Shown: positions 1 through 64,000 of the stretch, one piece after another
Layout: every line of letters starts with the position of its first letter
Numbering within the stretch: position 1 is the first letter of the stretch
Assembly (NCBI RefSeq): GCF_009177065.1
Contig: NZ_WEZF01000014.1
Location: 62,001-126,000, forward strand
Length of the DNA stretch: 64,000 nucleotides
Reading direction: 5' to 3'
Source of the DNA: Tautonia marina
GTDB lineage: Bacteria; Planctomycetota; Planctomycetia; Isosphaerales; Isosphaeraceae
Program-made: the position numbers and the translations under genes
Notes under the pieces: generated by a model
Seen by the model: the letters and a program-made list of their open reading frames with translations, nothing else
Databases searched by the model: none
Told to the model about the DNA's origin: nothing

Positions 1-593
1 AAACGAACCCGTCGCCGGATCGTCCCCCTTGCGAAACGAAGCCGATGCCCCCAGCAATCGCCCCGCGATCACCCCTGGCCGCCCCTTGATCTCCCTGCCG
101 GCCGCCTCCCCTCGGGAGAACCGCCGCGCCCGACGCGCTCGGGCCGCCGCCGCGCGACGGTCGTGAGGTCCGTCGATTCGTCCCTCCGTCGTATCGTTTC
201 CACCCTCAACGGATGCGTTGTGGGTGGCCCCGGTTGCTCGCCAACCGGGGTCGCGGAGCGACGAGAGGTCTCAGTGCGGCCTTCCGTTGCCTCTTTCGGC
301 TGCGCCGCCCCGGTTGGCGAGCAACCGGGACCACCCAAGACAAGGAGCGGCGCATCAGTTGAGGTTGGAAGCCGTACTCCTGCGGCAACGTCTTCGCGGT
401 TGCGACGAATCCTCTCTGGGAAGGGGGGATCGGATCGGCCCCGTTCGCCTGTGCCTTCGTCGTGTCCGCTTCATTCTTCGCCAACGGACGAGGGATTCAT
501 TGCGTGATTCTTGCAATCACGTTCAGGGCTGTGTATACGTCTGGAGCGGCTCACGTCACCGTCCCATCCAGGCCCGATTCGGGAGTCTCCGAG
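1..593. other. Intergenic region with repeats, no gene
   Basis: No reading frame here looks like a protein; the long frames are arginine/proline-rich readings of GC-rich DNA. It holds two short GAACGAAAC-type motifs at 1-43 (same family as the array at 48580-48905) and a 115-bp hairpin repeat at 222-336. The rest, up to the start of the YIP1-like gene at 594, shows nothing else I can name. Confidence 0.6.
222..336. repeat. 115-bp inverted-terminal hairpin repeat, copy 1
   Basis: The ends are 29-bp inverted repeats with one mismatch (GGGTGGCCCCGG... at the left, ...CCGGGACCACCC at the right). Each arm contains its own small palindrome (CCGGTTG/CAACCGG). A clearly homologous 116-bp copy lies at 49474-49589, sharing both arms and central words such as TCGC(G/A)(G/A)AGCGACGAGAGGTC and GGCTGCGCC. 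No transposase is encoded, so it is a non-autonomous intergenic repeat of REP or MITE type. Its function is unknown. Confidence 0.85.
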
Positions 594-1352
594 ATGGCCA
601 GTTACGACGAAGATGAGGATCTGCAGAACCCCTATCGTGCGCCGATCGGGCGGCATGACGAGATCCGCACCCCTCAGGAGGTGCCGGGGCTCGGGCCCGA
701 CCCGAATCCGTGGAAGACCATCTGGCGACGCCCTCGGGCGACCATTCGCTACCTCGTCGCGACCGACCCGACCCGCAACGTCATGCTCCTGGCGGCGCTC
801 AGTGGCATCAACAGTTCGCTGAGCCGGGCCGTCGAGCGCAACGCCGGAGACCTGATGCCGCTGGTCGCCATCCTCGGCATCGCGGTGCTGCTCGGTCCGA
901 TCGGCGGCATCATCTGGCTGTACCTCGGCAGCGCCTTGCTCCGGTGGGTTTCCGGCTGGTTCGGCGGTCGGGGGGAGAGCGAACACATCCGCACGGCCAT
1001 GGCCTAGTCGCTCGTTCCCGTCCTCACGACCATGGTCTTCTGGATCCCCCAACTGATCCTCTTCCGTGGCGAGATGTTCCAGTCCGAGATGCCCCGGGTC
1101 GAGTCCAACCCGGCCCTGCTCAACACCATGGTCGCCCTCGGCGGCCTGGAAGCGCTCGCCATCCTGGTCCTGGGCATCTGGACCCTCGTCGTCTTCCTGC
1201 ACGGGCTGGGAGAGGTCGAAGGCTACTCCGCCTGGAAGGCCCTCGGCGTCTCGATCGTCGCGGTCATCGTGCTGATGCTGTTCCTCCTGGTCATCATCTT
1301 CGGCATCGTCCTGGTGGTCGGTGGGGCAATCGCCGGATTTCGAGGAGTATAA
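594..1352 (+). pseudogene. YIP1-family-like membrane protein broken by an in-frame amber codon
   Basis: Two collinear frames in the same phase, 594-1007 and 1008-1352, read as one protein of about 252 codons interrupted by TAG at 1005-1007 (codon 138). Before the stop are a charged N-terminus and two hydrophobic segments; after it the frame continues at once (SLVPVLTTMVFWIP) with three more hydrophobic segments, ending in AGFRGV. The layout fits a YIP1-like integral membrane protein. TAG differs from the Trp codon TGG by one base, and Trp would suit this membrane boundary. It is a recent nonsense mutation, a sequencing error, or two separate small proteins; I favour the first two. An internal ATG at 1032 could restart translation. 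Confidence 0.7.
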
Positions 1353-1362
1353 TCAACTTTGC

Positions 1363-1399
1363 ATTTCTTGGAATCAATGATTCCTTTTGATCAAGAAAT
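1363..1399. terminator. Nested hairpin between convergent genes
   Basis: ATTTCTTG (1363-1370) pairs with CAAGAAAT (1392-1399), and an inner GGAAT/ATTCC pair lies between them. The AT-rich stem sits 11 bases after the YIP1-like stop and between two convergent genes, so it may act as a bidirectional terminator. Confidence 0.45.
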
Positions 1400-1445
1400 C
1401 TGATTGCTCGTGTTCGAGCCGGTTCGCATCGCGTCGCGCGAGGTG

Positions 1446-1473
1446 GGAGCCGGGCCAGTGGCGGCCCGGCTCC
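1446..1473. terminator. GC-rich hairpin downstream of the hydrolase gene
   Basis: A perfect 11-bp stem, GGAGCCGGGCC (1446-1456) with GGCCCGGCTCC (1463-1473), has a 6-base loop and lies just past the minus-strand hydrolase stop. There is no U-tract, so it could be a terminator or an mRNA-stabilising 3' stem. Confidence 0.5.
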
Positions 1474-1488
1474 TTGAGACGAGCCCGA

Positions 1489-2769
1489 TCAGGAGGAGCG
1501 GCCGGGGCCGTCGGCCTCATTCGCCTCGGCCGGAGGTTGAGGGGGACGGGGGGCGGCGGCGGGCTGGGCTTCGGCCTCGGCCTCGTCGTTGAGGTTGGTC
1601 ACGCGGACGTTGGTGTAGACGACCGGGTCGAGGTTGTACCGCGGTTCCCACTCATCGGCGCGGACCTTGACGGTGGTGTCGAGGAACTCGATCAGCGGGG
1701 TGGTGGCTTCGGGGGCGAAGCGGAGGAGATTCGTGGCGGGCAATCGGGTTTCGGTCAACGTCACCCGGCTCAGGCGCTGGCGTTCGATGGTCGGTCGCAG
1801 GGCATCGGCCAGGGCCGAGCGTTCGGCGTCTCCGGCCCCGGCTTGCAGCAAGATCGGCAATCGGGGGGCGAGGGCGGTGACGGCCGGTTCAATGGGCCGA
1901 TCGTTGAGCGTTGGGCGGGGGGAGATCAGGACCATCGCGGCCAGGTCGCTCGTCCGCCCTTCGATCGAGACCGCCCCCCCCGGAGCCGTCGCCCAATGAG
2001 CCGCCAGATTGGCCCCATCTCCCAGCGCCACGACGGCGAACTTTGCCAGGTTCAGCTCGCGCCGGTTGTGCCGATCGAGCAGGAACCGGTAGGCCGCCTG
2101 CAGGTCTCCGATCCACCGCAGCAAGGGGTTGCCGACGCTTCCTCTCGACCGCGCCGGGCTCTGCCCGTGGCCGCGGAGATCGACGGCAAGCACGGCGTAG
2201 TCGAGCTGCTGCAGATGGGTGGCGATCCCCTGGTTCTCCAGATCGGCGACCGCGGCGTCGAAGTCCTGGCTCGATCGGCCGGGGCCGAGGTCGTGCACGA
2301 GCAAGACCACCGGCGCGGTCGAGCCGAGCTGCGACGGGTAGTACCGCACGGCCAGCGGAGCGCCGTCGAAGCTGGCGATCGTCAGCTCGTAGCGAAACGG
2401 CCACTGGGGGACGATCGGCATGTTCGGGTCGGCCGGCCGGGCCACGGGCGGGCGGGCCGCGTCGGCCGGCATGGCGGCCGGGCCGAGCGGGTCGGCGGCC
2501 GGCCCCGCGGCGATCTCCCCCGGCGGGTTCTCGGGAGGCAATCGCAGCCCTCCCGGCGGGGCCTCTTCCGCGTCGGCCTGGGGATTGTCGCCCTGGCCTC
2601 CCCTGATCTGAGGAACCCCTCGGGGTCGAGCGGCGGGCGGGGCCTCTTGCTCCTGGTCCTGTTTCGTGTCCTGCGCTGGCAAGGCGCCTGCGAGGGTCAG
2701 ATGCGCGACGCCGAGCAGCATGGCGATGCGGGCCATCCGTTCGATCGGGGATCGTCGATCGCTTTTCAT
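1489..2769 (-). CDS. Exported alpha/beta-hydrolase-fold protein lacking a nucleophile serine
   Basis: The frame encodes 426 residues from ATG at 2769, preceded by GGAGAG; longer upstream frames lack protein character. A hydrophobic signal peptide ends near ALPAQ, followed by a low-complexity Pro/Glu/Gly stretch to about residue 130. The hydrolase core follows: LLVHDLGPG (oxyanion-hole region), VDLRGHGQS after strand 4, and the elbow VVALGDGAN where GxSxG is expected. The serine position is occupied by Gly or Asp, so classical esterase activity is doubtful. A charged, Pro/Ala-rich C-terminus follows. The substrate is unknown; it may be a non-catalytic envelope protein. Confidence 0.75.
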   Translation of the reverse strand: MKSDRRSPIERMARIAMLLGVAHLTLAGALPAQDTKQDQEQEAPPAARPRGVPQIRGGQGDNPQADAEEAPPGGLRLPPENPPGEIAAGPAADPLGPAAMPADAARPPVARPADPNMPIVPQWPFRYELTIASFDGAPLAVRYYPSQLGSTAPVVLLVHDLGPGRSSQDFDAAVADLENQGIATHLQQLDYAVLAVDLRGHGQSPARSRGSVGNPLLRWIGDLQAAYRFLLDRHNRRELNLAKFAVVALGDGANLAAHWATAPGGAVSIEGRTSDLAAMVLISPRPTLNDRPIEPAVTALAPRLPILLQAGAGDAERSALADALRPTIERQRLSRVTLTETRLPATNLLRFAPEATTPLIEFLDTTVKVRADEWEPRYNLDPVVYTNVRVTNLNDEAEAEAQPAAAPRPPQPPAEANEADGPGRSS

Positions 2770-2985
2770 CGCGGGGTTCTCTCCTCGGTCGGGGCCTTGG
2801 CGGCGGGGCATCAGCTCAGGCAAGTCTATCGTATCGCTGATCGCCAGGCGCAATCCAGCCGAGAGCCCCGACCGATCCTCCCCTTCGGATCGGGGCGGAG
2901 CGATCGGGAAGGCCCGGCCGATCGGGTCGAGCCGACCGCCGGCCGGGCCGGTTCGATGCGCGGCAGGGCGCATCACCGTCGCCGA

Positions 2986-3357
2986 TCAGGGGCGGTGGGC
3001 ATCATGGCAGGCCTTGCAGTTGGCCGCTCCCTTGAGCAAGGCGGGAGCCTTGTCTTCCCCCTTCACCGCGGACTCGGCGGCGAGGACGAGGGCCTCGGTC
3101 TTGGCCTTCCAGCTTTCCAGGTCACCCTGGGGCGGTTCGTTCTCGGCCAGTCCCTTGTACAGGACGAGCAGGCGATCTTTTTCCTCGGCCGACGCCTCGC
3201 CACCGGCCACCTTCTTGTTCAGGCCCCCCTTCATGGCCTCCTTCATGACCTCTGAGATGGTGATCGGCTCGTCTTCGGCGACGAACCGGGCCGATCCGGT
3301 CAGGAAGGCGGTGGTGAACAGGAAGGCGCTGGCCAGCATGATCCATTTCTTCGTCAT
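2986..3357 (-). CDS. Small exported CxxCH protein (cytochrome-c-like)
   Basis: The 123-residue protein starts at ATG 3357, where MTKKW and a hydrophobic stretch form a signal peptide. The body is helical and Lys/Glu-rich (SEVMKEAMKGGLNKK). A single haem-binding motif, CKACH, lies seven residues from the end. A C-terminal CxxCH after a helical bundle recalls cytochrome c' and related one-haem proteins. It is probably a periplasmic electron carrier or sensor; the partner is not evident. The 5' neighbour on the same strand is the exported DUF6702 protein. Confidence 0.7.
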   Translation of the reverse strand: MTKKWIMLASAFLFTTAFLTGSARFVAEDEPITISEVMKEAMKGGLNKKVAGGEASAEEKDRLLVLYKGLAENEPPQGDLESWKAKTEALVLAAESAVKGEDKAPALLKGAANCKACHDAHRP

Positions 3358-3516
3358 GGAATACGGACTCCCGAGTCTTGGAACCATAAGATCGAGACAC
3401 CGTGGTCTCGCACACCGGGCCCGCGTGGCAAGACGTCGCCCGGCGGGACATACGATAATCCGAGCAAGATGTCCGGGCTATCGGGTACCGGGACGATTTC
3501 GGAAGAAGCTTCGGGG

Positions 3517-4056
3517 TCATGGTTTCCGGGGCGAGGACGAGGCGCCGGGCCGCTGGAACCGATGGGTCGGATCGTCTCGGGTAAACCGAAGCGAGACGCG
3601 ATCTCTCGCCCGGCCGAAAACCATGGTGTTGACCTGGTCGGCTTCGATCTCAAAGAGCAACCGGTTCGTAAAGCTGGCCCCCTCGGGACCGTCGGGCAAG
3701 CGGGCCTCGACATACAGCCAGGTGGTCTTGACACTCACCTCCTTGCCCACCCATGCCAGCTCGGCCGCTTCGCCGTCGGGAGGGGTGATGACCAGGCAGT
3801 CGCGGAGGTAGTCGAGGATCATCTCGTCGACCTTCTCGGTCTGCTCCAGGTTCACCCGCTCTCCTTCGCGGAGGCTGAGGGCCTGTTCCAGGTCGCCGGG
3901 GTTATAGATCCGGATCGCCATCTCCAGCGTGCCGGCCTCGGCGTTGAACTCGACCTCGGCGATCGTCACATGGAACGGATGGGCCGCGACCGATCCCGAA
4001 GCCGAGGCCGAGGCCAGCGCCATCATCACGACCATCGCCAGTGCCGGGGTGCTCAT
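3517..4056 (-). CDS. Exported DUF6702-family protein
   Basis: A 179-residue protein with an Ala/Ser-rich signal peptide ending near VAA-HPFH. The mature N-terminus HPFHVTIAEVEFN is the hallmark of the DUF6702 family (HP(x)H followed by a beta strand), and alternating strands continue to about residue 160. The C-terminus is Pro/Ser-rich and basic. The family is secreted or periplasmic with no established biochemical role; in other bacteria members often sit near metalloprotease or copper-related genes, which is not seen here. It is transcribed divergently from the GntP-type permease gene across a 337-bp gap. Confidence 0.75.
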   Translation of the reverse strand: MSTPALAMVVMMALASASASGSVAAHPFHVTIAEVEFNAEAGTLEMAIRIYNPGDLEQALSLREGERVNLEQTEKVDEMILDYLRDCLVITPPDGEAAELAWVGKEVSVKTTWLYVEARLPDGPEGASFTNRLLFEIEADQVNTMVFGRARDRVSLRFTRDDPTHRFQRPGASSSPRKP

Positions 4057-4393
4057 GGGTCAAGCTCCGCAAAACCTGGGTCCAAACACTTCCGCGTCGA
4101 TCCGCCCGCGACCAGAGATACTGTACGAGGTCGAGGGCAGAATCGCCAACCGATCCAGACGCTGGAGGTTTGCGACGAGGCAACCGGCGTGATAGTGTCG
4201 GTCCCGCATCGCCTTCCGGGCCGATCGGTTCGGGGCGTTGCGAGACGTGATCTCGGGGTCATCGAAGGCGAATCACGATCGAGCCGGCTCGGGCGGTCGG
4301 TGGGCCGAAGGGGATCAGCCCCCTCCTGGCCCAGCCACAACCTCGTCCGAATCCCATCGGCTCGGACCGAACCGGCGGAGGCACAGGGCGTCG
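4057..4393. other. Divergent intergenic region
   Basis: This 337-bp gap separates the starts of the DUF6702 gene (minus strand) and the first permease gene (plus strand), so promoters for both should lie here. I see no clear -35/-10 pair and no other feature. Confidence 0.4.
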
Positions 4394-6115
4394 ATGGAGA
4401 TTCACCCGTTGATCATTCTGGCCATCGGCATTGCGACGGTCGTGGGAATGATCCTCGTCTTGCGGCTCAATGCCTTCCTGGCCCTCATCACCGCGGCCAT
4501 CCTGGTCAGCCTGATGGCTCCGGGACCAATCGCCGAGAAGATCAGCCGGGTTGCCCTGGCCTTCGGCGCATCGGCCGGAACCATCGGCATCGTCATCGCC
4601 CTGGCGGCGATCATCGGCACCTGCCTGATGGAAAGCGGCGCGGCCGATCGGATCGTCCGCTTCTTCCTCCGCGTCCTGGGAGAGAAGCGGGCCTCGACCG
4701 CCCTGATGGGCAGCGGGTTCGTCCTGGCCGTGCCGGTCTTCTTCGACACGGTCTTCTACCTGCTCGTCCCCCTCGGCCGATCCCTCTTTCGGCGAACGGG
4801 AACGAACTATCTCAAATATGTTCTTGCCATTGCGTGCGGTGGAGCGATCACGCATACGCTCGTGCCGCCGACGCCGGGGCCGCTGTTGATGGCGGCGAAC
4901 CTGGGAATCGATCTGGGGGTGATGATCCTCATCGGCATTGCCGTGGCCCTGCCGGCGGCGATGGCCGGCCTGGCGTTCGGCGGCTGGGCCGACCGGCGCA
5001 TGCCCGTGCCCATGCGGCCGATCGGCGGGATCACCGAGCCGAAACCGCCGCGAGACGAGCTGCTGCCGCCGCTCGGTCTGGCCATCTTGCCGGTGGCTCT
5101 GCCGGTCTTGCTCATTACCCTGAACACCGTCTTGAAGACGATGGCCGATACCGAGCACGCCGCCCGGATCGTCGCCGAAGACGTGGCCGATCCCGCCGGC
5201 TTCCTCGGGCCGTTGGGGGCCGAAGACCTCCCGCCCGACTCCCCCCTGGCCTTGCTCAACACCCTCCTGACCGACGCCGAGCTAGACCGCAACACCCCCT
5301 CGGCCGAAACGATCGCCCTGGTCTTAAATGAAGCTGTCATCAATCAACGTGGAGCGGAGAAGGCCCTGAGCCCCACGAACCTTTCCCGGCTGTCCGAGGC
5401 CGAGGTGGAACGGGCCAATCGCCTGATCCTGGAGGAACTTTACCCCGAGACGGTCCTGCGACGGCACGAGTGGGAGACGCCGCTGCGGCGGGCCTCGAAC
5501 GTGGCGTCGTTGGTGGGGGACGCCAACTTTGCTCTGTTGCTCTCGGCCACGGTGAGCATGCTGCTGCTGGTCCGGCAGCAGCGGCACGGACGCGAGGAGA
5601 TCGCGAAACTGGTCGAACAATCGCTCATGAGCGCAGGTGTGATTATCTTGATCACGGCGGCGGGCGGCGCCTTCGGGGCGATGCTCCAGCAGGCTCAGAT
5701 CGGCGCGGTCCTGGAAGATGCGTTCGGCTCGGGGGATGCTCCGGATGCGGCGAAGCGATCGGGCCTGATCCTGCTGTTCGTCGGCTTCGGGGTCTCGGCG
5801 GTCCTGAAGGTGGCGCAGGGGTCGAGCACCGTGGCGATGATCACCGCCTCGGGGATCATCGCGGCCCTGATCCCGACCGGAGGCGGGGCGGTGCTCGGGT
5901 ATCACCCGGCCTATCTGGCCACGGCGATCGGCAGCGGATCGTTGATCGGTTCGTGGATGAACGACAGCGGCTTCTGGGTCTTCGCCAAGATGAGCGGGCT
6001 GACCGAGGCCGAGGCGCTCAAGAGCTGGACCCCCCTGCTCCTGGTGCTTGGCACGGTCGGCCTGATCGTCAGCCTGGTGCTGGCCGTCGTCTTGCCGCTG
6101 ACGGGCCTGGCCTGA
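4394..6115 (+). CDS. GntP-family gluconate/organic acid permease with a soluble insertion
   Basis: Starting at ATG 4394, the 573-residue product begins [12 protein letters not shown] and shows the multi-helix GntP/GntT pattern: [19 protein letters not shown], then LVPPTPGPL, and near the end the WMNDSGFW motif. These are typical of gluconate:H+ symporters in the inner membrane. About 125 mostly hydrophilic residues (near residues 245-370) are inserted in the middle and are absent from the paralogue just downstream, so the protein is longer than the usual 440-450. Forty-five bases separate it from the second permease gene, so the two are probably co-transcribed. The actual substrate (gluconate, ketogluconate or another sugar acid) cannot be read from the sequence. 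Confidence 0.85.
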
Positions 6116-6160
6116 CGTGATGGTGTCCGAGCGTCGGAGCGTCTTCGGGAGTGTCGTCTC

Positions 6161-7618
6161 ATGCACCCTGTCGCGACCCTTGGCCTGGCCATCGCCCTGG
6201 TCCTGTTCGGCATCCTGGCCCTGCGCCTGCACGCCTTCCTGGCCCTGCTGCTGGCGGCGTTCGTCGTGGCGACCTTGACGCCGGCCGAGACGCTCCGGTC
6301 GATCCCCGAGGCGAGGCTCGCCGCCGGGGACTGGACCGCCAAGCGGGCCGACGCCTTCGCCTCGTCGACCCCGGCGGCCCGCGTGGCCGAGGGGTTCGGT
6401 GACACGGCCGCGAGCATCGGCATCCTGATCGCGATGGCGGCGATCATCGGCAAGTGCCTGCTCGACAGCGGCGCCGCCGATCGCGTGGTCCGGTCGGCCG
6501 TCAACCTGGTGGGACAGGCTCGGGCCTCGCTGGCGTTCCTGGGCAGCGGGTTCGTGCTGGCGATCCCGGTCTTCTTCGACACGGTCTTTTACTTGATCAT
6601 GCCTTTGGGCAAGGCGATGTGGCTACGGAGCCGCCGCGATTACCTGCTCTATGTGCTCTCGATCGTGGCCGGGGCGACGATGGCCCACTCCCTCGTCCCG
6701 CCGACGCCGGGGCCGTTGCTCGTGGCCGGGGAACTCGGCGTGGACCTGGTGACGATGGGAGTCGCCGGCATGGTGGTTGGGTCGATCGCGGCGCTGGGAG
6801 GGTACGCCTTCGCCCGGATCTTGAATCGCCGGATGGACATCCCCTTGCGCGAGTCGGCCGACCTGTCGATCGAGGATCTCGAAGCCGTGATCCGCAAGCC
6901 TGACTCCGAGCTGCCGCCGCTCTGGCTGGCCCTGACGCCGATCGTCCTCCCTTTCCTGCTGATCGCCTCGGACGTGACGCTCAGCACGTATCTGGAGCGG
7001 CTCGACGGGGCCGAGCCGCTCGGATGGGTGGCGGCCGTGACCCCCCTGGTGCGAACGATTGGGGACAAGAACGTGGCGCTGACGATCGCCGCCGGAGTGG
7101 CCATGAGCATGCTGATCGCCCGCCCGGGGGTCGATCGGAAGTCCCTGGCCGAGGCCGTGCGGAGTGCCCTGGCCGGGGGCGGGGTGATCATCCTCATCAC
7201 CTCGTCGGGCGGTGCCTTCGGCGCGGCGATCCGGCAAGGCGGGGTCGCTCAGTCGATCGAGGCGATGGCGGGGGGCAGCTCGGCCGCCTTTGTCTTGCCG
7301 GTCGCCTTCCTGGTGACGGCCCTGGTCCGATCGGCCCAGGGATCGGCCACGGTGGCGATGATCACGGCCGTCGGCGTGCTCGCCCCCCTGGCCGAATCGG
7401 GGGCGCTCGGCTGCCACCCCGTCTACCTCGCCATGGCGATCGGCTGCGGCTCGAAGCCCGTCGCCTGGATGGCCGACAGCGGCTTCTGGGTCATCCTCCA
7501 GATGTCCGGCCTGACCGAGGCCGAAGGCCTGAAGACCGTCACGCCCATGACCGGCATCATGGGCCTCGTCGGCCTGGGGGCGACCATGCTCGGCGCCTGG
7601 CTCTGGCCGATGCTCTGA
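6161..7618 (+). CDS. GntP-family permease, second tandem copy
   Basis: This 485-residue paralogue of the preceding gene shares [30 protein letters not shown] and the C-terminal WMADSGFW signature, and has the standard family architecture without the large central insertion. It is an inner-membrane proton-coupled carboxylate/sugar-acid symporter by family. The tandem pair with a 45-bp gap suggests duplication followed by divergence in substrate or affinity. No kinase or dehydratase gene for gluconate use lies next to it. The downstream sigma-factor gene is convergent. Confidence 0.85.
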   Translation: MHPVATLGLAIALVLFGILALRLHAFLALLLAAFVVATLTPAETLRSIPEARLAAGDWTAKRADAFASSTPAARVAEGFGDTAASIGILIAMAAIIGKCLLDSGAADRVVRSAVNLVGQARASLAFLGSGFVLAIPVFFDTVFYLIMPLGKAMWLRSRRDYLLYVLSIVAGATMAHSLVPPTPGPLLVAGELGVDLVTMGVAGMVVGSIAALGGYAFARILNRRMDIPLRESADLSIEDLEAVIRKPDSELPPLWLALTPIVLPFLLIASDVTLSTYLERLDGAEPLGWVAAVTPLVRTIGDKNVALTIAAGVAMSMLIARPGVDRKSLAEAVRSALAGGGVIILITSSGGAFGAAIRQGGVAQSIEAMAGGSSAAFVLPVAFLVTALVRSAQGSATVAMITAVGVLAPLAESGALGCHPVYLAMAIGCGSKPVAWMADSGFWVILQMSGLTEAEGLKTVTPMTGIMGLVGLGATMLGAWLWPML

Positions 7619-7719
7619 GCGGGACGATCCGGGGTAGGGGCGCGGGGCTTTGGCATCCCTGGAGGTGTCGGCCCCGCCCTTCCGATTCCCAGGTCCTTGC
7701 CGATGTGAGCCGTCCGAGG

Positions 7720-10308
7720 TCACGGGACCTCGTCCGGCTCGGGGCCGGCCGGCGGCTCCGTCTCTAAGGGGCCTGGCATCGCCAGCGCCACGCGGACGAT
7801 GACACGGTCACGGAGTTCGGGATCGTCGATGCTCTGGAGCACGCCGCGGGCTGCGTCGAGTTCCCCGTCCTCTGCGAGCAGGGCCGCCAGGTTGGGAAGG
7901 AACTCGTCCCTGGCTTTCTCGGGAAGTTGCGCGGCCGTCTCGATCGCGGCCCGAGTCCCATCGAGCTTCAGGCGGATTCGGGCGAGATTCGACGCCGCCA
8001 GCACGATCCTGTTGGTCGTGGCGAGCAACGGATCCCAGCCGTTTGAGCGATCAGGCCTGGAAGACTCTCGGATGATGATCGTCCTGAGCTCGGCCTCTGC
8101 ACGTTCGAGCCCGTTCCGCAAGGCGGCCCGTGCCCCCAGATCATCGCCCGACGCTCGCCTGGCCTCATGAAGCTTGAGCCAATCGTTGCTGTCCGCGTCT
8201 CCTCGCTCGACGAGTTCCGCCGCGAGCGCTTCCGCTTCCTCAATCTCGCCGAGCCTGAGGTACTCTTCGGCCGCCACCCGGATCGGGAAGCTCCTCAACT
8301 CATGCCGCTCGATCGACTCGATGGACTCCCTGGCCTCACCCAACGTCTCGCGGGCTCCCTCCTGATCACCACCATCAAGCTGGGCCTGCGCAACCAAAGC
8401 AAGCAAGAATAATTTCATATGATTGTAAATCTCGGTCATGTGCGATGGGCCGCTCATCTCGATCCGCCGAATGGTCTCAATGGCGTCGTCGAACCGGCCA
8501 TGTCGGGCAAGGACCTGCGCAAGGGTGCTCAAATCTCCATTGCGACGCCAGGTTTCTTGCTCAACCCGTTCCTGCTGCAGTTCGCCCTCAGCCCTGATCA
8601 TGGTCTCGATGGCGTCGTCGAACCGGCCATGCCGGTCAAGAGCCTGCGCAAGGGTGCTCAAATCAATACGATTGCTATGAAGTTCTTGCTCGGCGCGTTC
8701 AGGTTGCAGTTCGCCCTCGGCCCGGATCGTTGTGTCGATTTCGGCAAGGATCTCGGTGAGGAATTCATCGTCCTCGGGCAACAGACTCTCGGCGATCGCC
8801 AGGAGGGCTTGGCGCCGATCAGGAGCACCCTCGGGGAATTGAAGGTGTGCAGCGGCCTTCACGTCGCGGATCGCCCGCGCAACCTCGCCGGAACGGGTCA
8901 GGATTCCCACTCGGATCAAGGTCGCCTCGGGCTCACCGAGTCCCGATCGTTCGACGAACGCGAGATACGGGTCGGCGACGGCCCGAATTCCTTCCCGGCC
9001 TATCCATTTTCCCCACATGGCAATGAGGCGCGTCCACTCACTTCGCTGCCGATGATTGTCCATTGCCTCGATGATCGGGATCGCCGCCCGGAAGGACTCC
9101 AGCGCCGCATCGCGGTCCCCCGCCTCGGCCTGGGCACTGGCGATTCGGGTGATCGGGTGTCTGGAGTTGCCCAGGGCCTCCACAGGGATTCTCTTCGCCG
9201 AATCACGGGCCAGTCTCAGGACTTCGAGGGCCTCGGCGGACTGGCCGCGCCGGCTCCGCGCCTGGCCGAGGCGCAGGAGGACCTCCGCCCGTCGCTCGGG
9301 GTCATCCAGCGATGCGGCAATCGCCTCGGCCCGTTGGTCGATCGCCTCGGCAGAGAGGGCGGGTGCCTGGCGATTCGGGACGGGTGAGGGCTCCCGGGAA
9401 GTCGAGCCCGAAGGGTTCCCCGGATTCGACCCCTGGGCCACGACCACGGCCGCGGCACCGGCGGCGCAGAGGCTGCCGCCGAGGACGAGGACGGCGGCGG
9501 TGGTTTTCAGCTTGGCAAGGAACATGGCGTGGATGACTCCTCGGGACAGGGCCGCGACGGTGGGGGAGAGGGAGGCGACGCCGGCCCCGGTGGCGGCGCG
9601 GCCGAGCGAGAGGGAGACGGCGGAGCGGACGGTCCGCTCCGTCAGGGCGTTCGGGACGATGCCTGCGAGGGCCGCAGGCGCGGGGAGGGTCGGGGAAGCG
9701 CCTCGGGACGAAAGGCGGGAGCGGAGCAAGGCCCGACCGCGGTTCAGGCGGGCCTTGATCGTGCCGACGGGGCAGCCGAGCCGGGAGGCGACCTCCTCGT
9801 AGGAGCAGCCGCCGAGGTCGTGCAGGGCGATCGGCCCGCGGTAGTGGGCGGGCAGGCGGTCGAGCTCGCGAAGCAAGGCCTCCAGGTCGCCGGGGGCGTC
9901 GGCGAGGGGGGGGACGGCGACGGCCTCGGGGCGGGCGGCACGGCGCTCGGAGTCGCGGCGGGATCGGGCGTCGGCGAGGGATCGGAGGGAGATCCGCCGG
10001 GCGACGCCGTAGAGCCAACTGGCGACCGAATCCCGACGGCGGATCGAGGCGGCCCGCTCGGCCAGGACGAGGAAGGTGGCCTGGTAGGCGTCCTCGGCGG
10101 CGTGCCGGTCGGAGAGGACCCCCCGGCAGACGCGCCAGACCATCGGCCCGTGGCGTCGGACGAGGGTCTCGAAGGCCGCATCGCCGCCGTCGTCCGGCTG
10201 CTGGAGGAAGCGGTCGAGCAACCGGCCGTCGGGCCAGTCGCCCATCGTCCCCAGGCGGAACAGGGTCCGCCAGTCGCTCCCCGCCATCTTCGACCGATTC
10301 CCCGCCAT
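7720..10308 (-). CDS. ECF sigma factor with transmembrane segment and TPR-rich C-terminal extension
   Basis: The 862-residue protein starts at ATG 10308, ten bases after GGAGG. Residues about 30-105 form sigma region 2 (FETLVRRHGPMVWRVCRG, DAYQATFLVLA) and about 145-200 region 4 (LDRLPAHYRGPIALHDLGG, SYEEVASRLGCPVGTIKARL). One hydrophobic segment near 261-292 (AAVLVLGGSLCAAGA) is followed by about 570 residues of helical TPR-like repeats, including a 43-residue tandem duplication (DNA 8471-8599 and 8600-8728). Planctomycetes are known for ECF groups with long C-terminal fusions thought to replace an anti-sigma factor. A membrane-tethered sigma controlled through its extracytoplasmic TPR domain is the simplest model. 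No anti-sigma gene is adjacent. Confidence 0.9.
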   Translation of the reverse strand: MAGNRSKMAGSDWRTLFRLGTMGDWPDGRLLDRFLQQPDDGGDAAFETLVRRHGPMVWRVCRGVLSDRHAAEDAYQATFLVLAERAASIRRRDSVASWLYGVARRISLRSLADARSRRDSERRAARPEAVAVPPLADAPGDLEALLRELDRLPAHYRGPIALHDLGGCSYEEVASRLGCPVGTIKARLNRGRALLRSRLSSRGASPTLPAPAALAGIVPNALTERTVRSAVSLSLGRAATGAGVASLSPTVAALSRGVIHAMFLAKLKTTAAVLVLGGSLCAAGAAAVVVAQGSNPGNPSGSTSREPSPVPNRQAPALSAEAIDQRAEAIAASLDDPERRAEVLLRLGQARSRRGQSAEALEVLRLARDSAKRIPVEALGNSRHPITRIASAQAEAGDRDAALESFRAAIPIIEAMDNHRQRSEWTRLIAMWGKWIGREGIRAVADPYLAFVERSGLGEPEATLIRVGILTRSGEVARAIRDVKAAAHLQFPEGAPDRRQALLAIAESLLPEDDEFLTEILAEIDTTIRAEGELQPERAEQELHSNRIDLSTLAQALDRHGRFDDAIETMIRAEGELQQERVEQETWRRNGDLSTLAQVLARHGRFDDAIETIRRIEMSGPSHMTEIYNHMKLFLLALVAQAQLDGGDQEGARETLGEARESIESIERHELRSFPIRVAAEEYLRLGEIEEAEALAAELVERGDADSNDWLKLHEARRASGDDLGARAALRNGLERAEAELRTIIIRESSRPDRSNGWDPLLATTNRIVLAASNLARIRLKLDGTRAAIETAAQLPEKARDEFLPNLAALLAEDGELDAARGVLQSIDDPELRDRVIVRVALAMPGPLETEPPAGPEPDEVP
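8471..8728 (-). repeat. 129-bp tandem duplication inside the TPR region
   Basis: Two near-identical 129-bp units, 8471-8599 and 8600-8728, both begin ATGGTCTC(A/G)ATGGCGTCG on the plus strand. Each encodes 43 residues with the words LSTLAQ and RHGRFDDAIET. The unit length preserves the frame, so it is a recent TPR duplication. Confidence 0.8.
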
Positions 10309-10677
10309 GAGCCCGGGTCCTCCTTACCCTATTGGTGTGCGCCGAGTGCCGGTGTCCTCTCCTCCATAGTGCATCGGGGAGGGGAGATTGTTGCACGATT
10401 TTGTGGCGGGGTCTGGTTTTGGGGCAATTGAGGCGCCCGGGAAGATGGACAGTTCGAGCGTGTCGGATGCGTTGAACGTTCCGAAGCGTCCGCACGGTTC
10501 GCACGGTTCGAAGGGGACAGAATACGATCAGATATGGAAATCTCGGCAGACGACGCTATGATCCCAGAACAAGGGGGACGCTCAGCGACGGCTTGACGAG
10601 GTGATTCTTGCCCGGACGCGCGCCCCTTGACGACCCGATCGCCGCCCGCCCCGAGTCCTCGACGGAGCCGAGTTGCC
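10309..10677. other. Divergent intergenic region before cydA
   Basis: These 369 bp lie between the sigma-factor and cydA starts. They contain a short direct repeat, GCACGGTTC twice in a row near 10492-10510, and an AT-richer stretch near 10528-10545, which could be part of a cydA promoter. I see no definite regulator site. Confidence 0.35.
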
Positions 10678-12168
10678 GTGGATGTCTTGCTGCTGTCTCG
10701 GTTGCAGTTCGCCTTCACCATCATGTTTCATTATCTGTTCCCGCCGTTGACGATCGGGATCAGTATGGTGCTGGTGCATTTGGGGTTCATGCGCCTGATT
10801 CGCCCAGACGATCGGATTTATGAACAGGCGGCGAAGTTCTGGACGAAGATTTTCGGCCTCAATTTTGCGCTGGGGGTGGTGACGGGGATTGTGATGGAGT
10901 TCGAGTTCGGCACGAACTGGGCGGCGTATTCAAGATATGTGGGGGACGTGTTTGGTTCGGCATTGGCGGCGGAGGGGATCTTTGCGTTCTTCCTGGAGTC
11001 GGGGTTTTTGGCCGTGCTCCTGTTCGGCTGGGAGCGGGTGGGGGTGAAGACGCACTTCTTCGCCACGGTGATGGTGGCGATCGGGGGGATCTTCTCGTCG
11101 ATCTGGATCGTGATTGCCAATAGCTGGCAGCAGACGCCCACCGGATTTGAAATCCGGGAGTACGAGATCCACGGGCAGACGTTCACCCGCGCCGAGATCA
11201 CGGATTTCTGGGGGATGGTGTTCAACCCGTCAACGGTCGATCGCCTGATTCACGTCTGGCTCGGGGCCTTCATCCTGGGGGCCTTCTTCGTGATGAGCAT
11301 CTCGGCGTGGTACTTGCTGAAAAATCGTCATGTGGAATTTGCCAAGCGGTCGTTCACGGGGGCGTTGATTCTGGCGACGGTGTCGTCGCTGCTGCAACTG
11401 ACCTCGGGGCACTCGCAGGCGACGATGGTGGCCGAGCATCAGCCGGCGAAGCTGGCGGCGATGGAGGGCCTGTATGAGACGCAGTCGCGGGCGCCGCTGT
11501 CGCTCTTTGGCTGGCCGGACAGCGAGGAACGGCGGACGAAGTTCGCGGTCGAGGTGCCGGGGATGCTCAGTGTCCTCTTGCACGGCGATCCCGAGGCCGA
11601 GGTGAGGGGCTTGAACGACCTGGAAGCGGACTACGGGATGCCGCCGGTCTGGCTGACGTTTCAGGCGTATCACCTGATGATCGGCATCGGCATGCTGTTC
11701 GTGGCGACGACGGTCCTGGCGACGTATTATCGGATGCGAGGAACCTTGTATGAGAAGCGCTGGCTGCTCTGGTACTTCGTCTTCGCGGTCTTCCCGGCGT
11801 TTGTGGCGAACGAGGCGGGATGGGTGACGGCCGAGGTGGGCCGGCAGCCGTGGGTCGTGTATCCGACGGTGGTGGACGGCACGTTGCAGGGGGGATTGCG
11901 GACGAGCGATGGATTGTCGGAAGTGGTGACGGCCGAGCATGTGCTGGGATCGATCATCATGTTCGGCTTGATTTACGCGTTGCTGTTCGTCCTGTGGATC
12001 ATGATCCTCAACAGCAAGATCCAGCACGGGCCGGAGCCGATTGCGGAGACACCGCCCGACTCTGGCTCTCATGTGCTTGAGGCGGCGTCGGCGCGGGTCG
12101 ATCATGCCGGGTCTTTGACCGAGGCGAAGGAGCCGCCGGAGCCGAGTGAAGGGAAGGGAGCATCCTGA
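10678..12168 (+). CDS. cydA: Cytochrome bd ubiquinol oxidase subunit I
   Basis: I start this at GTG 10678 (496 aa) because the protein then begins [14 protein letters not shown], matching the CydA N-terminus, with CGGAG ten bases upstream; an upstream TTG at 10627 adds 17 unconvincing residues. CydA hallmarks are present: an N-terminal His in [11 protein letters not shown], a second in RLIHVWLG, the [10 protein letters not shown] quinol-loop sequence and GRQPW. The Q-loop is short, as in the CIO/short-loop branch. With CydB it oxidises quinol and reduces O2 to water without proton pumping, with high oxygen affinity. The C-terminal tail is hydrophilic. cydB begins 94 bp downstream. Confidence 0.95.
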
Positions 12169-12262
12169 TCGACCCCGGCGGGTGCTGAGGTGAATGGGGG
12201 AAGCGGTGGGCGGCGGTTTCGGCGAGTGACCACGGATCACATCAACAAAGGCGATCGACTCA

Positions 12263-13282
12263 ATGGATCTCAACCTGCTCTGGTTTATTCTGCTCGGGGT
12301 CTTGCTGGCCGGGTACGCAATTCTGGATGGCTTCGATCTGGGGGTCGGCATCCTGCACCTGACGGCGAAGGGAGACACCGAGCGCCGGGTCATGATCAAT
12401 TCGATCGGGCCGATCTGGGACGGCAATGAGGTCTGGCTCGTGACCTTCGGCGGGGCGATGTTCGCGGCCTTTCCGGAGGCGTATGCGACGGTCTTTTCGG
12501 GATTCTACATTGCGTTCATGATGGTCCTCTTTGCCTTGATCTTCCGCGCGGTGTCGATCGAGTTTCGGGGCAAGAGCCACTCACAGCGTTGGCGGCGGGT
12601 GTTCGATTTCAGCTTCTTCGCCTCAAGCCTGCTGGCGACCCTGTTGTTCGGGGTGGCGATCGGCGCGGCGATGGCGGGGGTGCCGCTGGATGAGCGGGCG
12701 CTGTATGCGGGAGGGTTCTTCGACATCCTCTCGGTCTATACCTTGATGGTCGGCGTGCTGGCGGTAGCCCTGTTCACGATGCACGGAGCGATTTATCTTT
12801 TGTTGAAAACCGAAGGGGACCTGCGCGAACGGCTCTACCGGCACGCCTGGACGGGGTTCGGCTTCTTCCTGGTGACGTACCTGATGGTCACGATCCTGAC
12901 CCTGGTGACGATCCCCCGGGCGACGGCCAATTTCGAGGAGTACCCGTGGGCCTGGATCGTGGTTTTTGCCAACATCCTGTTGATTGCGAACATCCCCCGC
13001 AGCCTGTTCCTGCACAAACCGTCGCAGGCGTTCGCCTCCAGTTGCGGGGCGATTGCCGCGTTCGTCTTCCTGCTGGGGATCGCGCTCTTTCCGAACATCG
13101 TGACCAGCTCGATCGCCCCCGACGAGCGCAGCCTGACGATCTACAACGCCGCCAGCTCGCAGCAGACGCTGTGGAACATGGCGATTGTCGCGGCGATCGG
13201 CTCTCCCCTGGTCCTTTCGTACACGGCGATCGTCTACTGGACCTTCCGGGGGACGGTGCGGCTGGACCCGCACAGCTATTGA
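12263..13282 (+). CDS. cydB: Cytochrome bd ubiquinol oxidase subunit II
   Basis: A 339-residue membrane protein beginning [12 protein letters not shown], with the conserved [13 protein letters not shown] in helix 1 and WDGNEVWL after helix 2, both diagnostic of CydB. About eight hydrophobic helices are visible, and the length is normal for the family. It pairs with the upstream CydA in the inner membrane. No cydX-type small gene or cydCD exporter genes follow. The 3' end is overlapped on the opposite strand by the open frame of the lycopene-cyclase-like gene. Confidence 0.95.
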
Positions 13283-13988
13283 CCCGGTCATCGGGAGACG
13301 GGGTGGCGGTGATGAAAAGGACGATTTGTGGGTGAATCGCGCCGAAGAGGACGCCCCAGACTAGTTCGCCGACCGGGATGCCAAGGACTCGTTGCGCCCA
13401 GATGCTCCCTTCGAAAACGCCGTCGTCGAGGAGTTGGGGCCAGATCAGGATGAAAAGGTGGAGCTCGATGAGGTAGTAGAGGGCGTATCCGACCGAACCG
13501 GCAAGGACCATCGGCCACCGGATGCGTTCCCAGCGGACGATCGCGAGCAAGACGAGCGTCATGCCGATGAGCGAAGCGCTGACCATCTCCAGGCCCATGA
13601 CGGAGCCGATGGCGATGGTCGCCATGCCGAGCAGCACGACCCCGAGGTATCGCTTGGCGGCGATCGTCCCCGCGCCCCGGAACGCGAACACCCTGCCGGT
13701 TCCGGCGGCGGCCGCGAGCCAGGCGACGGCTCCGGCCTGGACCAGGAACAAGACATCCTCGACACCGGCCGCCATGCCTCCGAGACGGGACGGCGCCCAG
13801 TACCAGCCGCGCTCGGGGACCGTGATCAAGGCAAACCCTGCCAGGGGGATCGTGCTGAGCCCGCTGATGAGCATCATCGGCCGTTGCGCGGGGAAGAGCA
13901 GGAAAAGCAGGCCCACCACGGGAAGCGACAGCAGCCCGCTGAGGAGATAAGGATCGTCTCGAAGGAGCGAACCGATCGAGTCATCCAT
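12888..13988 (-). CDS. Lycopene-cyclase-domain-like membrane protein, frame runs through the cydB 3' end
   Basis: From ATG 13988 the first ~230 residues are convincingly membrane protein, with about seven hydrophobic segments. Two half-repeats have similar ends, [12 protein letters not shown] and [13 protein letters not shown], reminiscent of the (P/G)xE(D/E)xxF motif in each half of CarR/CrtY-type heterodimeric lycopene cyclase domains. After FITATPSP (near 13290) the frame has no stop and continues 395 bp antisense to cydB as Arg/Ser-rich sequence with no protein character. The natural stop seems to have been lost, or the protein has a long unstructured tail. The cyclase assignment is by motif only; carotenoid cyclisation is possible but no other crt gene is nearby. 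Confidence 0.55.
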
Positions 13989-14270
13989 GAGGCACGGATC
14001 CCGAGGTTTCGTCTCGTCTCGTCCCATCTGCCGGGCATACGCCGCCCTGGCCCTCGTGCTGGGTGAGATCATCCTATCAGGATACCGCGTTCGGTCCCTT
14101 TCGGGCAAAACGAGGGCGAGATGGGCCGTCGAGGGGCGGAGGCATTGGGTGCGAACATTGAATTTTTGTTTGCTTTGGGCTGCCCCGTTGCAGAGTGCCG
14201 ATCCGACCGAGTAGCTTGAGAGACTGTGATAGATCGGTGTGTTCTGAAACGACGAGATTAACTCACTTCA

Positions 14271-14600
14271 ATGCTCACCTCTGTTGCGATTTTTTACCTG
14301 GTGATCAAGGGGGCCTTTCTCGCGGCACTCGTCAAGGCGTTCACGTCGAGCGATTCCTTGATGGAAAAGCCGATCATGATGGCGGTGATCTACACGCTGG
14401 GCATTGCCGGTCTGAGCTACGTGTACCTGAACCCGTCGATGCTGCGGGAGATGGGGATCTCCTGGGAGGACCGGCGGATCTGGCTGGGGACGACGTTTTT
14501 GCTGGCGGCCTTGTACTTCTGGTTGCTGGCGAAGTTCGAGAATGCCGGGGCGCTCTGGTGGGCCATCTTGATGCTGGGCCTCGGCCTGGTGATTTATTGA
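14271..14600 (+). CDS. Small membrane protein, unknown function
   Basis: The 109-residue product has four hydrophobic segments (SVAIFYLVIKGAFLAALV; IMMAVIYTLGIAGLSYVYL; IWLGTTFLLAALYFWLLA; LWWAILMLGLGLVIY). No family was recognised. The zinc-ribbon membrane protein follows 146 bp downstream on the same strand, and similar small proteins often accompany such genes in planctomycetes. Confidence 0.65.
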   Translation: MLTSVAIFYLVIKGAFLAALVKAFTSSDSLMEKPIMMAVIYTLGIAGLSYVYLNPSMLREMGISWEDRRIWLGTTFLLAALYFWLLAKFENAGALWWAILMLGLGLVIY

Positions 14601-14746
14601 ACCCCTTCGGACGAGGCCGCCGAGCGGGACGAAGCGAAGCGAGACGAGACGGGACGGGACGACGCAGTGCCGACGGTGAGTCGCCACCGGATTGAAGCGT
14701 GACGAGGCGAGCAGCGATCGCCTGGGTTGGAAGCGGGGACGCAGTG

Positions 14747-15823
14747 ATGACCATCGATTTCGCGTGTCCGAGGTGCGGCGCTCAGTTCACCGTTCCCGCA
14801 TCGCTTGCGGGCAAGACCGGCCGGTGCAAGAAGTGCCAGCATCAGATGACGATTCCCGCCTCGAAGCCCGTGGCGGCGCAGGTGGCCGCCAGCGGGATGT
14901 TCCGGCTGTCGAGCCTCAGCACGGCCGGGGCCGGTGCCGTGCGGGGGACCGGCGCCCGACAGGCAGACGGGGGAGGACTGGGCTTCCCCTCCAACGTCGG
15001 GCTCGCACCGTTGACCGAGGAGGTGCGGCCGGTCTTCGGCAAAGGGGCGCCTCCGTTGCAGAAGCAGTACAGCTTCAACCCCGATTTGCTGCTGGAGAAC
15101 TCGGCGCCGGGTTCCTCTTACAAGCTGGTGGCGTCGCAAAAGGTCTTGCCGACCGTCGGGAGCAAGGCGAGTGCTCGCACGCCGGGGTTTCTGGAGCGGC
15201 TCTGGCGAAGTCAGGCGAGGGCTGTGCTGGGCCTGGTGCGTCAGATCAGCGACGTGGTCTACCTGCTGACGGTCCCTTGCGTGATTCTGATCCTGGTGGC
15301 GATTGTGCTCGACCGCCGCGACCTGGCGGTGCTCGGGGCGACGGGGGTGATCGTCCTGAGTCTGCTCCGCCTCGTGCTGGAAGGGTTCGCCCTGGTCGCC
15401 GGGCCGTTCAAGGAGAACCCGCTCCAGGGGATCCTGTTCCTGATCCCGCCGTTCACGTTCATTTACCTGTCCAAGTACCCGAAGCGGACGAAGAAAGCGT
15501 TGGGCCGGGTGCTGGCGCCGATGGGCTGGATTCTGGGGGTCATCCTGGCGTTTGCGTTCGTCCCGCAACTGTCCAGCGGCGAGGGAGCTGAGAACGGCTC
15601 AACGCTCGATCGCGCCCGAACCGAGGTCAACGCCCTGAAAGGGGACGTGTCGAGCGAACTGGAGGGCCAAGGGGTCTCGCTCGACGCGGTCCGGGATTCC
15701 GAGACCGGCCGGCGCGCCGGCGAAGCCCTCGGCGAATTGAAATCACGAGCCCGGCAAGGTCTCGACCAGGCCAAGCAGGCCCTTCCCCAGCAGAAGACGC
15801 CGGCGTCTGAGCCGAACCCCTGA
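14747..15823 (+). CDS. N-terminal zinc-ribbon membrane protein
   Basis: The start is ATG 14747 (358 aa), because the protein then opens with a zinc ribbon, FACPRCGAQF...CKKCQH, a common planctomycete N-terminal module. A disordered Gly/Ala-rich linker follows, then three hydrophobic segments near residues 165-270, and a charged C-terminal region ending in Gln/Pro-rich sequence. No enzymatic motif is visible. The kinase gene begins 56 bp downstream on the same strand, so the pair may be co-expressed; a role in membrane-linked signalling is only a guess. Confidence 0.65.
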   Translation: MTIDFACPRCGAQFTVPASLAGKTGRCKKCQHQMTIPASKPVAAQVAASGMFRLSSLSTAGAGAVRGTGARQADGGGLGFPSNVGLAPLTEEVRPVFGKGAPPLQKQYSFNPDLLLENSAPGSSYKLVASQKVLPTVGSKASARTPGFLERLWRSQARAVLGLVRQISDVVYLLTVPCVILILVAIVLDRRDLAVLGATGVIVLSLLRLVLEGFALVAGPFKENPLQGILFLIPPFTFIYLSKYPKRTKKALGRVLAPMGWILGVILAFAFVPQLSSGEGAENGSTLDRARTEVNALKGDVSSELEGQGVSLDAVRDSETGRRAGEALGELKSRARQGLDQAKQALPQQKTPASEPNP

Positions 15824-15878
15824 CCCGTCGCCTGAACTGCCGAGGCTGCCGTATCCCACCGAACCGACGCGAGGCGTT

Positions 15879-17588
<1,710 letters not shown>

Positions 17589-17662
17589 TCGACCTCAAGG
17601 GTCTCAACACTCGCCTACCCCGTGATGCCTCGTAGCACCGAACTCGGACCAATCAGCCAAAA

Positions 17663-17680
17663 CAAGACATCGAGGTCTTG
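17663..17680. promoter_or_regulatory. Palindromic candidate operator upstream of the hybrid-cluster protein gene
   Basis: CAAGAC-ATCGAG-GTCTTG is a perfect inverted repeat (6-bp arms, 6-bp spacer), 165 bp before the hcp-like start. Hcp genes are often controlled by NO/redox regulators (NsrR of the Rrf2 family, or HcpR) that bind palindromes of this size. No regulator gene is adjacent, so this is an inference from position and symmetry. Confidence 0.4.
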
Positions 17681-17844
17681 AAATCTCTCTTTGGGGTCGC
17701 TAGAGTGGTCGCAACGGTCATGATCGCTCGTTCTGAGGGCCGGGGCGGGCAAGGGGCCGGGAGTTCGTTGGACGGACGGAGCGTTGCGGAGCGGGCGGTC
17801 GCCGGCTCGGGCGTCTCCTTGAGACATCGAGGGAGTCAACGACG

Positions 17845-19134
17845 ATGTTCTGCAATCAGTGCGAGCAGACGGCCCACGGAATCGGTTGCACGATGAGCCC
17901 CGGCGTGTGCGGCAAAGATGCCGACGTGCAGTCGGTGCAGGAGTTGATCCTGTACGGCTTGAAGGGGATGGCGGCGTACGCGAATCATGCGCGACGGCTG
18001 GGCAAGAGCGACGAATCGGTCAGTGCGTTCATCGAAGAGGCTCTGTTCTCGACGATGACGAACGTGAACTTCGATCTGGAGAGCCTGTTCGAGATCGCGA
18101 TGGAGCTGGGCCGGAAGAACCTTCGCGTGATGGAACTGCTCGACGAGGGGCACGTTGAGACGTTCGGAAAGCCGTCGCCGTCGGTCGTGCAGGCGGGCAC
18201 TCGGCCGGCGCCGGGCATTTTGGTGACGGGTCACGATCTGGTCGATCTCTGGAACCTGTTGCAGCAGGTTGAAGGGACCGAGGTCAAGGTCTACACGCAT
18301 GGCGAGATGTTGCCCGCGCACATGTACCCGAAGCTTCGGGAGCATCCGAACCTGGCCGGTCACTACGGCGGCCCCTGGCAAAAGCAGAAGCAGGAGTTCC
18401 CGAAGTTTGGCGGGCCGGTCGTGGCCACGACCAATTGCATCTTGATTCCGAAGGATGATTACGCCGACCGCATCTTCACCACGCGGTTCACGGCCGTGCC
18501 GGGCGGCACTCGGCTGAACGGCGACGACTACGGGCCGGTGATCGCCAAGGCGAGGGAATGCGGGCCTTTGCCGGAGGTTCGCCAAGGGACGTTCCAGGTT
18601 GGCTATCACCGGACGGTCTTGCTCGACGCTGCGCCGACGATCGTCGAGGCGGTGAAGGCGGGGCAGATCAGTCGGTTCTTCGTCATCGGCGGGTGCGACG
18701 GGGCCGAGCCGGGACGAAACTACTTCTCGGACTACGCGGCGAATACCCCTTCGGATTCCTTTATTCTCACGCTCGGCTGCGGCAAGTACCGGATTCTCGA
18801 CCGCGACCACGGTACGCACCTTGGCTTGCCCAGGCTCATGGACATGGGCCAGTGCAATGATGCTTACGGGGCGATCCAGGTGGCCCTGGCGCTGGCCAAT
18901 GCCTTCGGCTGCGGGGTGAACGACCTGCCGTTGACCTTGGTGGTGAGCTGGTTCGAGCAGAAGGCGGTGGCCGTCTTGCTCACCTTGCTGTCGCTCAACG
19001 TGCAGGGGATCACGATTGGCCCGAATCCTCCGGGGTTCATCACGCCGAAGGTCTTCCAGATTCTCCAGGAGAAGTTCGACCTGCGGTTGACCGGATCGGA
19101 CCCCCTGGTCGATCTCAACCTGGCGATCTCCTGA
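17845..19134 (+). CDS. hcp: Short hybrid-cluster protein (hydroxylamine reductase family, class III-like)
   Basis: The 429-residue protein starts MFCNQCEQTA. The N-terminal cysteines are C3, C6, C15 and C22 (C-x2-C-x8-C-x6-C), which would bind the first Fe-S cluster. Downstream Hcp landmarks are present: TGHDL, YTHGEMLPAHMYP, TTNCILIP, GGCDGAEPGRNYF, LGCGKYR and the C-terminal FGCGVNDLPL and GPNPPGFITP. At 429 residues it is over 100 shorter than class I/II Hcp (about 550); the missing part is the helical block after the first cluster, as reported for class III enzymes. The likely role is reduction of NO or hydroxylamine under nitrosative stress, in the cytoplasm. A palindrome lies upstream at 17663. 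Confidence 0.9.
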   Translation: MFCNQCEQTAHGIGCTMSPGVCGKDADVQSVQELILYGLKGMAAYANHARRLGKSDESVSAFIEEALFSTMTNVNFDLESLFEIAMELGRKNLRVMELLDEGHVETFGKPSPSVVQAGTRPAPGILVTGHDLVDLWNLLQQVEGTEVKVYTHGEMLPAHMYPKLREHPNLAGHYGGPWQKQKQEFPKFGGPVVATTNCILIPKDDYADRIFTTRFTAVPGGTRLNGDDYGPVIAKARECGPLPEVRQGTFQVGYHRTVLLDAAPTIVEAVKAGQISRFFVIGGCDGAEPGRNYFSDYAANTPSDSFILTLGCGKYRILDRDHGTHLGLPRLMDMGQCNDAYGAIQVALALANAFGCGVNDLPLTLVVSWFEQKAVAVLLTLLSLNVQGITIGPNPPGFITPKVFQILQEKFDLRLTGSDPLVDLNLAIS

Positions 19135-19263
19135 GGCCCGCAAGCTCGCATGGCTTGGCCCGATCTCCCCGCGCTGTCCGGACTTGGGCTGGACGCTGCG
19201 GGGGGGATCGGCTAGGGTCCGACGTCCGGCTCGGCTCGTTCAGGGACGAAGGAGCGAGGATTC

Positions 19264-20184
19264 ATGGACGTCATCTGTTGCGGAATGTATCGGGCCTGTT
19301 CGACCTGGCAATACGAGGTCATCGGGCACCTGATCGAATGGCGGCGCAAGGGGGAGCGGCTCGGCTACGTCGAGGGATCGGCCTACGACCCCGTGCCGGG
19401 CCGGGGGCGGTTTCGGGTCCTCAAGTGCCACGACCAGCACCCGAAGTTTGCCGAGGCCGTGGCCGAGGGAGACGCGCTGGCCGTTTACTCGTACCGCGAC
19501 CTGCGCGACGTGATCGACTCGATGCGGCACAAGATGGGCCGATCGTTCGAGGCGTTGATGCACGAAGGGCTGGTGCATCGGATTTTGAGCAACGATCGGT
19601 TCTGGATAACCCGGCCCGGCGCGCTCGTGCAGCGGTACGAGGATTTGGTGGCCGACCCGACCGCCGGTGTGCTGGAGATTGCTCGATTCCTCGGGATCGC
19701 CCTGACGATCGACGAGGCCGAGGAGATTGCCGAGGCCTACTCTCCCGAGGCGAACCGTCGCCGGGTCGAGGCCGTTCGTCGCGAGGCCGAAGCGCAGGGG
19801 ATCGATCCGGACGACCCGTCTCAGACCGTTCGGCAGGACGCGAAAACACTCTTTCACGGCAATCATTTGCGGCTCAGTCGGGTGGGAGACTGGCGCGAGG
19901 CGCTTTCGACCGAGGAGCAAGCCGTGCTGGCCTTGCTCGCCGGCTCCTGGCTGATTGCCCGAGGATATGAGTCCGATCTGTCGTGGGCACCGCAGGAGTT
20001 GGGGGCCGGAGTGGCCGGTCGGATCGCCCGGTCGCGCTGGCACTGCTGGGTCTACTTCACGGCAAGGCGGTATCCGAAGGTCGCCGCGATGGCCCGCCGA
20101 TGGCTCGGATTCTCACGCGCCGAGGAGAGAATTTCTGCCGACGCTCCCGGTCGTCGGGAATCGACGACCGGGCAATGGACGTGA
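19264..20184 (+). CDS. Sulfotransferase-family protein
   Basis: A 306-residue protein beginning MDVICCGMYRACSTWQYEV. The N-terminal G-M-(Y)-R-(A/S)-x-(S/T)-T-W pattern is the 5'-phosphosulfate loop of PAPS-dependent sulfotransferases, and VQRYEDLVADP further on matches their second conserved block. It probably transfers sulfate from PAPS to a carbohydrate or lipid acceptor; planctomycetes carry many such genes. The C-terminal ~60 residues are basic and aromatic and may bind membrane. The gene stands alone, 129 bp after hcp, followed by a long gene-free stretch. Confidence 0.75.
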   Translation: MDVICCGMYRACSTWQYEVIGHLIEWRRKGERLGYVEGSAYDPVPGRGRFRVLKCHDQHPKFAEAVAEGDALAVYSYRDLRDVIDSMRHKMGRSFEALMHEGLVHRILSNDRFWITRPGALVQRYEDLVADPTAGVLEIARFLGIALTIDEAEEIAEAYSPEANRRRVEAVRREAEAQGIDPDDPSQTVRQDAKTLFHGNHLRLSRVGDWREALSTEEQAVLALLAGSWLIARGYESDLSWAPQELGAGVAGRIARSRWHCWVYFTARRYPKVAAMARRWLGFSRAEERISADAPGRRESTTGQWT

Positions 20185-22031
20185 GCATGGGCGGGCCTCA
20201 TTCGTGACCTTCGGCACGATTCAGCAACAGGCGATAATGTGAAGAAGGCTCAATCGGAACGATTCGAGCGTCGCCTCGCTCGCGGCGTTCCGAGGGTCGG
20301 AACGGTTGATCCCGAGGGGATCGAACCCTCAAGGGGGCACAAGCGTACGGAGAGAGCGCGAGCGTCTGGGTGGCACGCGGACAACACTCGGGCAAAGAGG
20401 ATCGGCGGCGGGGACTTGATCTTTTTCAAGAGGCGTGCCAGAGTAAGAGATGAGCACGGTGAGATCACCGGACTCAATCGCGTGTGAAAAAAAAAGACGA
20501 GTGCCGGTGTGACTTGCCGCCGATCGGCAATGCCCGGCCCGTTGAGCCGGAAAAAGACCTGAGGATTGCATTCCGACCAAGCGGCTCCGTTTCGCGGTTC
20601 CCACGCCAAAGGCGCTTCCCCGCACGGGACTGGAAGACGCCCTGAGCATCGAAACGGGGTTGCCTGCGAATCTCGACCTCGCCGGTCGTAATTCGACCGA
20701 TCGGCGTCGGGAACTGGGCTTGTCAGAAGGCCCGAGATGAGCACAATCCGCCGAGTGAGGGTTCCGGGAGGTCCGGCGGTTTCGTCGTACTCCATGCGGA
20801 ACGCTTGTCTGGTGGATCGTCGTGGTCGTGTTCGTTGGCGACGACGACGGGCATTTCGGGCCGGGTCGCACTGTCTGGGTGCGGCGTCCGTGCGAGTGAC
20901 CGTAGTGCGCCACCGTCGTGGCGGTCTTGCGGTGGCGCATTCGCGAGACGGGTGACGGCCTGCCCCGGAATCATTGCGCGGGGTGGAATCGCGGACCAAG
21001 AGTCGGAACGGGAATCGGGTCGCCTGAACCTTTGAGACTCAGGTTGTTCGGGTTCCAAACGTGGCTGGGCCAGGCGTGGTGCCGGTCGTTGAGTTTCGGT
21101 TGCATCGAGGTTTCGGAACGCGAGTTGCACTACGAACTTCTTTTGACGACGCTGGAGAACGCTTCCCACCTCCGAGGCCTCGGAGCGGTGATCGCTGCTC
21201 GTCGGTGGGGTGGAGAGGCGGTTCGTCGAGCCGAACCCACCGGAGCCGGTCAGACCCGGCCAGGTTCGGGAGCGGCCAAGGGAGTTTTTCGTCACGATCG
21301 GAGTTCCGCTGTCGTTGCGGTTTCGATCCTACCGATTCAACTGTTGGCGGATCGTGCCGGTGCCGGATCTGAGCCGGGCCGCCCACGACCCCCCTTGCCT
21401 ATCCTGGTACGGGCTGACGATCACGTTGCTGGATCGAACCATTCCCTTGGGGGTTGGACCGGGTCGGGAGTCCTCCCCAACGCGTTTGAGACCTCGAACC
21501 GAGGTCTGAGTTGGCCGTTTGCCCTCGTCAATCTGCCTGCGAGTCGATCACCCGGCCCGGGGTCTTGTCATCGGCTCGGTGGCGATCGAAGGCAGCGGCA
21601 TGAGGGCCTTCGCCGAGTCCGAAACGGGGCATCGGCGCGTGCGAGGGGAGCCCAGGGGATTGGGAGTCGCTGCTTGCCCTGCCGATTCTTGCTTGGGAAA
21701 CGAGCGGTCTTTGGGGCCTCGGCCGGCATGATTGACGCTTCGTTCCGTGTGCGGGGGTGATGTTCCTTTCCCCCATTGCCATTGGCTTTGCATTCTCCCA
21801 CCGATGGCCCAGAAATCACCACGACCTGACGACCGACATCGACGCGACCAACCGACATCGACCCCCGAGCCGATCGACGACTTGACTTCAACCGAACTGA
21901 TCTGAAGCGATCGAGAGTCGAACGCTGACCGAACCGGTAGAGAACCGAGCCCCCGAGGGGGAACCTCCTCGGGAACGACCAGGCCCAGATCGAACGTCTT
22001 CGAGCGGGCCGGATCGACGTTTTGAGGACGA
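20185..22031. other. Gene-free stretch of about 1.85 kb
   Basis: Frames on both strands are open for up to ~280 codons, but none has hydrophobic core, signal peptide or family motif, and none starts behind a ribosome site; they look like chance frames in GC-rich DNA. An A9 run occurs near 20486-20496. A tRNA T-arm-like hairpin sits at 20314-20330 (see rejected items). Decayed genes or an unrecognised non-coding RNA are possible. Confidence 0.5.
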
Positions 22032-25000
22032 ATGAACGACCAGACCAAGGACAGGCGCCCCGGCGCCGAGGGCCTTCCGCTTGGACCGATCGCTGATCGA
22101 ACCGAGCGGGTGCCCCGGCCGTCCGAGGCGCAGGCGTCCCGAGGGCCGATCGAACCGGACCGTGACCTTCTGTCGCAGCATCGTGCGCCCAGAAGGAACG
22201 GATCTGGATCATCCCCCGATTTCCGACGCCAGGAGAGCAGCGTGGAACCGAGACGAAAGGCGCCGACGGGGATCGCCCAGAAAGTCGCCCGCGACTTCGC
22301 CGAGGGGGTCCGAGCCCGGGGCCGGGCCTACTTCGCCAAGGGGCGGGTACTGGTCCGCGTGGATGGACCGGGCGAGATTGCCGCGAAGGTTCGCGGCACG
22401 ACGAGCTACCGCGTGCGGCTCTGGCTGCGCGGCGATCGCCTGCTCGCCTCGTGTACGTGTCCGTACTTCGGTCCGGAAGGGGCCGGCGCGCCGTGCAAGC
22501 ACATCTGGGCCACGGTGCTGGCGACCGATGCGCGCGGCTTGCTCGAAAGCGCCGAAGGCCGACCGCTTCGCCTGCTCCCGGTCGGACCTCCTCGACGCCA
22601 GCCCCCCACCGGGGCGGCTCCCCCGGCGTTCGAACCGCCGCCCAACGGCCGGGTGAATGGTCATGGTCCGGGGCATGGTCATGGTCATGGATCGGGTCAT
22701 GGCCCTGGCTCGGGGCCGGGACCGAAGCAGGGGTACGCGACGCATGGCCCGTCGGGACACCGGCCGGGACCGGGAGGGGGCCAGGGACGCCCGCAGCATC
22801 CGAAGGGTCCGCATCGCAAGTCGGGTCAGGGACCGCTGCCGACGGGACCGGGGCCGGGGCCGAGCGGTGGACCCGGCGCCAAGGGGTATGTCCCTCGTGC
22901 GGGGGTTCCGTTTGCCAAGGGGGGCAAGCCCCTGCCCAAGGCTCAGCAAGGCCCAGGGGGGAAGGGACAGGTTCCCGCGGCTCAGAACAAGCCGAAGAAA
23001 ACCAAGCGACGGCTCTACTACATTGTCGATGTGCCGGCGACCCAGGCTCAAGGGCGACTGGTGATCGACCTCGCCCGCCGCGAGCGCAAGCCCGACGGCA
23101 CCCGGGGTCCGTTGCGCCCCTGGTGGCACACGCCGGCCACGGCGGCCTCGAAGGTGGATGTCGAGGACCTTCAGATCCTCGAACTGCTTCAGCAGGCAAG
23201 AGATCTGGGAGCCTCGGCGAGTGCGGGATCGGGATCGGGAGCCGGGTCCTCGGGAGGAGGAGCGAGCGGTTCTCGCGGCCCCGCCAAGCTGCCGGGGGCG
23301 ATTCGACGCTTTGTGCTGGCACCGGGCCGTCAGGTCGAGATCATCGAAAAACTCTGCCGAACGGGCCGCTGCCGCCTGCGACGAACCGACGGCGAAGACG
23401 ATCCCCCGGGGCTCCGCTGGGACGACGGTCCCCCCTGGCAGTTCTGGCTCGACGTGAAGCAAGACTCTGCCGGCAAGCGCTGGACCTGGCGAGGAGCCCT
23501 GCACCGCAAGCATGGCCGGATCGATCTGGCCGAGCCGTTGGCGATCTTGCCGGGCCTGTTGATCCTCGGCACCGGCCGGGCGGCCCGGTTCGACGACGCG
23601 GGAGTGCCGCAGTGGGTATCTCGACTCCGCGAGGAAAAAGAGCTGATCTTCCTGGATGTCGAAAAGCAAGACACGATGCTTGCCTCGATCCTCGAAGAAG
23701 CGAAGCTCGGCCCCGGCGACCTGATTGAAGACCTGCCGCTGGAGACAATCCGGTCGGCTCCCCGGCCTCGCCTGGTCGCCCGGAGCCCGAGGCGCAACTA
23801 TGGCGTCGAGGCCGATCGGGTGCTCGGCCAGCTTGAATACGTCTACAACACAACAGCCGTCCCTGCGCAGACGACCGGCAACCTGTTCGTCAGCACGAGC
23901 AAAGGGGTGGTCATCCACCGCGACGTTCCGGCCGAGCAAGCGGCGGCGATCCGGTTGTTCGAGGTCGGTTTCCGGGAGTCGAAAGACCACCTGGTCGATC
24001 CCGGCACCCTGGAGCTGCCGGCCAAGCGGCTCGGCCTGGTCGTCCGAGAGCTGGTGGCCGAAGGCTGGCAGGTCGAGGCCGAAGGGGAAGTGATCCAGCC
24101 GGTCGGTGAGTTCAAACTCTCGGTGACGAGCGGGATCGACTGGTTCGAGCTGGACGGCGCGGTCGATTTCGGCGGGCAGTCGGTCCCCTTGCCCGAGGTC
24201 CTGGCCGCCGCCCGTCGTGGGGAAGACCGGATCACCCTGGCCGACGGCTCGGTCGGCGTCTTGCCCGAAGACTGGATGAAGAAGTACGGGATGCTTGTCG
24301 ATCTCGGCACCGAGAAGGACGGCATCCTCCGCTTCGGCTTCGCCCAGGCGAGTCTGCTCGACGCGCTGCTGGCCAGCCAGCCGAACGTGAAGGTCGATGA
24401 AGGCTTCCGCCGCGCCCGCAAGCAACTGCACGAGTTCGAGGGGGTCCGAGCACTCGACGCCCCCGAAGGCTTCGAAGGAGAGCTTCGGCCGTATCAGCGC
24501 GAGGGGCTCGGGTGGCTCGACTACCTGGAGCGCTTCGGCTTCGGCGGGATTCTGGCCGACGACATGGGCCTGGGCAAGACGATTCAGGTGCTCGCCCTGT
24601 TGCAGCACCGGAAAGTCTCGGAGAAGGCCGAGGGGCCGGCCCTGGCGGTTGTTCCCCGGTCGCTCGTCTTCAACTGGCTGGAAGAAGCGGCGAAGTTCAC
24701 CCCTGAGCTTCGCGTGCTCGACTACACCGGCCGCGGCCGCCCGCAAATGCGGGAGACGTTCGACGAGTACGACCTGATCGTCACCACCTACGGCACCGTC
24801 CGCACCGACGCGGCCGAGCTGTCGAAGATCGAGTTCGACTTCGTCATCCTCGACGAGGCTCAGTCGATCAAGAACGCGACGAGCCAGGCCGCCAAGGCGT
24901 GCCGGCTGCTCAAGGGCAAGCACAAGCTCGCCATGAGCGGCACACCGATCGAAAACCACCTGGGAGAACTCTGGTCGATTATCGAGTTCCTCAACCCCGG

Positions 25001-25865
25001 TATGCTCGGCAGCGCCACCGCATTCAAGGGGCTCACCGGCGCCTCGGCCGGGCAAGACGAAGGGGCGCGGGCCGGCCTGGCCAAGGCGCTGAAGCCGTTC
25101 ATCCTGCGACGGACGAAGTCTCAGGTCGTGAAGGATTTGCCCGAGAAGACCGAGCAAACCCTCTACTGCACGATGGAACCCGCCCAGCGCCGCATTTACG
25201 AGGAGCTGAAGGCCCACTATCGTCACGCCCTCTTGCGCAAGGGATCGAGCGATCTGAACAAATCCAAGATCGAGGTCCTCGAAGCCCTCTTGCGACTCCG
25301 CCAGGCGGCCTGCCATCCGGCTTTGATCAACGGCGAGCAATACGGCGAGGAACCGTCGGCGAAGCTCGACATGCTCTTGCCGCAACTGGCCGAGGTGGTG
25401 GACGAAGGGCACAAGGCGCTCGTCTTCTCGCAGTTCACCACCTTCCTCGGCCTGGTCAAGGACGCGTTGGATCAGGAAGGATTGACCTACGAATACCTCG
25501 ACGGCCGGACCCGTAACCGGGCCCAGCGTGTCGAGCGGTTCCAGAACGATCCCGACTGCCCGATCTTCCTCATCAGCCTGAAGGCCGGCGGCCTGGGCCT
25601 GAACCTGACGGCGGCCGAGTACGTCTACCTGCTCGACCCCTGGTGGAACCCCGCGGTGGAGGCCCAGGCCATCGACCGCTCGCACCGGATCGGCCAGACG
25701 CACAACGTCTTCGCCTACCGCCTGATCTGCCGCGACACCGTCGAGCAGAAGATCGTCGACCTCCAGCAACAGAAACGCGAGCTGGCCGACGCGATCCTCA
25801 ACGCCGATAACCGCTCGATCATCAAGAGCCTCTCGCGCGACGACCTGGAGTTCCTGCTCTCCTGA
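22032..25865 (+). CDS. SWIM-domain SNF2 helicase (HepA/RapA-like ATPase)
   Basis: A 1277-residue protein from ATG 22032 behind TGAGGA. Near residues 139-158 is a SWIM zinc finger, SCTCPYF...APCKHIWA. A low-complexity Gly/His/Pro linker (~200-330, with GHGHGHGSGHG) follows, then a poorly characterised middle region and the SNF2 motor: motif I DDMGLGKT (~841), DEAQ box VILDEAQS (~940), SGTPIENHL, LKAGGLGLNLT, DPWWNP and SHRIGQ (~1220). All motor motifs are intact, so it should be an ATP-dependent DNA translocase that remodels protein-DNA complexes. The AAA ATPase gene starts 64 bp after its stop, so the two may share an operon. SNF2 proteins occur in several defence systems, but this architecture is also widespread as a chromosomal gene. 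Confidence 0.92.
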   Translation: MNDQTKDRRPGAEGLPLGPIADRTERVPRPSEAQASRGPIEPDRDLLSQHRAPRRNGSGSSPDFRRQESSVEPRRKAPTGIAQKVARDFAEGVRARGRAYFAKGRVLVRVDGPGEIAAKVRGTTSYRVRLWLRGDRLLASCTCPYFGPEGAGAPCKHIWATVLATDARGLLESAEGRPLRLLPVGPPRRQPPTGAAPPAFEPPPNGRVNGHGPGHGHGHGSGHGPGSGPGPKQGYATHGPSGHRPGPGGGQGRPQHPKGPHRKSGQGPLPTGPGPGPSGGPGAKGYVPRAGVPFAKGGKPLPKAQQGPGGKGQVPAAQNKPKKTKRRLYYIVDVPATQAQGRLVIDLARRERKPDGTRGPLRPWWHTPATAASKVDVEDLQILELLQQARDLGASASAGSGSGAGSSGGGASGSRGPAKLPGAIRRFVLAPGRQVEIIEKLCRTGRCRLRRTDGEDDPPGLRWDDGPPWQFWLDVKQDSAGKRWTWRGALHRKHGRIDLAEPLAILPGLLILGTGRAARFDDAGVPQWVSRLREEKELIFLDVEKQDTMLASILEEAKLGPGDLIEDLPLETIRSAPRPRLVARSPRRNYGVEADRVLGQLEYVYNTTAVPAQTTGNLFVSTSKGVVIHRDVPAEQAAAIRLFEVGFRESKDHLVDPGTLELPAKRLGLVVRELVAEGWQVEAEGEVIQPVGEFKLSVTSGIDWFELDGAVDFGGQSVPLPEVLAAARRGEDRITLADGSVGVLPEDWMKKYGMLVDLGTEKDGILRFGFAQASLLDALLASQPNVKVDEGFRRARKQLHEFEGVRALDAPEGFEGELRPYQREGLGWLDYLERFGFGGILADDMGLGKTIQVLALLQHRKVSEKAEGPALAVVPRSLVFNWLEEAAKFTPELRVLDYTGRGRPQMRETFDEYDLIVTTYGTVRTDAAELSKIEFDFVILDEAQSIKNATSQAAKACRLLKGKHKLAMSGTPIENHLGELWSIIEFLNPGMLGSATAFKGLTGASAGQDEGARAGLAKALKPFILRRTKSQVVKDLPEKTEQTLYCTMEPAQRRIYEELKAHYRHALLRKGSSDLNKSKIEVLEALLRLRQAACHPALINGEQYGEEPSAKLDMLLPQLAEVVDEGHKALVFSQFTTFLGLVKDALDQEGLTYEYLDGRTRNRAQRVERFQNDPDCPIFLISLKAGGLGLNLTAAEYVYLLDPWWNPAVEAQAIDRSHRIGQTHNVFAYRLICRDTVEQKIVDLQQQKRELADAILNADNRSIIKSLSRDDLEFLLS

Positions 25866-25929
25866 GGTCCACGGGGCCTTCCCCTTTTTCAAGGCCCCTT
25901 CCCCTCCCGCTCGCTTCGGACGCATCGCC

Positions 25930-27150
25930 ATGTTCCTCCGCGAGATCACCCTCCGCAACCTCCTCTCCTTCGGCCCCGAGACGCCGCCCTTTGCGCTGCG
26001 CAATTTGAATGTTCTGATCGGACCGAACGGCTCGGGGAAGTCGAACTTCATCGAGGCGATCGGGCTGTTGCAGGCGGCGCCGACGGACATTACGAAGCCC
26101 ATCCAAAGAGGAGGAGGCATTGACGAATGGCTCTGGAAAGGATTGTCCGAAAAAGTCAAGGCGTCCATTACCATTGAATTGAATGAGCCAGAAAGCCTGT
26201 CTCCTTTCTCGATTTGGCATCATTGTGAGATCCAGGATCTGGGGCACGTCATCCCCCATTTCGCCGGGCAGGTCGAGGCGATTTCCATCTCAGACGAGTG
26301 GGTCGATATTCCGGCGAGCGAGGGTGACCGAAGGGAGCGAATCTTCGATCGTAAAAAGGAGCAGTCGTCGCCGCCTTCTTCCAGTACCGGTTCGCACAGC
26401 ATCGTGCTTGACCAAAATCAATCGATTCTGTCGCAGGCTTACCTCTTTGGCAGGGATCATGAAGAAGAGTTCATGCTCAAGCAGGCCCCGACGGCACTTC
26501 TCCTTTTATTGGAATTCTATAAAAGAATAAGAATTTACCGAGATTGGTCGTTCGGCCGTAGTTGTCCGCTCCGCCTGCCCCAACAGTCTGATGAGAAGGG
26601 TGATTTCCTCGCCGAAGACTATCTGAATCTGGGGCTTGTGTTGAACAGGCTCAAGCGGAATCTTCCTGTCAAGCGGGAGCTGCTTGAGTTGCTCGGCGAC
26701 CTCTATCCGGGGATCACCGACTTCGGGATTGATGTCCTCGGCGGTAGGGTTCAGCTCTACTTGGAGGAAGAGCGTTTCCCGGTCCCTGCGACTCGCCTGT
26801 CTGATGGGACCCTTCGTTATCTCTGCTTGCTCGCAATCCTTTGTCACCCGAAGCCGCCGCCGTTGATCTGCATCGAGGAGCCGGAACTGGGGCTGCACCC
26901 GGACGTGCTGGTGAACCTGGCGAAACTGATCAAGAAGGCGTCGGAGCGGACGCAGTTGATCATCACGACCCACTCGGAAATCCTGGTTGATGCCTTGACG
27001 TACTCGCCCGAGGACGTGGTTATCTGTGAGAAGGGGGAGTCGGGCACGGTGATGCGGCGACTCGACGGTGAGGATCTTAAGGAGTGGCTCGAACACTACA
27101 CCCTGGGTCAGCTCTGGAGCCGCGGCGAGATCGGGGGCAACCGCTGGTGA
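25930..27150 (+). CDS. AAA/ABC-type ATPase of the OLD/RecF-like (AAA_21) group
   Basis: The 406-residue protein begins MFLREITLRNLLSFGPE, typical of SMC/RecF-like ATPases. Walker A is GPNGSGKSN (31-39); the signature-like LSDGTLRY, Walker B LICIEEPELGLHP and H-switch ITTHSEILVDAL follow in order, with the catalytic Glu present. The middle third (about 26100-26680) is visibly AT-richer than the flanks, suggesting acquisition from outside. The stop overlaps the next gene (GTGA), so the two are translationally coupled. Such ATPases paired with Toprim-fold partners form defence systems (OLD nucleases, PARIS, Gabija); this may be a related split type. Confidence 0.88.
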   Translation: MFLREITLRNLLSFGPETPPFALRNLNVLIGPNGSGKSNFIEAIGLLQAAPTDITKPIQRGGGIDEWLWKGLSEKVKASITIELNEPESLSPFSIWHHCEIQDLGHVIPHFAGQVEAISISDEWVDIPASEGDRRERIFDRKKEQSSPPSSSTGSHSIVLDQNQSILSQAYLFGRDHEEEFMLKQAPTALLLLLEFYKRIRIYRDWSFGRSCPLRLPQQSDEKGDFLAEDYLNLGLVLNRLKRNLPVKRELLELLGDLYPGITDFGIDVLGGRVQLYLEEERFPVPATRLSDGTLRYLCLLAILCHPKPPPLICIEEPELGLHPDVLVNLAKLIKKASERTQLIITTHSEILVDALTYSPEDVVICEKGESGTVMRRLDGEDLKEWLEHYTLGQLWSRGEIGGNRW

Positions 27151-27764
27151 GCGTCGTCAAGCTCTATGTCGAGGGGGGCGGGAATCGGGTCCTGGACCAG
27201 GGGCTCCGGGACGCCTTCAAGCGGTTCTTCGCTAGGTCGGGCCTCCCTGAGGCGAGCATCGTCATCCGGGTGTGCGGGAGCCGTCGCGATGCGTTCAGGG
27301 ATTTCGGGATCGCGTTACGTAAGGCCGGACCGGTGCAAGCGCCGATCCTGCTGGTCGATAGCGAGGAGGCCGTCCTCCCCCAACACTTCGGGAAGCCGTG
27401 GGACCATCTGCTCCGGGTCGACCGGTTTTCCAGGCCTGGGGGAGCGACCGACGATCAGGCCCACCTGATGGTCCAGTGCATGGAGAGCTGGTTCCTGGCC
27501 GATCGCCAGTGGCTCGCGAGGTACTTCGGCCAGCACTTCCACTCCGGGGCGTTGCCGGGGGCGTCCAATATCGAATCGATCGATAAGCGTCGCGCTCTGG
27601 AGGCGCTCGGCGGCGCGACAAAGGCATGTCAGAAGGGCAAATATAATAAAGGGAAGCACTCTTCCGAGATCCTCGCCGGCCTTGATCCCAAGAGTGTCAA
27701 GGAGGCGTCGGCGCATGCCCAGAGGTTGTTCGAAACGCTGAAGGCGAAGGGCTCGGGACGATGA
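27147..27764 (+). CDS. DUF4276 Toprim-like protein, partner of the AAA ATPase
   Basis: I take GTG 27147 as the start (205 aa), since it overlaps the ATPase stop as GTGA and yields VSVVKLYVEGGG, the usual DUF4276 opening. The Glu in VEGGG (E9) and the acidic pair in ILLVDSEE (D71, E73) match the Glu and DxD/E positions of a Toprim metal site. HLMVQCMESWFLAD is a second family block. DUF4276 is uncharacterised but generally encoded beside AAA ATPases; a nuclease or effector role is inferred. Its stop overlaps the next start as ATGA, so it is also coupled to the glycosyltransferase gene. Confidence 0.85.
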   Translation: MSVVKLYVEGGGNRVLDQGLRDAFKRFFARSGLPEASIVIRVCGSRRDAFRDFGIALRKAGPVQAPILLVDSEEAVLPQHFGKPWDHLLRVDRFSRPGGATDDQAHLMVQCMESWFLADRQWLARYFGQHFHSGALPGASNIESIDKRRALEALGGATKACQKGKYNKGKHSSEILAGLDPKSVKEASAHAQRLFETLKAKGSGR

Positions 27765-28777
27765 GTCGGCGAGAATTGGACCGGGCCATGCTTTCGGTCG
27801 TCGTACCGGTGTACGACGAGGAGGAGGCGCTGCCGGAGCTGGAAAAGCGGCTGGCGGGGGCGGTCGAGGGGTTGGGGTTTGATCGCTTGGAATTTCTCCT
27901 GGTGTCGGACGGGAGCAGGGACGGCTCGGAGGAGATCATCCGCGCGATGGTCGCGCGTGACCCGAGGTACAAGGGGGTCTTCCTGTCGAGGAATTTCGGG
28001 CATCAGGCGGCGATCGGGACCGGGCTCGGCATGGCAAGAGGGTCGGTCGTGGCGATCATCGACGGAGATTTGCAGGACCCTCCGGAAGCGATTGCGGCCC
28101 TGATCGAGACGCTCGATCGCGGGGCCGACGTGGCGTACGGGGTGCGGACGAGGCGCAAGGAGTCGCTCCCGGCCCGCATGGCGTACGCAAGTTTTTATCG
28201 AGTGCTCAGGGCCGTCTCGGCGATTGAGATCCCGCTCGATTCGGGGGATTTCTGCTGCATGAGGAGGCCGGTCGTCGACGCCATGCTCGCCCTGCCCGAG
28301 CAACGGCGGTTTCTCAGAGGCTTGCGGGCCTGGGTCGGATTCCGGCAAGTGGGGGTCCCCTATGAGCGGGCGGCTCGGCACGCGGGAGCCCCGAAGTACA
28401 CGCTTCGAAAGCTCGTTGCTCTCGCGTATGATGGCTTGTTCTCTTTTTCAAGCTTGCCGATCCGGGTGATGCAGCTTGCTGGGTTCGTGCTGTCGGCGCT
28501 GGCGATCGGGATTGCAATTTTCTACATCATCTGGTCCTTCCTGGCTCCCGAGCGGTTCCCGAGCGGGTTCGCCAGCCTGATTGTCTCGATCTGGTTCTTC
28601 GCCGGGGTGCAGTTGCTTTGCCTCGGGATCGTCGGCGAGTACGTCGTGCGAACCTGCGATGAGTCGAGAGGCCGCCCGCAGGCGATCATCCGCGAAGTGG
28701 TCGCCCAATCGGTGGAGCGAGGCGGCGAGGGAGAGCCGGGGCGCATCGAATCGGCTCGGATGGATCATCATGCGTGA
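27761..28777 (+). CDS. Family 2 glycosyltransferase, DPM1/GtrB type
   Basis: A 338-residue protein; ATG 27761 overlaps the upstream stop, and an internal ATG at 27788 (MLSVVVPVYDEEE) is an alternative start. The GT-A domain has VVVPVYDEEE, SDGSRDGS, and DGDLQDPPE with the metal-binding Asp. Two hydrophobic helices near 235-300 match the C-terminal anchor of polyprenyl-phosphate glycosyltransferases. It would attach a sugar to a lipid carrier at the inner membrane for cell-surface glycan synthesis. Its stop overlaps the methyltransferase start by 8 bp. Confidence 0.88.
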   Translation: MSRRELDRAMLSVVVPVYDEEEALPELEKRLAGAVEGLGFDRLEFLLVSDGSRDGSEEIIRAMVARDPRYKGVFLSRNFGHQAAIGTGLGMARGSVVAIIDGDLQDPPEAIAALIETLDRGADVAYGVRTRRKESLPARMAYASFYRVLRAVSAIEIPLDSGDFCCMRRPVVDAMLALPEQRRFLRGLRAWVGFRQVGVPYERAARHAGAPKYTLRKLVALAYDGLFSFSSLPIRVMQLAGFVLSALAIGIAIFYIIWSFLAPERFPSGFASLIVSIWFFAGVQLLCLGIVGEYVVRTCDESRGRPQAIIREVVAQSVERGGEGEPGRIESARMDHHA

Positions 28778-29516
28778 ATCGTATGGCGCGGTCTATGCCC
28801 GGCTCTACAACGAGCACTGGTGGTGGCGGGCCAGGGAAGCCATCGTGCTGCGGACGATCCGGCAGATGGGACTGGAGCCGGGCGAGGATCGGGAGATTCT
28901 CGATGTCGGCTGTGGCGATGGCTTGTCGTTCCCGGCGCTCTCGGCGTTCGGCCGGGTGCGGGGGATCGAGGTGGACGAGCGCTTGCTCGACCCGAACGGG
29001 CCGTACCGCGATCGGATTTTCACCGCGCCGCTGGGCGATCCACGTTACGAGGCCCCCTCGTGGCGGTTCGATCTGATCACGGCGCTCGACGTGCTGGAGC
29101 ATATCGACGACGATCGCGCCGCGGCCGATGCGATGGTCCGGATGCTCCGGCCTAACGGTCTGCTGGTCGTGACCGTCCCCGCGTTCGAAACGCTCTGGGA
29201 CGAGCACGATGAGATCAATCATCATTACCGACGGTATACGATCGGTCGGCTGCGTCGGGTGCTGGAGGGGATCGGCCTGGAACCAATCCGATTGCGATAC
29301 GTCTTCCGGGGGCTGTTCGCGCCGAAGCTGGCCGTACGCCTGGTCAACCTCGGGCGTCGGCGGAAGGTGGCGCAGCACGGCATTCCCTCGCCTCGGGTCA
29401 ACGCGGTGATGCGACAGCTCTGCGAGGTGGAAGACCGGGTGCTTGCTCGCGTGCCGGTTCCGTTCGGCACGTCGGTGCTGGCGGTCGCTCGCCGGGCCAG
29501 TGGCGACGGAGCGTGA
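28770..29516 (+). CDS. Class I SAM-dependent methyltransferase
   Basis: The 248-residue protein starts at ATG 28770, inside the end of the glycosyltransferase gene. The SAM site motif I is ILDVGCGDG (~46), with acidic motif II near RGIEVDE and motif III LITALDVLEHIDDD. The domain resembles methyltransferases linked to polyprenyl-phosphate glycan or lipid pathways. An aromatic N-terminus (LYNEHWWWRAREA) is notable. The substrate is unknown; from context it may be a glycolipid intermediate. It ends the first translationally coupled run; the next gene follows after 207 bp. Confidence 0.85.
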   Translation: MRESYGAVYARLYNEHWWWRAREAIVLRTIRQMGLEPGEDREILDVGCGDGLSFPALSAFGRVRGIEVDERLLDPNGPYRDRIFTAPLGDPRYEAPSWRFDLITALDVLEHIDDDRAAADAMVRMLRPNGLLVVTVPAFETLWDEHDEINHHYRRYTIGRLRRVLEGIGLEPIRLRYVFRGLFAPKLAVRLVNLGRRRKVAQHGIPSPRVNAVMRQLCEVEDRVLARVPVPFGTSVLAVARRASGDGA

Positions 29517-29723
29517 GGCCGACACCAGCCAGGCCGGGGCCGATCCTGACGGCAAGGCACACACTCAACGCCAGGCCAGCCTTTGACGACCCGGTCAGGC
29601 TCGGCAACAATTGACGAAACGGTCTGGGCGATCTGGTCCCGCACGGAACCCCCTGCCCTGCCCTGATCCGCCGGCCAGGTCCGCCGACTGGCCGGCGACG
29701 ATGCAACCGGAGCGATCCGACCG

Positions 29724-30929
29724 ATGGCCGATCCCGAGTTCCGGCACGATGTCTGTGTGGTGGGAGGCTGCGGCCATGTGGGCTTGCCGCTGGCAATCAC
29801 CTTTGCCTCGCACGGCTTGAAGGTCAGCGTTTCCGACATCAACGCGCAGGCGGTCGAACTGGTCCGATCGGGGCGGATGCCCTTTCTCGAAACCGGGGCC
29901 GAGGAGGCGCTTCGGGCGGTCATCGGCCGGACACTGGAGGTGGGCACCGAGCCGGAACTCGTCTCGCAGGCCAGGCATGTGGTGGTGGTGATCGGCACCC
30001 CGGTTGATGAACATCTCAATCCCACCTTCCACACGATGCGTCGCTTCTTCCAGGGGCTCATTCCGCATCTGAGAGACGGGCAGACGGTCATTCTCCGCAG
30101 CACCGTCTTCCCCGGCACGACCGAGAAGATCCGGGCGTTGCTCGATCGGTCGGGGGTACGAGTCCACGTGGCCTTCTGCCCCGAACGCGTGGCCGAGGGG
30201 AAGGCGATGGAGGAACTGGTTGTCCTGCCGCAGATTGTCTCCGGCTGTGACGATCGAGCGATCGAGGCTGCATCGGAACTGTTCGGAACGATTGCGAAAT
30301 CCTTGATCTTTCTCTCGCCGTTGGAGGCGGAGCTGACGAAGATTTTCGCCAACGTTTGGCGCTACATTCAATTTGCCACGGCGAATCAGTTCTTCATGAT
30401 TGCCGCCGATCATGGCCTGGACTTTTCCAGGCTTCACAATGCCCTGACCCAGGACTACCCCCGCATGGCGGGCCTGCCCCGAAGCGGGTTCGCCGCCGGA
30501 CCCTGTCTGTTCAAGGACACAATGCAGCTCTCGGCTGCCTATAACAATAACTTTGCACTTGGTCATGCGGCGATGCTGGTGAATGAAGGGTTGCCGAACT
30601 TTCTGGTCAAGCACGCCAAGCAGCGCTTTGACCTGGCGAGCATGACCGTCGGCCTGCTGGGCATGGCCTTCAAGGCCGAGAGCGACGACCCGAGAGAATC
30701 CCTCTCGTACAAGCTGCGCAAGCTGCTCGAAGCGGAAGCGGAAACCGTCTTGTGTACGGATGAGTATATTCGTGACCCGAACTTTCTGCCGGTCGAGGAC
30801 GTGGTGGCGCGGGCGGATCTTCTGTTCATCGGAGCACCGCACCGGAGGTATCGAGAGCTGTCGATTCCGAGCGAGCTGCCGGTGGTGGATGTCTGGAATC
30901 TGTCGGGTCGGGGAGCGTTTCCGGAGTGA
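29724..30929 (+). CDS. UDP-glucose/GDP-mannose dehydrogenase-family protein
   Basis: A 401-residue protein from ATG 29724. The Rossmann N-terminus is VCVVGGCGHVGLPLA, followed by VVIGTPVDE and VILRSTVFPGT. The middle domain carries LTKIFANVWRYIQF, and the catalytic cysteine is in GFAAGPCLFKDT (~C260). The C-terminal UDP-binding domain has VGLLGMAFKAESDDPR. These are the family's catalytic elements, so it should oxidise a nucleotide sugar twice to a uronic acid with NAD+. Sequence alone does not tell which sugar. It starts the second polysaccharide run, 156 bp before the epimerase. Confidence 0.9.
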   Translation: MADPEFRHDVCVVGGCGHVGLPLAITFASHGLKVSVSDINAQAVELVRSGRMPFLETGAEEALRAVIGRTLEVGTEPELVSQARHVVVVIGTPVDEHLNPTFHTMRRFFQGLIPHLRDGQTVILRSTVFPGTTEKIRALLDRSGVRVHVAFCPERVAEGKAMEELVVLPQIVSGCDDRAIEAASELFGTIAKSLIFLSPLEAELTKIFANVWRYIQFATANQFFMIAADHGLDFSRLHNALTQDYPRMAGLPRSGFAAGPCLFKDTMQLSAAYNNNFALGHAAMLVNEGLPNFLVKHAKQRFDLASMTVGLLGMAFKAESDDPRESLSYKLRKLLEAEAETVLCTDEYIRDPNFLPVEDVVARADLLFIGAPHRRYRELSIPSELPVVDVWNLSGRGAFPE

Positions 30930-31085
30930 TCCGAGTGCGCCGGATGCCTTGAACGGCGGGGCGATTCCTGGGACGATACGATCAAGGGTCGGTGGTTCGC
31001 CCGGTTCGCAGCCTGTCGCAGTCCGTCCGTTGTCGGACGTCGCCCACCATGCCGGCTCGATTGATGGAATGAGGATGGCGCATCG

Positions 31086-32114
31086 ATGAAGATCCTGGTC
31101 ACCGGAGCCGCCGGGTTCATTGCCGGATACCTGGTCGAGGAGTTGCTGGAGGCCGGGCACGAGGTGATCGGCCTGGACAACTATTCGAAGTACGGGCCGA
31201 TCGATCACTCCTACGACCAGCACCCCCGCTATCGCCTGGTGCGCGGGGATGCCAAGGACGTGGCCTTGCTGACCGAATTGCTCCGGGGGTGCGATCACTT
31301 CGTGGCCGGTGCGGCCATTATCGGCGGCATCTCACTCTTTCATGAGAAAGCGTACGACCTGATCGCCGAGAATGAGCGGATCACGGCCGCGGCCTTCGAC
31401 GCAGCGATCGCCGGCTTCAACGGCGGTCAGGGGTCGCTCCGGAAGATCACCGTGGTCAGCTCGTCGATGGTTTTTGAGAGCTGCGACGAGTTTCCGACCC
31501 CCGAAGGAGCCGAGCGTCGCTGCCCGCCGCCGGCCTCGACCTACGGCTTTCAGAAGCTGGCAACCGAGTACTTCGCCCAGGGAGCCTGGGAACAGTACAC
31601 GCTGCCGTACACGATCGTCCGGCCGTTCAACTGTGTGGGGATCGGCGAAAAACGAGCCGTGGGCGATCATGAGGTCATGTCGGGAAATGTGAAGCTGGCC
31701 ATGAGCCACGTCGTGCCCGACCTCGTTCAGAAGGTGCTCAAGGGCCAGGACCCGCTGCACCTGCTGGGGGATGGGCGCCAGGTCCGGCATTACACGTACG
31801 GCGGCGACCTGGCGCGGGGGATTCGCCTGGCGGTCGAGCATCCCGATGCAACGAATGAAGATTTCAATCTTTCGACCGATGTTTCCACGACGGTGCTGGA
31901 ACTGGCCGAACTGATCTGGACCAAGGTTCGAGGCAAGGATGAGCCGTTTCGCTATGTCAGCGATCCCCCCTTCCCTCATGACGTGCAGCGGCGGGTGCCG
32001 GATGTGAGCAAGGCCAGGCGCGTGCTTGGCTTCGAAGCGACGACGTCGTTGTCGGAATCCCTCGACGAGATCATTCCGTGGATCGACCAGCAGATCAAGG
32101 TGGGGGGCATTTGA
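31086..32114 (+). CDS. NAD-dependent nucleotide-sugar epimerase/dehydratase
   Basis: A 342-residue short-chain dehydrogenase of the extended type. The N-terminal GAAGFIAG matches GxxGxxG, VVSSSMVFE is the Ser-containing strand, and STYGFQKLATEYF supplies YxxxK (Y~152/K~156). The C-terminal region (LLGDGRQVRHYTYG, DVSTTVLELAELI) is typical of UDP-sugar 4-epimerases/dehydratases. It acts in the cytoplasm on a nucleotide sugar, probably the product or precursor of the adjacent dehydrogenase. Its stop codon overlaps the methyltransferase start as TTGA. Confidence 0.9.
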   Translation: MKILVTGAAGFIAGYLVEELLEAGHEVIGLDNYSKYGPIDHSYDQHPRYRLVRGDAKDVALLTELLRGCDHFVAGAAIIGGISLFHEKAYDLIAENERITAAAFDAAIAGFNGGQGSLRKITVVSSSMVFESCDEFPTPEGAERRCPPPASTYGFQKLATEYFAQGAWEQYTLPYTIVRPFNCVGIGEKRAVGDHEVMSGNVKLAMSHVVPDLVQKVLKGQDPLHLLGDGRQVRHYTYGGDLARGIRLAVEHPDATNEDFNLSTDVSTTVLELAELIWTKVRGKDEPFRYVSDPPFPHDVQRRVPDVSKARRVLGFEATTSLSESLDEIIPWIDQQIKVGGI

Positions 32115-32833
32115 CCGCCCCGACCACTCCGGCCGGTGCGGGTGCGCTCAACGCCGAGCTTGACCGGCTCTACGCCGGCCGCTTCAGCGCCCGCGACCGA
32201 CAGGGGAAGGCACGGCTCTGGCAGGTCCTTTGCCGATCCTTCTTCGACCATTACGTGCCGGCCGAGGGGGCCGTGCTCGACGTCGGGGCCGGCTACTGTG
32301 ACTTCGTTAATCAGGTCAGGGCGCGGCGTCGGATCGCCGTCGACCTGAACCCCGACACGGTGACGGCCGCCGGCGCGGGGGTCGAGGTCTTCACGCATCC
32401 GCTGGAACGCCTTGATGAAGTGATCGCACCCGAGTCGATCGACCTGGCCTTCGCCAGCAATGTGTTCGAACACCTGAGAGGTCCCGATGCCCTGCTCCAG
32501 GTCCTCGGAGCCTTGCGGACGGTGCTCCGGCCGGGCGGTCGGTTGATGATCATGCAGCCGAACGCCCGGGTGGTGGGCGGGGCGTTCTGGGACTTCTTCG
32601 ACCACACCTTGCCCCTGAGCGAAAAGGGCATGGCCGAGGCGCTCGGGATCGCCGGGTATGAGGTGATCGAGTCTCGGGCGAAATTCCTGCCGTACACGAC
32701 CAAGAGCCGATTGCCGCAATGGCCGATCCTGGTTCGCCTCTACCTGGCCCTGCCGCCGGCGCACTGGCTGTTCGGCGGCCAGATGCTTGTGGTCGCTCGC
32801 AAGCCGGGCGCTTCGGCCGGAGGATCGCCATGA
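32111..32833 (+). CDS. Class I SAM-dependent methyltransferase (polysaccharide cluster)
   Basis: I start this at TTG 32111, overlapping the epimerase stop (TTGA); it gives 240 residues. No better ATG exists before the SAM motif AVLDVGAGYCDF (~58). Motif II lies at AVDLNPD, and the later FASNVFEHL and LRPGGRLMIMQPNARV blocks are methyltransferase signatures. The partly hydrophobic C-terminus (LYLALPPAHWLFGG) may touch the membrane. The substrate is probably a sugar residue or lipid-linked glycan in this pathway. Its stop overlaps the next start as ATGA. Confidence 0.85.
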   Translation: MTAPTTPAGAGALNAELDRLYAGRFSARDRQGKARLWQVLCRSFFDHYVPAEGAVLDVGAGYCDFVNQVRARRRIAVDLNPDTVTAAGAGVEVFTHPLERLDEVIAPESIDLAFASNVFEHLRGPDALLQVLGALRTVLRPGGRLMIMQPNARVVGGAFWDFFDHTLPLSEKGMAEALGIAGYEVIESRAKFLPYTTKSRLPQWPILVRLYLALPPAHWLFGGQMLVVARKPGASAGGSP

Positions 32834-33609
32834 CCACCGAGGCTGCGAGCGCCTCCAGCCTGGCCGAGATCGACTTCGTCATGCCCGTCTACAACGAGGG
32901 AGCGAACATCGCTCGGGCGCTGGCCGAACTCGATGCGCAGGTGCAAATTCCCAAGCGCGTCCTTGTCGTCTACGACTTCGACGAAGACGACACCCTGCCC
33001 GAACTTCGCCGCCTGGCCCCGGCGTATCCCTGGGTCGAGACGGTCAAGAACACCCTGGGCAAAGGGGTTCTCAATGCGATCCGGGCCGGAATCGCCGCGA
33101 CGACCGCCGAGGTGGTCATCATCACCATGGCCGACCTGTCCGACGACCTGACCGTCGTGCCGACGATGGTCCGGATGATCCGGCAAGACGGCTACGACAT
33201 CGTCGCCGCCTCACGCTACATGAAGGGAGGGCGGCAGATCGGCGGCCCGTTGCTCAAGAAAACGATGTCGAGGGTCGCGGGCGTCAGTCTTTACTGGCTC
33301 GGCGCCCTGCCGATTCATGACGCCACGAACGCCTTCCGCGCTTATCGCCGCCAGGTCCTGCTCGATTTTCCGATTGAGAGCCAGGGGGGCTTTGCCTATT
33401 CCCTGGAGATCACCGCCAAGGCTCACGCCGCCGGCTGCACCATTGGCGAGGTCCCCTCCACCTGGCGCGACCGCTCGGCCGGTGCGTCGCGATTCCGCCT
33501 CCGGGCCTGGTTGCCGCACTACCTGAAGTGGTACGGCTATGCGCTTACCCATCGGCCGAAGCGAACCACGGGGAGCGGCGTCGAGCCACCGCCGAGCCAA
33601 TCCCCGTAG
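32830..33609 (+). CDS. Family 2 glycosyltransferase
   Basis: A 259-residue protein from ATG 32830 (ATGA overlap). The GT-A fold shows FVMPVYNEGANI, VVYDFDEDDT at the nucleotide-binding strand, and ITMADLSDD where the metal-binding DxD is expected. GALPIHDATNAFRAYR recalls dolichol-phosphate-mannose-type enzymes. It lacks the C-terminal membrane helices of the upstream GT2 and so is probably peripheral. It completes the nucleotide-sugar/glycan run that starts at 29724; the next gene is convergent. Confidence 0.88.
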   Translation: MTTEAASASSLAEIDFVMPVYNEGANIARALAELDAQVQIPKRVLVVYDFDEDDTLPELRRLAPAYPWVETVKNTLGKGVLNAIRAGIAATTAEVVIITMADLSDDLTVVPTMVRMIRQDGYDIVAASRYMKGGRQIGGPLLKKTMSRVAGVSLYWLGALPIHDATNAFRAYRRQVLLDFPIESQGGFAYSLEITAKAHAAGCTIGEVPSTWRDRSAGASRFRLRAWLPHYLKWYGYALTHRPKRTTGSGVEPPPSQSP

Positions 33610-33658
33610 CCCCTTTGTTTCTGTCTGGTCCGTCAGTGAGCCACGCCCAAACACTTGC

Positions 33659-34417
33659 TCAGCGAACGATCCGGGCGTCGGGCTTGGCTTCCTGAAGTTT
33701 GGCGACGGCCTCGTCGGAAACCTCGGTGCCGATCAGGTAGAGCGTGCGGAGCTGGGGCAGCTCGGCGAGGGTGGCGAGCCCGGCGTCGGTGATCTTGGTC
33801 TTGCTCAGGGAAAGCTCCTTCAGCTCGGGAAGCTCCTTGAGGTGGGCGAGCCCCTCGTCGCCGACCTCGGTGCCGGTCAGAAAGAGCATGCCGAGCGAGG
33901 GGAGTTCCTTCAGGTGTTCCAGGGCCGCGCCGGTCAGGGCCGGAGACATGATGGTCAGGGCGGTGATTCCCTTGATTTCCTTCAGCTTGGCCGCGGCCTC
34001 GTCGTTGAATTCGGGGTTGTCCACGTAAACGACGGTGACAGAGGGCAGCCCCTTGAGGGCTTCCAGGGCGGCGGCATCGCCTCGCCAAAGCTTCGGCAGG
34101 GTGACTCGGGTGGTCTTCGGCCCCTCGTCGGGGCCTTCGACGGCAACCCCCGCGCCCAGGGCTTCCAGATCCTTGATGGCGAGGGTCAGCTCCAGGTCGG
34201 CGACCTTCTTCTCCAGCTCGGCGATCCGTGCCTTGAGGACTTCGGGATCGTTCGGATCGGCCTCCTCTTGCGGCTTGGCGTCCTCGGCCGGCTTCTCCTC
34301 GTCCTGGGCGAAGGAGGCCGTCGAGGCGATCGGGGAGAGGATCAGGGCGAAGGTCATCGGCAGCAGGGCCAGCCACCAGGGGGCGGAGGCGGATCGGGTC
34401 GAGGTGCGGCGAATCAT
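33659..34417 (-). CDS. Exported leucine-rich-repeat protein with coiled-coil segment
   Basis: The 252-residue protein starts at ATG 34417, where a basic N-terminus and hydrophobic segment (LALLPMTFALILSPIAS) form a signal peptide. An acidic linker is followed by a short coiled coil (EVLKARIAELEKKVADLE). The C-terminal half holds about five LRR units with words such as LKELPSLGMLFL, LKELPELKELSLS and LAELPQLRTLYLIGT. These give a protein-interaction surface, here probably in the periplasm or envelope. No enzymatic domain is present and the binding partner is unknown. Confidence 0.8.
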   Translation of the reverse strand: MIRRTSTRSASAPWWLALLPMTFALILSPIASTASFAQDEEKPAEDAKPQEEADPNDPEVLKARIAELEKKVADLELTLAIKDLEALGAGVAVEGPDEGPKTTRVTLPKLWRGDAAALEALKGLPSVTVVYVDNPEFNDEAAAKLKEIKGITALTIMSPALTGAALEHLKELPSLGMLFLTGTEVGDEGLAHLKELPELKELSLSKTKITDAGLATLAELPQLRTLYLIGTEVSDEAVAKLQEAKPDARIVR

Positions 34418-34559
34418 GGGCGTCGGGCTCCCTGTTGAAGGTCTTCGAGCGAGGATCTCGGTTGGATTGGCCCCGGTGTCTCGGGGGCGGGAATCGTCGG
34501 GGTCCGTCGGTGGGATCATGCGGTTCCCGAGGTCCGGGCAATCCGCGTTGAGGTTCAGG

Positions 34560-35351
34560 CTACTGGCCCGACGGCTCCTCCGCAACGCCCGGCCCCACGC
34601 GAGGAGGCTCGGAAAGGTCAACGACCCACGCCCCCGGCACCGCTCGCTCAACGACCAGGCGGGCCATCGGGAACCACTGGGCACAGTGGTCGAGGACCTC
34701 CGAATCGGCCGACGCGACGACCACCTCGGCAGGCCCGGCGATCAGTTCGGCGTCGGGGTTGAAGGGAAGCTCGACCTCCCAGGGCCAGCCGCGATCCGAG
34801 GCCACCTCGCGCAGGATCGCCGCCAGGCGCCCGCTGTTCGAGACCGGCCGGTCGAGCAGCCAGAGGCTCGGGCCGACCCGCCAATCGGCCAGTGCCTCGC
34901 CGATCAGGGCGATTGCCGGCCGCGTTTCCTCAACCCGCCGATAGGTGCCGTGGACTCCCGCCAGGTCTCGGAGCGACCCGTCCCGGCCGAGCAGTAACGG
35001 GGCCCCGCCCAGCGCCGCCTCGATCGTCGTCAGGACGTTGAAGCCGTCGATCCGCAACGAGCGGCCGGCGATCGCGTCGAGATCGAGCCGACGGCTCAGG
35101 CGATCGGCCCGCTGGGCATCGGAACAGGCCGATCGTAAAACAGCTTTCCGCGAGCGATCGGGCAGCCGGTGGCGGTCGCCAACGAGCTTCAGGCTCGACG
35201 CCTCGGCATAGCCCCGACCGAACAGCCAGGCCAGATCCGCCACCGCCTCGCGAAGCGCCGGGATGGCCTCGGGAGCGAACAGCGAGGCGTCGCGCGGGTC
35301 GGCCCCTCGGTGCGATCGGCGGTCGGGCATCGCGGCGATCCCTTTGCTCAT
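34560..35351 (-). CDS. DUF434-domain protein
   Basis: The 263-residue protein from ATG 35351 has the DUF434 core: DLAWLFGRGYAEASSLKLVGDRHRL near the N-terminus, then IDGFNVLTTIEAALGG and LLDRPVSNSGRLA. The last two resemble the NYN/PIN-like continuation often fused to DUF434 (acidic residues at DGFNV and LLDRP), which could be a nucleotide-binding or nuclease site. ATG 35330, with AAAGGGA upstream, is an alternative start. The gene is divergent from the methyltransferase gene at 35570. Function is unknown beyond the family. Confidence 0.8.
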   Translation of the reverse strand: MSKGIAAMPDRRSHRGADPRDASLFAPEAIPALREAVADLAWLFGRGYAEASSLKLVGDRHRLPDRSRKAVLRSACSDAQRADRLSRRLDLDAIAGRSLRIDGFNVLTTIEAALGGAPLLLGRDGSLRDLAGVHGTYRRVEETRPAIALIGEALADWRVGPSLWLLDRPVSNSGRLAAILREVASDRGWPWEVELPFNPDAELIAGPAEVVVASADSEVLDHCAQWFPMARLVVERAVPGAWVVDLSEPPRVGPGVAEEPSGQ

Positions 35352-35569
35352 TTGGGAGCGGTTGGTGCAGTCTTTTTCCAAGGGGCCAGCCTCCAGAGGA
35401 TCGCCCCGAGGCTCGAAGCCGGTCAAGCCCCCGCGTGTTTCCTGTGCAAGCGATCGTCGGACGGAACGGACCACTGGCATCGAACTTGCTCGCCGCATCC
35501 CGATTGTCCCAGGGGCGAGCCGATCGACCGCCCTCGATCCGGCCCCTTCGAGCGGAGGGCATGCGCGCA

Positions 35570-36403
35570 ATGACCGACACCGAAGACACCATCCCCAGCT
35601 ACCAGGAATCGCTTGCGGCGTTTCATCAGGCGTTTGGCGACGAGTTGCGAGAACTGATCGGGGCGTTGCCGATCGCCGAGGGAAACCGGGTGCTCGACCT
35701 GGCCTGTGGCGACGGCCGTTATGCGGCCTGGCTCGCCGATCGGGTCGGGCCGGAGGGCCGGGTCGTGGCGGTCGATCTGAGCGGGGCGTACCTCACGCTG
35801 GCCCGTCAGGTCGTCAGCGAACAGGACCCGGAGGGCCTCGTGCGCTTCGTCGAGGCCGACGTCTTTCGCGTCCCGTTACAGGAAGGGTCGTTCGATCTGG
35901 CCTGGTGCGCTCGGAGCCTTCGGAGCCTGCCCGACGCGATCGAAGTCCTGCGCGGGATGGCTCGCCTGGTCCGGCCGGGAGGGGCCATCGCCGTTCTTGA
36001 AGAAGATGCGCTGCACCACCTGATCCTCCCCTGGCCGGAAGACCTGGAGCTGGCCCTGCGCCGGGCCGAGCTGGAGGCCCTGGCCGCGCAGATCGGCCAG
36101 CCGAGACGCTACTACGCCGGGCGTCGCCTGCCGCAACTGGCCCGAGAGGCCGGTCTGGATCGCGTTTCGGTTTCGACCCGGGCGATCGACCGCTGGGCGC
36201 CACTTACGGAACCCGAGCGGGCCTTCATCGACCTGGAACTGGCGGCCCTCCGACGCCGGGTGATCGGCCGGATCGACCCCGAGATGCGAGAGGTCTTCGA
36301 TCGCCTCGTCGATCCCGATTCCGACGCCTATCTGCCGGCTCGCCCCGACTTCACCATGACCTGCATCGAGCGGGTGGTGGTGGGCCGCCGGCCCGAGGCG
36401 TGA
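35570..36403 (+). CDS. UbiE/SAM-dependent methyltransferase
   Basis: A 277-residue protein. I chose ATG 35570 because GGAGGG lies about 9 bases upstream; ATG 35561 is too close to that site. SAM motif I is VLDLACGDGRYAA (~45), followed by VVAVDLSGAYL and the acidic VRFVEADVF. LVRPGGAIAVLEED completes the fold. The Ubi/menaquinone-type methyltransferase group is the nearest recognisable family, but the substrate could be any small molecule. It is divergent from DUF434, and the downstream gene is separated by 323 bp. Confidence 0.82.
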   Translation: MTDTEDTIPSYQESLAAFHQAFGDELRELIGALPIAEGNRVLDLACGDGRYAAWLADRVGPEGRVVAVDLSGAYLTLARQVVSEQDPEGLVRFVEADVFRVPLQEGSFDLAWCARSLRSLPDAIEVLRGMARLVRPGGAIAVLEEDALHHLILPWPEDLELALRRAELEALAAQIGQPRRYYAGRRLPQLAREAGLDRVSVSTRAIDRWAPLTEPERAFIDLELAALRRRVIGRIDPEMREVFDRLVDPDSDAYLPARPDFTMTCIERVVVGRRPEA

Positions 36404-36726
36404 TCGGGAGTCGTGGCCCGCTCGCGCGGCCGTTTCGAGCGATCGTGCCCGATCAGGTGTTTCTGCGTCATCACGAGTGAAGCAAAAGGTCAGTCAGCCA
36501 GAGGCGCGGCGCGGGGAACCGTGTAGAATCGGGGAACGCAGCAGTTGATTCCAGAGTGCTCGATGCATGGGATCAATCGCGATGCACGTCTCGCAGTCCC
36601 GCGATTCTCGACAACGGGGCTGCTTCGAGTTCCGTTCCGTTGATTCCTTGCTCCGTCTTCTCTGTGTGCGAGTCGTCCGATTCGCTCTCCGACGCCGAGG
36701 GTGTCGGATCCCCAAAAGGAGTTTCG
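36404..36726. other. Intergenic region before the DUF362 gene
   Basis: A 323-bp gap; the DUF362 ribosome site AAAGGAG is at its end. A short dyad, GATGCATGGGATCAATCGCGATGCA-like, near 36560-36590 could be regulatory, but no promoter is convincing. Confidence 0.3.
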
Positions 36727-37965
36727 ATGATGCGCGGTCGTTATCCGTGCGGTGGGATGCAACGTCGTCAATTCTTGGCGGGGGCCGCCGCGGCCGTTTC
36801 GGCATTGGGGGCATTGCCGACGTTCGCCTCGGCCCAGCAGGCGCCCCGAGGGCGAAATCGCGGAGGGAACGCCGAGCCGGACGGAACGCTCGGCGTCCCG
36901 GGACCGTATCCCGGTCAAGTGATCGAGGCCCGCAACCCGGCGATGATCCGTGGCGGCGCCAAGAGCCGTGAGGCGATCCGGGCGACCCTCGGCCGAGCCC
37001 TGACCGAACTGACCGGCGCCGATCACCCGGTCGAAGCCTGGCGGTCCTTCGTCGAGCCGGGAGACGTGGTCGGCATCAAGGTCGTGCCCAACGGCCACCC
37101 GCAGCATCCGACCTCTCCCGAACTGGTTCTCGAAGTCATCGACGGCCTGCGATCGGCGGGGGTGAAGCTGACCGACGTGGTCGTCTTCGACCGCTATGAG
37201 TCGGAATTCCTCGCCGCCGGCTACCAGAACATCCTGCCCGATGGCGTCGCCTTTGGTGGTCTGACTCCGAAGGAAGGGGACGGCTCCCAGTTGAAGCTCG
37301 ACTTCGAGGGGGGCAAAGGATTTTCCGGCTACGACCGTGACGAGTTCGTCGAGATGAACCTCGTCAGCTCCGGCCACGATCCGAAGGACGACCGCGCCTA
37401 TCGCTCGCACCTCGGCCTGCTCGTCACCAAGCGCCTGAACAAGATCATCAGCCTGCCTTGCCTGAAAGACCACGGCGCCTCGGGCGTGACCGGCTGCCTG
37501 AAGAACATGAGCCACGGCCTGGTCAACAACGTCGAGCGGTCGCACTCGACCCCGGCGGCCAACGCCACGAACACGTTCATCCCGTCGATCGTCCAGCACC
37601 CGATCATCCGGGCCAAGTGCGTCTTGCAGATCATGGACGGCATCCGAGGCATCTGGCAAGGCGGGCCGTTCGGCAACAACGCCGACTGGGCCTGGGATTA
37701 CAACGCCCTGCTCGTCGGCACCGACCCGGTGGCGATCGACCACGTGGAATGGGACATCATCGACGCCAAGCGGGCCGAGATGGGCGTGCCCGGCGTCGGC
37801 GCCGTTGGCAAGCTCGCGGCCGACCCGTTCCAGCGCGAAGGCTTCGACATCCGCCAGCCGCAACACATCGCCCTGGCCGGCAACCTCGGGCTCGGCTATT
37901 TCGACTACCGATCGCCGCTCGGCCGTCGTCGGTCGATCAACCACCGGGTCATCCAGGTCGGCTAG
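36727..37965 (+). CDS. Tat-exported DUF362-domain protein
   Basis: The 412-residue protein starts at ATG 36727 behind AAAGGAG. The twin-arginine motif (MQRRQFLAGAAAAVSA) and hydrophobic segment indicate Tat export after cofactor loading. The DUF362 domain is seen in VGIKVVPNG, VVVFDRYE, LPCLKDHG...GVTGCLKNMSHG and VLQIMDGIRG, with DPVAIDHVEWDII near the end. DUF362 proteins may bind an iron-sulfur cluster or metal, but no reaction is established. No four-cysteine ferredoxin motif is visible here. Confidence 0.82.
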   Translation: MMRGRYPCGGMQRRQFLAGAAAAVSALGALPTFASAQQAPRGRNRGGNAEPDGTLGVPGPYPGQVIEARNPAMIRGGAKSREAIRATLGRALTELTGADHPVEAWRSFVEPGDVVGIKVVPNGHPQHPTSPELVLEVIDGLRSAGVKLTDVVVFDRYESEFLAAGYQNILPDGVAFGGLTPKEGDGSQLKLDFEGGKGFSGYDRDEFVEMNLVSSGHDPKDDRAYRSHLGLLVTKRLNKIISLPCLKDHGASGVTGCLKNMSHGLVNNVERSHSTPAANATNTFIPSIVQHPIIRAKCVLQIMDGIRGIWQGGPFGNNADWAWDYNALLVGTDPVAIDHVEWDIIDAKRAEMGVPGVGAVGKLAADPFQREGFDIRQPQHIALAGNLGLGYFDYRSPLGRRRSINHRVIQVG

Positions 37966-38022
37966 CGCGCAGGTCGGCTGGCGCGGCGTCCGCCTCACAT
38001 GGCGGATTGACCGTGCCGCGGA

Positions 38023-38074
38023 CCCCTCTCCCCGCTCGCGGGGGAGAGGGTGGCCGCAGGCCGGGTGAGGGGGG
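38023..38074. repeat. Short GC-rich hairpin repeat (REP-like)
   Basis: The segment CCCCTCTCCCCGCTCGCGGGGGAGAGGG followed by GTGGCCGCAGGCCGGGTGAGGGG forms a stem-loop (CTCTCCCC/GGGGAGAG) with a purine-rich tail. Sequences of this wording recur in intergenic regions of many GC-rich bacteria. No other full copy was seen in this window. Confidence 0.55.
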
Positions 38075-38123
38075 CCGACCACCTCGACACGCAACGGGAA
38101 ACCGCTCGCATGGAGCCCTGACC

Positions 38124-38393
38124 ATGCGATTACGCTTGCTGATTGCCGCGCAACTGGCCTGGGTTTCCCTCGCCGGGGTCCTCTGCCGGGGCCTCTTGCC
38201 CAAGGCGATTGCCGAATGGGTCGAAGGCATTGTGGCCCCGACGTACCTGTTCGCCCTGTTCGGGTTTCCGGTGCTGGTCATCCTCGCGGTGCGTCGGGAG
38301 CATTGGCCGGAATGGCGATTCTGGCTGGTCGGCCTGATCCAGACCGCACTGACGTTCGCCACCTTGCTCGCGGTGATGCCGGCCTTCCAGTGA
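38124..38393 (+). CDS. Small hydrophobic membrane protein
   Basis: An 89-residue product with three hydrophobic segments (LLIAAQLAWVSLAGVL; PTYLFALFGFPVLVILAV; FWLVGLIQTALTFATLLAV). The ATG at 38124 follows a Pro/Thr-rich frame that looks non-coding. It resembles small inner-membrane proteins of unknown function; no family is recognised. The neighbouring DUF4058 gene is convergent. Confidence 0.55.
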   Translation: MRLRLLIAAQLAWVSLAGVLCRGLLPKAIAEWVEGIVAPTYLFALFGFPVLVILAVRREHWPEWRFWLVGLIQTALTFATLLAVMPAFQ

Positions 38394-38431
38394 TGCGTCT
38401 GCGCGCCGGTGGTCTGTTTGGCCCTTGACGC

Positions 38432-39217
38432 TCACCCTTCGAGCCGGGGCTTCCATCGCCTCGGGAAGACGTCAAAGGCCGCCTGGTACGTTGCTTCCAG
38501 GGGGACTTCGACGCATCCCCGAGGCAAGAGGAACAGGGGCATGTCGGTCAGGCGATCGCCCACGGCGGCCGGCACGACGAAGGCACGGATCGTCTCGTCC
38601 GTCTCGTAGCTGGCGAGCGTCAAGGGGCGCTCCTGCTTCGGGAGCGGACGGCCGTCGATCGCTTCCCAGATCAGGGCGTGGATACCGTTCGGGTCGCGGG
38701 GGCCGGGCGGCAGCAGGTCGAGGATCATCAGGTGGATCTTCTGGTCGAGCAGGAAGGCCGCCTTGCGGACGAACTGCTCGATTGCCATCTGGCTGTGCTT
38801 GTTGCCGGGCGAGACGACCTCGACAATCGCCACCACCCGATCATCGCTGACGTGCCGGACCGTGACGCTCGCCGCCTTGCGCCGGTAAAACTCCATGTCG
38901 GTCTCGGCCGACGGAGCAAGCTTCGGCTCGGCCAGGGCAAGGCCCCCCGCCCCCGGATTCGGACCGAGGGGCGACCAGGAGCCGTTCGAGCCGTTCGAGC
39001 CGTTCGAGCCGTTCGAGCCGTCGGGCTCGTCGTCCGGCGCAGCACCCTGGAGCGTCAAGACATCGGGGCCGAACCCGCCGGTCACCTGCTCGGCCATCGC
39101 GTAGTAATCCGGCGGCAGCACCCTGGCATTCAGAATACGCTTGATCTCCTCAATCCAGGCGTGGTGGAAATCGTGGAAGACCCCGGCTTCGACACGGGTC
39201 CAGTCGTGAATCGGCAT
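38432..39217 (-). CDS. DUF4058-family protein with internal SNG repeat
   Basis: The 261-residue product starts MPIHDWTRVEAGVFHDFHHAWI, the planctomycete/cyanobacterial DUF4058 signature, and includes LPPDYYAMAEQ and, further on, VAIVEVVSPGNKHS. A low-complexity patch near residues 65-80 (GSNGSNG) is encoded by four perfect 9-bp repeats plus one imperfect copy at 38981-39025. The copy number may vary between strains without breaking the frame. Function is unknown; the fold is related to restriction-endonuclease-like proteins in some descriptions, but catalytic residues cannot be confirmed by eye. Confidence 0.82.
   Translation of the reverse strand: MPIHDWTRVEAGVFHDFHHAWIEEIKRILNARVLPPDYYAMAEQVTGGFGPDVLTLQGAAPDDEPDGSNGSNGSNGSNGSWSPLGPNPGAGGLALAEPKLAPSAETDMEFYRRKAASVTVRHVSDDRVVAIVEVVSPGNKHSQMAIEQFVRKAAFLLDQKIHLMILDLLPPGPRDPNGIHALIWEAIDGRPLPKQERPLTLASYETDETIRAFVVPAAVGDRLTDMPLFLLPRGCVEVPLEATYQAAFDVFPRRWKPRLEG
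38981..39025 (-). repeat. 9-bp tandem repeat inside the DUF4058 gene
   Basis: AGCCGTTCG (plus strand) is repeated four times perfectly (38981-39016), then once imperfectly (AGCCGTCGG). It encodes Asn-Gly-Ser units and keeps the frame, so it could expand or contract by slippage. Confidence 0.85.
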
Positions 39218-39584
39218 GGGGCACCTCCGTTCGGTTCGATGATACCAACAACGGGAAGAGGGTCGCAGCGCAAAAGCACCGGGCGATCCTCACGCCTTGG
39301 AGGAGACCAAGGCCCGGATTCCAAACGGCAACGGCCCACCCGCTCGCCTTGCGAAAGGATGTCACGCCGGGCAGACGGTGCCGTAAAGTTCATTGGGCCG
39401 CGACGCCCCTTCGGAACGCCGGTCGGCAAACCGAGGCACGCGACGGGGTGACGCGTTGCCTCGATCATGCATGGTGTCGTAGAATGGATCGAACCAGCTC
39501 ATCTCCTTGATCGAATTCAAATCAAGTGACGTGAGAAAAAGGGTCTCCAACGCATCCGACGCGAGGACGGAGGGAGGAGCCTTG
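39218..39584. other. Intergenic region with a short dyad
   Basis: A 367-bp gap between the divergent DUF4058 and vWA genes. CTTGAT (39506-39511) and ATCAAG (39521-39526) form a dyad around an EcoRI-type GAATTC palindrome and could be an operator. No promoter boxes are clear. GGAGGGAGGAG just before 39585 is the vWA ribosome site. Confidence 0.35.
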
Positions 39585-41477
39585 ATGAGAGGTCTGGCGA
39601 GCAGGATGCGGCAGTGGGTGGCCGAGCAATGGGCCCACCTGCGCGAGGCCCGGTCGTCGATCGTGGCCACGGCGTATGGCGTCAGCCTCCTGGTTCATCT
39701 GGCGATCCTCGGCATGTTGACGGTCGCTGGTGTCCTGATGGGCCGCGAGGTCGCGCGGTCGATCGAGGCGTCAATCGTCGATACGGCCCTGCCCGATCTC
39801 GAACGGCTCGACGCCACCGAACTGCTCGAAACCGATCTGGAGGCGACGCTCGACCCGGTCCTGGCGAAGACTGCCCCTCGCTTTTCTCCTCGGATTGTCG
39901 AGGACATCGCCGAGCCCGATCCCGAGCTTCAGATCGACCCGCTTTCGGTCGCCCCGTCGATGCTCTTGCCCTCGGCCACCACGCTGAGCACCCGCGTGGA
40001 ACTCCGAGGAGACGGGGCCGAGCATGTCGATGGCGTCGAGGGGGCGGTCGATCGCCTTGCCCTGGAAATCCTTCGCCAGCTCGACAAGGGGCGTGTGCTG
40101 GTCGTCTGGATGTTCGACGCCTCGGGCAGCCTGCACGCCGAACGCGAGCGGCTGGCCGAACACATCGGCAAGGTCTATGAGAACGTGCTGGCCAGGCCCG
40201 AAGGCTCGTTGGCTCACGAAGGAGGGCTGCTGACGATGGTCGTCGCCTTCGGATCGGGTCGCAAGACGATGACCGAGGAACCGACCGACGACACGGCCGC
40301 GATCATCTCGGCCATCCAGGGCGTCCCGCTCGACGAAACGGGCGAGGAGACGACGTTCCAGACCGTGCTTGACGTCGCCCGCCGCTGGGGATCGTTCAAG
40401 AAGGACAAGGAACCGTACCGGACAATGGCGATCCTCGTCACCGATGAGGTGGGAGACGACGAGGAGAAGCTCGAACCGGCCATCGCCGCGGCGAAGAAAT
40501 CGGACATGCCCGTCTATGTCCTCGGCAACTCGGCTCTGTTCGGCCGGGCCGAAGGCTACATGGACTACACCGACCCGAAGACCGGCCAGTTTTACCGTCG
40601 CCTGCCGGTTCGCCAGGGGCCCGAGAGTGTCGCCCTGGAACAGATCCGCCTGCCCTTCTGGTATCAAGGCCCGCAGCACACGGAACTCGACGCCGGCTTC
40701 GGCCCGCACGCCCTGAGCCGACTGGCCGCGACGACCGGCGGCATCTACTTCGTCACCCGGATGGGCAGCAGCCGGCCGACCTTCGACCCCAGCGGGATGC
40801 GGGAATACCGGCCCGACTGGGTCAGCGCCGGCCAGTACCGCGCGGCCGCCTCTCGCAGCCCCTTGCGGTCGGCCGTCCTGGCCGCGGCCCAGATCACCCA
40901 GCAAAACCTGCCGGGCCAGCCCTCCCTGGTCTTCCCGACCGCCGGCACCCCGCAGTTCAAGGAAGCGATGGAACGCAACCAGACCATCGCCGCCCGCGTG
41001 ATGTACACTGTCGAGGAAGCGCTCGGCCCGATCCAGTCGGCCGCCTCGTACCGCGACCGCGAAACCTCTCGACGCTGGCAAGCGCACTATGATCTGATGA
41101 GGGCTCGCCTCCTGGCCGTCAAGATCCGCTGCTACGAATACGATTGGGCCTGCGCCCAGATGAAGGTCAACCCTCGGCCCTTTGACAACGAGAAGTCCAA
41201 CGCCTGGCGATTGGAGCCGGATTCCGAGATTCACTACAGCCCCTCGGCGCAACGAGCCGGAGAGGAGGCCCGAGAACTGCTCGAACGGGTCATGACCGAG
41301 CATCGCGGCACCCCCTGGGCCGTCCTCGCCCAGCGCGAGCTGCGCGACCCGTTCGGCTTCAAGTGGGTCGAGACCTACGTGCCCCCTCCGCCTCCCCCCT
41401 CCGACAACGGCGGCGCGGCCCGCAAGAAGAACCAACCCAACGCCAACGGCCCGGCCGCTCCCGTGCCCAAGTTGTAA
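39585..41477 (+). CDS. Membrane-anchored vWA-domain protein, copy 1
   Basis: The 630-residue protein starts at ATG 39585 behind GGAGGGAGGAG. One hydrophobic helix near residues 25-50 (GVSLLVHLAILGMLTVAGVL) anchors it, leaving a large extracytoplasmic or cytoplasmic domain. The vWA domain begins near residue 165 with VVWMFDASGSLHAER: D-x-S-x-S is the MIDAS metal site. ILVTDEVGDDEE further on provides the last MIDAS Asp. The C-terminus is Pro-rich (PPPPPP). The next gene is a paralogue after 363 bp. Metal-dependent protein binding is the family role; the partner is unknown. Confidence 0.85.
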   Translation: MRGLASRMRQWVAEQWAHLREARSSIVATAYGVSLLVHLAILGMLTVAGVLMGREVARSIEASIVDTALPDLERLDATELLETDLEATLDPVLAKTAPRFSPRIVEDIAEPDPELQIDPLSVAPSMLLPSATTLSTRVELRGDGAEHVDGVEGAVDRLALEILRQLDKGRVLVVWMFDASGSLHAERERLAEHIGKVYENVLARPEGSLAHEGGLLTMVVAFGSGRKTMTEEPTDDTAAIISAIQGVPLDETGEETTFQTVLDVARRWGSFKKDKEPYRTMAILVTDEVGDDEEKLEPAIAAAKKSDMPVYVLGNSALFGRAEGYMDYTDPKTGQFYRRLPVRQGPESVALEQIRLPFWYQGPQHTELDAGFGPHALSRLAATTGGIYFVTRMGSSRPTFDPSGMREYRPDWVSAGQYRAAASRSPLRSAVLAAAQITQQNLPGQPSLVFPTAGTPQFKEAMERNQTIAARVMYTVEEALGPIQSAASYRDRETSRRWQAHYDLMRARLLAVKIRCYEYDWACAQMKVNPRPFDNEKSNAWRLEPDSEIHYSPSAQRAGEEARELLERVMTEHRGTPWAVLAQRELRDPFGFKWVETYVPPPPPPSDNGGAARKKNQPNANGPAAPVPKL

Positions 41478-41840
41478 GAAGCCCCCTGGCCCGTTAAGCT
41501 TTTGATCCATCCCTCGGGATGAGTGAGTGACCCTGAAGCCCTGACCGCCGATTCGCCTCGAACCCGATCCCCGAGTCTCAACTGTTCGATCCCGTCCGTT
41601 GTCGCACGATCCTCGACGTTCGTCTGCTTCCGATTCGAGGACCCAGCTCCCCGGCTCACGTCGCGGCCGGGGGGTGATCGAATCGATGAGGAATGACCCC
41701 CCGAGATCGAGATTCCGCCTTGTGCTCCAGGTCCCGAAGCGGCCTGGAGCAGGTTCGAATCCGCCTCGCATCGGTCGTCTGACCGCAGCCGCGGACGCCG
41801 ATTCGAACCGACCGCAAGGTCACCGCCCCGGGAGGACCGC
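41478..41840. other. Intergenic region between vWA paralogues with a hairpin
   Basis: This 363-bp gap has a perfect 8-bp hairpin, GCTCCAGG (41724-41731) with CCTGGAGC (41743-41750), and GGGAGGACC just before the next start. A GGTTCGAATCC word after the hairpin looks tRNA-like, but its stem does not pair. Confidence 0.4.
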
Positions 41841-43928
41841 ATGAGCACCCAGATCTCCCGCTCCGACGCCGACCTGCTTGGCACCTCCGATACGCCGGTC
41901 TCCACTGCTCCCGGCGCGGTCGAGGCCATTGCCACCACCGAGTCGCCCGCTCGATCGGCCGGCAATCGGCCCCCGATCCCCGACGCCTCGACCCCTTCGC
42001 CGGAACCGAGCGACGCGGCCCCCAAGGAGGCCAAGCCCGCCAAGCCGGCCCGGAAACCTCGGACGAGACGGAGAGCCCCGGTCTGGAAGTGGGACGCGCC
42101 CAGCTGGGGCGTCTCGCTGATGGTCCACATCGCGGTGCTCGTGGCCCTCGGTTTGATGGCCGTCGGGGGCCAGATCGAACCGCTTGCCGGCTCGATCGAC
42201 GCCGGCACCGAGGATACGAGCCGGGCCGAGGAGGATCTGACCGCCCTCTACGCCGAACCCTCGGCCGACGAGCGCGAGCTGGCCGTGGGAGACCCGACGA
42301 GCATGCTCGCCCCCGGCGCTCCCTCGGCCACCCCGGCCATCCGGACGGCCACGGCCGAGGTCAGCGAAACCAGGAGCCTCGCCGGCATGATCGACATCGC
42401 CGTGCCGACGCCCAGCACCTCGCTCATTCCGTCCACCGGCACCCTCAACCGCGACCTCAGCGGCGGCCGGCGGATCAGCGGCGAGACCGGCCGCCCGACC
42501 GACGGCTACGGCGAGGCGCTCGACCAGCTCGCCCGGGAGATTCTGGCCCACCTGGCCACCAGCCGCGTCACCGTCCTCTGGATGTTCGACGAGTCGGGCA
42601 GCATGAAGGACGACCAGCGGATGATCCGAGACAAGTTCGACCGGGTCATCAGCGAGCTGCGCATCCAGGTTCCCAGCGATCGGCGAGAGGCCGGCGACCT
42701 GGAGCACGCCATCATCGGCTTCGGCGAGACGATCCATTACGAGGACTCCCGCCCCCGGGCCGACCTGGAGGACATCCGTCAGGCCATCGACGGCCTTCGG
42801 GTCGACGAGTCGGGCGTCGAGCGGACGATGAAGGCCGGGTTTGAGGCACTGGCCCGATACAGCCGGATCATCGAAAAGGATCGCAAGGTTCTGATGGTCC
42901 TGATTACCGACGAGTCGGGAGACGACGGCGATCTGGTCGAACAGGCTCGGCTGGCGATGGTCAACCGAGGGGTGACGGCCTACGTGCTCGGCCGCCAGTC
43001 GATGTTCGGCTACGACACGGTTCGGCTCCGCTACCAGGACCCGGTGACCGGCGACATCTACTGGCCGACGATCGCCCGAGGACCCGAAACTGCCGGCCTG
43101 GAGATGCTCCAGTGGGACGGCCTCTGGAAAGACCGCCACGACGAGCAGCCCTCCGGCTTCGCCCCTTATGAGCTGGCCCGCCTGGTCAAGGATACCGGCG
43201 GCATCTTCTTCCTCTTGCCCAACGAGGAAGAGCTGCGCAACCGGCCGGGCGGTGAGAAGGCCTACCCCTTCGAGACCCTCAAGGAATACTCGCCCGACTA
43301 CAGCCCCCGGGCCGACTACGCCTCTCGGGTCGCCCAGAGCGATCTGCGGCGGACGATGAACGAGATCATCCAGCTCACCCAGAAGGACTTCGGCTTCGAG
43401 CGGCACTTCCCGGTCAACCCGCCTGAGCTGGGCCAGAAGATCGCCCAGGAACTGCCCAAGGTCGAGATTCAGCTCCGTGCCCTGCGGGAGATCGAGACCC
43501 GACTCCGCGCCATGGAGCCGGCCCGCGATAAGGAGGTCAACCGCCGCTGGCAGGCCAACTACGACCTGATGCTCGCCCAGGTCGTCGCCTTCCAGATCAA
43601 GGCCTACGAATACCGGGCCTGCCTGGCCGAAATGGTGAGCCTGGCCAATCAGGGGAAGCTCAAGCCCAAGAACCCGCCCATCCCCAACCAGCGCCGAACC
43701 GACTGGGTCATCAACCACTCCGGCAAGAAAAAGGCCCCGACTGAGGAAACCGAGAAGCGCTACGCCGAGGCGACCCAACTGCTCAACGAGGTGATCGAAC
43801 GCCATCCCGACACCCCCTGGGCCGACCTGGCGCAACTGACCCTCAACCGCGGCCTCGGCTGCGACTGGTCGGAGTGGAGCGTCCACCCCGACTACAACAA
43901 GCGGGCCGCCCTGGTGCCGAAGTACTGA
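41841..43928 (+). CDS. Membrane-anchored vWA-domain protein, copy 2
   Basis: A 695-residue paralogue of the preceding protein. The N-terminal ~80 residues are disordered and Lys/Pro-rich, with a single hydrophobic helix (WGVSLMVHIAVLVALGLMAV, ~93-112). The vWA domain opens with VLWMFDESGSMKDD (D-x-S-x-S) near 250 and has MVLITDESGDDGD later. In the C-terminal third, RRWQANYDLMLAQV parallels RRWQAHYDLMRARL of copy 1, confirming duplication. It is probably a metal-dependent adhesion or scaffold domain of the cell envelope. It is convergent with the DUF1559 gene. Confidence 0.85.
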   Translation: MSTQISRSDADLLGTSDTPVSTAPGAVEAIATTESPARSAGNRPPIPDASTPSPEPSDAAPKEAKPAKPARKPRTRRRAPVWKWDAPSWGVSLMVHIAVLVALGLMAVGGQIEPLAGSIDAGTEDTSRAEEDLTALYAEPSADERELAVGDPTSMLAPGAPSATPAIRTATAEVSETRSLAGMIDIAVPTPSTSLIPSTGTLNRDLSGGRRISGETGRPTDGYGEALDQLAREILAHLATSRVTVLWMFDESGSMKDDQRMIRDKFDRVISELRIQVPSDRREAGDLEHAIIGFGETIHYEDSRPRADLEDIRQAIDGLRVDESGVERTMKAGFEALARYSRIIEKDRKVLMVLITDESGDDGDLVEQARLAMVNRGVTAYVLGRQSMFGYDTVRLRYQDPVTGDIYWPTIARGPETAGLEMLQWDGLWKDRHDEQPSGFAPYELARLVKDTGGIFFLLPNEEELRNRPGGEKAYPFETLKEYSPDYSPRADYASRVAQSDLRRTMNEIIQLTQKDFGFERHFPVNPPELGQKIAQELPKVEIQLRALREIETRLRAMEPARDKEVNRRWQANYDLMLAQVVAFQIKAYEYRACLAEMVSLANQGKLKPKNPPIPNQRRTDWVINHSGKKKAPTEETEKRYAEATQLLNEVIERHPDTPWADLAQLTLNRGLGCDWSEWSVHPDYNKRAALVPKY

Positions 43929-43979
43929 CCGGGGCCGAAACCCGATCGCGGCCCGATCCACTCACCCGCAAGCCGGGGG

Positions 43980-44006
43980 TCAAGCCGACATAAGATGCCG
44001 GCTTGA
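43980..44006. terminator. Hairpin between convergent vWA and DUF1559 genes
   Basis: TCAAGCCG (43980-43987) pairs with CGGCTTGA (43999-44006) across an 11-base loop, in the 122-bp gap between two convergent genes. It is a plausible bidirectional terminator; there is no long U-tract. Confidence 0.5.
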
Positions 44007-44050
44007 TCCTCCCCGGACCTGGTGTTCCCCGATGGCGGTGAGCGGAGCGA

Positions 44051-44992
44051 TCAGAGCTTGTCGGCCGAGATGATCTCGCCGCCGGCTCGGGTCATCAACG
44101 CGGCGAAGGTGGCGGCGTCGATCGTCTCCTTGACGAAGCGGACCGAGCCGTCGGCCATGCCCAGGTGGGCGCCTCCCGGGTGGAAGCTGTAGACGGCGAA
44201 GCGGTTCGAGCAGTTGACCATGCACGAGCCCTTGCCGGCTCCTGAGCCGTTGTAGCCCCAGGCAACGAAGACGTTCCCCTCGGCCCAGCCGCAGATCAGG
44301 ACGCTGGTGGCGGCCGACGTGCCGGCGTTCGGGACAGGCTGTCGGCCGCGATACATGAGCGGTCGGCCCGCGCTTTCGAGGAACATGGCCGTGTTCGAGG
44401 TGCCGTCGCGGATCTCCTGGATCTTGCGGCGCCCGCTGTTGGAATTGCCCTGGAAGACGCCGTCGGTGTTCGGCCTCGGGCCGGGCAAGACCGCCGGAGG
44501 GGCCCAGAGGTTCGAGTTGATTCCGGCCCCGGCGGCATAGTCGGCCGCGGCGGCCGGCCAGCGCTCGACCGAGTCGCGCAGGTCGGCCGGGATGGTCGCC
44601 GGAAAGAACGGATTCATCAACGGAGACTCAGGAGTGCTCGGGCAGAGGAAGACCGACAGCGGGAACTGCACGGCCGTGCTGTTGGCCATCACCCGGAAGT
44701 GATCCTCGTGGTTGTAGGCGTCGAACAGGTTGCCTTGCTCGAAGTAAGGGAGGAGCTGGGCTCCCCAGTAGCGGATTGGGCTGTTTTCGTTGGTCGGGAA
44801 GGAGTCGAAGGCGGTGTAGAAGTTGTGGGCCGCCAGACCCAGTTGCCGCAGGTTGTTGGCACACTGGGCGCGTCGGGCGGCTTCTCGGGCGGCCTGAACG
44901 GCCGGCAGCAAGAGGGCGATCAGGACGCCGATGATGGCAATGACGACCAGAAGCTCGATGAGCGTGAAACCTCGGCGATGGGCCGCGGGCAT
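44051..44992 (-). CDS. DUF1559 protein with type IV pilin-like N-terminus
   Basis: The 313-residue product starts at ATG 44992. The prepilin sequence [19 protein letters not shown] (G before F, Glu at +5) would be cut by a PilD-type peptidase and leaves a long hydrophobic helix. [15 protein letters not shown] and the C-terminal [14 protein letters not shown] are DUF1559 (SBP_bac_10) hallmarks, a family hugely expanded in planctomycetes. It is probably a pseudopilin-like cell-surface protein. It follows the di-haem peroxidase gene on the same strand by 93 bp, suggesting a shared transcript. Confidence 0.92.
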   Translation of the reverse strand: MPAAHRRGFTLIELLVVIAIIGVLIALLLPAVQAAREAARRAQCANNLRQLGLAAHNFYTAFDSFPTNENSPIRYWGAQLLPYFEQGNLFDAYNHEDHFRVMANSTAVQFPLSVFLCPSTPESPLMNPFFPATIPADLRDSVERWPAAAADYAAGAGINSNLWAPPAVLPGPRPNTDGVFQGNSNSGRRKIQEIRDGTSNTAMFLESAGRPLMYRGRQPVPNAGTSAATSVLICGWAEGNVFVAWGYNGSGAGKGSCMVNCSNRFAVYSFHPGGAHLGMADGSVRFVKETIDAATFAALMTRAGGEIISADKL

Positions 44993-45085
44993 GGATGAAA
45001 CTCCGGCGGGACGAAGGATCAAGGGATGGTGATCGGGCAAACGCTCGCGAGGGACCTTCGCGGAAGCGTTGCCGGGGTGGGCGTG

Positions 45086-46321
45086 TCAGGACGCGGGCGA
45101 GTGATCGTGCAGGCCGGGCAAGGTCGGTGGTCGGACCCGGGTTTTCGGCTCGGTCAGGGATTCGAGGAAGGCCCGCAGGTCGTCGCGGTCCTGGGCGTTC
45201 AGGCCGAGCGGTTTGAGCAAGGGAGACTTCGTCGGAAAGAGCGGGTCGTCCTTCTGATCCTCCCGAGGCCGAAGGGTGGCCATGCCGGCGTCGTACATGC
45301 GGAGGACACCGTCCAGCTCGAACAGGCCGTTGTGCATGTAAGGGCTGGTCGATGCGATGTTCCGCAGGCTCGGCGTGCGGAAGCGTCCGACGTCCTCGGG
45401 GGCCTCGGTGACTCGGTAGCGGCCGAGGTCCTCAAACAATCGGCCGTAGTAGCTCAGGCCGAGGTCGTGGAACCGGCCGTCGCTGAGATTCGGTCCGTGG
45501 TGGCAGTTCAGGCACCGGGCCTCGCGGCGGAACAGGTCGAGCCCGGAGATGGCGGCGTCGGAGAGGGCCTCGCGGTTCCCTTTCAGAAAGGCGTCGAACC
45601 GGCTCCGGCCACCGACCAGAGTGCGCTCATACGTGGCAATCGCCTGGGCTGCCCGTTCGAGGGTGATCCCTTCGGAGTCGAACGCGTCGGCAAAGGCGGC
45701 TTGATATTCGGGGATCTCGACCAGCCGGGCGATGATCGCCTCATCGGAGTGCATTTCCTGCGGGTTTCGCAAGACGGCCTCGGCCTGCTCCTCCAGCGAG
45801 CCGGCGCGGCCGTCCCAGAAGAGGAACGGGAAGAAGGCCGTGTTCTGGACGGTCGGGGCGTTGCGCTTGAGCAGCGCTCGATTGTGGCCGAACGAGGTGG
45901 TCCGGCCGTCGGCCCAGCCGAGGTCCGGGTCGTGGCACGAGGCGCAGGCGATCTGCCCCGATCCGGAGAGCCTCGGGTCGAAGAAGAGCATCTTCCCCAA
46001 CTCGGCCTTGGCATCGGAGTACGGGTTCTCAGGCGGGTGCGGCGGCTCGGGCAAGAGGCCCAGCTCGACCCACTCCACCCCCTCGTCCACGAGAGGCGCC
46101 GGCCAGTCGGACGGAGGCCCGGCGTAGATGTCCCGAAGCATGGCGATCCGGGCCCGACGGGCCTCGGGGTCTTCCATCGCTCGGGGGGGCGGGCGGTCGG
46201 GCCTGGCTTGCGATCGGGCCTGCCCCGGCAGGATTGCCGGCAGGGCAAGGATCGCCAGCACGAAGATCAAGGGCCGCGATCCCCGAGAGGGATCGGGCCG
46301 GTCGGTTGCGACGGCGGGCAC
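45086..46321 (-). CDS. Di-haem cytochrome c peroxidase (MauG/CcpA family)
   Basis: I chose GTG 46321 (411 aa), which places a signal peptide (LIFVLAILALPAILPGQ) close to the N-terminus; the upstream frame is open but not protein-like. Two haem motifs, CASCH (~128) and CLNCH (~272), are spaced as in bacterial di-haem peroxidases. FFDPRLSGSG, QNTAFFPFLFWDGRA and RFRTPSLRNIASTSPYMHNG are family blocks. It would reduce H2O2, or oxidise a protein substrate as MauG does, in the periplasm using c-type electron donors. It is co-directional with the DUF1559 gene downstream. Confidence 0.88.
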   Translation of the reverse strand: MPAVATDRPDPSRGSRPLIFVLAILALPAILPGQARSQARPDRPPPRAMEDPEARRARIAMLRDIYAGPPSDWPAPLVDEGVEWVELGLLPEPPHPPENPYSDAKAELGKMLFFDPRLSGSGQIACASCHDPDLGWADGRTTSFGHNRALLKRNAPTVQNTAFFPFLFWDGRAGSLEEQAEAVLRNPQEMHSDEAIIARLVEIPEYQAAFADAFDSEGITLERAAQAIATYERTLVGGRSRFDAFLKGNREALSDAAISGLDLFRREARCLNCHHGPNLSDGRFHDLGLSYYGRLFEDLGRYRVTEAPEDVGRFRTPSLRNIASTSPYMHNGLFELDGVLRMYDAGMATLRPREDQKDDPLFPTKSPLLKPLGLNAQDRDDLRAFLESLTEPKTRVRPPTLPGLHDHSPAS

Positions 46322-46468
46322 GGCAAGGGGCTCTCGATCAGTCGTGGGGTGGGTCGGTCGCAGGTGGGCGAGAGTGAGACTCAGTCTCAGAGGTTTGCGA
46401 TCGTACCGCGATCCGATCGGGGATGTCAAGCGCATGGGTTCGGCTCGGGGCGATTTCGCAAGGGAGGT

Positions 46469-46975
46469 TCAGAGGGCCTTGGCCAGGGCGCGGAGCAGTT
46501 GCAGGGCGAACAGGACGACGGCGGCCAGGATGGCGGCGGCGACGGTGATCGCGAGGATCGTGGCCGCGATCTCGCCGAAGGTGCGTTCGAGGGGGGTGGG
46601 CTCGTCGTCTCCCCGATTGACCCGGAGCACCCGGGCGATCAGGTAGCCGACCGACGGCCCGACGATCAGGGCCAGGCCGACGACCATCCCCGCCCTGCCC
46701 TGCCCGACCGCCAGGAAGACCGCCACCACGGCCACGCCGATCATCGTCGTCGCCAGCGAGATCCGGGGCCGGAGCCACGTCCCCCGGGGCGATTGCGGGC
46801 CGATCTCCGAGGGGGGCTCGACCTTCGGTTCGACCGGGGCGGTCGTCGCCGTCGCGGGCAGATCGGCCCCGCAGAGCCAGCAGTTCGAGGCGCCGAGCAG
46901 GTTGGCCGTCTTGCAGCTTGGGCAGCTTGGCGGCTCGGGCCAGGTGGCGGCATCGGTCGGGCGGTCGTCAGTCAT
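46469..46975 (-). CDS. Zinc-ribbon membrane protein, unknown
   Basis: A 168-residue protein. The N-terminal CPSC...CWLC motif is a rubredoxin-type zinc ribbon. Two or three hydrophobic segments follow (TMIGVAVVAVFLAVG; MVVGLALIVGPSVGYLIA; ILAITVAAAILAAVVLF). This architecture, zinc ribbon then membrane helices, is common among unnamed planctomycete proteins, as in the gene at 14747. No enzymatic feature is visible. Confidence 0.7.
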   Translation of the reverse strand: MTDDRPTDAATWPEPPSCPSCKTANLLGASNCWLCGADLPATATTAPVEPKVEPPSEIGPQSPRGTWLRPRISLATTMIGVAVVAVFLAVGQGRAGMVVGLALIVGPSVGYLIARVLRVNRGDDEPTPLERTFGEIAATILAITVAAAILAAVVLFALQLLRALAKAL

Positions 46976-47113
46976 CGGCCTGGTCCCGTTTGGAGGAGCA
47001 TTTGCGGGGATCGGGTCTCATGAAAACGTTCGAGTATAAGATGGTATTAGGATTCCGCCAAGGATGTCTGTCATGAGCCAGAGGACGAGCCAGAGGGCCG
47101 GGAGAACGAGGAT

Positions 47114-47389
47114 TCAGGTCATCAAGGCGAGGCAGAGGAAGAACGCCCCCCCGGCCGGGCCGGGGCGCTGGCCTTTGTCGCGTTCGGCCAGCCTGATGAG
47201 CCACGCATGGAGTGCCGCGGTCGATCCCAGGAGCAGGGCGATCAAGGCCCCCCGCACGGGATCGTCCCGGGAGAGCGCCAGGCAGGCGGCGATGACGGCA
47301 ATGGCGAGCATCACCGACCGGAGGCGGAAGGTCCGGGGCGGTCCCTGGCCGGGGGTCGTTGGGGAGGCAATCGGCGTCGGATCGGCCAT
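47114..47389 (-). CDS. Small membrane protein with planctomycete helix motif
   Basis: A 91-residue product; FRLRSVMLAIAVIAACLAL resembles a recurrent planctomycete membrane motif (R-x-(R/T)-L-R-S-x-M-L-x-I-A). A second hydrophobic stretch (GALIALLLGSTAALHAWL) follows, and GGAFFLCLALM at the end may form a third. GGGGGAG upstream of ATG 47389 is a fair ribosome site. Function is unknown. Confidence 0.6.
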   Translation of the reverse strand: MADPTPIASPTTPGQGPPRTFRLRSVMLAIAVIAACLALSRDDPVRGALIALLLGSTAALHAWLIRLAERDKGQRPGPAGGAFFLCLALMT

Positions 47390-47666
47390 GAGGCGATGCT
47401 CCCCCGGGACGATGCGCCTTGGGGATCAGGACGTGAGGCGCGAATGGCTCCTCGATCGTGCCCGCGGGCGGGTGGCCGTGCCAAGGGGGGAGTGGGCCGG
47501 CCGAATCGATCGGGGACGATTGACGACGGTCGGCGGCGGCCGGTACGATCCAACACCAGGAACGAGGCGAATCGAAGCAAAGGGTTCGGAACGGGAATCC
47601 GAACGCCCCGCAGTTGGCCCCCTTGCCCCGCCGTTTCGAGCGTCTCCCGACCCGGGTGGTTTGACC

Positions 47667-48440
47667 GTGCGCATCTTGCTGACGAACGACGACGGGGTGT
47701 ATGCCGCCGGCCTGCGGGCCTTGCACAAGGAACTGACGAAGCTCGGCGAGGTGACGGTGATCGCCCCGGCTCTGGAACAGAGCGGCGTCGGCCACGCGAT
47801 CACCTTGCTCGACCCGTTGATCGTCTCGTCGATCGACGACGTGGACGGCTCTCAGCTTGGGCTGGCCGTCGAGGGGAGCCCGGCCGACTGCGTGAAGCTG
47901 GCGATTTACGAGCTGATGGATCGGCCGCCGGACCTGATCGTCTCGGGGATCAACCACGGGGCGAACGCGGGGATCAACGTCCTGTACTCGGGCACGGTGG
48001 CCGCGGCGATCGAGGGGGCCTTCTTCGAGATCACCAGTGTTGCCGTCTCGCTCGAATACAGTGAGCACTTCGACTTCCCCTATGCCGCCCGCCACGCGAG
48101 GCGGGTGATCGAGACGATCCTGAGCAACAACCCCCCGGCCGGGTCGTTGTTCAACGTGAACATCCCGTCGCACAACCGAGGGGAGCCGAAGGGGATCAAG
48201 GTGGTGCCGATGGGGGTCGGCCGCCACGGCGAAGGGTTCGAGCGCCGCCGCGACCCGAGGGGCCGCACTTACTACTGGATGACCTATTCCCCCCCCTTCC
48301 GCCTCGAAGGGGAGGCCAGCGACGTGATCGCCCTGGCCGACGGGAACATCACCGTCACCCCACTCCAGTTCGACATGACCCGCCACAACCAGCTCGATGC
48401 GGTCCGCGACTGGACCTGGCCGGGGCCGGAATCCTCCTGA
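47667..48440 (+). CDS. surE: 5'/3'-nucleotidase SurE
   Basis: The 257-residue protein starts at GTG 47667 so that it begins VRILLTNDDGVYAAG, the SurE N-terminus with the metal-binding NDD; TTG 47661 is an alternative. VIAPALEQSGVGHAIT and LIVSGINHGANAG, the latter with the catalytic Asn, and TSVAVS are family blocks, and the length matches the usual ~250. SurE dephosphorylates nucleoside 5'/3'-monophosphates in the cytoplasm and is linked to stationary-phase survival. The upstream minus-strand genes are divergent. The downstream region is repeat-rich. Confidence 0.93.
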   Translation: MRILLTNDDGVYAAGLRALHKELTKLGEVTVIAPALEQSGVGHAITLLDPLIVSSIDDVDGSQLGLAVEGSPADCVKLAIYELMDRPPDLIVSGINHGANAGINVLYSGTVAAAIEGAFFEITSVAVSLEYSEHFDFPYAARHARRVIETILSNNPPAGSLFNVNIPSHNRGEPKGIKVVPMGVGRHGEGFERRRDPRGRTYYWMTYSPPFRLEGEASDVIALADGNITVTPLQFDMTRHNQLDAVRDWTWPGPESS

Positions 48441-48579
48441 CCGCGATCCGCCCCCTCGCCCCTCGCCGGTGTCTCTCCGACCGTCCTGATCGACGCCCGG
48501 TGCGCTCCCTGCGTCCAGGCGGTGCGCCCCGGGCGTTCGTCGTAAGTCGTGGCGATACAGCCAGAACCGACGAATTCGA

Positions 48580-48905
48580 GGGTTCGTTTCGGGACGTCGG
48601 CCGGGGAAATGGGTTCGTTTCGTCACGCTCGGCCGCGGCGTTCGGACGCAGGGCCCGGCGGGGGAATGGGTTCGTTTCGTCGGGCGTGGTTGCCCGGCCT
48701 GGACGGGGCGCCCAACGGTCGGATGGGTTCGTTTCGTCAGGCTTGGAAGATCGGGTCGACTGGCCGGGGGGAGCCTCGGTGCGCCTGGCAGGATGGGCCT
48801 GGTGCGCCGAGGAGGATTGACGCAACGTCTTTTCAAGGAAGGACTCGCGGCTCAATCGGGGCTTCGTTTCGGGAATGGACGCCCTCGGAATGGCTTCGTT
48901 TCGCG
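48580..48905. repeat. Array of GGGTTCGTTTCG-type short repeats
   Basis: The core GG(G)(T/C)TTCGTTTCG(TC) occurs at 48580-48591, 48611-48624, 48668-48681, 48725-48738, about 48861-48871 and about 48892-48903. Core-to-core spacings are 31, 57, 57, 135 and 32 bases. Copies are nearly identical while the spacers are unrelated. The same core, inverted, begins the window (1-10 and 31-43, 33 bases apart). This is an array, but not CRISPR: cores are too short and no cas genes are near. Confidence 0.75.
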
Positions 48906-48994
48906 CCCGGGATCCGGGGCGGTCTGCGAGGCGAAGGTGCGCCTCGGGTGCGCCGCCTGGTGCGCTCCACCATGGGGTGAGACGTTTGGGATGG

Positions 48995-49139
48995 CTGGAC
49001 ACGGCCGGTCGGCGGTGTCCAGGCGGCGAAGCCGCACGAGGCGATCGTGGGACCGACGGCGTGATGGGGATGCGGGGCGGGGGGAGACGCCTCGTGTGCC
49101 TGCGGCACCCAGACAACGCGATGCGTTGTCTGGGACACC
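48995..49139. repeat. Cluster of nested stem-loops
   Basis: Perfect pairs are seen at 48995-49002/49015-49022 (CTGGACAC/GTGTCCAG), 49035-49043/49088-49096 (CACGAGGCG/CGCCTCGTG) and 49108-49119/49123-49134 (CCCAGACAACGC-GAT-GCGTTGTCTGGG). GGTGTCC (49014-49020) can also pair with GGACACC (49133-49139), enclosing the others. It could be a structured RNA, a recombination site or a decayed repeat. Confidence 0.6.
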
Positions 49140-49473
49140 CGAAGCAAGCAGTCATGCCGCCCGTCGCCCATGTCTGCAAGCATAAGACTTGGGGCGGCTC
49201 GATGGGGAGGTGGGGCGGGGCTCTGTCTTGCGGATTTTCAAAGAACGGGCGGACGCGAAGGGGGGCCCTACGGCCCGGCTCGATCCGATCCCGGCGCGGG
49301 AGCAGGGCGAGGGGAGCGCAAAAGGCGACGAAGGCCCCTTCCCTGATAAGATCGTGAAATGCGGGGGCGGCAGTCACATTTCCTCCGGGACGGCGGAAGA
49401 TATCAGGCGGGGGGAGGGGTCGGTCGGCGTCTTGATCATCCGATCAGGAGGGGCCAGAATGAGGCGGCCGCGC

Positions 49474-49589
49474 GGGTGGCCCCGGTTGCTTCGCCAACCG
49501 GGGTCGCGAAGCGACGAGAGGTCACGGAGAAGCATCCCGACGCCTCTTGCGGCTGCGCCACCCCGGTTGACGAGCAACCGGGGCCACCC
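49474..49589. repeat. 116-bp inverted-terminal hairpin repeat, copy 2
   Basis: This is the homologue of 222-336, with the same GGGTGGCCCCGG left end and CCGGGGCCACCC right end. It ends exactly where the AT-richer toxin-tip reading frame starts, so it marks the boundary of the acquired or rearranged segment. Confidence 0.85.
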
Positions 49590-49934
49590 GCGAGGGGCCG
49601 CATATCTGGTAATCCTCGCTCGTTTGGCACACAATCTCACCTTACCTTTGAGCGACTCAACGACCGCTTGAATCGTCGCCTGATCGATCAAGGCAGTTCG
49701 TTCAGAGTAGCAACAGAAGAGTTTCGTGATGCCGCTGGTGTCGTAGTTGGTAGACGTGCTAGAGGTTCGATTGGTGCTGATGCCGTCATCCGAAATCTTG
49801 ACGATGCTTCTGTGCTTGAGATTCTTGACCTGAAGACGCACGGGGGTATCCTGCGACCGATTTCTCCTTCACGACAGACGCAGTTTGGAACACGATTTGG
49901 CGCACCAGCGCAGGAGATATTTAGACAGCGATGA
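49590..49934 (+). pseudogene. Detached C-terminal toxin domain (RHS/polymorphic toxin tip), nuclease-like
   Basis: From the edge of the hairpin repeat the frame encodes about 114 residues of protein-like sequence, ending at 49934: LTFERLNDRLNRRLIDQG, then RGSIGADAVIRN and LEILDLKTHGG. GADAV followed by ExxDLK resembles a PD-(D/E)XK nuclease core (Asp, then Asp/Glu-x-Lys). Short terminal nuclease domains of this size are typical tips of RHS/WapA toxins, and an RHS core fragment lies at 50784. There is no proper start: the repeat replaces the 5' part, so it is a silent cassette or a remnant. The stop overlaps the next start as ATGA. Base composition is AT-richer than the surroundings. Confidence 0.55.
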
Positions 49935-50521
49935 CGCCCAAACAGTTTGACAAAGTAGCACGACAACTCTTCGCAGATGTATTGTCGGCTTACGGATTCA
50001 GTTGTGAGGAATCACGATTCTGCACGTTTTACCGTCAGCATTCTGATGAAGTGTTTCATTTCGTACTTCCTGACTTGGGGATTTGTGGGACGTGGTTTGA
50101 CGTGAAAGTGTTTCCGGCATCTCCATTGCTTGACCCGTTGTTCAAAGAGCAATTTCCCGATGACGTGGGGGTTCCGACAGACAGCTTTTCGTACTTGAGT
50201 GAACGAGGCATTGGTCTCGATCAGGAAAAGTTCAACTGCAAAACCGAGGATAATTTGCGCCGTCGATTTGAGTCGAGCGTGCGACCGGCACTGGAAGAAC
50301 GGGCGATACCCTACCTCGATCAATTCCGTTCGATTGATGACATCGTCCCAGTGTTGAGAAACCCTATGTTCCGTGGGATCGGACTGCATTGTATTGGCAA
50401 GATGGAAGAAGCCATTCCGCTGCTCCAACAACAAAGGGAAAGGTTGTCATTGTCGGACAGCGATGCCCCCGCCATTTCAGCACGGCTTAGGTTCATCGAA
50501 GAATTACTCGAAGGCCATTAG
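49931..50521 (+). CDS. Candidate immunity protein to the toxin tip (DUF4304-like?)
   Basis: A 196-residue protein from ATG 49931, overlapping the toxin-tip stop by 4 bp. It is soluble and has no signal peptide. The first part (MTPKQFDKVARQLFADVLSAYGF, then CGTWFDVKVFP) recalls DUF4304-type proteins; the second half is helical and ends IPLLQQQRERLS and ARLRFIEELLEG. Composition is AT-richer than the genome average here, as with the upstream domain, indicating joint transfer. A toxin-linked 4-bp overlap is the classic immunity-gene position, but binding to the toxin is inferred. Confidence 0.6.
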   Translation: MTPKQFDKVARQLFADVLSAYGFSCEESRFCTFYRQHSDEVFHFVLPDLGICGTWFDVKVFPASPLLDPLFKEQFPDDVGVPTDSFSYLSERGIGLDQEKFNCKTEDNLRRRFESSVRPALEERAIPYLDQFRSIDDIVPVLRNPMFRGIGLHCIGKMEEAIPLLQQQRERLSLSDSDAPAISARLRFIEELLEGH

Positions 50522-50529
50522 AGCGATGT

Positions 50530-50700
50530 TCATGTTGGTGTAGCGGCGTAGCCGCAATGCGTGAAGAAGTTCCGACATTCTCGCAAGTCGAACTCGCCAA
50601 CTAACCGACCGATCCGCCGCCACAGCCGCCCGACTATCCGCTCCCCGGCCTTGCGTAGCAGGGCCTTGAGCTTGGCGAAGGCCTGCTCGATCGGGAGCCG
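50530..50700 (-). pseudogene. 3' fragment of an IS630-family transposase
   Basis: On the minus strand, LPIEQAFAKLKALLRKAGER, then GRLWRRIGRL and NFFTHCGYAATPT, match the C-terminal end of IS630/Tc1-type transposases, where NPIEQ(A/x)F contains the last catalytic Glu. Only about the last 55 residues remain, with the stop at 50530-50532; the rest of the element is gone. No terminal repeats can be assigned. It marks past IS activity beside the RHS fragment. Confidence 0.8.
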
Positions 50701-50783
50701 AAAACGGGGACATTCCGAATATCGACATTTGTCGTAGATCAAAGCTCACCTCTTCCCCACCTGCGGCCTCAGCCTGAGCAGGG

Positions 50784-51077
50784 CCCGCCCCCGCGACGCC
50801 CTGGACGGCCTACGACGGCGTGCACGCCTACGCCGACTTCGACGGCTCCGGCACGCTGCAAACCCGCTACCTGCACGGGCCGGCCGTGGACATGCTCCTG
50901 GCCCGCACCTCCGCCGCCGGCACCACCGCCTGGTACCTGACCGACCGCCTCGGCTCGCTGCGCGACCTGGCCAGCACCTCCGGCACCGTGATCAACCACG
51001 TCGCCTACGACGGCTTCGGACGCGTCGTCAGCGAGTCCAGCCCGGCGAACGGCGACCGCTTCAAGTTCACCGGACGC
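50784..51077 (+). pseudogene. RHS-repeat core fragment
   Basis: In one frame the sequence reads WTAYDGVHAYADFDGSG, then TRYLHGPAVDMLLAR, WYLTDRLGSLRDLA, TVINHVAYDGFGRVVSES and RFKFTGR. This is the YD-repeat end of an RHS protein, just before the conserved DPIG-type core end. It lacks a start, stops after FTGR, and lacks the following (E/D)(Y/F)D...YYRARYY block. A TGA at 50775 closes the frame upstream. It is an orphan core piece, in the same orientation as the toxin tip but downstream of it, so the locus has been rearranged. Confidence 0.85.
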
Positions 51078-51172
51078 CGCCGTCGCCGGGCTGCCGAAGG
51101 GGATCGGCGCGGGACTCGGCGTCGAGGGTCGTCCCGACGGCAAGCCGACGGGGGAGACGCGGGCGGTCACGT
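51078..51172 (+). other. Short unassigned fragment after the RHS core
   Basis: One plus-strand frame reads GLPKGIGAGLGVEGRPDG and TGETRAVTFT, which looks more like protein than the surrounding shadows, but it has no start and is not recognised. It may be the tail of another broken gene joined at the rearrangement point. Confidence 0.3.
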
Positions 51173-51505
51173 TCACTCGGAGTGGGCGAGGGCCTGGTGG
51201 GCGAGGTGGCGGATGAGCTCGTTGAGGCTGAGGGACTGGGACTCGGCGAGGAGGGCGAGTTGGCGGTGGAGGTCGGGGCCGAGGCGGACCTGGAAGTTGC
51301 CGGAGTAGGGGCGCTCGGGGAGCTCGCCGCGCGATCGGCAGAATTCGAGGTAGTCGTCGATCGAGTCGCGGAAGGCCTGCTCGGCGTCGTCGACGGTGGA
51401 GCCTTCGAAGGTGATGACGTCGCGGAGGCCGACGACCCGGCCGTGGATGCGCCGGGCCTCGGTATCGACCTCCATCCGACCCAGATAGCCCTTATAGGTG
51501 ATCAT
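51173..51505 (-). CDS. hicB: HicB-family antitoxin
   Basis: A 110-residue protein. The N-terminal partial RNase-H-like fold shows YKGYLGRMEVDTEARRIHG, then GLRDVITFEG, and DDYLEFCRSRG. The C-terminal ribbon-helix-helix is FQVRLGPDLHRQLALLA and SLSLNELIRHLAHQ. This is the standard HicB layout: it blocks the HicA toxin and represses the operon. Its ATG overlaps the hicA stop by 4 bp, so the two are co-translated, toxin first, as usual for hicAB. Confidence 0.9.
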   Translation of the reverse strand: MITYKGYLGRMEVDTEARRIHGRVVGLRDVITFEGSTVDDAEQAFRDSIDDYLEFCRSRGELPERPYSGNFQVRLGPDLHRQLALLAESQSLSLNELIRHLAHQALAHSE

Positions 51506-51765
51506 GAGGATTCCTCGGCCCGAATCAGGAATTCACGAACGGCTTCGACGGTTCCCTTGCTGGCCTCTTTCTCCGGGTGAGGACGGTGGAAGACGGCTCG
51601 GACGCCGTTGAGATGGACCCGGACGCGGGAGCCTCGGCCCTCGGTGATCTCGGCTCCCAGGGCACCGAGCAGGGCCTCGATGGCTCGCCAGGAAAGGTCG
51701 CCTCGCGTTGGTGTTTCGAAGACCGCGTCGCGGGTCGTCCGGTGCTTGCGGCTCAATCGGGCCAT
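51502..51765 (-). CDS. hicA: HicA-family mRNA interferase toxin
   Basis: The 87-residue protein starts at ATG 51765. The HicA core is LSWRAIEALLGALGAE, GRGSRVRVHLNGVRAVFHRPHP, and ending KGTVEAVREFL. The conserved His in FHRPHP is the expected catalytic residue of the dsRBD-like ribonuclease fold. Family members cleave mRNA during growth arrest. The length is normal to slightly long because of a basic N-terminal extension. A palindromic operator candidate precedes it. Confidence 0.9.
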   Translation of the reverse strand: MARLSRKHRTTRDAVFETPTRGDLSWRAIEALLGALGAEITEGRGSRVRVHLNGVRAVFHRPHPEKEASKGTVEAVREFLIRAEESS

Positions 51766-51788
51766 GGGTCCCCCACGCCTGCCAGGCA

Positions 51789-51823
51789 ATGGTACCACAG
51801 GGTGATACCATTCTCCATGGTAC
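51789..51823. promoter_or_regulatory. Inverted-repeat operator candidate for hicAB
   Basis: ATGGTA (51789-51794) and TACCAT (51806-51811) are inverted over an 11-base spacer; ATGGTAC recurs at 51817-51823. The set lies 24-58 bases upstream of hicA, where HicB's ribbon-helix-helix domain would be expected to bind. Confidence 0.55.
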
Positions 51824-51944
51824 GAGAGGGGCATGTGAAGGACAAGGGTTTCGAACCGTTGCCGGGGCCGATGCCTACCCGTCTGGGGGTGGCGCGATCC
51901 CGGCGACCCCGGGGCCCTGCACGATTCGATTCCATGCGGTGAAA

Positions 51945-53033
51945 CTACCCCATGTTGCCGGTGAAGCTGGCGCGGCCGACGATGAGGGGGTCGGTCTGGC
52001 CGACCTTGCTCGAGTCCTTGCCGCTGTAATCGAGCGAGCGCAGGACGTATCGCATGGCGTTGAGCCGGGCGCGCTTCTTGCAGTCGGACTTGACGACGAT
52101 CCAGGGGCATTCGGAATGGTCGGTGTGGAAGAACATTGCCTCCTTGGCCGTCGTGTAGTCGTCCCACTTGTCCAGTGAGGCCTGGTCGATGGGGCTGAGC
52201 TTCCACTGTTTGAGGGGGTGGATCTCACGCTCTCGGAAGCGGCGGCGCTGCTCCTTGCGGCTGACCGAGAACCAGAACTTGATCAGATGAATGCCGCTGT
52301 TGACCAGGTGGCGTTCGATCTCCGGGGCCTGGTGCATGAAGGCGGCGTAGTCTTCGTTGGAGCAGAAGCCCATCACCCGCTCGACCCCGGCGCGGTTGTA
52401 CCAGGAGCGGTCAAACAGCACGATCTCGCCGTGGGTGGGCATGTGCTTGAGGTAGCGCTGGAAGTACCACTGGCCTTGTTCCTCGGAGGTCGGCTTCTCC
52501 AGGGCGACCACGCGAGCGCCGCGGGGGTTCAGGTGCTCCATGAACCGCTTGATGGTGCCACCCTTGCCGGCGGCATCGCGGCCCTCGAAGAAGATGACGA
52601 TGCGCTGGCCGGTCTCCTTCACCCAGGCCTGGAGCTTGAGCAGCTCGACCTGCAGCTGGTACTTCTGGCGCTCGTAGCTTTTGCGAGAGAGGCGGTTCTT
52701 GTACGGGTAGACGGCGCTTCGCCAGTCATCGACCAGCTCGTCGTCGGGGCTGATCGGCAAGCGGGTTTCGAAGGTCTGCCAGCGGGCGAGGGCGGCCTTC
52801 AGGGCCTCGGCGTCGTCGGGAGAGGCTCCTTCCAGGATGGCTTCCAGGGTCTTCAGGGCTTGCTGGTAGCTCTCTGGCCTGGGCTCCGTGCTGTTGAGGA
52901 CATCTTCGGCGGCGCTGGCCTGCGCGTCCTGAGCTTCCAGGCTCTGCTGGAGCACGGTGAAGGTCTCCACGTTCCTGGCCAACGCGTTGGTCTTTTCGGT
53001 TGGGAAGTCTCTGCCCTGAGTGTTCTGGCTCAT
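51945..53033 (-). CDS. ppk2: Polyphosphate kinase 2
   Basis: The 362-residue protein starts at ATG 53033 behind GAGGGG. The N-terminal ~110 residues are helical and not conserved. The PPK2 domain follows: YERQKYQLQVELLKLQ, Walker A FFEGRDAAGKGGTI (~150), LNPRGARVVAL, lid residues, and Walker B LFDRSWYNRAGVERVMGF. C-terminal WKLSPIDQASLDKWDDY is typical. It transfers phosphate between polyphosphate and nucleotides, mostly making GTP/ATP from GDP/ADP. It is a single gene not linked to ppk1. Confidence 0.93.
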   Translation of the reverse strand: MSQNTQGRDFPTEKTNALARNVETFTVLQQSLEAQDAQASAAEDVLNSTEPRPESYQQALKTLEAILEGASPDDAEALKAALARWQTFETRLPISPDDELVDDWRSAVYPYKNRLSRKSYERQKYQLQVELLKLQAWVKETGQRIVIFFEGRDAAGKGGTIKRFMEHLNPRGARVVALEKPTSEEQGQWYFQRYLKHMPTHGEIVLFDRSWYNRAGVERVMGFCSNEDYAAFMHQAPEIERHLVNSGIHLIKFWFSVSRKEQRRRFREREIHPLKQWKLSPIDQASLDKWDDYTTAKEAMFFHTDHSECPWIVVKSDCKKRARLNAMRYVLRSLDYSGKDSSKVGQTDPLIVGRASFTGNMG

Positions 53034-53415
53034 CTGCTGTTCCCCTCCGCCGCGATCGATCCCAAGGGTGAGACACGCTTCCAAAGACCCTCAATCCCGC
53101 AACATCCGAGCGCCGGATGCCGCAGGATGAGATCCAATCATGGCCGCTCTCCAGCCGAGCGGCACATGAAGAAGTCGGCGGACGTTCGACGGCCGCCCCC
53201 GGAGCACGCCCAATGAACCAAACGTCTCCACGCCTCTCTTCCATGCTAATCCAGTGGCGCGAGGCATGCCAGAACCGGATTCCCGAGCATCCTCGACCCC
53301 TCGACCGCCGGGGTCGTCTCTCCGCAACATTCCAAGGGCCGGTCTTCGGACCACGAACCGTTCGGAGGGGGCCGGGGGCTGATCCGATGACTTGAGGAGA
53401 TCAAATTGGTGTCTG
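53034..53415. other. Intergenic region, nothing recognised
   Basis: A 382-bp gap between the ppk2 start and the 3' end of the kinase-WD40 gene on the same strand. No frame is protein-like and no repeat or hairpin stands out. The ppk2 promoter should lie here. Confidence 0.4.
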
Positions 53416-56400
53416 TCAATTCGACGAGACGGTCGCCTTCGCGTGCCAGATCCGGAGCCAGGCGTTGCCCTCGGCGGACGGGCTGGAGGCGGCCAGGGCG
53501 GAGCCGTCGGCCGAGAAGCAGAGCTGCGAGACGGGCGGTCCGCCGGGCTCGACCAGGCGGAGCAGCTCTCGATGGGAGGCAACGTCCCAGAGCAAGACGG
53601 CGCCGCCCAGTCCACCGGTTGCCAGGGTGCGGCCGTCGGGGCTGAAGGCGGCCGAGAGGACGGCGCCGCGGTGTCCGGAGAGCGTTGCCAGCAGGCGGAG
53701 CGACCGGGCGTCCCAGAGGGTTGCCGTCGGCGACTTGCCCAGGGCGATGAGGTGCCGGTCATCGGCCGAGGGGACCAGGGCGTCGATCCAGGCCGGGTGC
53801 GTCTCTCCGGCCGGGTCGACCCTCCCCGGCCCCGAGACCTCCAGCCGGTGCGGTTCGTAGCTGGTCGAGACCAGCAGCGAGGACCCATCGGCTGCTGCCC
53901 AGAGGCCTGAGATGTCCAGGCCGCGAGCAGCGGGATCGACCCGGCCCAGTTCGGTCCCGGTTGCGACCTCGATGATCCGGGCGGCCGACTCCCCTCCGGA
54001 CCAGGCGACCAGCGATCGGCCGTCCTGGGAGAATCCGAGCCTCCAGGCCGGGCCGGGAACCAGGGGGATCGATCGGTTCGGTCGGTCGTCGGTCGGGGTG
54101 ATGGTCAGCGTGCCGTCGGCCGAGAGGGTGGCCGAAACCCGGCCGTCGGGAGCGAGGGCCGCCAGGCCCCCGGCCCCGGCGGGAGGGGATTTTGGGCGTG
54201 GCAGCGAGGCCCCCGATTGCGGGTCGATCGCCTCGATCCGGCCATCCGGCCCCAGCACCAACAGCGAACGCCCATCCGGCCCGAAGGCGATCCCGGAGGG
54301 GGAGTCGACCGACACGCGACCCTCGACGGGGCCGAGCCGGCCTGGGTCCCAGAGCCGGACGGAGCCGTCTCGGCCGGCGCTGGCCAGGGTGCGGCCGTCG
54401 GGGCTGAAGGCGACGCACCAGACCCGGTTGGTATGACCGGCCAGGGCCGCGATCGAGCGGCGTTGGTCCACGTCCCAGAGCCAGACCGCGTGGTCGTCGG
54501 TCGCCCCGGCCAGGGTGCGGCCGTCGGGGCTGAAGGCGACCGACTGGATCGAGCCTCCGACGGCGACGAGCCTCCCGACCGCTCGGGCGGCCTCGGAGTT
54601 GAACAGGTCGACGATGCCCCCCCGGCCGGCGGCCGCCAGGGTGCGGCCGTCCGGCGCGAAGGCGGCCCCGAAATAGCTTTGCGCGCGGCTGTCGGCCGGG
54701 ACGATGCCCGAGGACCCCGGCCGCCTCGCCAGCGCGAATTCCCGGCCGCTCCCCGGCTTCAGGTCGAACAGGTCGAGCATCGAACCGTAGCCGACGACGG
54801 CCAGCCCCCGGCCGTCCGGCGAGACGGCGAACCCCTCGCACTGGTCGAGCCCGATCGGCCAGCGGCCCAGCGGCCGGCCGTCGGCCGCATCGAAGGCCAG
54901 GACCGCACCGGCCCGGTCGAGGGTCAGAAGGGATCGGCCATCCGGGGAGAACTCGGCGCCGAAGACCCAGTCGTCGTGCCCGTCGAGGACCAGGCGGGGG
55001 GCGTTCCCCTCGGCGTCGAGGTCGAAGACGCGGGCGGTGCCGTCGTCGCTGGCGGTGACGATCGAGCGGCCGTCGGGGCTGAAGCGGACGCCGTTGACCT
55101 CGTCGTTGTGGGCCTGGATCGTCCGGAGCAACGCTCCCGACCCGGGGTCCCAGAGGCGGACGGTCCCGTCCTTACCCGCCGAGGCGAGCCATCGGCCGTC
55201 GGGGCTGAAGCGGACGTGATAGACGTCTTCTCGGTGCCCCAGCAACGGGGGCCGATGCCCCCTGGTCTGGGCGTCGAGCAGCCGCCAGACGAAGTCGGGG
55301 CCGGGGGAGGTTCCGGGCTCGGGCCGGTGACGATCGAGCGCCTTGCGAGCCTCCCGGGCGTTGCCCCGGCGGAGGGCCCTCCTGGCGGCGACCAGATCGT
55401 CGGCGTACGCCCACCAGGCCGGCTCGGTCGACGGGGCGGCCTCGTCGCGGGCGGTCCCGGGCAGGGGCTCGGGCTTCGCGGCGACCTCCGCGACGGATCG
55501 GGCCTCGGCTGGTCCCGGTCGATCCTCCGGTTGATCCCGAGCGGCCAGCAGGGCGATGGTGCCGGCCGTGATCGCCAATCCCACCGAGACAATCGCCGCC
55601 GGCCTCCTTGCCAGGTTCCGGGCGTTTCGGAGGAGCGCGCCGTTGCGGACACCCGACGGCGAGGAGCCGTCGAGCCATTGGCGGAGGTCGTCGGCCAGGG
55701 CGTCGGCGTCGGGATAGCGGTCGGCGGATCGGGGGGCGAGGGATCTCAGACAGATGGCCTGCAGCGCCGTCGGGACGTCGGGCCGGAGCCGGCCCGGCGG
55801 GGTCGGCCTCGACCGGGCGGCGTTGACCAGGGTCTCAAGGGCACTCCTGCCCGCGTGCGGGGCACGCCCGCAGAGGGTGGCGTAGAGGATCGCGCCGAGC
55901 CCATAGACGTCGGCCTGTGTGCCGATGCGGCCAAGTGACGGGTCGGCCTGCTCGGGGGCCATATAGGGAGCCGAGCCGAGGGGGGTGAGGCTATTGCTGC
56001 CGCCGCCCGGCTCGTCAAGGAGCTTGGCCAGTCCGAAGTCCAGGACGCGGGGGACGAACGGCAGGCCGTCGGCCTCGGGGCGATCGAGCCGGTGGAGCAG
56101 CACGTTGCTCGGCTTCAGGTCGCGGTGCAGCACCCCCCGGCGGTGAGCATGGGCCACGCCCGTGGCCAGCATCAACGCGATCCTGGCCGCCTCGATGGGA
56201 TCGACCGGCCCGGGGCGATCGGCGAGCCATTCGGCCAGCGTCGGCCCGTCGCAGAAGGGAGAGACGAGGTAGACGATCGACGACTCCTCGCCGACCTCCA
56301 GCAACGGGACGATGTTGGGATGGTCGAGCATCGCCGCGGCCTGGGCCTCGCGGAAAAAGCGACGGCGGACCTCCTCGTCGGGCAAGAACTCCGGCCTGGG

Positions 56401-56754
56401 GAGCTTCAGGGCCACCCGGCGTCCGGCGCGTGGGTCGACGGCCCGGTAGACGACGCCGAAGCTTCCCCGGCCCAGCTCGCCCTCGATCTCGAACCGGCCA
56501 AACCGTCCTGGATGCCCGTCGAGCCCTGGCCATCCTCGTCCCCTCGGCCAGACGCGTTCCATCAGGCGGAGCACATCCATCTCTCCGAGGAGGGGCGGGG
56601 ATGCGTCGTTGTCCGGCTCCGGTTCCGACTCGGTGGGGGTTTTTCCTGAGGCGAGCCGCTCGTCGAACCGGGCGAGCCGATCGGCCAGCCGATCGTCGTC
56701 GGGGCCGGCCGGGCCGTCGGGAGCGTCATCCGGGGGCCGGGGATCGGGGCTCAT
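53416..56754 (-). CDS. Ser/Thr protein kinase with C-terminal WD40 repeats
   Basis: The 1112-residue protein starts at ATG 56754, overlapping the sigma-factor stop (ATGA). Residues ~87-355 are a kinase domain: GELGRGSFGVVY, VALKLP with the ATP Lys, VLHRDLKPSN (~208-217), VLDFGLAK (~238) and SAPYMAPEQ. A membrane helix near 390-415 (IVSVGLAITAGTIALLA) follows, then a linker and about ten WD40 repeats, seen in words such as VRFSPDGRWLASAG and VAFSPDGRTLA(S/G)A. The kinase should be active in the cytoplasm and the propeller outside or in the periplasm. Coupling with a sigma factor suggests one signalling unit, a known planctomycete arrangement. Confidence 0.93.
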   Translation of the reverse strand: MSPDPRPPDDAPDGPAGPDDDRLADRLARFDERLASGKTPTESEPEPDNDASPPLLGEMDVLRLMERVWPRGRGWPGLDGHPGRFGRFEIEGELGRGSFGVVYRAVDPRAGRRVALKLPRPEFLPDEEVRRRFFREAQAAAMLDHPNIVPLLEVGEESSIVYLVSPFCDGPTLAEWLADRPGPVDPIEAARIALMLATGVAHAHRRGVLHRDLKPSNVLLHRLDRPEADGLPFVPRVLDFGLAKLLDEPGGGSNSLTPLGSAPYMAPEQADPSLGRIGTQADVYGLGAILYATLCGRAPHAGRSALETLVNAARSRPTPPGRLRPDVPTALQAICLRSLAPRSADRYPDADALADDLRQWLDGSSPSGVRNGALLRNARNLARRPAAIVSVGLAITAGTIALLAARDQPEDRPGPAEARSVAEVAAKPEPLPGTARDEAAPSTEPAWWAYADDLVAARRALRRGNAREARKALDRHRPEPGTSPGPDFVWRLLDAQTRGHRPPLLGHREDVYHVRFSPDGRWLASAGKDGTVRLWDPGSGALLRTIQAHNDEVNGVRFSPDGRSIVTASDDGTARVFDLDAEGNAPRLVLDGHDDWVFGAEFSPDGRSLLTLDRAGAVLAFDAADGRPLGRWPIGLDQCEGFAVSPDGRGLAVVGYGSMLDLFDLKPGSGREFALARRPGSSGIVPADSRAQSYFGAAFAPDGRTLAAAGRGGIVDLFNSEAARAVGRLVAVGGSIQSVAFSPDGRTLAGATDDHAVWLWDVDQRRSIAALAGHTNRVWCVAFSPDGRTLASAGRDGSVRLWDPGRLGPVEGRVSVDSPSGIAFGPDGRSLLVLGPDGRIEAIDPQSGASLPRPKSPPAGAGGLAALAPDGRVSATLSADGTLTITPTDDRPNRSIPLVPGPAWRLGFSQDGRSLVAWSGGESAARIIEVATGTELGRVDPAARGLDISGLWAAADGSSLLVSTSYEPHRLEVSGPGRVDPAGETHPAWIDALVPSADDRHLIALGKSPTATLWDARSLRLLATLSGHRGAVLSAAFSPDGRTLATGGLGGAVLLWDVASHRELLRLVEPGGPPVSQLCFSADGSALAASSPSAEGNAWLRIWHAKATVSSN

Positions 56755-57359
56755 CCCTCGACCCCCTCCCCGGCCAGTTCGCCGCGGAGTCGGCGGATCG
56801 CCCGGAGCCAGCGCTTCCTGGCCGCGACGTTGGAGCAGCCGAGCCGACGCCCGAGTTCCTCGAAGGAGCACTCCTCGATGTGCCTCCAGAGCACCAGGCG
56901 CGCGTCCTGGTCGTCGAGCCGGCCGATCGCCTCCCGAAGCGCCCGCTCCTCGTCCCGGCGCACGGCCTTGGTGCCGGGAGACGGCGAGTCGATCGCCAGC
57001 GCCCGCACCCCATCCCGTTCGGCATGGATCGGCACCTCCCGATCCACGGAGCGCTTCTCGGTTCCCCGGAATTTGCGGACGGCGTGGGCGATCTGGTGTT
57101 CCAGGATGCTCCGGAGCCAGGCGAGGAGGTCTTCCGGAGACGTTCCCTGGAAGTGGTTGAACTGGCGGACGGCGACCATCATCGCCTCCTGCACCACGTC
57201 CGAGGCCCCTTCCTTGACGCGGACGGTCCTGCCCATGTTCCTCCTCGCCTCGGCGAGCAGGGCCGGCCGATGGGCCTCGATCGCCATGACACCGGCCCTG
57301 CCCTCCGGGGCAGCCCGGCGGACCTCTCCGTCTCGTCCCGGCGTGTTGGCAAGGCTCAT
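56751..57359 (-). CDS. ECF-type RNA polymerase sigma factor coupled to the kinase gene
   Basis: I use ATG 57359 (202 aa); ATG 57410 adds 17 residues. Region 2 is seen in LAEARRNM, ASDVVQEAMMVAVRQFNHF and LLAWLRSILEHQI; region 4 in LDDQDARLVLWRHIEE, SFEELGRRLGCS and ARKRWLRAIRRLR. It belongs to the RpoE/ECF class and lacks the extension seen in the sigma gene at 7720. The stop overlaps the kinase ATG by 4 bp, so they are translated together; the kinase may phosphorylate or regulate it. No anti-sigma factor is seen. Confidence 0.88.
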   Translation of the reverse strand: MSLANTPGRDGEVRRAAPEGRAGVMAIEAHRPALLAEARRNMGRTVRVKEGASDVVQEAMMVAVRQFNHFQGTSPEDLLAWLRSILEHQIAHAVRKFRGTEKRSVDREVPIHAERDGVRALAIDSPSPGTKAVRRDEERALREAIGRLDDQDARLVLWRHIEECSFEELGRRLGCSNVAARKRWLRAIRRLRGELAGEGVEG

Positions 57360-57648
57360 GAGCTGTCCCGGATCGTCGATGCCATCGGAACTCGTTTCGC
57401 CACCGAACATTTTGGCGCCCAGTCGCCGGGCGATCCACCGGAATCTCGCGCCGATCGGGCTGCGATGTCGAGAAATCTCGACGCGAAGGTTCAGGAATGC
57501 CGGCCGATGGGACTCTCTCCCACGTGGGCACTCCGACGCCGGAGATCAGGCGGACGGGGACCGTGCCCACGCGGCTCAATGCTCAGTCTCTGGAGGGAGA
57601 CCTCGGCGTCTCCCCCCAGGAAGCCTCCCAAGCCCACGGAGATTCACC

Positions 57649-58158
57649 ATGATGCGGCGCGTCCTTTGGGTCGTTTCCCTGGCCGGGTTCGTCCTGTTCG
57701 ATGCTCCAAGCGTGTTGGCCCAGCCTGAAGACACGTTCGAGGTGATGCTGGCCAAGGGGGTCGCCGTCGACCTGGAGGAGGACAGCGATGAAATCTTCTT
57801 CAAGGTCGATGGAGAGCATCGTCGCGGCCAGCCGGACGGCGACGGGGACTACATCCGCTTCGGGAGCAGCCACCCGACGACCCGCGAGATCAATCAGACG
57901 CTCTTCACAGACAAGGCGGCGGGCTACAGCACGACGTTCGAACTCTGGGAGCAGGATCGCGAGCCCGTTGATCCGCACGAGCATCTCGGCACGTGCAAGA
58001 TCACGATCAACGCCGCCGGCAGGATGGTGATCGAGCCGATCAAGGGGGTCGTGGTCAAGCCCGAGCCGGAGGACAACATGCTCGTCGTGACCTTCAACAA
58101 CACGGACGGATGCATTTATCAGTTGTATTTCAGGAAAATCCGGATCGAGGCGCCGTAG
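57649..58158 (+). CDS. Small secreted protein, unknown
   Basis: A 169-residue protein. MMRRVLWVVSLAGFVLFDA-PSVLAQ is a standard signal peptide with AxA-like cleavage. The mature part is acidic and probably all-beta, with DSDEIFFKVDG, CKITINAAGRMVI and NMLVVTFNNTDGCIY. Two Cys residues may form a disulfide. No domain is recognised. It is divergent from the sigma gene and followed by the PEP-CTERM gene after 150 bp. Confidence 0.65.
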   Translation: MMRRVLWVVSLAGFVLFDAPSVLAQPEDTFEVMLAKGVAVDLEEDSDEIFFKVDGEHRRGQPDGDGDYIRFGSSHPTTREINQTLFTDKAAGYSTTFELWEQDREPVDPHEHLGTCKITINAAGRMVIEPIKGVVVKPEPEDNMLVVTFNNTDGCIYQLYFRKIRIEAP

Positions 58159-58308
58159 CGCCGCCTCGCCGCCCTCAAGGCGTCTTCTGTCAAGGGCGGG
58201 CGGGGCAAGGTCAATGCGCCCCGCCCTGCTTCACTTCGGCCGCAAAACGCCGGATGGAGTTCTCTGCGGCACAGCTTCCAGGTCACCAAGAACAGATCGA
58301 GAAATTTG

Positions 58309-59175
58309 ATGAGCAATCTTCTGATTCGATTCCGAGTCCTCGGCCTTGCCTCGATCCTGTGGATTTTGGGCGGTTCCGCGGCCGACGCCGGGCTGCTTAC
58401 GGCGGGGGGAATCCTGACGAACGAATTCGACGGGACGAACCGGTTCCTCCGCCGCTACTCGTTCGACGGCCAGATGACCGATGAACTTCAATTGACGTTC
58501 GACGATGTCTACGGCCCCGGATTGTCGATGGCGGTCGTGGGCTCTCGCGTGTTCGTGGCCACGGGCGGGTTCGGCGGACTCAACGGCGGGCGGAACATCC
58601 TGGAGATCGACACCAATTCGGGGCTCGCGTCCTTCGCATTCGCCCACGGCGGGGCGCTGGACCCGGCCCCGAGGCTCACGGCGATCGGGTCGAACCTGCT
58701 GATCTACACGAAGCAATCCGGCACCGCCAACCTGCAGGAGTACACCGTGGGGGGATCCTTCGTCGGATTCTACGCCGTCCCGGACGTGTTCCCCTACAGG
58801 AACGCGGAGGACGTCGCGTACGCCAACGGCGAGATCTCCCTCTGGGGCAACGCCAACACGGGCGCAGACCCCATCGGGTTCTTCGAAGCGAAACAGGATC
58901 TGGAACTCGATCGTTCCTTCACCCCACCGGTCTCCGCCTCGCTCTTCGATATCGATGATATGAGCGGAGATCTCTGGATCATGAACGGTCGGCGGACCTT
59001 CCTTCGAGGTCGCGAAGGAGAAGGGTTCGACGGGCAGTTTCTCTCCACGAACAACGTCCAGGGGTTCGCCGTCCTCACGACGGTTGTCCCGGAACCGGGC
59101 ACGATCACCCTGCTGCTCTCCGGGTTGCCGTTCGTCGCGGTCGTCCTCTGGCGACGGTCGGCACGGAGGGCCTGA
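58309..59175 (+). CDS. PEP-CTERM secreted protein
   Basis: The 288-residue protein starts at ATG 58309 (a TTG three bases earlier is unlikely). A signal peptide ends near GGSAADA. The body is beta-rich, with propeller-like strands (TGGFGGLNGGRNILEID, ANGEISLWGN). The C-terminus VVPEPGTITLLLSGLPFVAVVLWRRSARR is a PEP-CTERM sorting tag: VPEP, hydrophobic helix, basic end, processed by an exosortase. It is probably an extracellular or polysaccharide-associated protein. No exosortase gene is in the window. Confidence 0.88.
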   Translation: MSNLLIRFRVLGLASILWILGGSAADAGLLTAGGILTNEFDGTNRFLRRYSFDGQMTDELQLTFDDVYGPGLSMAVVGSRVFVATGGFGGLNGGRNILEIDTNSGLASFAFAHGGALDPAPRLTAIGSNLLIYTKQSGTANLQEYTVGGSFVGFYAVPDVFPYRNAEDVAYANGEISLWGNANTGADPIGFFEAKQDLELDRSFTPPVSASLFDIDDMSGDLWIMNGRRTFLRGREGEGFDGQFLSTNNVQGFAVLTTVVPEPGTITLLLSGLPFVAVVLWRRSARRA

Positions 59176-59313
59176 CACCCGGTTGCCCCGGCCGGGACAC
59201 GAGCGTGGGGGGGCCCGATTTCCTGAGCTGGGCAATCGGGGCCGCCCGGCCCGCGCTCGCGGTCGATCGGGCCTCCGAAAGAGAAGACCGGACGGGCCGA
59301 GGGGAGCGTTCCT

Positions 59314-60465
59314 TCAGTCGGCCTGACTGGTGAGGCGCTGGATGTAGGAGACCTCCTCGGGGCGGTAGGGGGTGCCGTCGGGGTGGAAGATGTCGTGGAA
59401 CCAGACGGGGGGCTCGGAGGCGTAGGGGGTTTGCCAGGAATCCCAGGGGTAGATGGTGTTGGAGCGGCCGGCGACGAAGCCCCAGCAGTAGGCGCCGACG
59501 TCTTGATCTTTGAAGAAGCCGAGGACGGGGTCGAAGGTGCTGCCGTTGGGGCGGGCCATGAACTCGGTGCAGAGGAGGGGGCGGCCGTAGCGGCGGAGGT
59601 TCTCGACGCACTGCCGGGCGCGGTCGAGCGGGTCGTAGGTGTGGAAGGTGATGACGTCGGACTGGTCAAGCTGAACGCGCTCGGTGGGGGAAAGGCGGTC
59701 GGGGTCGGACCACTGGCCGATCCAGACGCCGGAAGTGAGCGGCTGGCTCGGATTGGCAGAGCGGGCCCAGGTGAAGGAGCGTTCGAGCAGTTCGAGGGTG
59801 CGCTCGCGCTTGCCTTCGGGCTCGCGGTCGAGCTTGTTGCGGCCGTAGGAGTTGTCGTTGGTGTTATCGGGCTCGTTCCAGAGGTCCCAGGCGTGGACGC
59901 GGGGGTCGTCCTTGAAGCGGGAGATGACGCCGACGGTGTAGGCCTTGAGCAAGTCTTCGCGATCGGGATTCATCAGGTCGTCGGCGCCGGGGGACTGGAC
60001 CCATCCGGAGTTGTGCACGCCGGGCTCGGGATCGCGCTGGGGGCCGAGCTTCGGGTGGGGGTCCCAGACGCTATCGAAGAGGACGAACATGACGCCGATG
60101 CCGTGGCGATCGGCAATCGTGAGGAACTGGTCGAGGCGGCCGAGGAAGCCGTCAGCGTCCTGTTCCCAGAGCAGGTGATGCAGATAGACGCGAATGCTGG
60201 TGAAGCCGAGATCTTCGGCCCAGGCGAGTTCGCGGTCGATGGTTTCGGGGTCGAAGGTGTCGGCCTGCCACATTTCGAGCTGGTTGATGGCGGTGCTCGG
60301 GTTGTAGTTGCAGCCGACGAGCCAGGGGAGGTCATCGTACCAGGCGTTCGCCTGCTCGGGGGTCCAGCGCTGGCGATCCTGGGCCTGAAGCTCCGTCGGG
60401 CCGACGAGCGCGAGGGTGAACGCAAGGAGGAGCAGATGCCGGAGCGGACGGAAGCGGGTGCTCAT
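59314..60465 (-). CDS. Secreted GH5-like glycoside hydrolase
   Basis: The 383-residue protein starts at ATG 60465 with a signal peptide ending LQAQ. The TIM-barrel shows GFTSIRVYLHHLLWEQD early, WDLWNEPDN (~190-197) with the acid/base Glu after strand 4, HTYD near strand 6, and LLCTEFMARP (~303) with the nucleophile Glu. This is the GH5/clan GH-A layout. The substrate (beta-mannan, beta-glucan or other) cannot be told by eye. The gene stands alone on the minus strand between plus-strand genes. Confidence 0.82.
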   Translation of the reverse strand: MSTRFRPLRHLLLLAFTLALVGPTELQAQDRQRWTPEQANAWYDDLPWLVGCNYNPSTAINQLEMWQADTFDPETIDRELAWAEDLGFTSIRVYLHHLLWEQDADGFLGRLDQFLTIADRHGIGVMFVLFDSVWDPHPKLGPQRDPEPGVHNSGWVQSPGADDLMNPDREDLLKAYTVGVISRFKDDPRVHAWDLWNEPDNTNDNSYGRNKLDREPEGKRERTLELLERSFTWARSANPSQPLTSGVWIGQWSDPDRLSPTERVQLDQSDVITFHTYDPLDRARQCVENLRRYGRPLLCTEFMARPNGSTFDPVLGFFKDQDVGAYCWGFVAGRSNTIYPWDSWQTPYASEPPVWFHDIFHPDGTPYRPEEVSYIQRLTSQAD

Positions 60466-60821
60466 GGAACCTCCAATCGGACGCCGACCCCGTGGTCGAT
60501 CGGGGGAGGAGCGTGGAGAGTCTTCGGAGATTCGATTCCTCGGCGATGGATGCGATCCGGGGTGGGGAGCCGGGAATCGGGGAATGCTCGGCCAAGGGTA
60601 TCAGGAGGATGGTGGCCGATCAACGCGCGAGGGATCGCACGGGGAGGGTCAGCGGCTGGAGCGATGGAATGTCAGTGAAAATCTGTTCATAAAATTTGAT
60701 CAATAATTCTTTGACAAGTTTCTTGACAGCTCCGGGGTCTGTCCTTTATAAGCGTCGAATCAGGCCGGATTGTCCCAGAATCTGGTTCTGAGCGGAGTGT
60801 TCCGGAATTCAAGAACCCTCA
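60466..60821. other. Intergenic region with a sigma-70-like promoter
   Basis: A 356-bp divergent gap between the glycosidase and lipoprotein starts. An AT-rich patch near 60676-60720 includes a first TTGACA at 60711-60716, and a clear -35/-10 pair follows at 60723-60751. Confidence 0.5.
60723..60751 (+). promoter_or_regulatory. Sigma-70-type promoter
   Basis: TTGACA (60723-60728) and TTATAA (60746-60751) are 17 bases apart, close to the bacterial consensus and unusually AT-rich for this genome. It points to the lipoprotein gene (start 60822) and possibly the DUF1559 gene at 61198. Confidence 0.65.
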
Positions 60822-61052
60822 GTGACGAGACGAATGCGCCAGCGTGCGACGCGAGCCTTGATGGTGATTGGGGCACTTGGGATGGTGCCGTGGTGGACGG
60901 GATGCGGGGAGTCAGAGCCCGCTCGCGAATACACGGTGCCCGAGGGTGCGACGGCCGAGGAGATCAGCCCCGGCGAGCCGATCACGCCACCCACCTACCG
61001 GGAGTCGTCTGGACTTCCTGGGCCTCCGCCAGGCCCTCCTCCCGTTCAGTAA
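60822..61052 (+). CDS. Small lipoprotein, unknown
   Basis: A 76-residue product from GTG 60822, or 72 from ATG 60834. A basic N-terminus and hydrophobic stretch end in a lipobox-like WWTGCG, so Cys would be lipidated. The short mature part is Glu/Pro-rich ([23 protein letters not shown]). It may be an anchor or spacer protein. It lies 145 bp before the DUF1559 gene on the same strand and may share the promoter at 60723. Confidence 0.6.
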
Positions 61053-61197
61053 CCGAACGGGACAACGCTGTTTTTTTCCTCTCCATCCTCTCCACACGTC
61101 CTGCCTGCTGTTCGGTCGCCGGGCCCGATGGAAACGCATCGGTCGGGGACTGCTGCGCCATTTGCCAGACCATTCATGGACACGCGGAGGAATTCGC

Positions 61198-62265
61198 ATG
61201 AGAAGGAATCGTCGCGCCTTTACGCTCATTGAATTGCTGGTGGTGATTGCCATCATCGGCGTCTTGATTGCCCTGCTCTTGCCGGCGGTTCAGTCGGCCC
61301 GAGAGGCGGCTCGTCGCGCCCAGTGCACGAACAATCTGAAGCAGATTGCACTGGCAACGCACAATTATCATGATGTGAACAACACGGTGCCGTCCGGGAG
61401 TCTCTGGCCCTGCCCTGGCGCGGATGGGTGCTGGGGATGGGGGGCCGCGCCGTTGCTCGGGGTGCTTCAGTACATTGAGCAAGGCACCTTGTTTAACGCC
61501 TACAACGCCTCGCTGGGGGTGATGGGCAACACGACGGCCGCGCCGAACCTTTGGCTGGGGAATTCGACGGTCTTTAACACGTCGATTGCGTCGTTCATGT
61601 GCCCGTCGGACAGTCCGGAAGTGACCACGCCGGTGACGAACTACCTGGGGAACCTGGGTGGTCCGTTCGCGCTGGGCGGCTACAGTGGGACGATCATTCC
61701 GAGCCAGCATTCGCCGTGGGACTACCCGGCCGAGGAAACCGACCTGCTGAGCACGGCGAGGCCCGTTGGGTTCGCGGCCATGCGAGACGGGACCAGCAAC
61801 ACGGCCCTGTGGAGCGAGGGGATTACCGGCACGACGGGCAGTGTGACCACGGGGATGGGCCAGGGTGAGGCCCGAGGGGTTTTTACCTCGAACTTCAACA
61901 ACCGGACCCGATCGGTGGCGACGGTGATCGCGCTGCTCGGGACGTGTGATGCGCTTCCTCCCGGAACGGCGTCGATTCGGAATGACCGAGGGGTGGGATG
62001 GCAGTACACGTATCCCGGATACGTCAACAACCTGTACAACCACGTGGGCCCGCCCAACAGCCGGCGATGCACCAACGCGCCGCCGAACACCTGGTCGCTC
62101 GACCTCTGGGGCACGGAACCCCCGAGCAGTTTCCATCCGGGAGGGGTGAACCTGGCAATGGCCGACGGCTCGGTTCGCTTCGTCAAGGAAACGGTGAACC
62201 TGGAGACCTGGTGGGCGCTCGGGTCAAAGGCTGGTGGCGAGGTGATCAGCGCCGATTCGCTCTGA
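61198..62265 (+). CDS. DUF1559 protein with pilin-like N-terminus, copy 2
   Basis: The 355-residue product starts at ATG 61198 behind GGAGGAATTC, a strong site. [20 protein letters not shown] is a type IV prepilin leader (A before F, Glu at +5). [20 protein letters not shown] and the C-terminal [20 protein letters not shown] are DUF1559 hallmarks. The Cys pairs (CPGADGC) may form disulfides. It shares the N-terminal helix and DGSVRF end with the DUF1559 protein at 44051 but differs in the middle. A hairpin follows the stop. It is probably a surface pseudopilin. Confidence 0.93.
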
Positions 62266-62663
62266 TCCGACCTTCTCGTGAAAGTTCTGATCAAAACGCT
62301 TTGACGACAAGCGTTTCTGGATGAGTGTACGGACCGAACGGTCGAGATCGCGCCAGCGCCGAGGGTCGGTGTCTGGCGCGATCTGTTTGCGCGGGTTGGA
62401 CTCGGCCGACTGTGCCCGGAAGCCAAAGAGGGGAGTTCCTGAACCCCAAGGTGATGCTTCGGCGGGGTTTGGGGTGTTGAGGATCGTGCCCGGCCCTTGC
62501 CGTCGAACGGGGAGAGTCACCATACTCTAACGATCTGAAGGTGGAAGGTGTTGGGATCGGGGGCACTCTGTTCGACCCGCCACCCTGGTTCCAGGCGAAC
62601 GTCATCCCAGGGAATTGGGGCTGGGTCGGCCCGGCGTGTTTGCGAAGATCGAGGAGCCCCAAG
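62266..62663. other. Intergenic region with a strong hairpin
   Basis: A 398-bp gap between two plus-strand genes. The hairpin at 62345-62384 is the main feature; a G-rich stretch follows, and GAGGAG precedes the next start. No gene is seen. Confidence 0.4.
62345..62384 (+). terminator. Long hairpin after the DUF1559 gene
   Basis: AGATCGCGCCAG (62345-62356) pairs perfectly with CTGGCGCGATCT (62373-62384), a 12-bp stem with a 16-base loop, 80 bases after the DUF1559 stop. No U-tract is visible, so it may be a rho-dependent or processing-type 3' end rather than a classical terminator. Confidence 0.5.
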
Positions 62664-63254
62664 ATGCGTCACGTGTGGAAGACCGTTTTCCGAGGGGTGT
62701 TCGGGGCGGTCCTGATGATGATGGCCGGTTGCAATGGGGGAGGGTCGGACGGATCGCCGACGGCGTCGGGAGCGGGGGGGAGTCCGCCGCCGCCGCCGCT
62801 GGTGGACCAGAACGCCCCGCCGGCGCCGCCGGTGGCCGGGGCTCCGGGAGAGGCTCCGGTGCAATTGCGCAGGACGATCGGGCAGACGACCGACGACGTC
62901 CGCGACTTCAACGCCGAGATGCAGAGCGGGCAAAACGTTCAGGTCTCGACCGGCAAGATTACGGCAAAAGATCCGATCACGCTGCAAGGCAACGCCTATG
63001 TTTCGATCATCGGACAGGCGGCCGTGTTGCAGATTCAGCACGCGGTGAACCTGTACAACGCCCTGAACGACCGCTATCCGGCCGATTTCGAGGAGTTCAA
63101 GCGCGAGATTCTCGACGCCAACGGCATCCGGTTGCCGCAGCTCCCGGCCTATCAGGAGTATGCGTACAAGGCCGACACGCACGAACTGGTGGTCCTGGAA
63201 TATCCCGACCGGATGGAGGCGCTCCGCGAACAGGTGCGGGGGGGAACTCCGTGA
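62664..63254 (+). CDS. Lipoprotein, unknown
   Basis: The 196-residue protein starts at ATG 62664 behind GAGGAG. The leader MRHVWKTVFRGVFGAVLMMMAGC ends in a lipobox with Cys for lipidation. A Gly/Pro-rich linker with PPPPPL follows, then a mixed domain containing VQVSTGKITAKDPITLQGNAY and VNLYNALNDRYPADFEEFKR, resembling the repeat-like region of type II secretion pseudopilin C-termini. It is probably an outer-membrane or inner-membrane anchored periplasmic protein. The FkbM gene follows after 142 bp. Confidence 0.65.
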   Translation: MRHVWKTVFRGVFGAVLMMMAGCNGGGSDGSPTASGAGGSPPPPPLVDQNAPPAPPVAGAPGEAPVQLRRTIGQTTDDVRDFNAEMQSGQNVQVSTGKITAKDPITLQGNAYVSIIGQAAVLQIQHAVNLYNALNDRYPADFEEFKREILDANGIRLPQLPAYQEYAYKADTHELVVLEYPDRMEALREQVRGGTP

Positions 63255-63396
63255 GGGAGGCGAGGCGGGGATTCGATCGTCTCGGAGCCGAACGATCGAG
63301 CGGTTTCTTCGTCAGACACACTCCCGAGCCCAGCATACGTTGCCGATTGCGGCGATTTCACGCCTCCGCCGACGGGGGCATTCTTGAGGGTCATCC

Positions 63397-64000
63397 ATGT
63401 CCGTGAAATCGAAAGTGGTCGAAGGAGTCCTGAAGCAGTTCCGGCGGCAGGGGCTTCAGATCACGCGGCTTCCGTTCCCGAACGATCATCCGCTGAATTT
63501 GCTGACCTTGCTCGCGGATCGGATTCCGCATACCGGGGCGGACTTTTCGCTGGTCCAGATCGGGGCCAACGACGGCGTCTCGAATGATCCGGTGCATGAC
63601 CTGATCATTGAGCGCGGGTGGTCGGCCTTGCTGGTCGAGCCGTTGACGGATGCGTTTGATCGCCTGAAAAAGACATACGAGAACGTCGATCATGTTCAGT
63701 GCGTCAACTGCGCGATCGGTCATACCGACGGCACGATGACCCTCTGGCGGGTGGCCGAGGCTCCGGGCAGTCCGGCAAGCCGTTGCACGTCGTTTTCGAG
63801 AGCGGTGCTGGCCAAGCAGTATCGGAGCATTCCGAACCTGGAGAGCCGGATTCAGCCGATCGAGGTGCCGTCGTTCACGTTGCAGACGTTGCTGGAGCGT
63901 TGCAAGGTCGGCCGGATCGACCTGTTGCAGATTGATACCGAGGGGTTTGACTTCGAGGTGATCAAGATGATGTTCTCGACCCCGATCCGGCCGGGAATCA
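63397..64000 (+). CDS. FkbM-family methyltransferase (truncated by window end)
   Basis: The frame from ATG 63397 (after TTGAGGG) runs open to the window edge, giving 201 residues. The family is shown by SLVQIGANDGVSNDP (the SAM motif I variant G-A-N-D-G), ALLVEPLTDAFDRLKKTY and CVNCAIGHTDG, then LLQIDTEGFDFEVIKMM. FkbM-type enzymes methylate hydroxyls on sugars or small molecules; this one may act on a surface glycan. The C-terminus is missing. Confidence 0.88.
   Translation, partial: MSVKSKVVEGVLKQFRRQGLQITRLPFPNDHPLNLLTLLADRIPHTGADFSLVQIGANDGVSNDPVHDLIIERGWSALLVEPLTDAFDRLKKTYENVDHVQCVNCAIGHTDGTMTLWRVAEAPGSPASRCTSFSRAVLAKQYRSIPNLESRIQPIEVPSFTLQTLLERCKVGRIDLLQIDTEGFDFEVIKMMFSTPIRPGI

Follow-up and report, generated by a model that had tools for sequence, protein, structure and literature searches.

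The 862-residue protein P0001, encoded within a 64,000-nucleotide stretch of Tautonia marina DNA (the window), combines an ECF sigma factor, a conserved linker, a single hydrophobic segment and a long helical-repeat tail in one chain, and synonymous divergence between its gene and a syntenic orthologue rises abruptly just past the hydrophobic segment. We read P0001 as a one-component transmembrane signalling device whose chassis stays constant while its tail is replaced in situ, and put the probability of this reading at about 0.6. A preliminary description of the locus had proposed a membrane-tethered sigma factor, for which the conserved sequence features argue, but it had missed the sharp break in divergence between chassis and tail, which is the part worth following.

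A break in divergence at the membrane helix

The orthologue in genome G003 is syntenic: in both genomes the gene stands between GntP-type permeases and genes for cytochrome bd. Up to and including the membrane segment the two genes are close, with 97% protein identity and a dS of 0.19 in the sigma part, 98% and 0.09 in the linker, and 81% and 0.07 in the membrane segment. In the tail, identity is 48% and dS is about 1.15 (pS 0.59), compared with a dS of 0.22-0.38 in five flanking gene pairs. A further 33 ORF pairs from all over the window were picked mechanically, and some of them may not be genes; in 31 of these pS is 0.13-0.42, and in two it is 0.54 and 0.47. Amino acid replacement is also elevated, with a tail dN of 0.50 and a dN/dS of 0.43 versus 0.10 in the sigma part. 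At the DNA level, the divergent part appears as an island of low identity to the G003 locus (Table 1), flanked by sequence at 7501-7800 and 9301-10425 in which identity is 0.80-1.00 per 75-bp bin, so that it recovers near the stop codon; beyond 10426, between the genes, it drops once more. The sigma gene is divergently oriented from cydAB, which encodes the cytochrome bd oxidase, and the region between them (10309-10626) is ~0.75 kb longer in G003.

When synonymous differences are counted at identical residues, the best change point is residue 299, just past the helix (LR 89), with 31 differences at 264 residues before it and 115 at 236 after it (P=3.4e-20). The contrast persists in a stricter test limited to runs of at least three identical residues, to which chance adds ~0.6 residues (30/260 versus 35/70, P=3.4e-11). 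At four-fold sites in blocks of at least 60% local identity the step is weak (11/112 versus 7/29, P=0.058); we prefer the run test because most of these blocks come from the island's margins. Chance alignment was rejected as the cause of the step, since the identical-residue and run tests keep the contrast, although the test on well-aligned blocks is weak. Low GC3 was rejected as well: the tails of C1 and C26, two other chassis genes of the same genome, have GC3 values of 0.69 and 0.72, yet their synonymous divergence is at background level.

A third orthologue, from genome G002, gives the distances some scale. The chassis of P0001 and its G003 orthologue are 95% identical and each is 60-61% identical to that of G002; in the same three-way comparison the tails are 42% identical between the window and G003 and 33-45% identical between either and G002. 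Judged by identity, the distance between the tails of the window and G003 almost equals the distance of either from that of G002. The G002 orthologue (L055 7042-9440) is at a locus that is not syntenic with the window, and a frame change interrupts its tail. No donor of the tail was found in the 45 family genomes searched: the window tail has matches at E <= 1e-10 in six of them, its own included, and beyond G003 and G002 these are only 26-33% identical.

Table 1. Features of the P0001 locus, in window coordinates
Feature	Position	Strand	Basis or value
P0001, 862-aa ORF: ECF sigma factor, linker, one membrane helix, helical-repeat tail	7720..10308	-	Translation, Pfam, AlphaFold
Sigma region 2, residues 49-115, including C61 of the ECF57-type cysteine pair	9964..10164	-	Pfam PF04542, E 9.2e-12
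Sigma region 4, residues 143-195, with His163 at the family's Cys column	9724..9882	-	Pfam PF08281, E 4.4e-14
Conserved linker, residues 205-262, predicted helix 220-241	9523..9696	-	98% identity to G003 orthologue, dS 0.09; AlphaFold
Membrane helix, residues 266-294, preceded by Lys-Leu-Lys	9427..9513	-	Hydropathy, charge, alignment; AlphaFold helix 266-287 at low pLDDT
Tail, residues 299-862: unstructured to ~319, then helical TPR-type solenoid 320-843; presumed extracytoplasmic	7723..9414	-	
43-residue repeat unit, first copy, residues 527-569	8602..8730	-	Self-comparison
43-residue repeat unit, second copy, residues 570-612	8473..8601	-	Self-comparison
Island in which DNA identity to the syntenic G003 locus is low	7801..9300		0.41-0.73 per 75-bp bin

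Architecture of the protein

We judge the gene to be real. By Pfam, hydropathy and AlphaFold taken together, sigma regions 2 and 4, a membrane helix and a TPR-like tail are joined in one protein, as had been claimed, and this architecture is of a known kind that is common in its family. Both sigma regions score above the curated Pfam cut-off, TIGR02937 matches with 73.4 bits against a cut-off of 42.9, and no model of sigma region 3 is among the listed matches. With regions 2 and 4 present and region 3 absent, P0001 is an ECF sigma factor of the sigma-70 family. Several TPR models of Pfam match the tail, weakly to moderately, and some of them above cut-off.

The AlphaFold model, built on an alignment input of 32 sequences, has a mean pLDDT of 79, with values mostly around 90 in the sigma domains. 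The linker helix is modelled confidently in its part 220-230, and L222 within it is nearly invariant in the family alignment. Residues 242-314, which include the predicted membrane helix, are drawn at pLDDT <50; helices then run throughout the tail, most blocks of which exceed 80. Foldseek searches against the PDB matched the sigma part to a Mycobacterium SigE chain, and the tail to TPR/PPR solenoids of eukaryotic or designed origin; TM-scores for these were low, and no closer functional lead emerged.

Membrane anchoring, orientation and release

The preliminary description had placed a membrane segment at residues 261-292, and on the Kyte-Doolittle scale a hydrophobic segment is indeed present, with a mean of 2.25 over the 21 residues 271-291. 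The feature is shared: in 85 of 93 family proteins the position of the helix is occupied by 18 or more consecutive uncharged residues of high hydropathy, and only two of the 93 reach the same hydropathy inside the sigma part (94 proteins were taken, of which L110 fell below the length limit). Charge is distributed unevenly around it, the 15 residues before the helix carrying a mean net charge of +1.96 and the 15 after it -0.37; the flank before is the more positive in 79 of the 93 and equal in nine. Both the boundaries of the helix and its orientation rest on such sequence rules, because AlphaFold has little confidence in this part of the chain. Some tails of related proteins carry HlyD/CusB, polysaccharide-export/SLBB, Big_1 or carboxypeptidase-regulatory-like domains, and that of a paralogue in the same genome (C30) has Ig-like domains, all of which are typically found outside the cytoplasm or in the envelope; WD40, redoxin and SnoaL domains, also seen in the tails of relatives, are not diagnostic of location. 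The positive-inside rule and the envelope-type domains in sister tails together place the tail outside the cytoplasm, and P0001 is probably a membrane-anchored protein whose tail lies outside the cell membrane. In Tuwongella immobilis, a related planctomycete, ECF sigma factors occur in detergent-soluble fractions (Triton and SDS), in passages of the source that do not state whether these proteins have such a helix (PMC8567305).

Pfam finds no anti-sigma candidate in the six ORFs neighbouring the P0001 gene, and Pfam and TIGRFAM-type searches of the linker gave no match to an anti-sigma family model; from the structural model, the conserved linker helix at 220-230 could act as an anti-sigma-like segment. 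By analogy with known systems, P0001 is perhaps released by intramembrane proteolysis. Seven separate loci of the genome match the M50 family of site-2 proteases (11 match rows); as such proteases are also present in 14 of 14 control genomes, they lend the proposal weak support. Just before the membrane helix, a Met (P0001 residues 262-264, ~9517-9525) recurs in most of the family, in 31 of 33 proteins of one set and 53 of 59 of another.

One chassis, many tails

In four further ORFs of the same genome, similarity to P0001 extends through the hydrophobic segment and stops there. The tail of one of these, C30, has carboxypeptidase-regulatory-like and Ig-like domains, and Pfam finds no domain in the tails of the other three; an HlyD-like identity considered for the tail of C23 was dropped on this ground. 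Among 59 genomes searched, including its own, all match P0001 somewhere, many through ordinary sigma-region matches. The best match reaches E <= 1e-25 in 39 of the 59, comprising 30 of 37 genomes of its own family and nine of 22 from other families of the class. At this level, 54 matches fall in one Singulisphaera genome (G011) and 38 in another (G028). The best 80 of 592 named matching loci all bear planctomycete titles.

The tails of these proteins are diverse. HlyD/CusB barrel-sandwich domains occur in five of 33 family members, and polysaccharide-export/SLBB and Big_1 domains in one each; in 59 Singulisphaera relatives we find carboxypeptidase-regulatory-like domains (8), Big_1 (7), PD40 (4) and WD40 (2). 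TPR, Ig-like, thioredoxin-like, SBP_bac_10 and other kinds add to the range across the family. GC3 is lower in the tail than in the chassis in 47 of the 59 Singulisphaera proteins and in four of five members from the window's own genome. Alignment A1 comprised 33 of 34 sequences, leaving out the interrupted L033 (340 aa), A2 and A3 comprised 32 of 34, leaving out L024 and L033, and A4 comprised 59 of 60, leaving out L110, which is short and interrupted.

Generality of the step

Three other chassis genes of the same genome have orthologues in G003, and one of these pairs shows the step. This pair, C23/C2a, has the same kind of island, from the helix to the stop codon, after which identity is 0.86-0.98, and it passes the strict run test with P=5.7e-9. 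The C1/C18 and C26/C3 pairs have no synonymous step, and C1/C18 is flat in the run test too. No orthologue of C30 is present among the five other G003 genes. The G003 orthologue of C26, L081, is a gene broken into three frames.

Between the two Singulisphaera genomes, we took 20 of the 38 genes of G028 and 40 of the 54 of G011; 18 of the 20 G028 genes have reciprocal best hits, and 15 of these have a chassis identity of at least 78%. The step is present in four of the 15 pairs (P 6e-5 to 1.2e-2), all four at a 5% false discovery rate. The strict run test, which covered eight of the 15 (these four candidates and four controls, all of the controls flat), was passed by L083/L105 (8.2e-4) and L085/L111 (1.4e-3), with break points at residues 266 and 364, and failed by L091/L109 (P=0.83) and L087/L112 (P=0.25). 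The other 11 pairs have no tail-ward step, and in L098/L118 the tail is slightly less diverged than the chassis (P=0.048). Several Singulisphaera tails have a dN/dS above that of their chassis and no synonymous step.

The two ORF pairs of the window with the highest pS outside P0001 are adjacent, at 25930-27761, and consist of an AAA_21 (AbiEii/OLD-like) ATPase gene and a DUF4276 gene. This looks like a defence-type pair that has itself been exchanged.

An older duplication in the tail

The tail contains a 129-bp tandem duplication that keeps the reading frame, as had been described (Table 1). The best 43-residue self-match in the tail scores 32, whereas none of 50 shuffled versions of the tail exceeded 14. 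The description of the copies as nearly identical did not hold: they agree at 99 of 129 bases and 32 of 43 residues (77% DNA identity), with a dS of 0.61 and a dN of 0.20, and only a 65-nt part reaches 92% identity. Nor do the copies support a fresh duplication or active repeat expansion, since the pS between them, 0.42 over 43 codons only, is at least as high as in 31 of the 33 other ORF pairs between the window and G003. As copies that differ as much as most orthologues between the two species, or more, do not point to a recent event, we reject a recent duplication on the DNA identity and dS, although the second copy is absent from G003. The G003 orthologue is 819 aa long, 43 shorter than P0001, and has one copy, with no comparable 43-residue self-match in its tail (best 16/43); the G002 orthologue has, by eye, one 43-residue unit. 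On these divergences, the duplication is a minor, older event.

Alternative explanations

The step might reflect no replacement, with the tail having evolved very fast after the two species split, under relaxed or diversifying selection. The high dN and dN/dS of the tail would fit such a history, as would the several Singulisphaera tails in which dN/dS is raised with no synonymous step. However, in P0001 the synonymous differences are also up four- to five-fold, and they are bounded at the helix; the tails of C1 and C26 stay at background synonymous divergence; and the tails of the window, G003 and G002 are nearly equidistant when the chassis are not. We consider fast evolution alone unlikely because it leaves the synonymous step unexplained. 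A chimera formed during assembly, in which a tail and a chassis of different organisms were joined in a metagenome bin, has in its favour that the window's genome (G000, 80 contigs) and G003 (about 70) are both drafts, but the island is confined to a single gene, to either side of which the DNA is conserved, and a similar island is seen between two isolate-type Singulisphaera genomes (G028 and G011), making this explanation extremely improbable.

Two further alternatives concern the protein and not its history. P0001 may be soluble or peripheral, with a cytoplasmic TPR tail that binds a partner protein, as in ECF42, and a hydrophobic segment that is merely a buried helix. The tail is an ordinary TPR-type solenoid, and the TPR-rich extensions of ECF42, of ~200 residues, are thought to bind partner proteins, in passages of the source that do not mention a membrane helix (PMC8999054). 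A buried helix accords poorly with a 21-residue segment of this hydropathy, with an uncharged hydrophobic stretch conserved among proteins whose tails are unlike, and with the envelope-type domains in sister tails, and we think a soluble protein quite improbable. It is very unlikely, though suggested by the Met column with the Lys-rich stretch and hydrophobic segment that follow it, that translation also starts internally at this Met and makes the tail as a second, secreted product whose N-terminus resembles a signal peptide; the conserved Met may instead be structural.

Proposed mechanism and implications

In the reading that we prefer, of a transmembrane device with a replaceable tail, the N-terminal ECF sigma factor would lie in the cytoplasm, a single helix would cross the membrane, and a TPR-type solenoid of ~540 residues would stand outside to bind a protein or an envelope ligand. 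A signal received there would activate the sigma part. The likeliest route is regulated intramembrane proteolysis, in which a cut in or close to the membrane helix would free the sigma part to bind RNA polymerase. The sigma domains, linker and helix would form the constant chassis, with the tail as a module that evolves separately. The simplest account is that homologous recombination within the conserved chassis and the conserved downstream DNA imported a divergent allele of the same tail, and we infer that an old, divergent version was placed in this way in either the window lineage or the G003 lineage.

Whether this extends to the family is a more tentative matter. We regard it as possible, at somewhat less than an even chance, that Isosphaeraceae have dozens of one-chain transmembrane sigma factors with a constant chassis of sigma domains, linker and helix, whose outside tails are exchanged in place between lineages by recombination just past the helix. 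If true, these genomes would maintain a standing repertoire of swappable sensors within a transcription factor, an evolutionary style like that of defence islands or of surface antigens with mosaic structure. For most ECF sigma factors, sensing the outside depends on a second protein, a membrane anti-sigma factor; in this family a single chain would serve as sensor, membrane anchor and transcription factor, in tens of copies per genome. Tails swapped on a fixed chassis would amount to a natural domain-swap experiment, in which tails can be related to signals and chassis to promoters, and the same exchange could be used for building sensors. It would also provide a testable account of how planctomycetes diversify a very large signalling repertoire.

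Relation to known ECF sigma factors

Judged by analogy, the closest experimental parallel to P0001 is IutY (ECF243) of Pseudomonas putida. Like SCO4117 (ECF52) of Streptomyces coelicolor, it has a sigma factor followed by a C-terminal membrane segment and a periplasmic part, and P0001 has, by its predicted topology, the same placement of a membrane helix between the sigma factor and an outside part. Intramembrane proteolysis activates IutY, and Prc and RseP set it free (PMC8999054). The extensions of IutY and SCO4117 are anti-sigma-like, whereas the linker of P0001 has no anti-sigma match and its tail is a TPR solenoid. Sven_0747 of Streptomyces venezuelae, an ECF42 protein, resembles P0001 in that its ECF sigma factor is extended at the C-terminus by TPR-rich sequence. 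In ECF42, however, the extension follows directly on sigma region 4, whereas the far longer solenoid of P0001 begins past the membrane segment, and Pfam finds no YCII-related gene among the six ORFs neighbouring the P0001 gene. The RsgI-type membrane anti-sigma factors of Clostridium are parallel regulators in which varied outside sensor domains feed sigma signalling (PMC12203970); their sensor is on a separate anti-sigma factor, whereas in P0001 sensor and sigma factor would share one chain.

By its group description, ECF57 (for example WP_015250107.1 of Singulisphaera acidiphila) is the nearest named group, similar to P0001 in being planctomycete and in having a large C-terminal extension, although this is often WD40-like in ECF57 and is TPR-type in P0001. 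The passages on ECF57 report two conserved cysteines, one in each of sigma regions 2 and 4, and place the group under protein interaction, with a disulphide or metal link suspected and a membrane helix unmentioned there (PMC8999054). The P0001 family as a whole has both cysteines, the one in region 2 in 31 of 33 and 58 of 59 members, and the one in region 4 in 30 of 33 and 57 of 59. P0001 retains the first, but it and its G003 and G002 orthologues have a His at the second column (His163, 9820-9822), and C179 of P0001 is outside that conserved column. We file P0001 as ECF57-like, and not as a tested member, because His163 replaces the second cysteine. A His at this position might keep a metal site and exclude a disulphide.

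Follow-up and report, generated by a model that had tools for sequence, protein, structure and literature searches.

CsrA is titrated by the multi-site sponge RNAs CsrB and RsmZ, and to our knowledge, apart from rRNA and CRISPR, multi-copy untranslated RNA loci seldom combine an rRNA-type antitermination signal with a promoter of their own. The boxA signal is known upstream of rRNA and of CRISPR arrays, and Nus factors acting on it oppose Rho termination (PMC5725501, PMC7862264); for CRISPR leaders PMC7862264 cites Stringer et al. REP sequences are repeats scattered between genes and associated with a multi-copy protein family, RAYT (PMC2817692).

The window analysed here is a stretch of 64,000 nt from Tautonia marina (bases 62001-126000 of contig C14, in a genome of 7.07 Mb). 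Read on the minus strand, the core array it contains is, judging by sequence organisation, one of about 35 multi-part intergenic loci, whose plan was found by printing loci side by side on the strand showing CGAAACGAACCC. Each locus begins with a promoter-like element (P), often followed by boxA, and continues with one to three modules, in which CGAAACGAACCCA cores about 33 nt apart are followed by a CGCAACTCCTT-like box and then by GCGCACC repeats. The parts found in the window are listed below, together with the end of a gene of the KHGL protein family, which is described further on.

49351-49377, minus strand: promoter-like element P, GTGACTG at 49377-49371, 16 nt, CGAT at 49354-49351 (PWM score 44)
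49232-49245, minus strand: boxA-like TTCTTTGAAAATCC
48936-48965, minus strand: first GCGCACC tract, three copies 11-12 nt apart
48892-48903, minus strand: core 1, CGAAACGAAGCC
48860-48871, minus strand: core 2, CGAAACGAAGCC, terminal core of module 1, with ATTCC before it
48808-48859, minus strand: module 1 tail, with boxes CGCGAGTCCTT...GTTGCGTC (from an alignment of 68 modules)
48778-48807, minus strand: second GCGCACC tract, two copies, starting 64 nt past core 2
48725-48736, minus strand: core 3, CGAAACGAACCC
48668-48679, minus strand: core 4, CGAAACGAACCC
48611-48622, minus strand: core 5, CGAAACGAACCC
48580-48591, minus strand: core 6, CGAAACGAACCC, terminal core of module 2
48528-48579, minus strand: module 2 tail (..CGACTTACGAC..; from the module alignment)
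48499-48527, minus strand: third GCGCACC tract, two copies, starting 64 nt past core 6
1-166, plus strand: 3' end of a KHGL gene that starts at about C14 61018, outside the window (open frame, 82% identity to the KHGL of locus L134)

The original prediction, which correctly guessed a planctomycete, had described six cores with spacings of 31, 57, 57, 135 and 32 bases, and these were confirmed: GGGTTCGTTTCG is exact at window positions 48580, 48611, 48668 and 48725, and GGCTTCGTTTCG at 48860 and 48892. The two opposite-strand copies, at 1-10 and 32-43 of the window, are also present, 33 bases apart (contig C14 61999 and 62032); another 33 bases upstream, beyond the window edge, there is a third copy. 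The idea that the same family opens the window was correct as to the cores themselves, but these are in frame, reading RNEP/RNEA, within the 3' end of a real gene; the KHGL match extends to window 163 and the stop codon to 166, the frame-2 translation ending ..RRS*. Beyond the last pair of GCGCACC copies in the array lies the 3' end of a convergent surE (ORF ends at 48440; Pfam SurE). No intrinsic terminator or sigma-70 promoter was found in the window locus, and Rfam, CsrB/RsmY-like families included, gave no match in the window. Looked at for the terminal inverted repeats of a miniature mobile element (MITE), the window locus has near its ends a 27-nt, 74% complementary candidate pair (48490-48516 with 49305-49331). 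A second dispersed repeat, palindromic and REP-like, occurs at window 221-340 and 49468-49595 (GGTGGCCCCGGTTG ... CAACCGGGGCCACC), and similar sequence was seen in locus L162 of G021.

In the window alone, matches to the core with up to two mismatches were in weak excess (15 against a mean of 9.7), so it is the genome-wide count that establishes enrichment: the search that had been proposed found 85 exact copies of CGAAACGAASCC, the reverse complement of the core as first reported, compared with 3 for the reversed control. A module contains between one and five cores, usually spaced at 31-36 nt, and in promoter-led loci 23 of the 33 core-to-core gaps shorter than 120 nt fall in that range. The predicted preference for a set distance is therefore real, but the notion of multiples of about 30 was wrong, because 57 does not fit such a series and 135 separates two modules. 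The terminal core is usually preceded by TTCC or GA and followed after 12-13 nt by the CGCAACTCCTT-like box and then by a TTnCGTC-like box. GCGCACC copies mostly recur at 11-12 nt. From the terminal core to GCGCACC the distance is 64-67 nt in most G000 modules, with unrelated letters between, as for both terminal cores of the window locus, and mostly 97-109 nt in G002. The sense strand of the loci is C-rich (38% C, 27% G).

P has the consensus TTTTGTGTGACTG-n16-CGATNAT, with 23 nt from GTGACTG to CGAT. Exact GTGACTG-n16-CGAT occurs 41 times in the genome and never in the reversed control; congeneric genomes hold 69 (G002) and 38 (G003) P sites, and numbers elsewhere are about chance level. Thirty of the 41 were inspected, about 23 leading into core modules, 3 into KHGL genes, 2 into other ORFs and 2 into nothing. 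Conversely, among 84 exact cores in the loci that were read, about 53 lie less than 950 nt downstream of P, one mismatch being allowed in the P search, and about 12-15 lie in or at KHGL genes. These loci were gathered partly via the core itself, though there were independent searches for P sites and for KHGL genes.

Downstream of P, loci often carry boxA as TTCTTTGRCAAYC, with TTTGRCAA falling within about 115 nt of P where boxA occurs. It was found in 15 of 36 untranslated P loci and in 0 of 15 P loci with KHGL (Fisher p 0.002), the 36 being made up of 33 scored by a script with a crude KHGL filter (15 with boxA) and 3 reassigned by eye; random windows contained it at 0.7%. The 16S leader of the same genome carries CTCTTTGACAATCC, indicating that the locus motif is the organism's own boxA. 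As in rRNA leaders (PMC5725501), the consensus lies near the 5' end of the transcript, here a putative untranslated one, which unlike that of the leaders is not rRNA. More than half of the loci, and the arrays in several other genera, are missing boxA, which counts against reading them as untranslated RNAs. In having a promoter and boxA ahead of an untranslated repeat array, the core loci also recall CRISPR, but they have no palindromic repeat and their cores are 12-14 nt long. A CRISPR array was rejected on the spacers of these loci, which are vertically inherited, orthologous and drifting between G000 and G003 (L040 with L131), not acquired.

A co-occurring protein, which the original prediction thought worth seeking, was found in KHGL, a family of multi-copy genes with P before them and the N-terminal signature NRxNAxxSTGPxTxEGKARSRxNAxxHGL. 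Nearly all congeneric KHGL genes have a P-like site upstream. Searches of Pfam, NCBIfam, PHROGs and PADLOC gave no convincing match to the family, and its predicted model, all-helical with a mean pLDDT of 77, has no fold match in PDB or BFVD. Most core-rich genomes encode 20-37 copies and G018 encodes 8, with few or none in core-poor genomes; over 25 family genomes core and KHGL counts correlate (Spearman rho 0.69, not corrected for relatedness), G006 being an exception with 19 KHGL matches and 1 standard core. Many KHGL genes carry cores in or just past their 3' ends. In the genus Tautonia these are in frame and read RNEP, in G004 they read ETNP/ETKP or lie just past the stop, and in G021 they lie past the stop. 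Like the G006 exception, two findings count against the untranslated-RNA reading: the cores are antisense in the KHGL genes of G018 and G010, and most KHGL genes of G023 have no core at the end.

The pairing of KHGL genes with arrays recurs under other promoters. In G023, AAAGTAGGGAGG occurs eight times genome-wide, six times before KHGL genes and twice before core arrays, including one of eight copies; in G021 there are three copies of CGGGACG-n16-CGATNNTAA, one of them ahead of KHGL and two ahead of arrays, and both arrays have boxA after this P equivalent. These tests were prompted by wording seen to be shared in a few loci, but the genome-wide site lists were unselected. One G021 array, L263, is built of the variant core CGACCGAACCCAA. 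That the promoter wording differs by genus and the pairing stays is the strongest sign of a functional tie between KHGL and the arrays.

The reading we prefer, to which we give an even chance, is that the array is the body of a co-regulated untranslated RNA locus on the minus strand, running from P at 49377 towards the convergent surE. P would drive minus-strand transcription through the modules, boxA would allow RNA polymerase to pass along an untranslated transcript rich in C, and a trans-acting factor, most likely KHGL, would bind the repeated cores and GCGCACC boxes at the RNA level. Since KHGL mRNAs bear the same core near their 3' ends, the untranslated RNAs, expressed together with them, might set KHGL activity by acting as decoys or scaffolds, a step that we regard on its own as doubtful. 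The logic would resemble that of CsrA with CsrB, in that a multi-site untranslated RNA is proposed to titrate the protein of a co-regulated gene family. Unlike CsrB and RsmZ, the loci are many and show no GGA-hairpin pattern, the core being CGAAACGAACCC, and KHGL matches no family, that of CsrA included. More broadly, we tentatively suggest as a possibility an undescribed RNA-protein system of the Isosphaeraceae, in which about 35 dispersed, boxA-led, untranslated repeat RNAs and 20-37 KHGL paralogues would be placed under one lineage-specific promoter, with KHGL binding the cores and the promoter reworded in each genus while the pairing is kept. No description of the core motif or of KHGL was found in open-access papers. 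If true, planctomycetes would gain a genome-wide RNA circuit; the pairing of the loci with a large orphan protein family makes the function of both directly testable, and the loci may account for odd small "hypothetical proteins" called over such arrays.

A serious rival, in our view unlikely, is that the boxes act as double-stranded DNA, forming a phased array on which a DNA-binding protein, KHGL or some other, would organise chromatin or mark these loci, with transcription from P incidental. The rigid, helix-like spacings fit such an array (GCGCACC at 10-12 or 22-24 nt, cores at 31-36, core to GCGCACC at 64-67), a duplex site could tolerate the opposite-strand cores in the KHGL genes of G018 and G010, and RNA structure is lacking: RNAalifold finds no pairs in the modules, and natural modules fold no better than chimeras, which also counts against the preferred RNA reading. 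The 11-nt steps in the core-to-GCGCACC distance, however, could arise simply where the first copy of GCGCACC is degenerate, as seen in L173, and helical quantisation of that distance was set aside for this reason. Strand also argues against a duplex array, with cores downstream of P running 172:0 sense to antisense in three genomes and GCGCACC 314:2, counts in which modules of one locus and orthologous loci are non-independent units; such consistency is nevertheless expected without any RNA function if the loci share one ancestor. BoxA, which is specific to the untranslated loci, likewise argues against a duplex array. The protein-binding array of the original prediction, taken as bare DNA sites, is too simple, since the array belongs to a longer locus that has a direction, with a promoter, boxA and another family of repeats.

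We consider it improbable that the loci were left by a KHGL-encoded mobile element as non-autonomous remnants, with a promoter at one end and modules at the other, and spread in the past as REP did via RAYT. KHGL and untranslated loci do have the promoter and 3' motifs in common, most core-rich family members carry 20-37 KHGL copies per genome, and two locus pairs are clear duplicates. Against this, most core loci of G003 whose flanks match stand in synteny with core loci of G000, unlike REP/RAYT; a search of the untranslated loci found no KHGL remnants; KHGL was found in no phage and gave one weak match among plasmids; and boxA would be needless. The cores also outlast their surroundings: across 16 aligned pairs, cores remain exact in 40 of 56 cases compared with 17% of 12-mers within 60 nt, and GCGCACC is kept at 77% compared with 28% for its neighbours. 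A few of these cores appear to sit in coding sequence. All 16 loci favour the core over its surroundings (per-locus Wilcoxon p=1.5e-5). REP/RAYT itself (PMC2817692) shares with our loci the link between dispersed intergenic repeats and a multi-copy family, but was rejected: the cores are not palindromic and show no hairpin beyond chimeras, and KHGL, with an all-helical model without fold match and no Pfam, NCBIfam or PHROG match, does not correspond to the Y1 HuH transposase.

That the loci are functionless decayed repeats or mis-annotated repeat ORFs, the former also raised by the original prediction, fits the unrelated intervening sequence and broken frames but is very improbable, given that cores and GCGCACC are conserved, that module geometry is constant across unrelated spacers, and that in each of three genera both kinds of locus have a promoter in common. 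A protein-coding repeat ORF was rejected because the spacings of 31, 57, 57, 135 and 32 break the frame and because the cores read RNEP, ETNP/ETKP or GFVS, or lie in the 3'-UTR, depending on the genus. The earlier view that selection acts on nucleic acid and not on peptide gains from the broken array frames and from cores that outconserve their surroundings; with KHGL-gene cores in differing frames, after the stop or antisense according to genus, the conserved thing cannot be a peptide.

Exact-core counts range from 0 to 119 across the family genomes, G000, G002, G003, G004, G010, G018, G021 and G023 being core-rich, and are mostly close to the control in the other sampled families of the class. 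In a scan of named genomes, out-of-frame core arrays were also seen in Acidobacteriota and other planctomycetes, and the motif may be older than the Isosphaeraceae. An uncultured Planctomycetales bacterium has a KHGL-type gene with four cores (L238, 5900-7004), and at about 4500-5200 of L163 (G021:C85) a core-like motif is repeated six times in frame (ETKP/QTKP), apparently coding, with third codon positions conserved. A longer repeat, about 90 nt in length, is present in G018 (L157-L160): GACGAAACGAAGCCAATCGAGG ... ACTTACGGCGCGC ... TTGTACAGG. The acidobacterial arrays (L232, L235, L236, L239 and L253, from Bryobacterales, Terriglobia and Sulfotelmatobacter) often have spacings around 34-36 nt; in L236, from a Bryobacteraceae genome, three cores stand exactly 18 nt apart, directly after an apparent reading-frame end.
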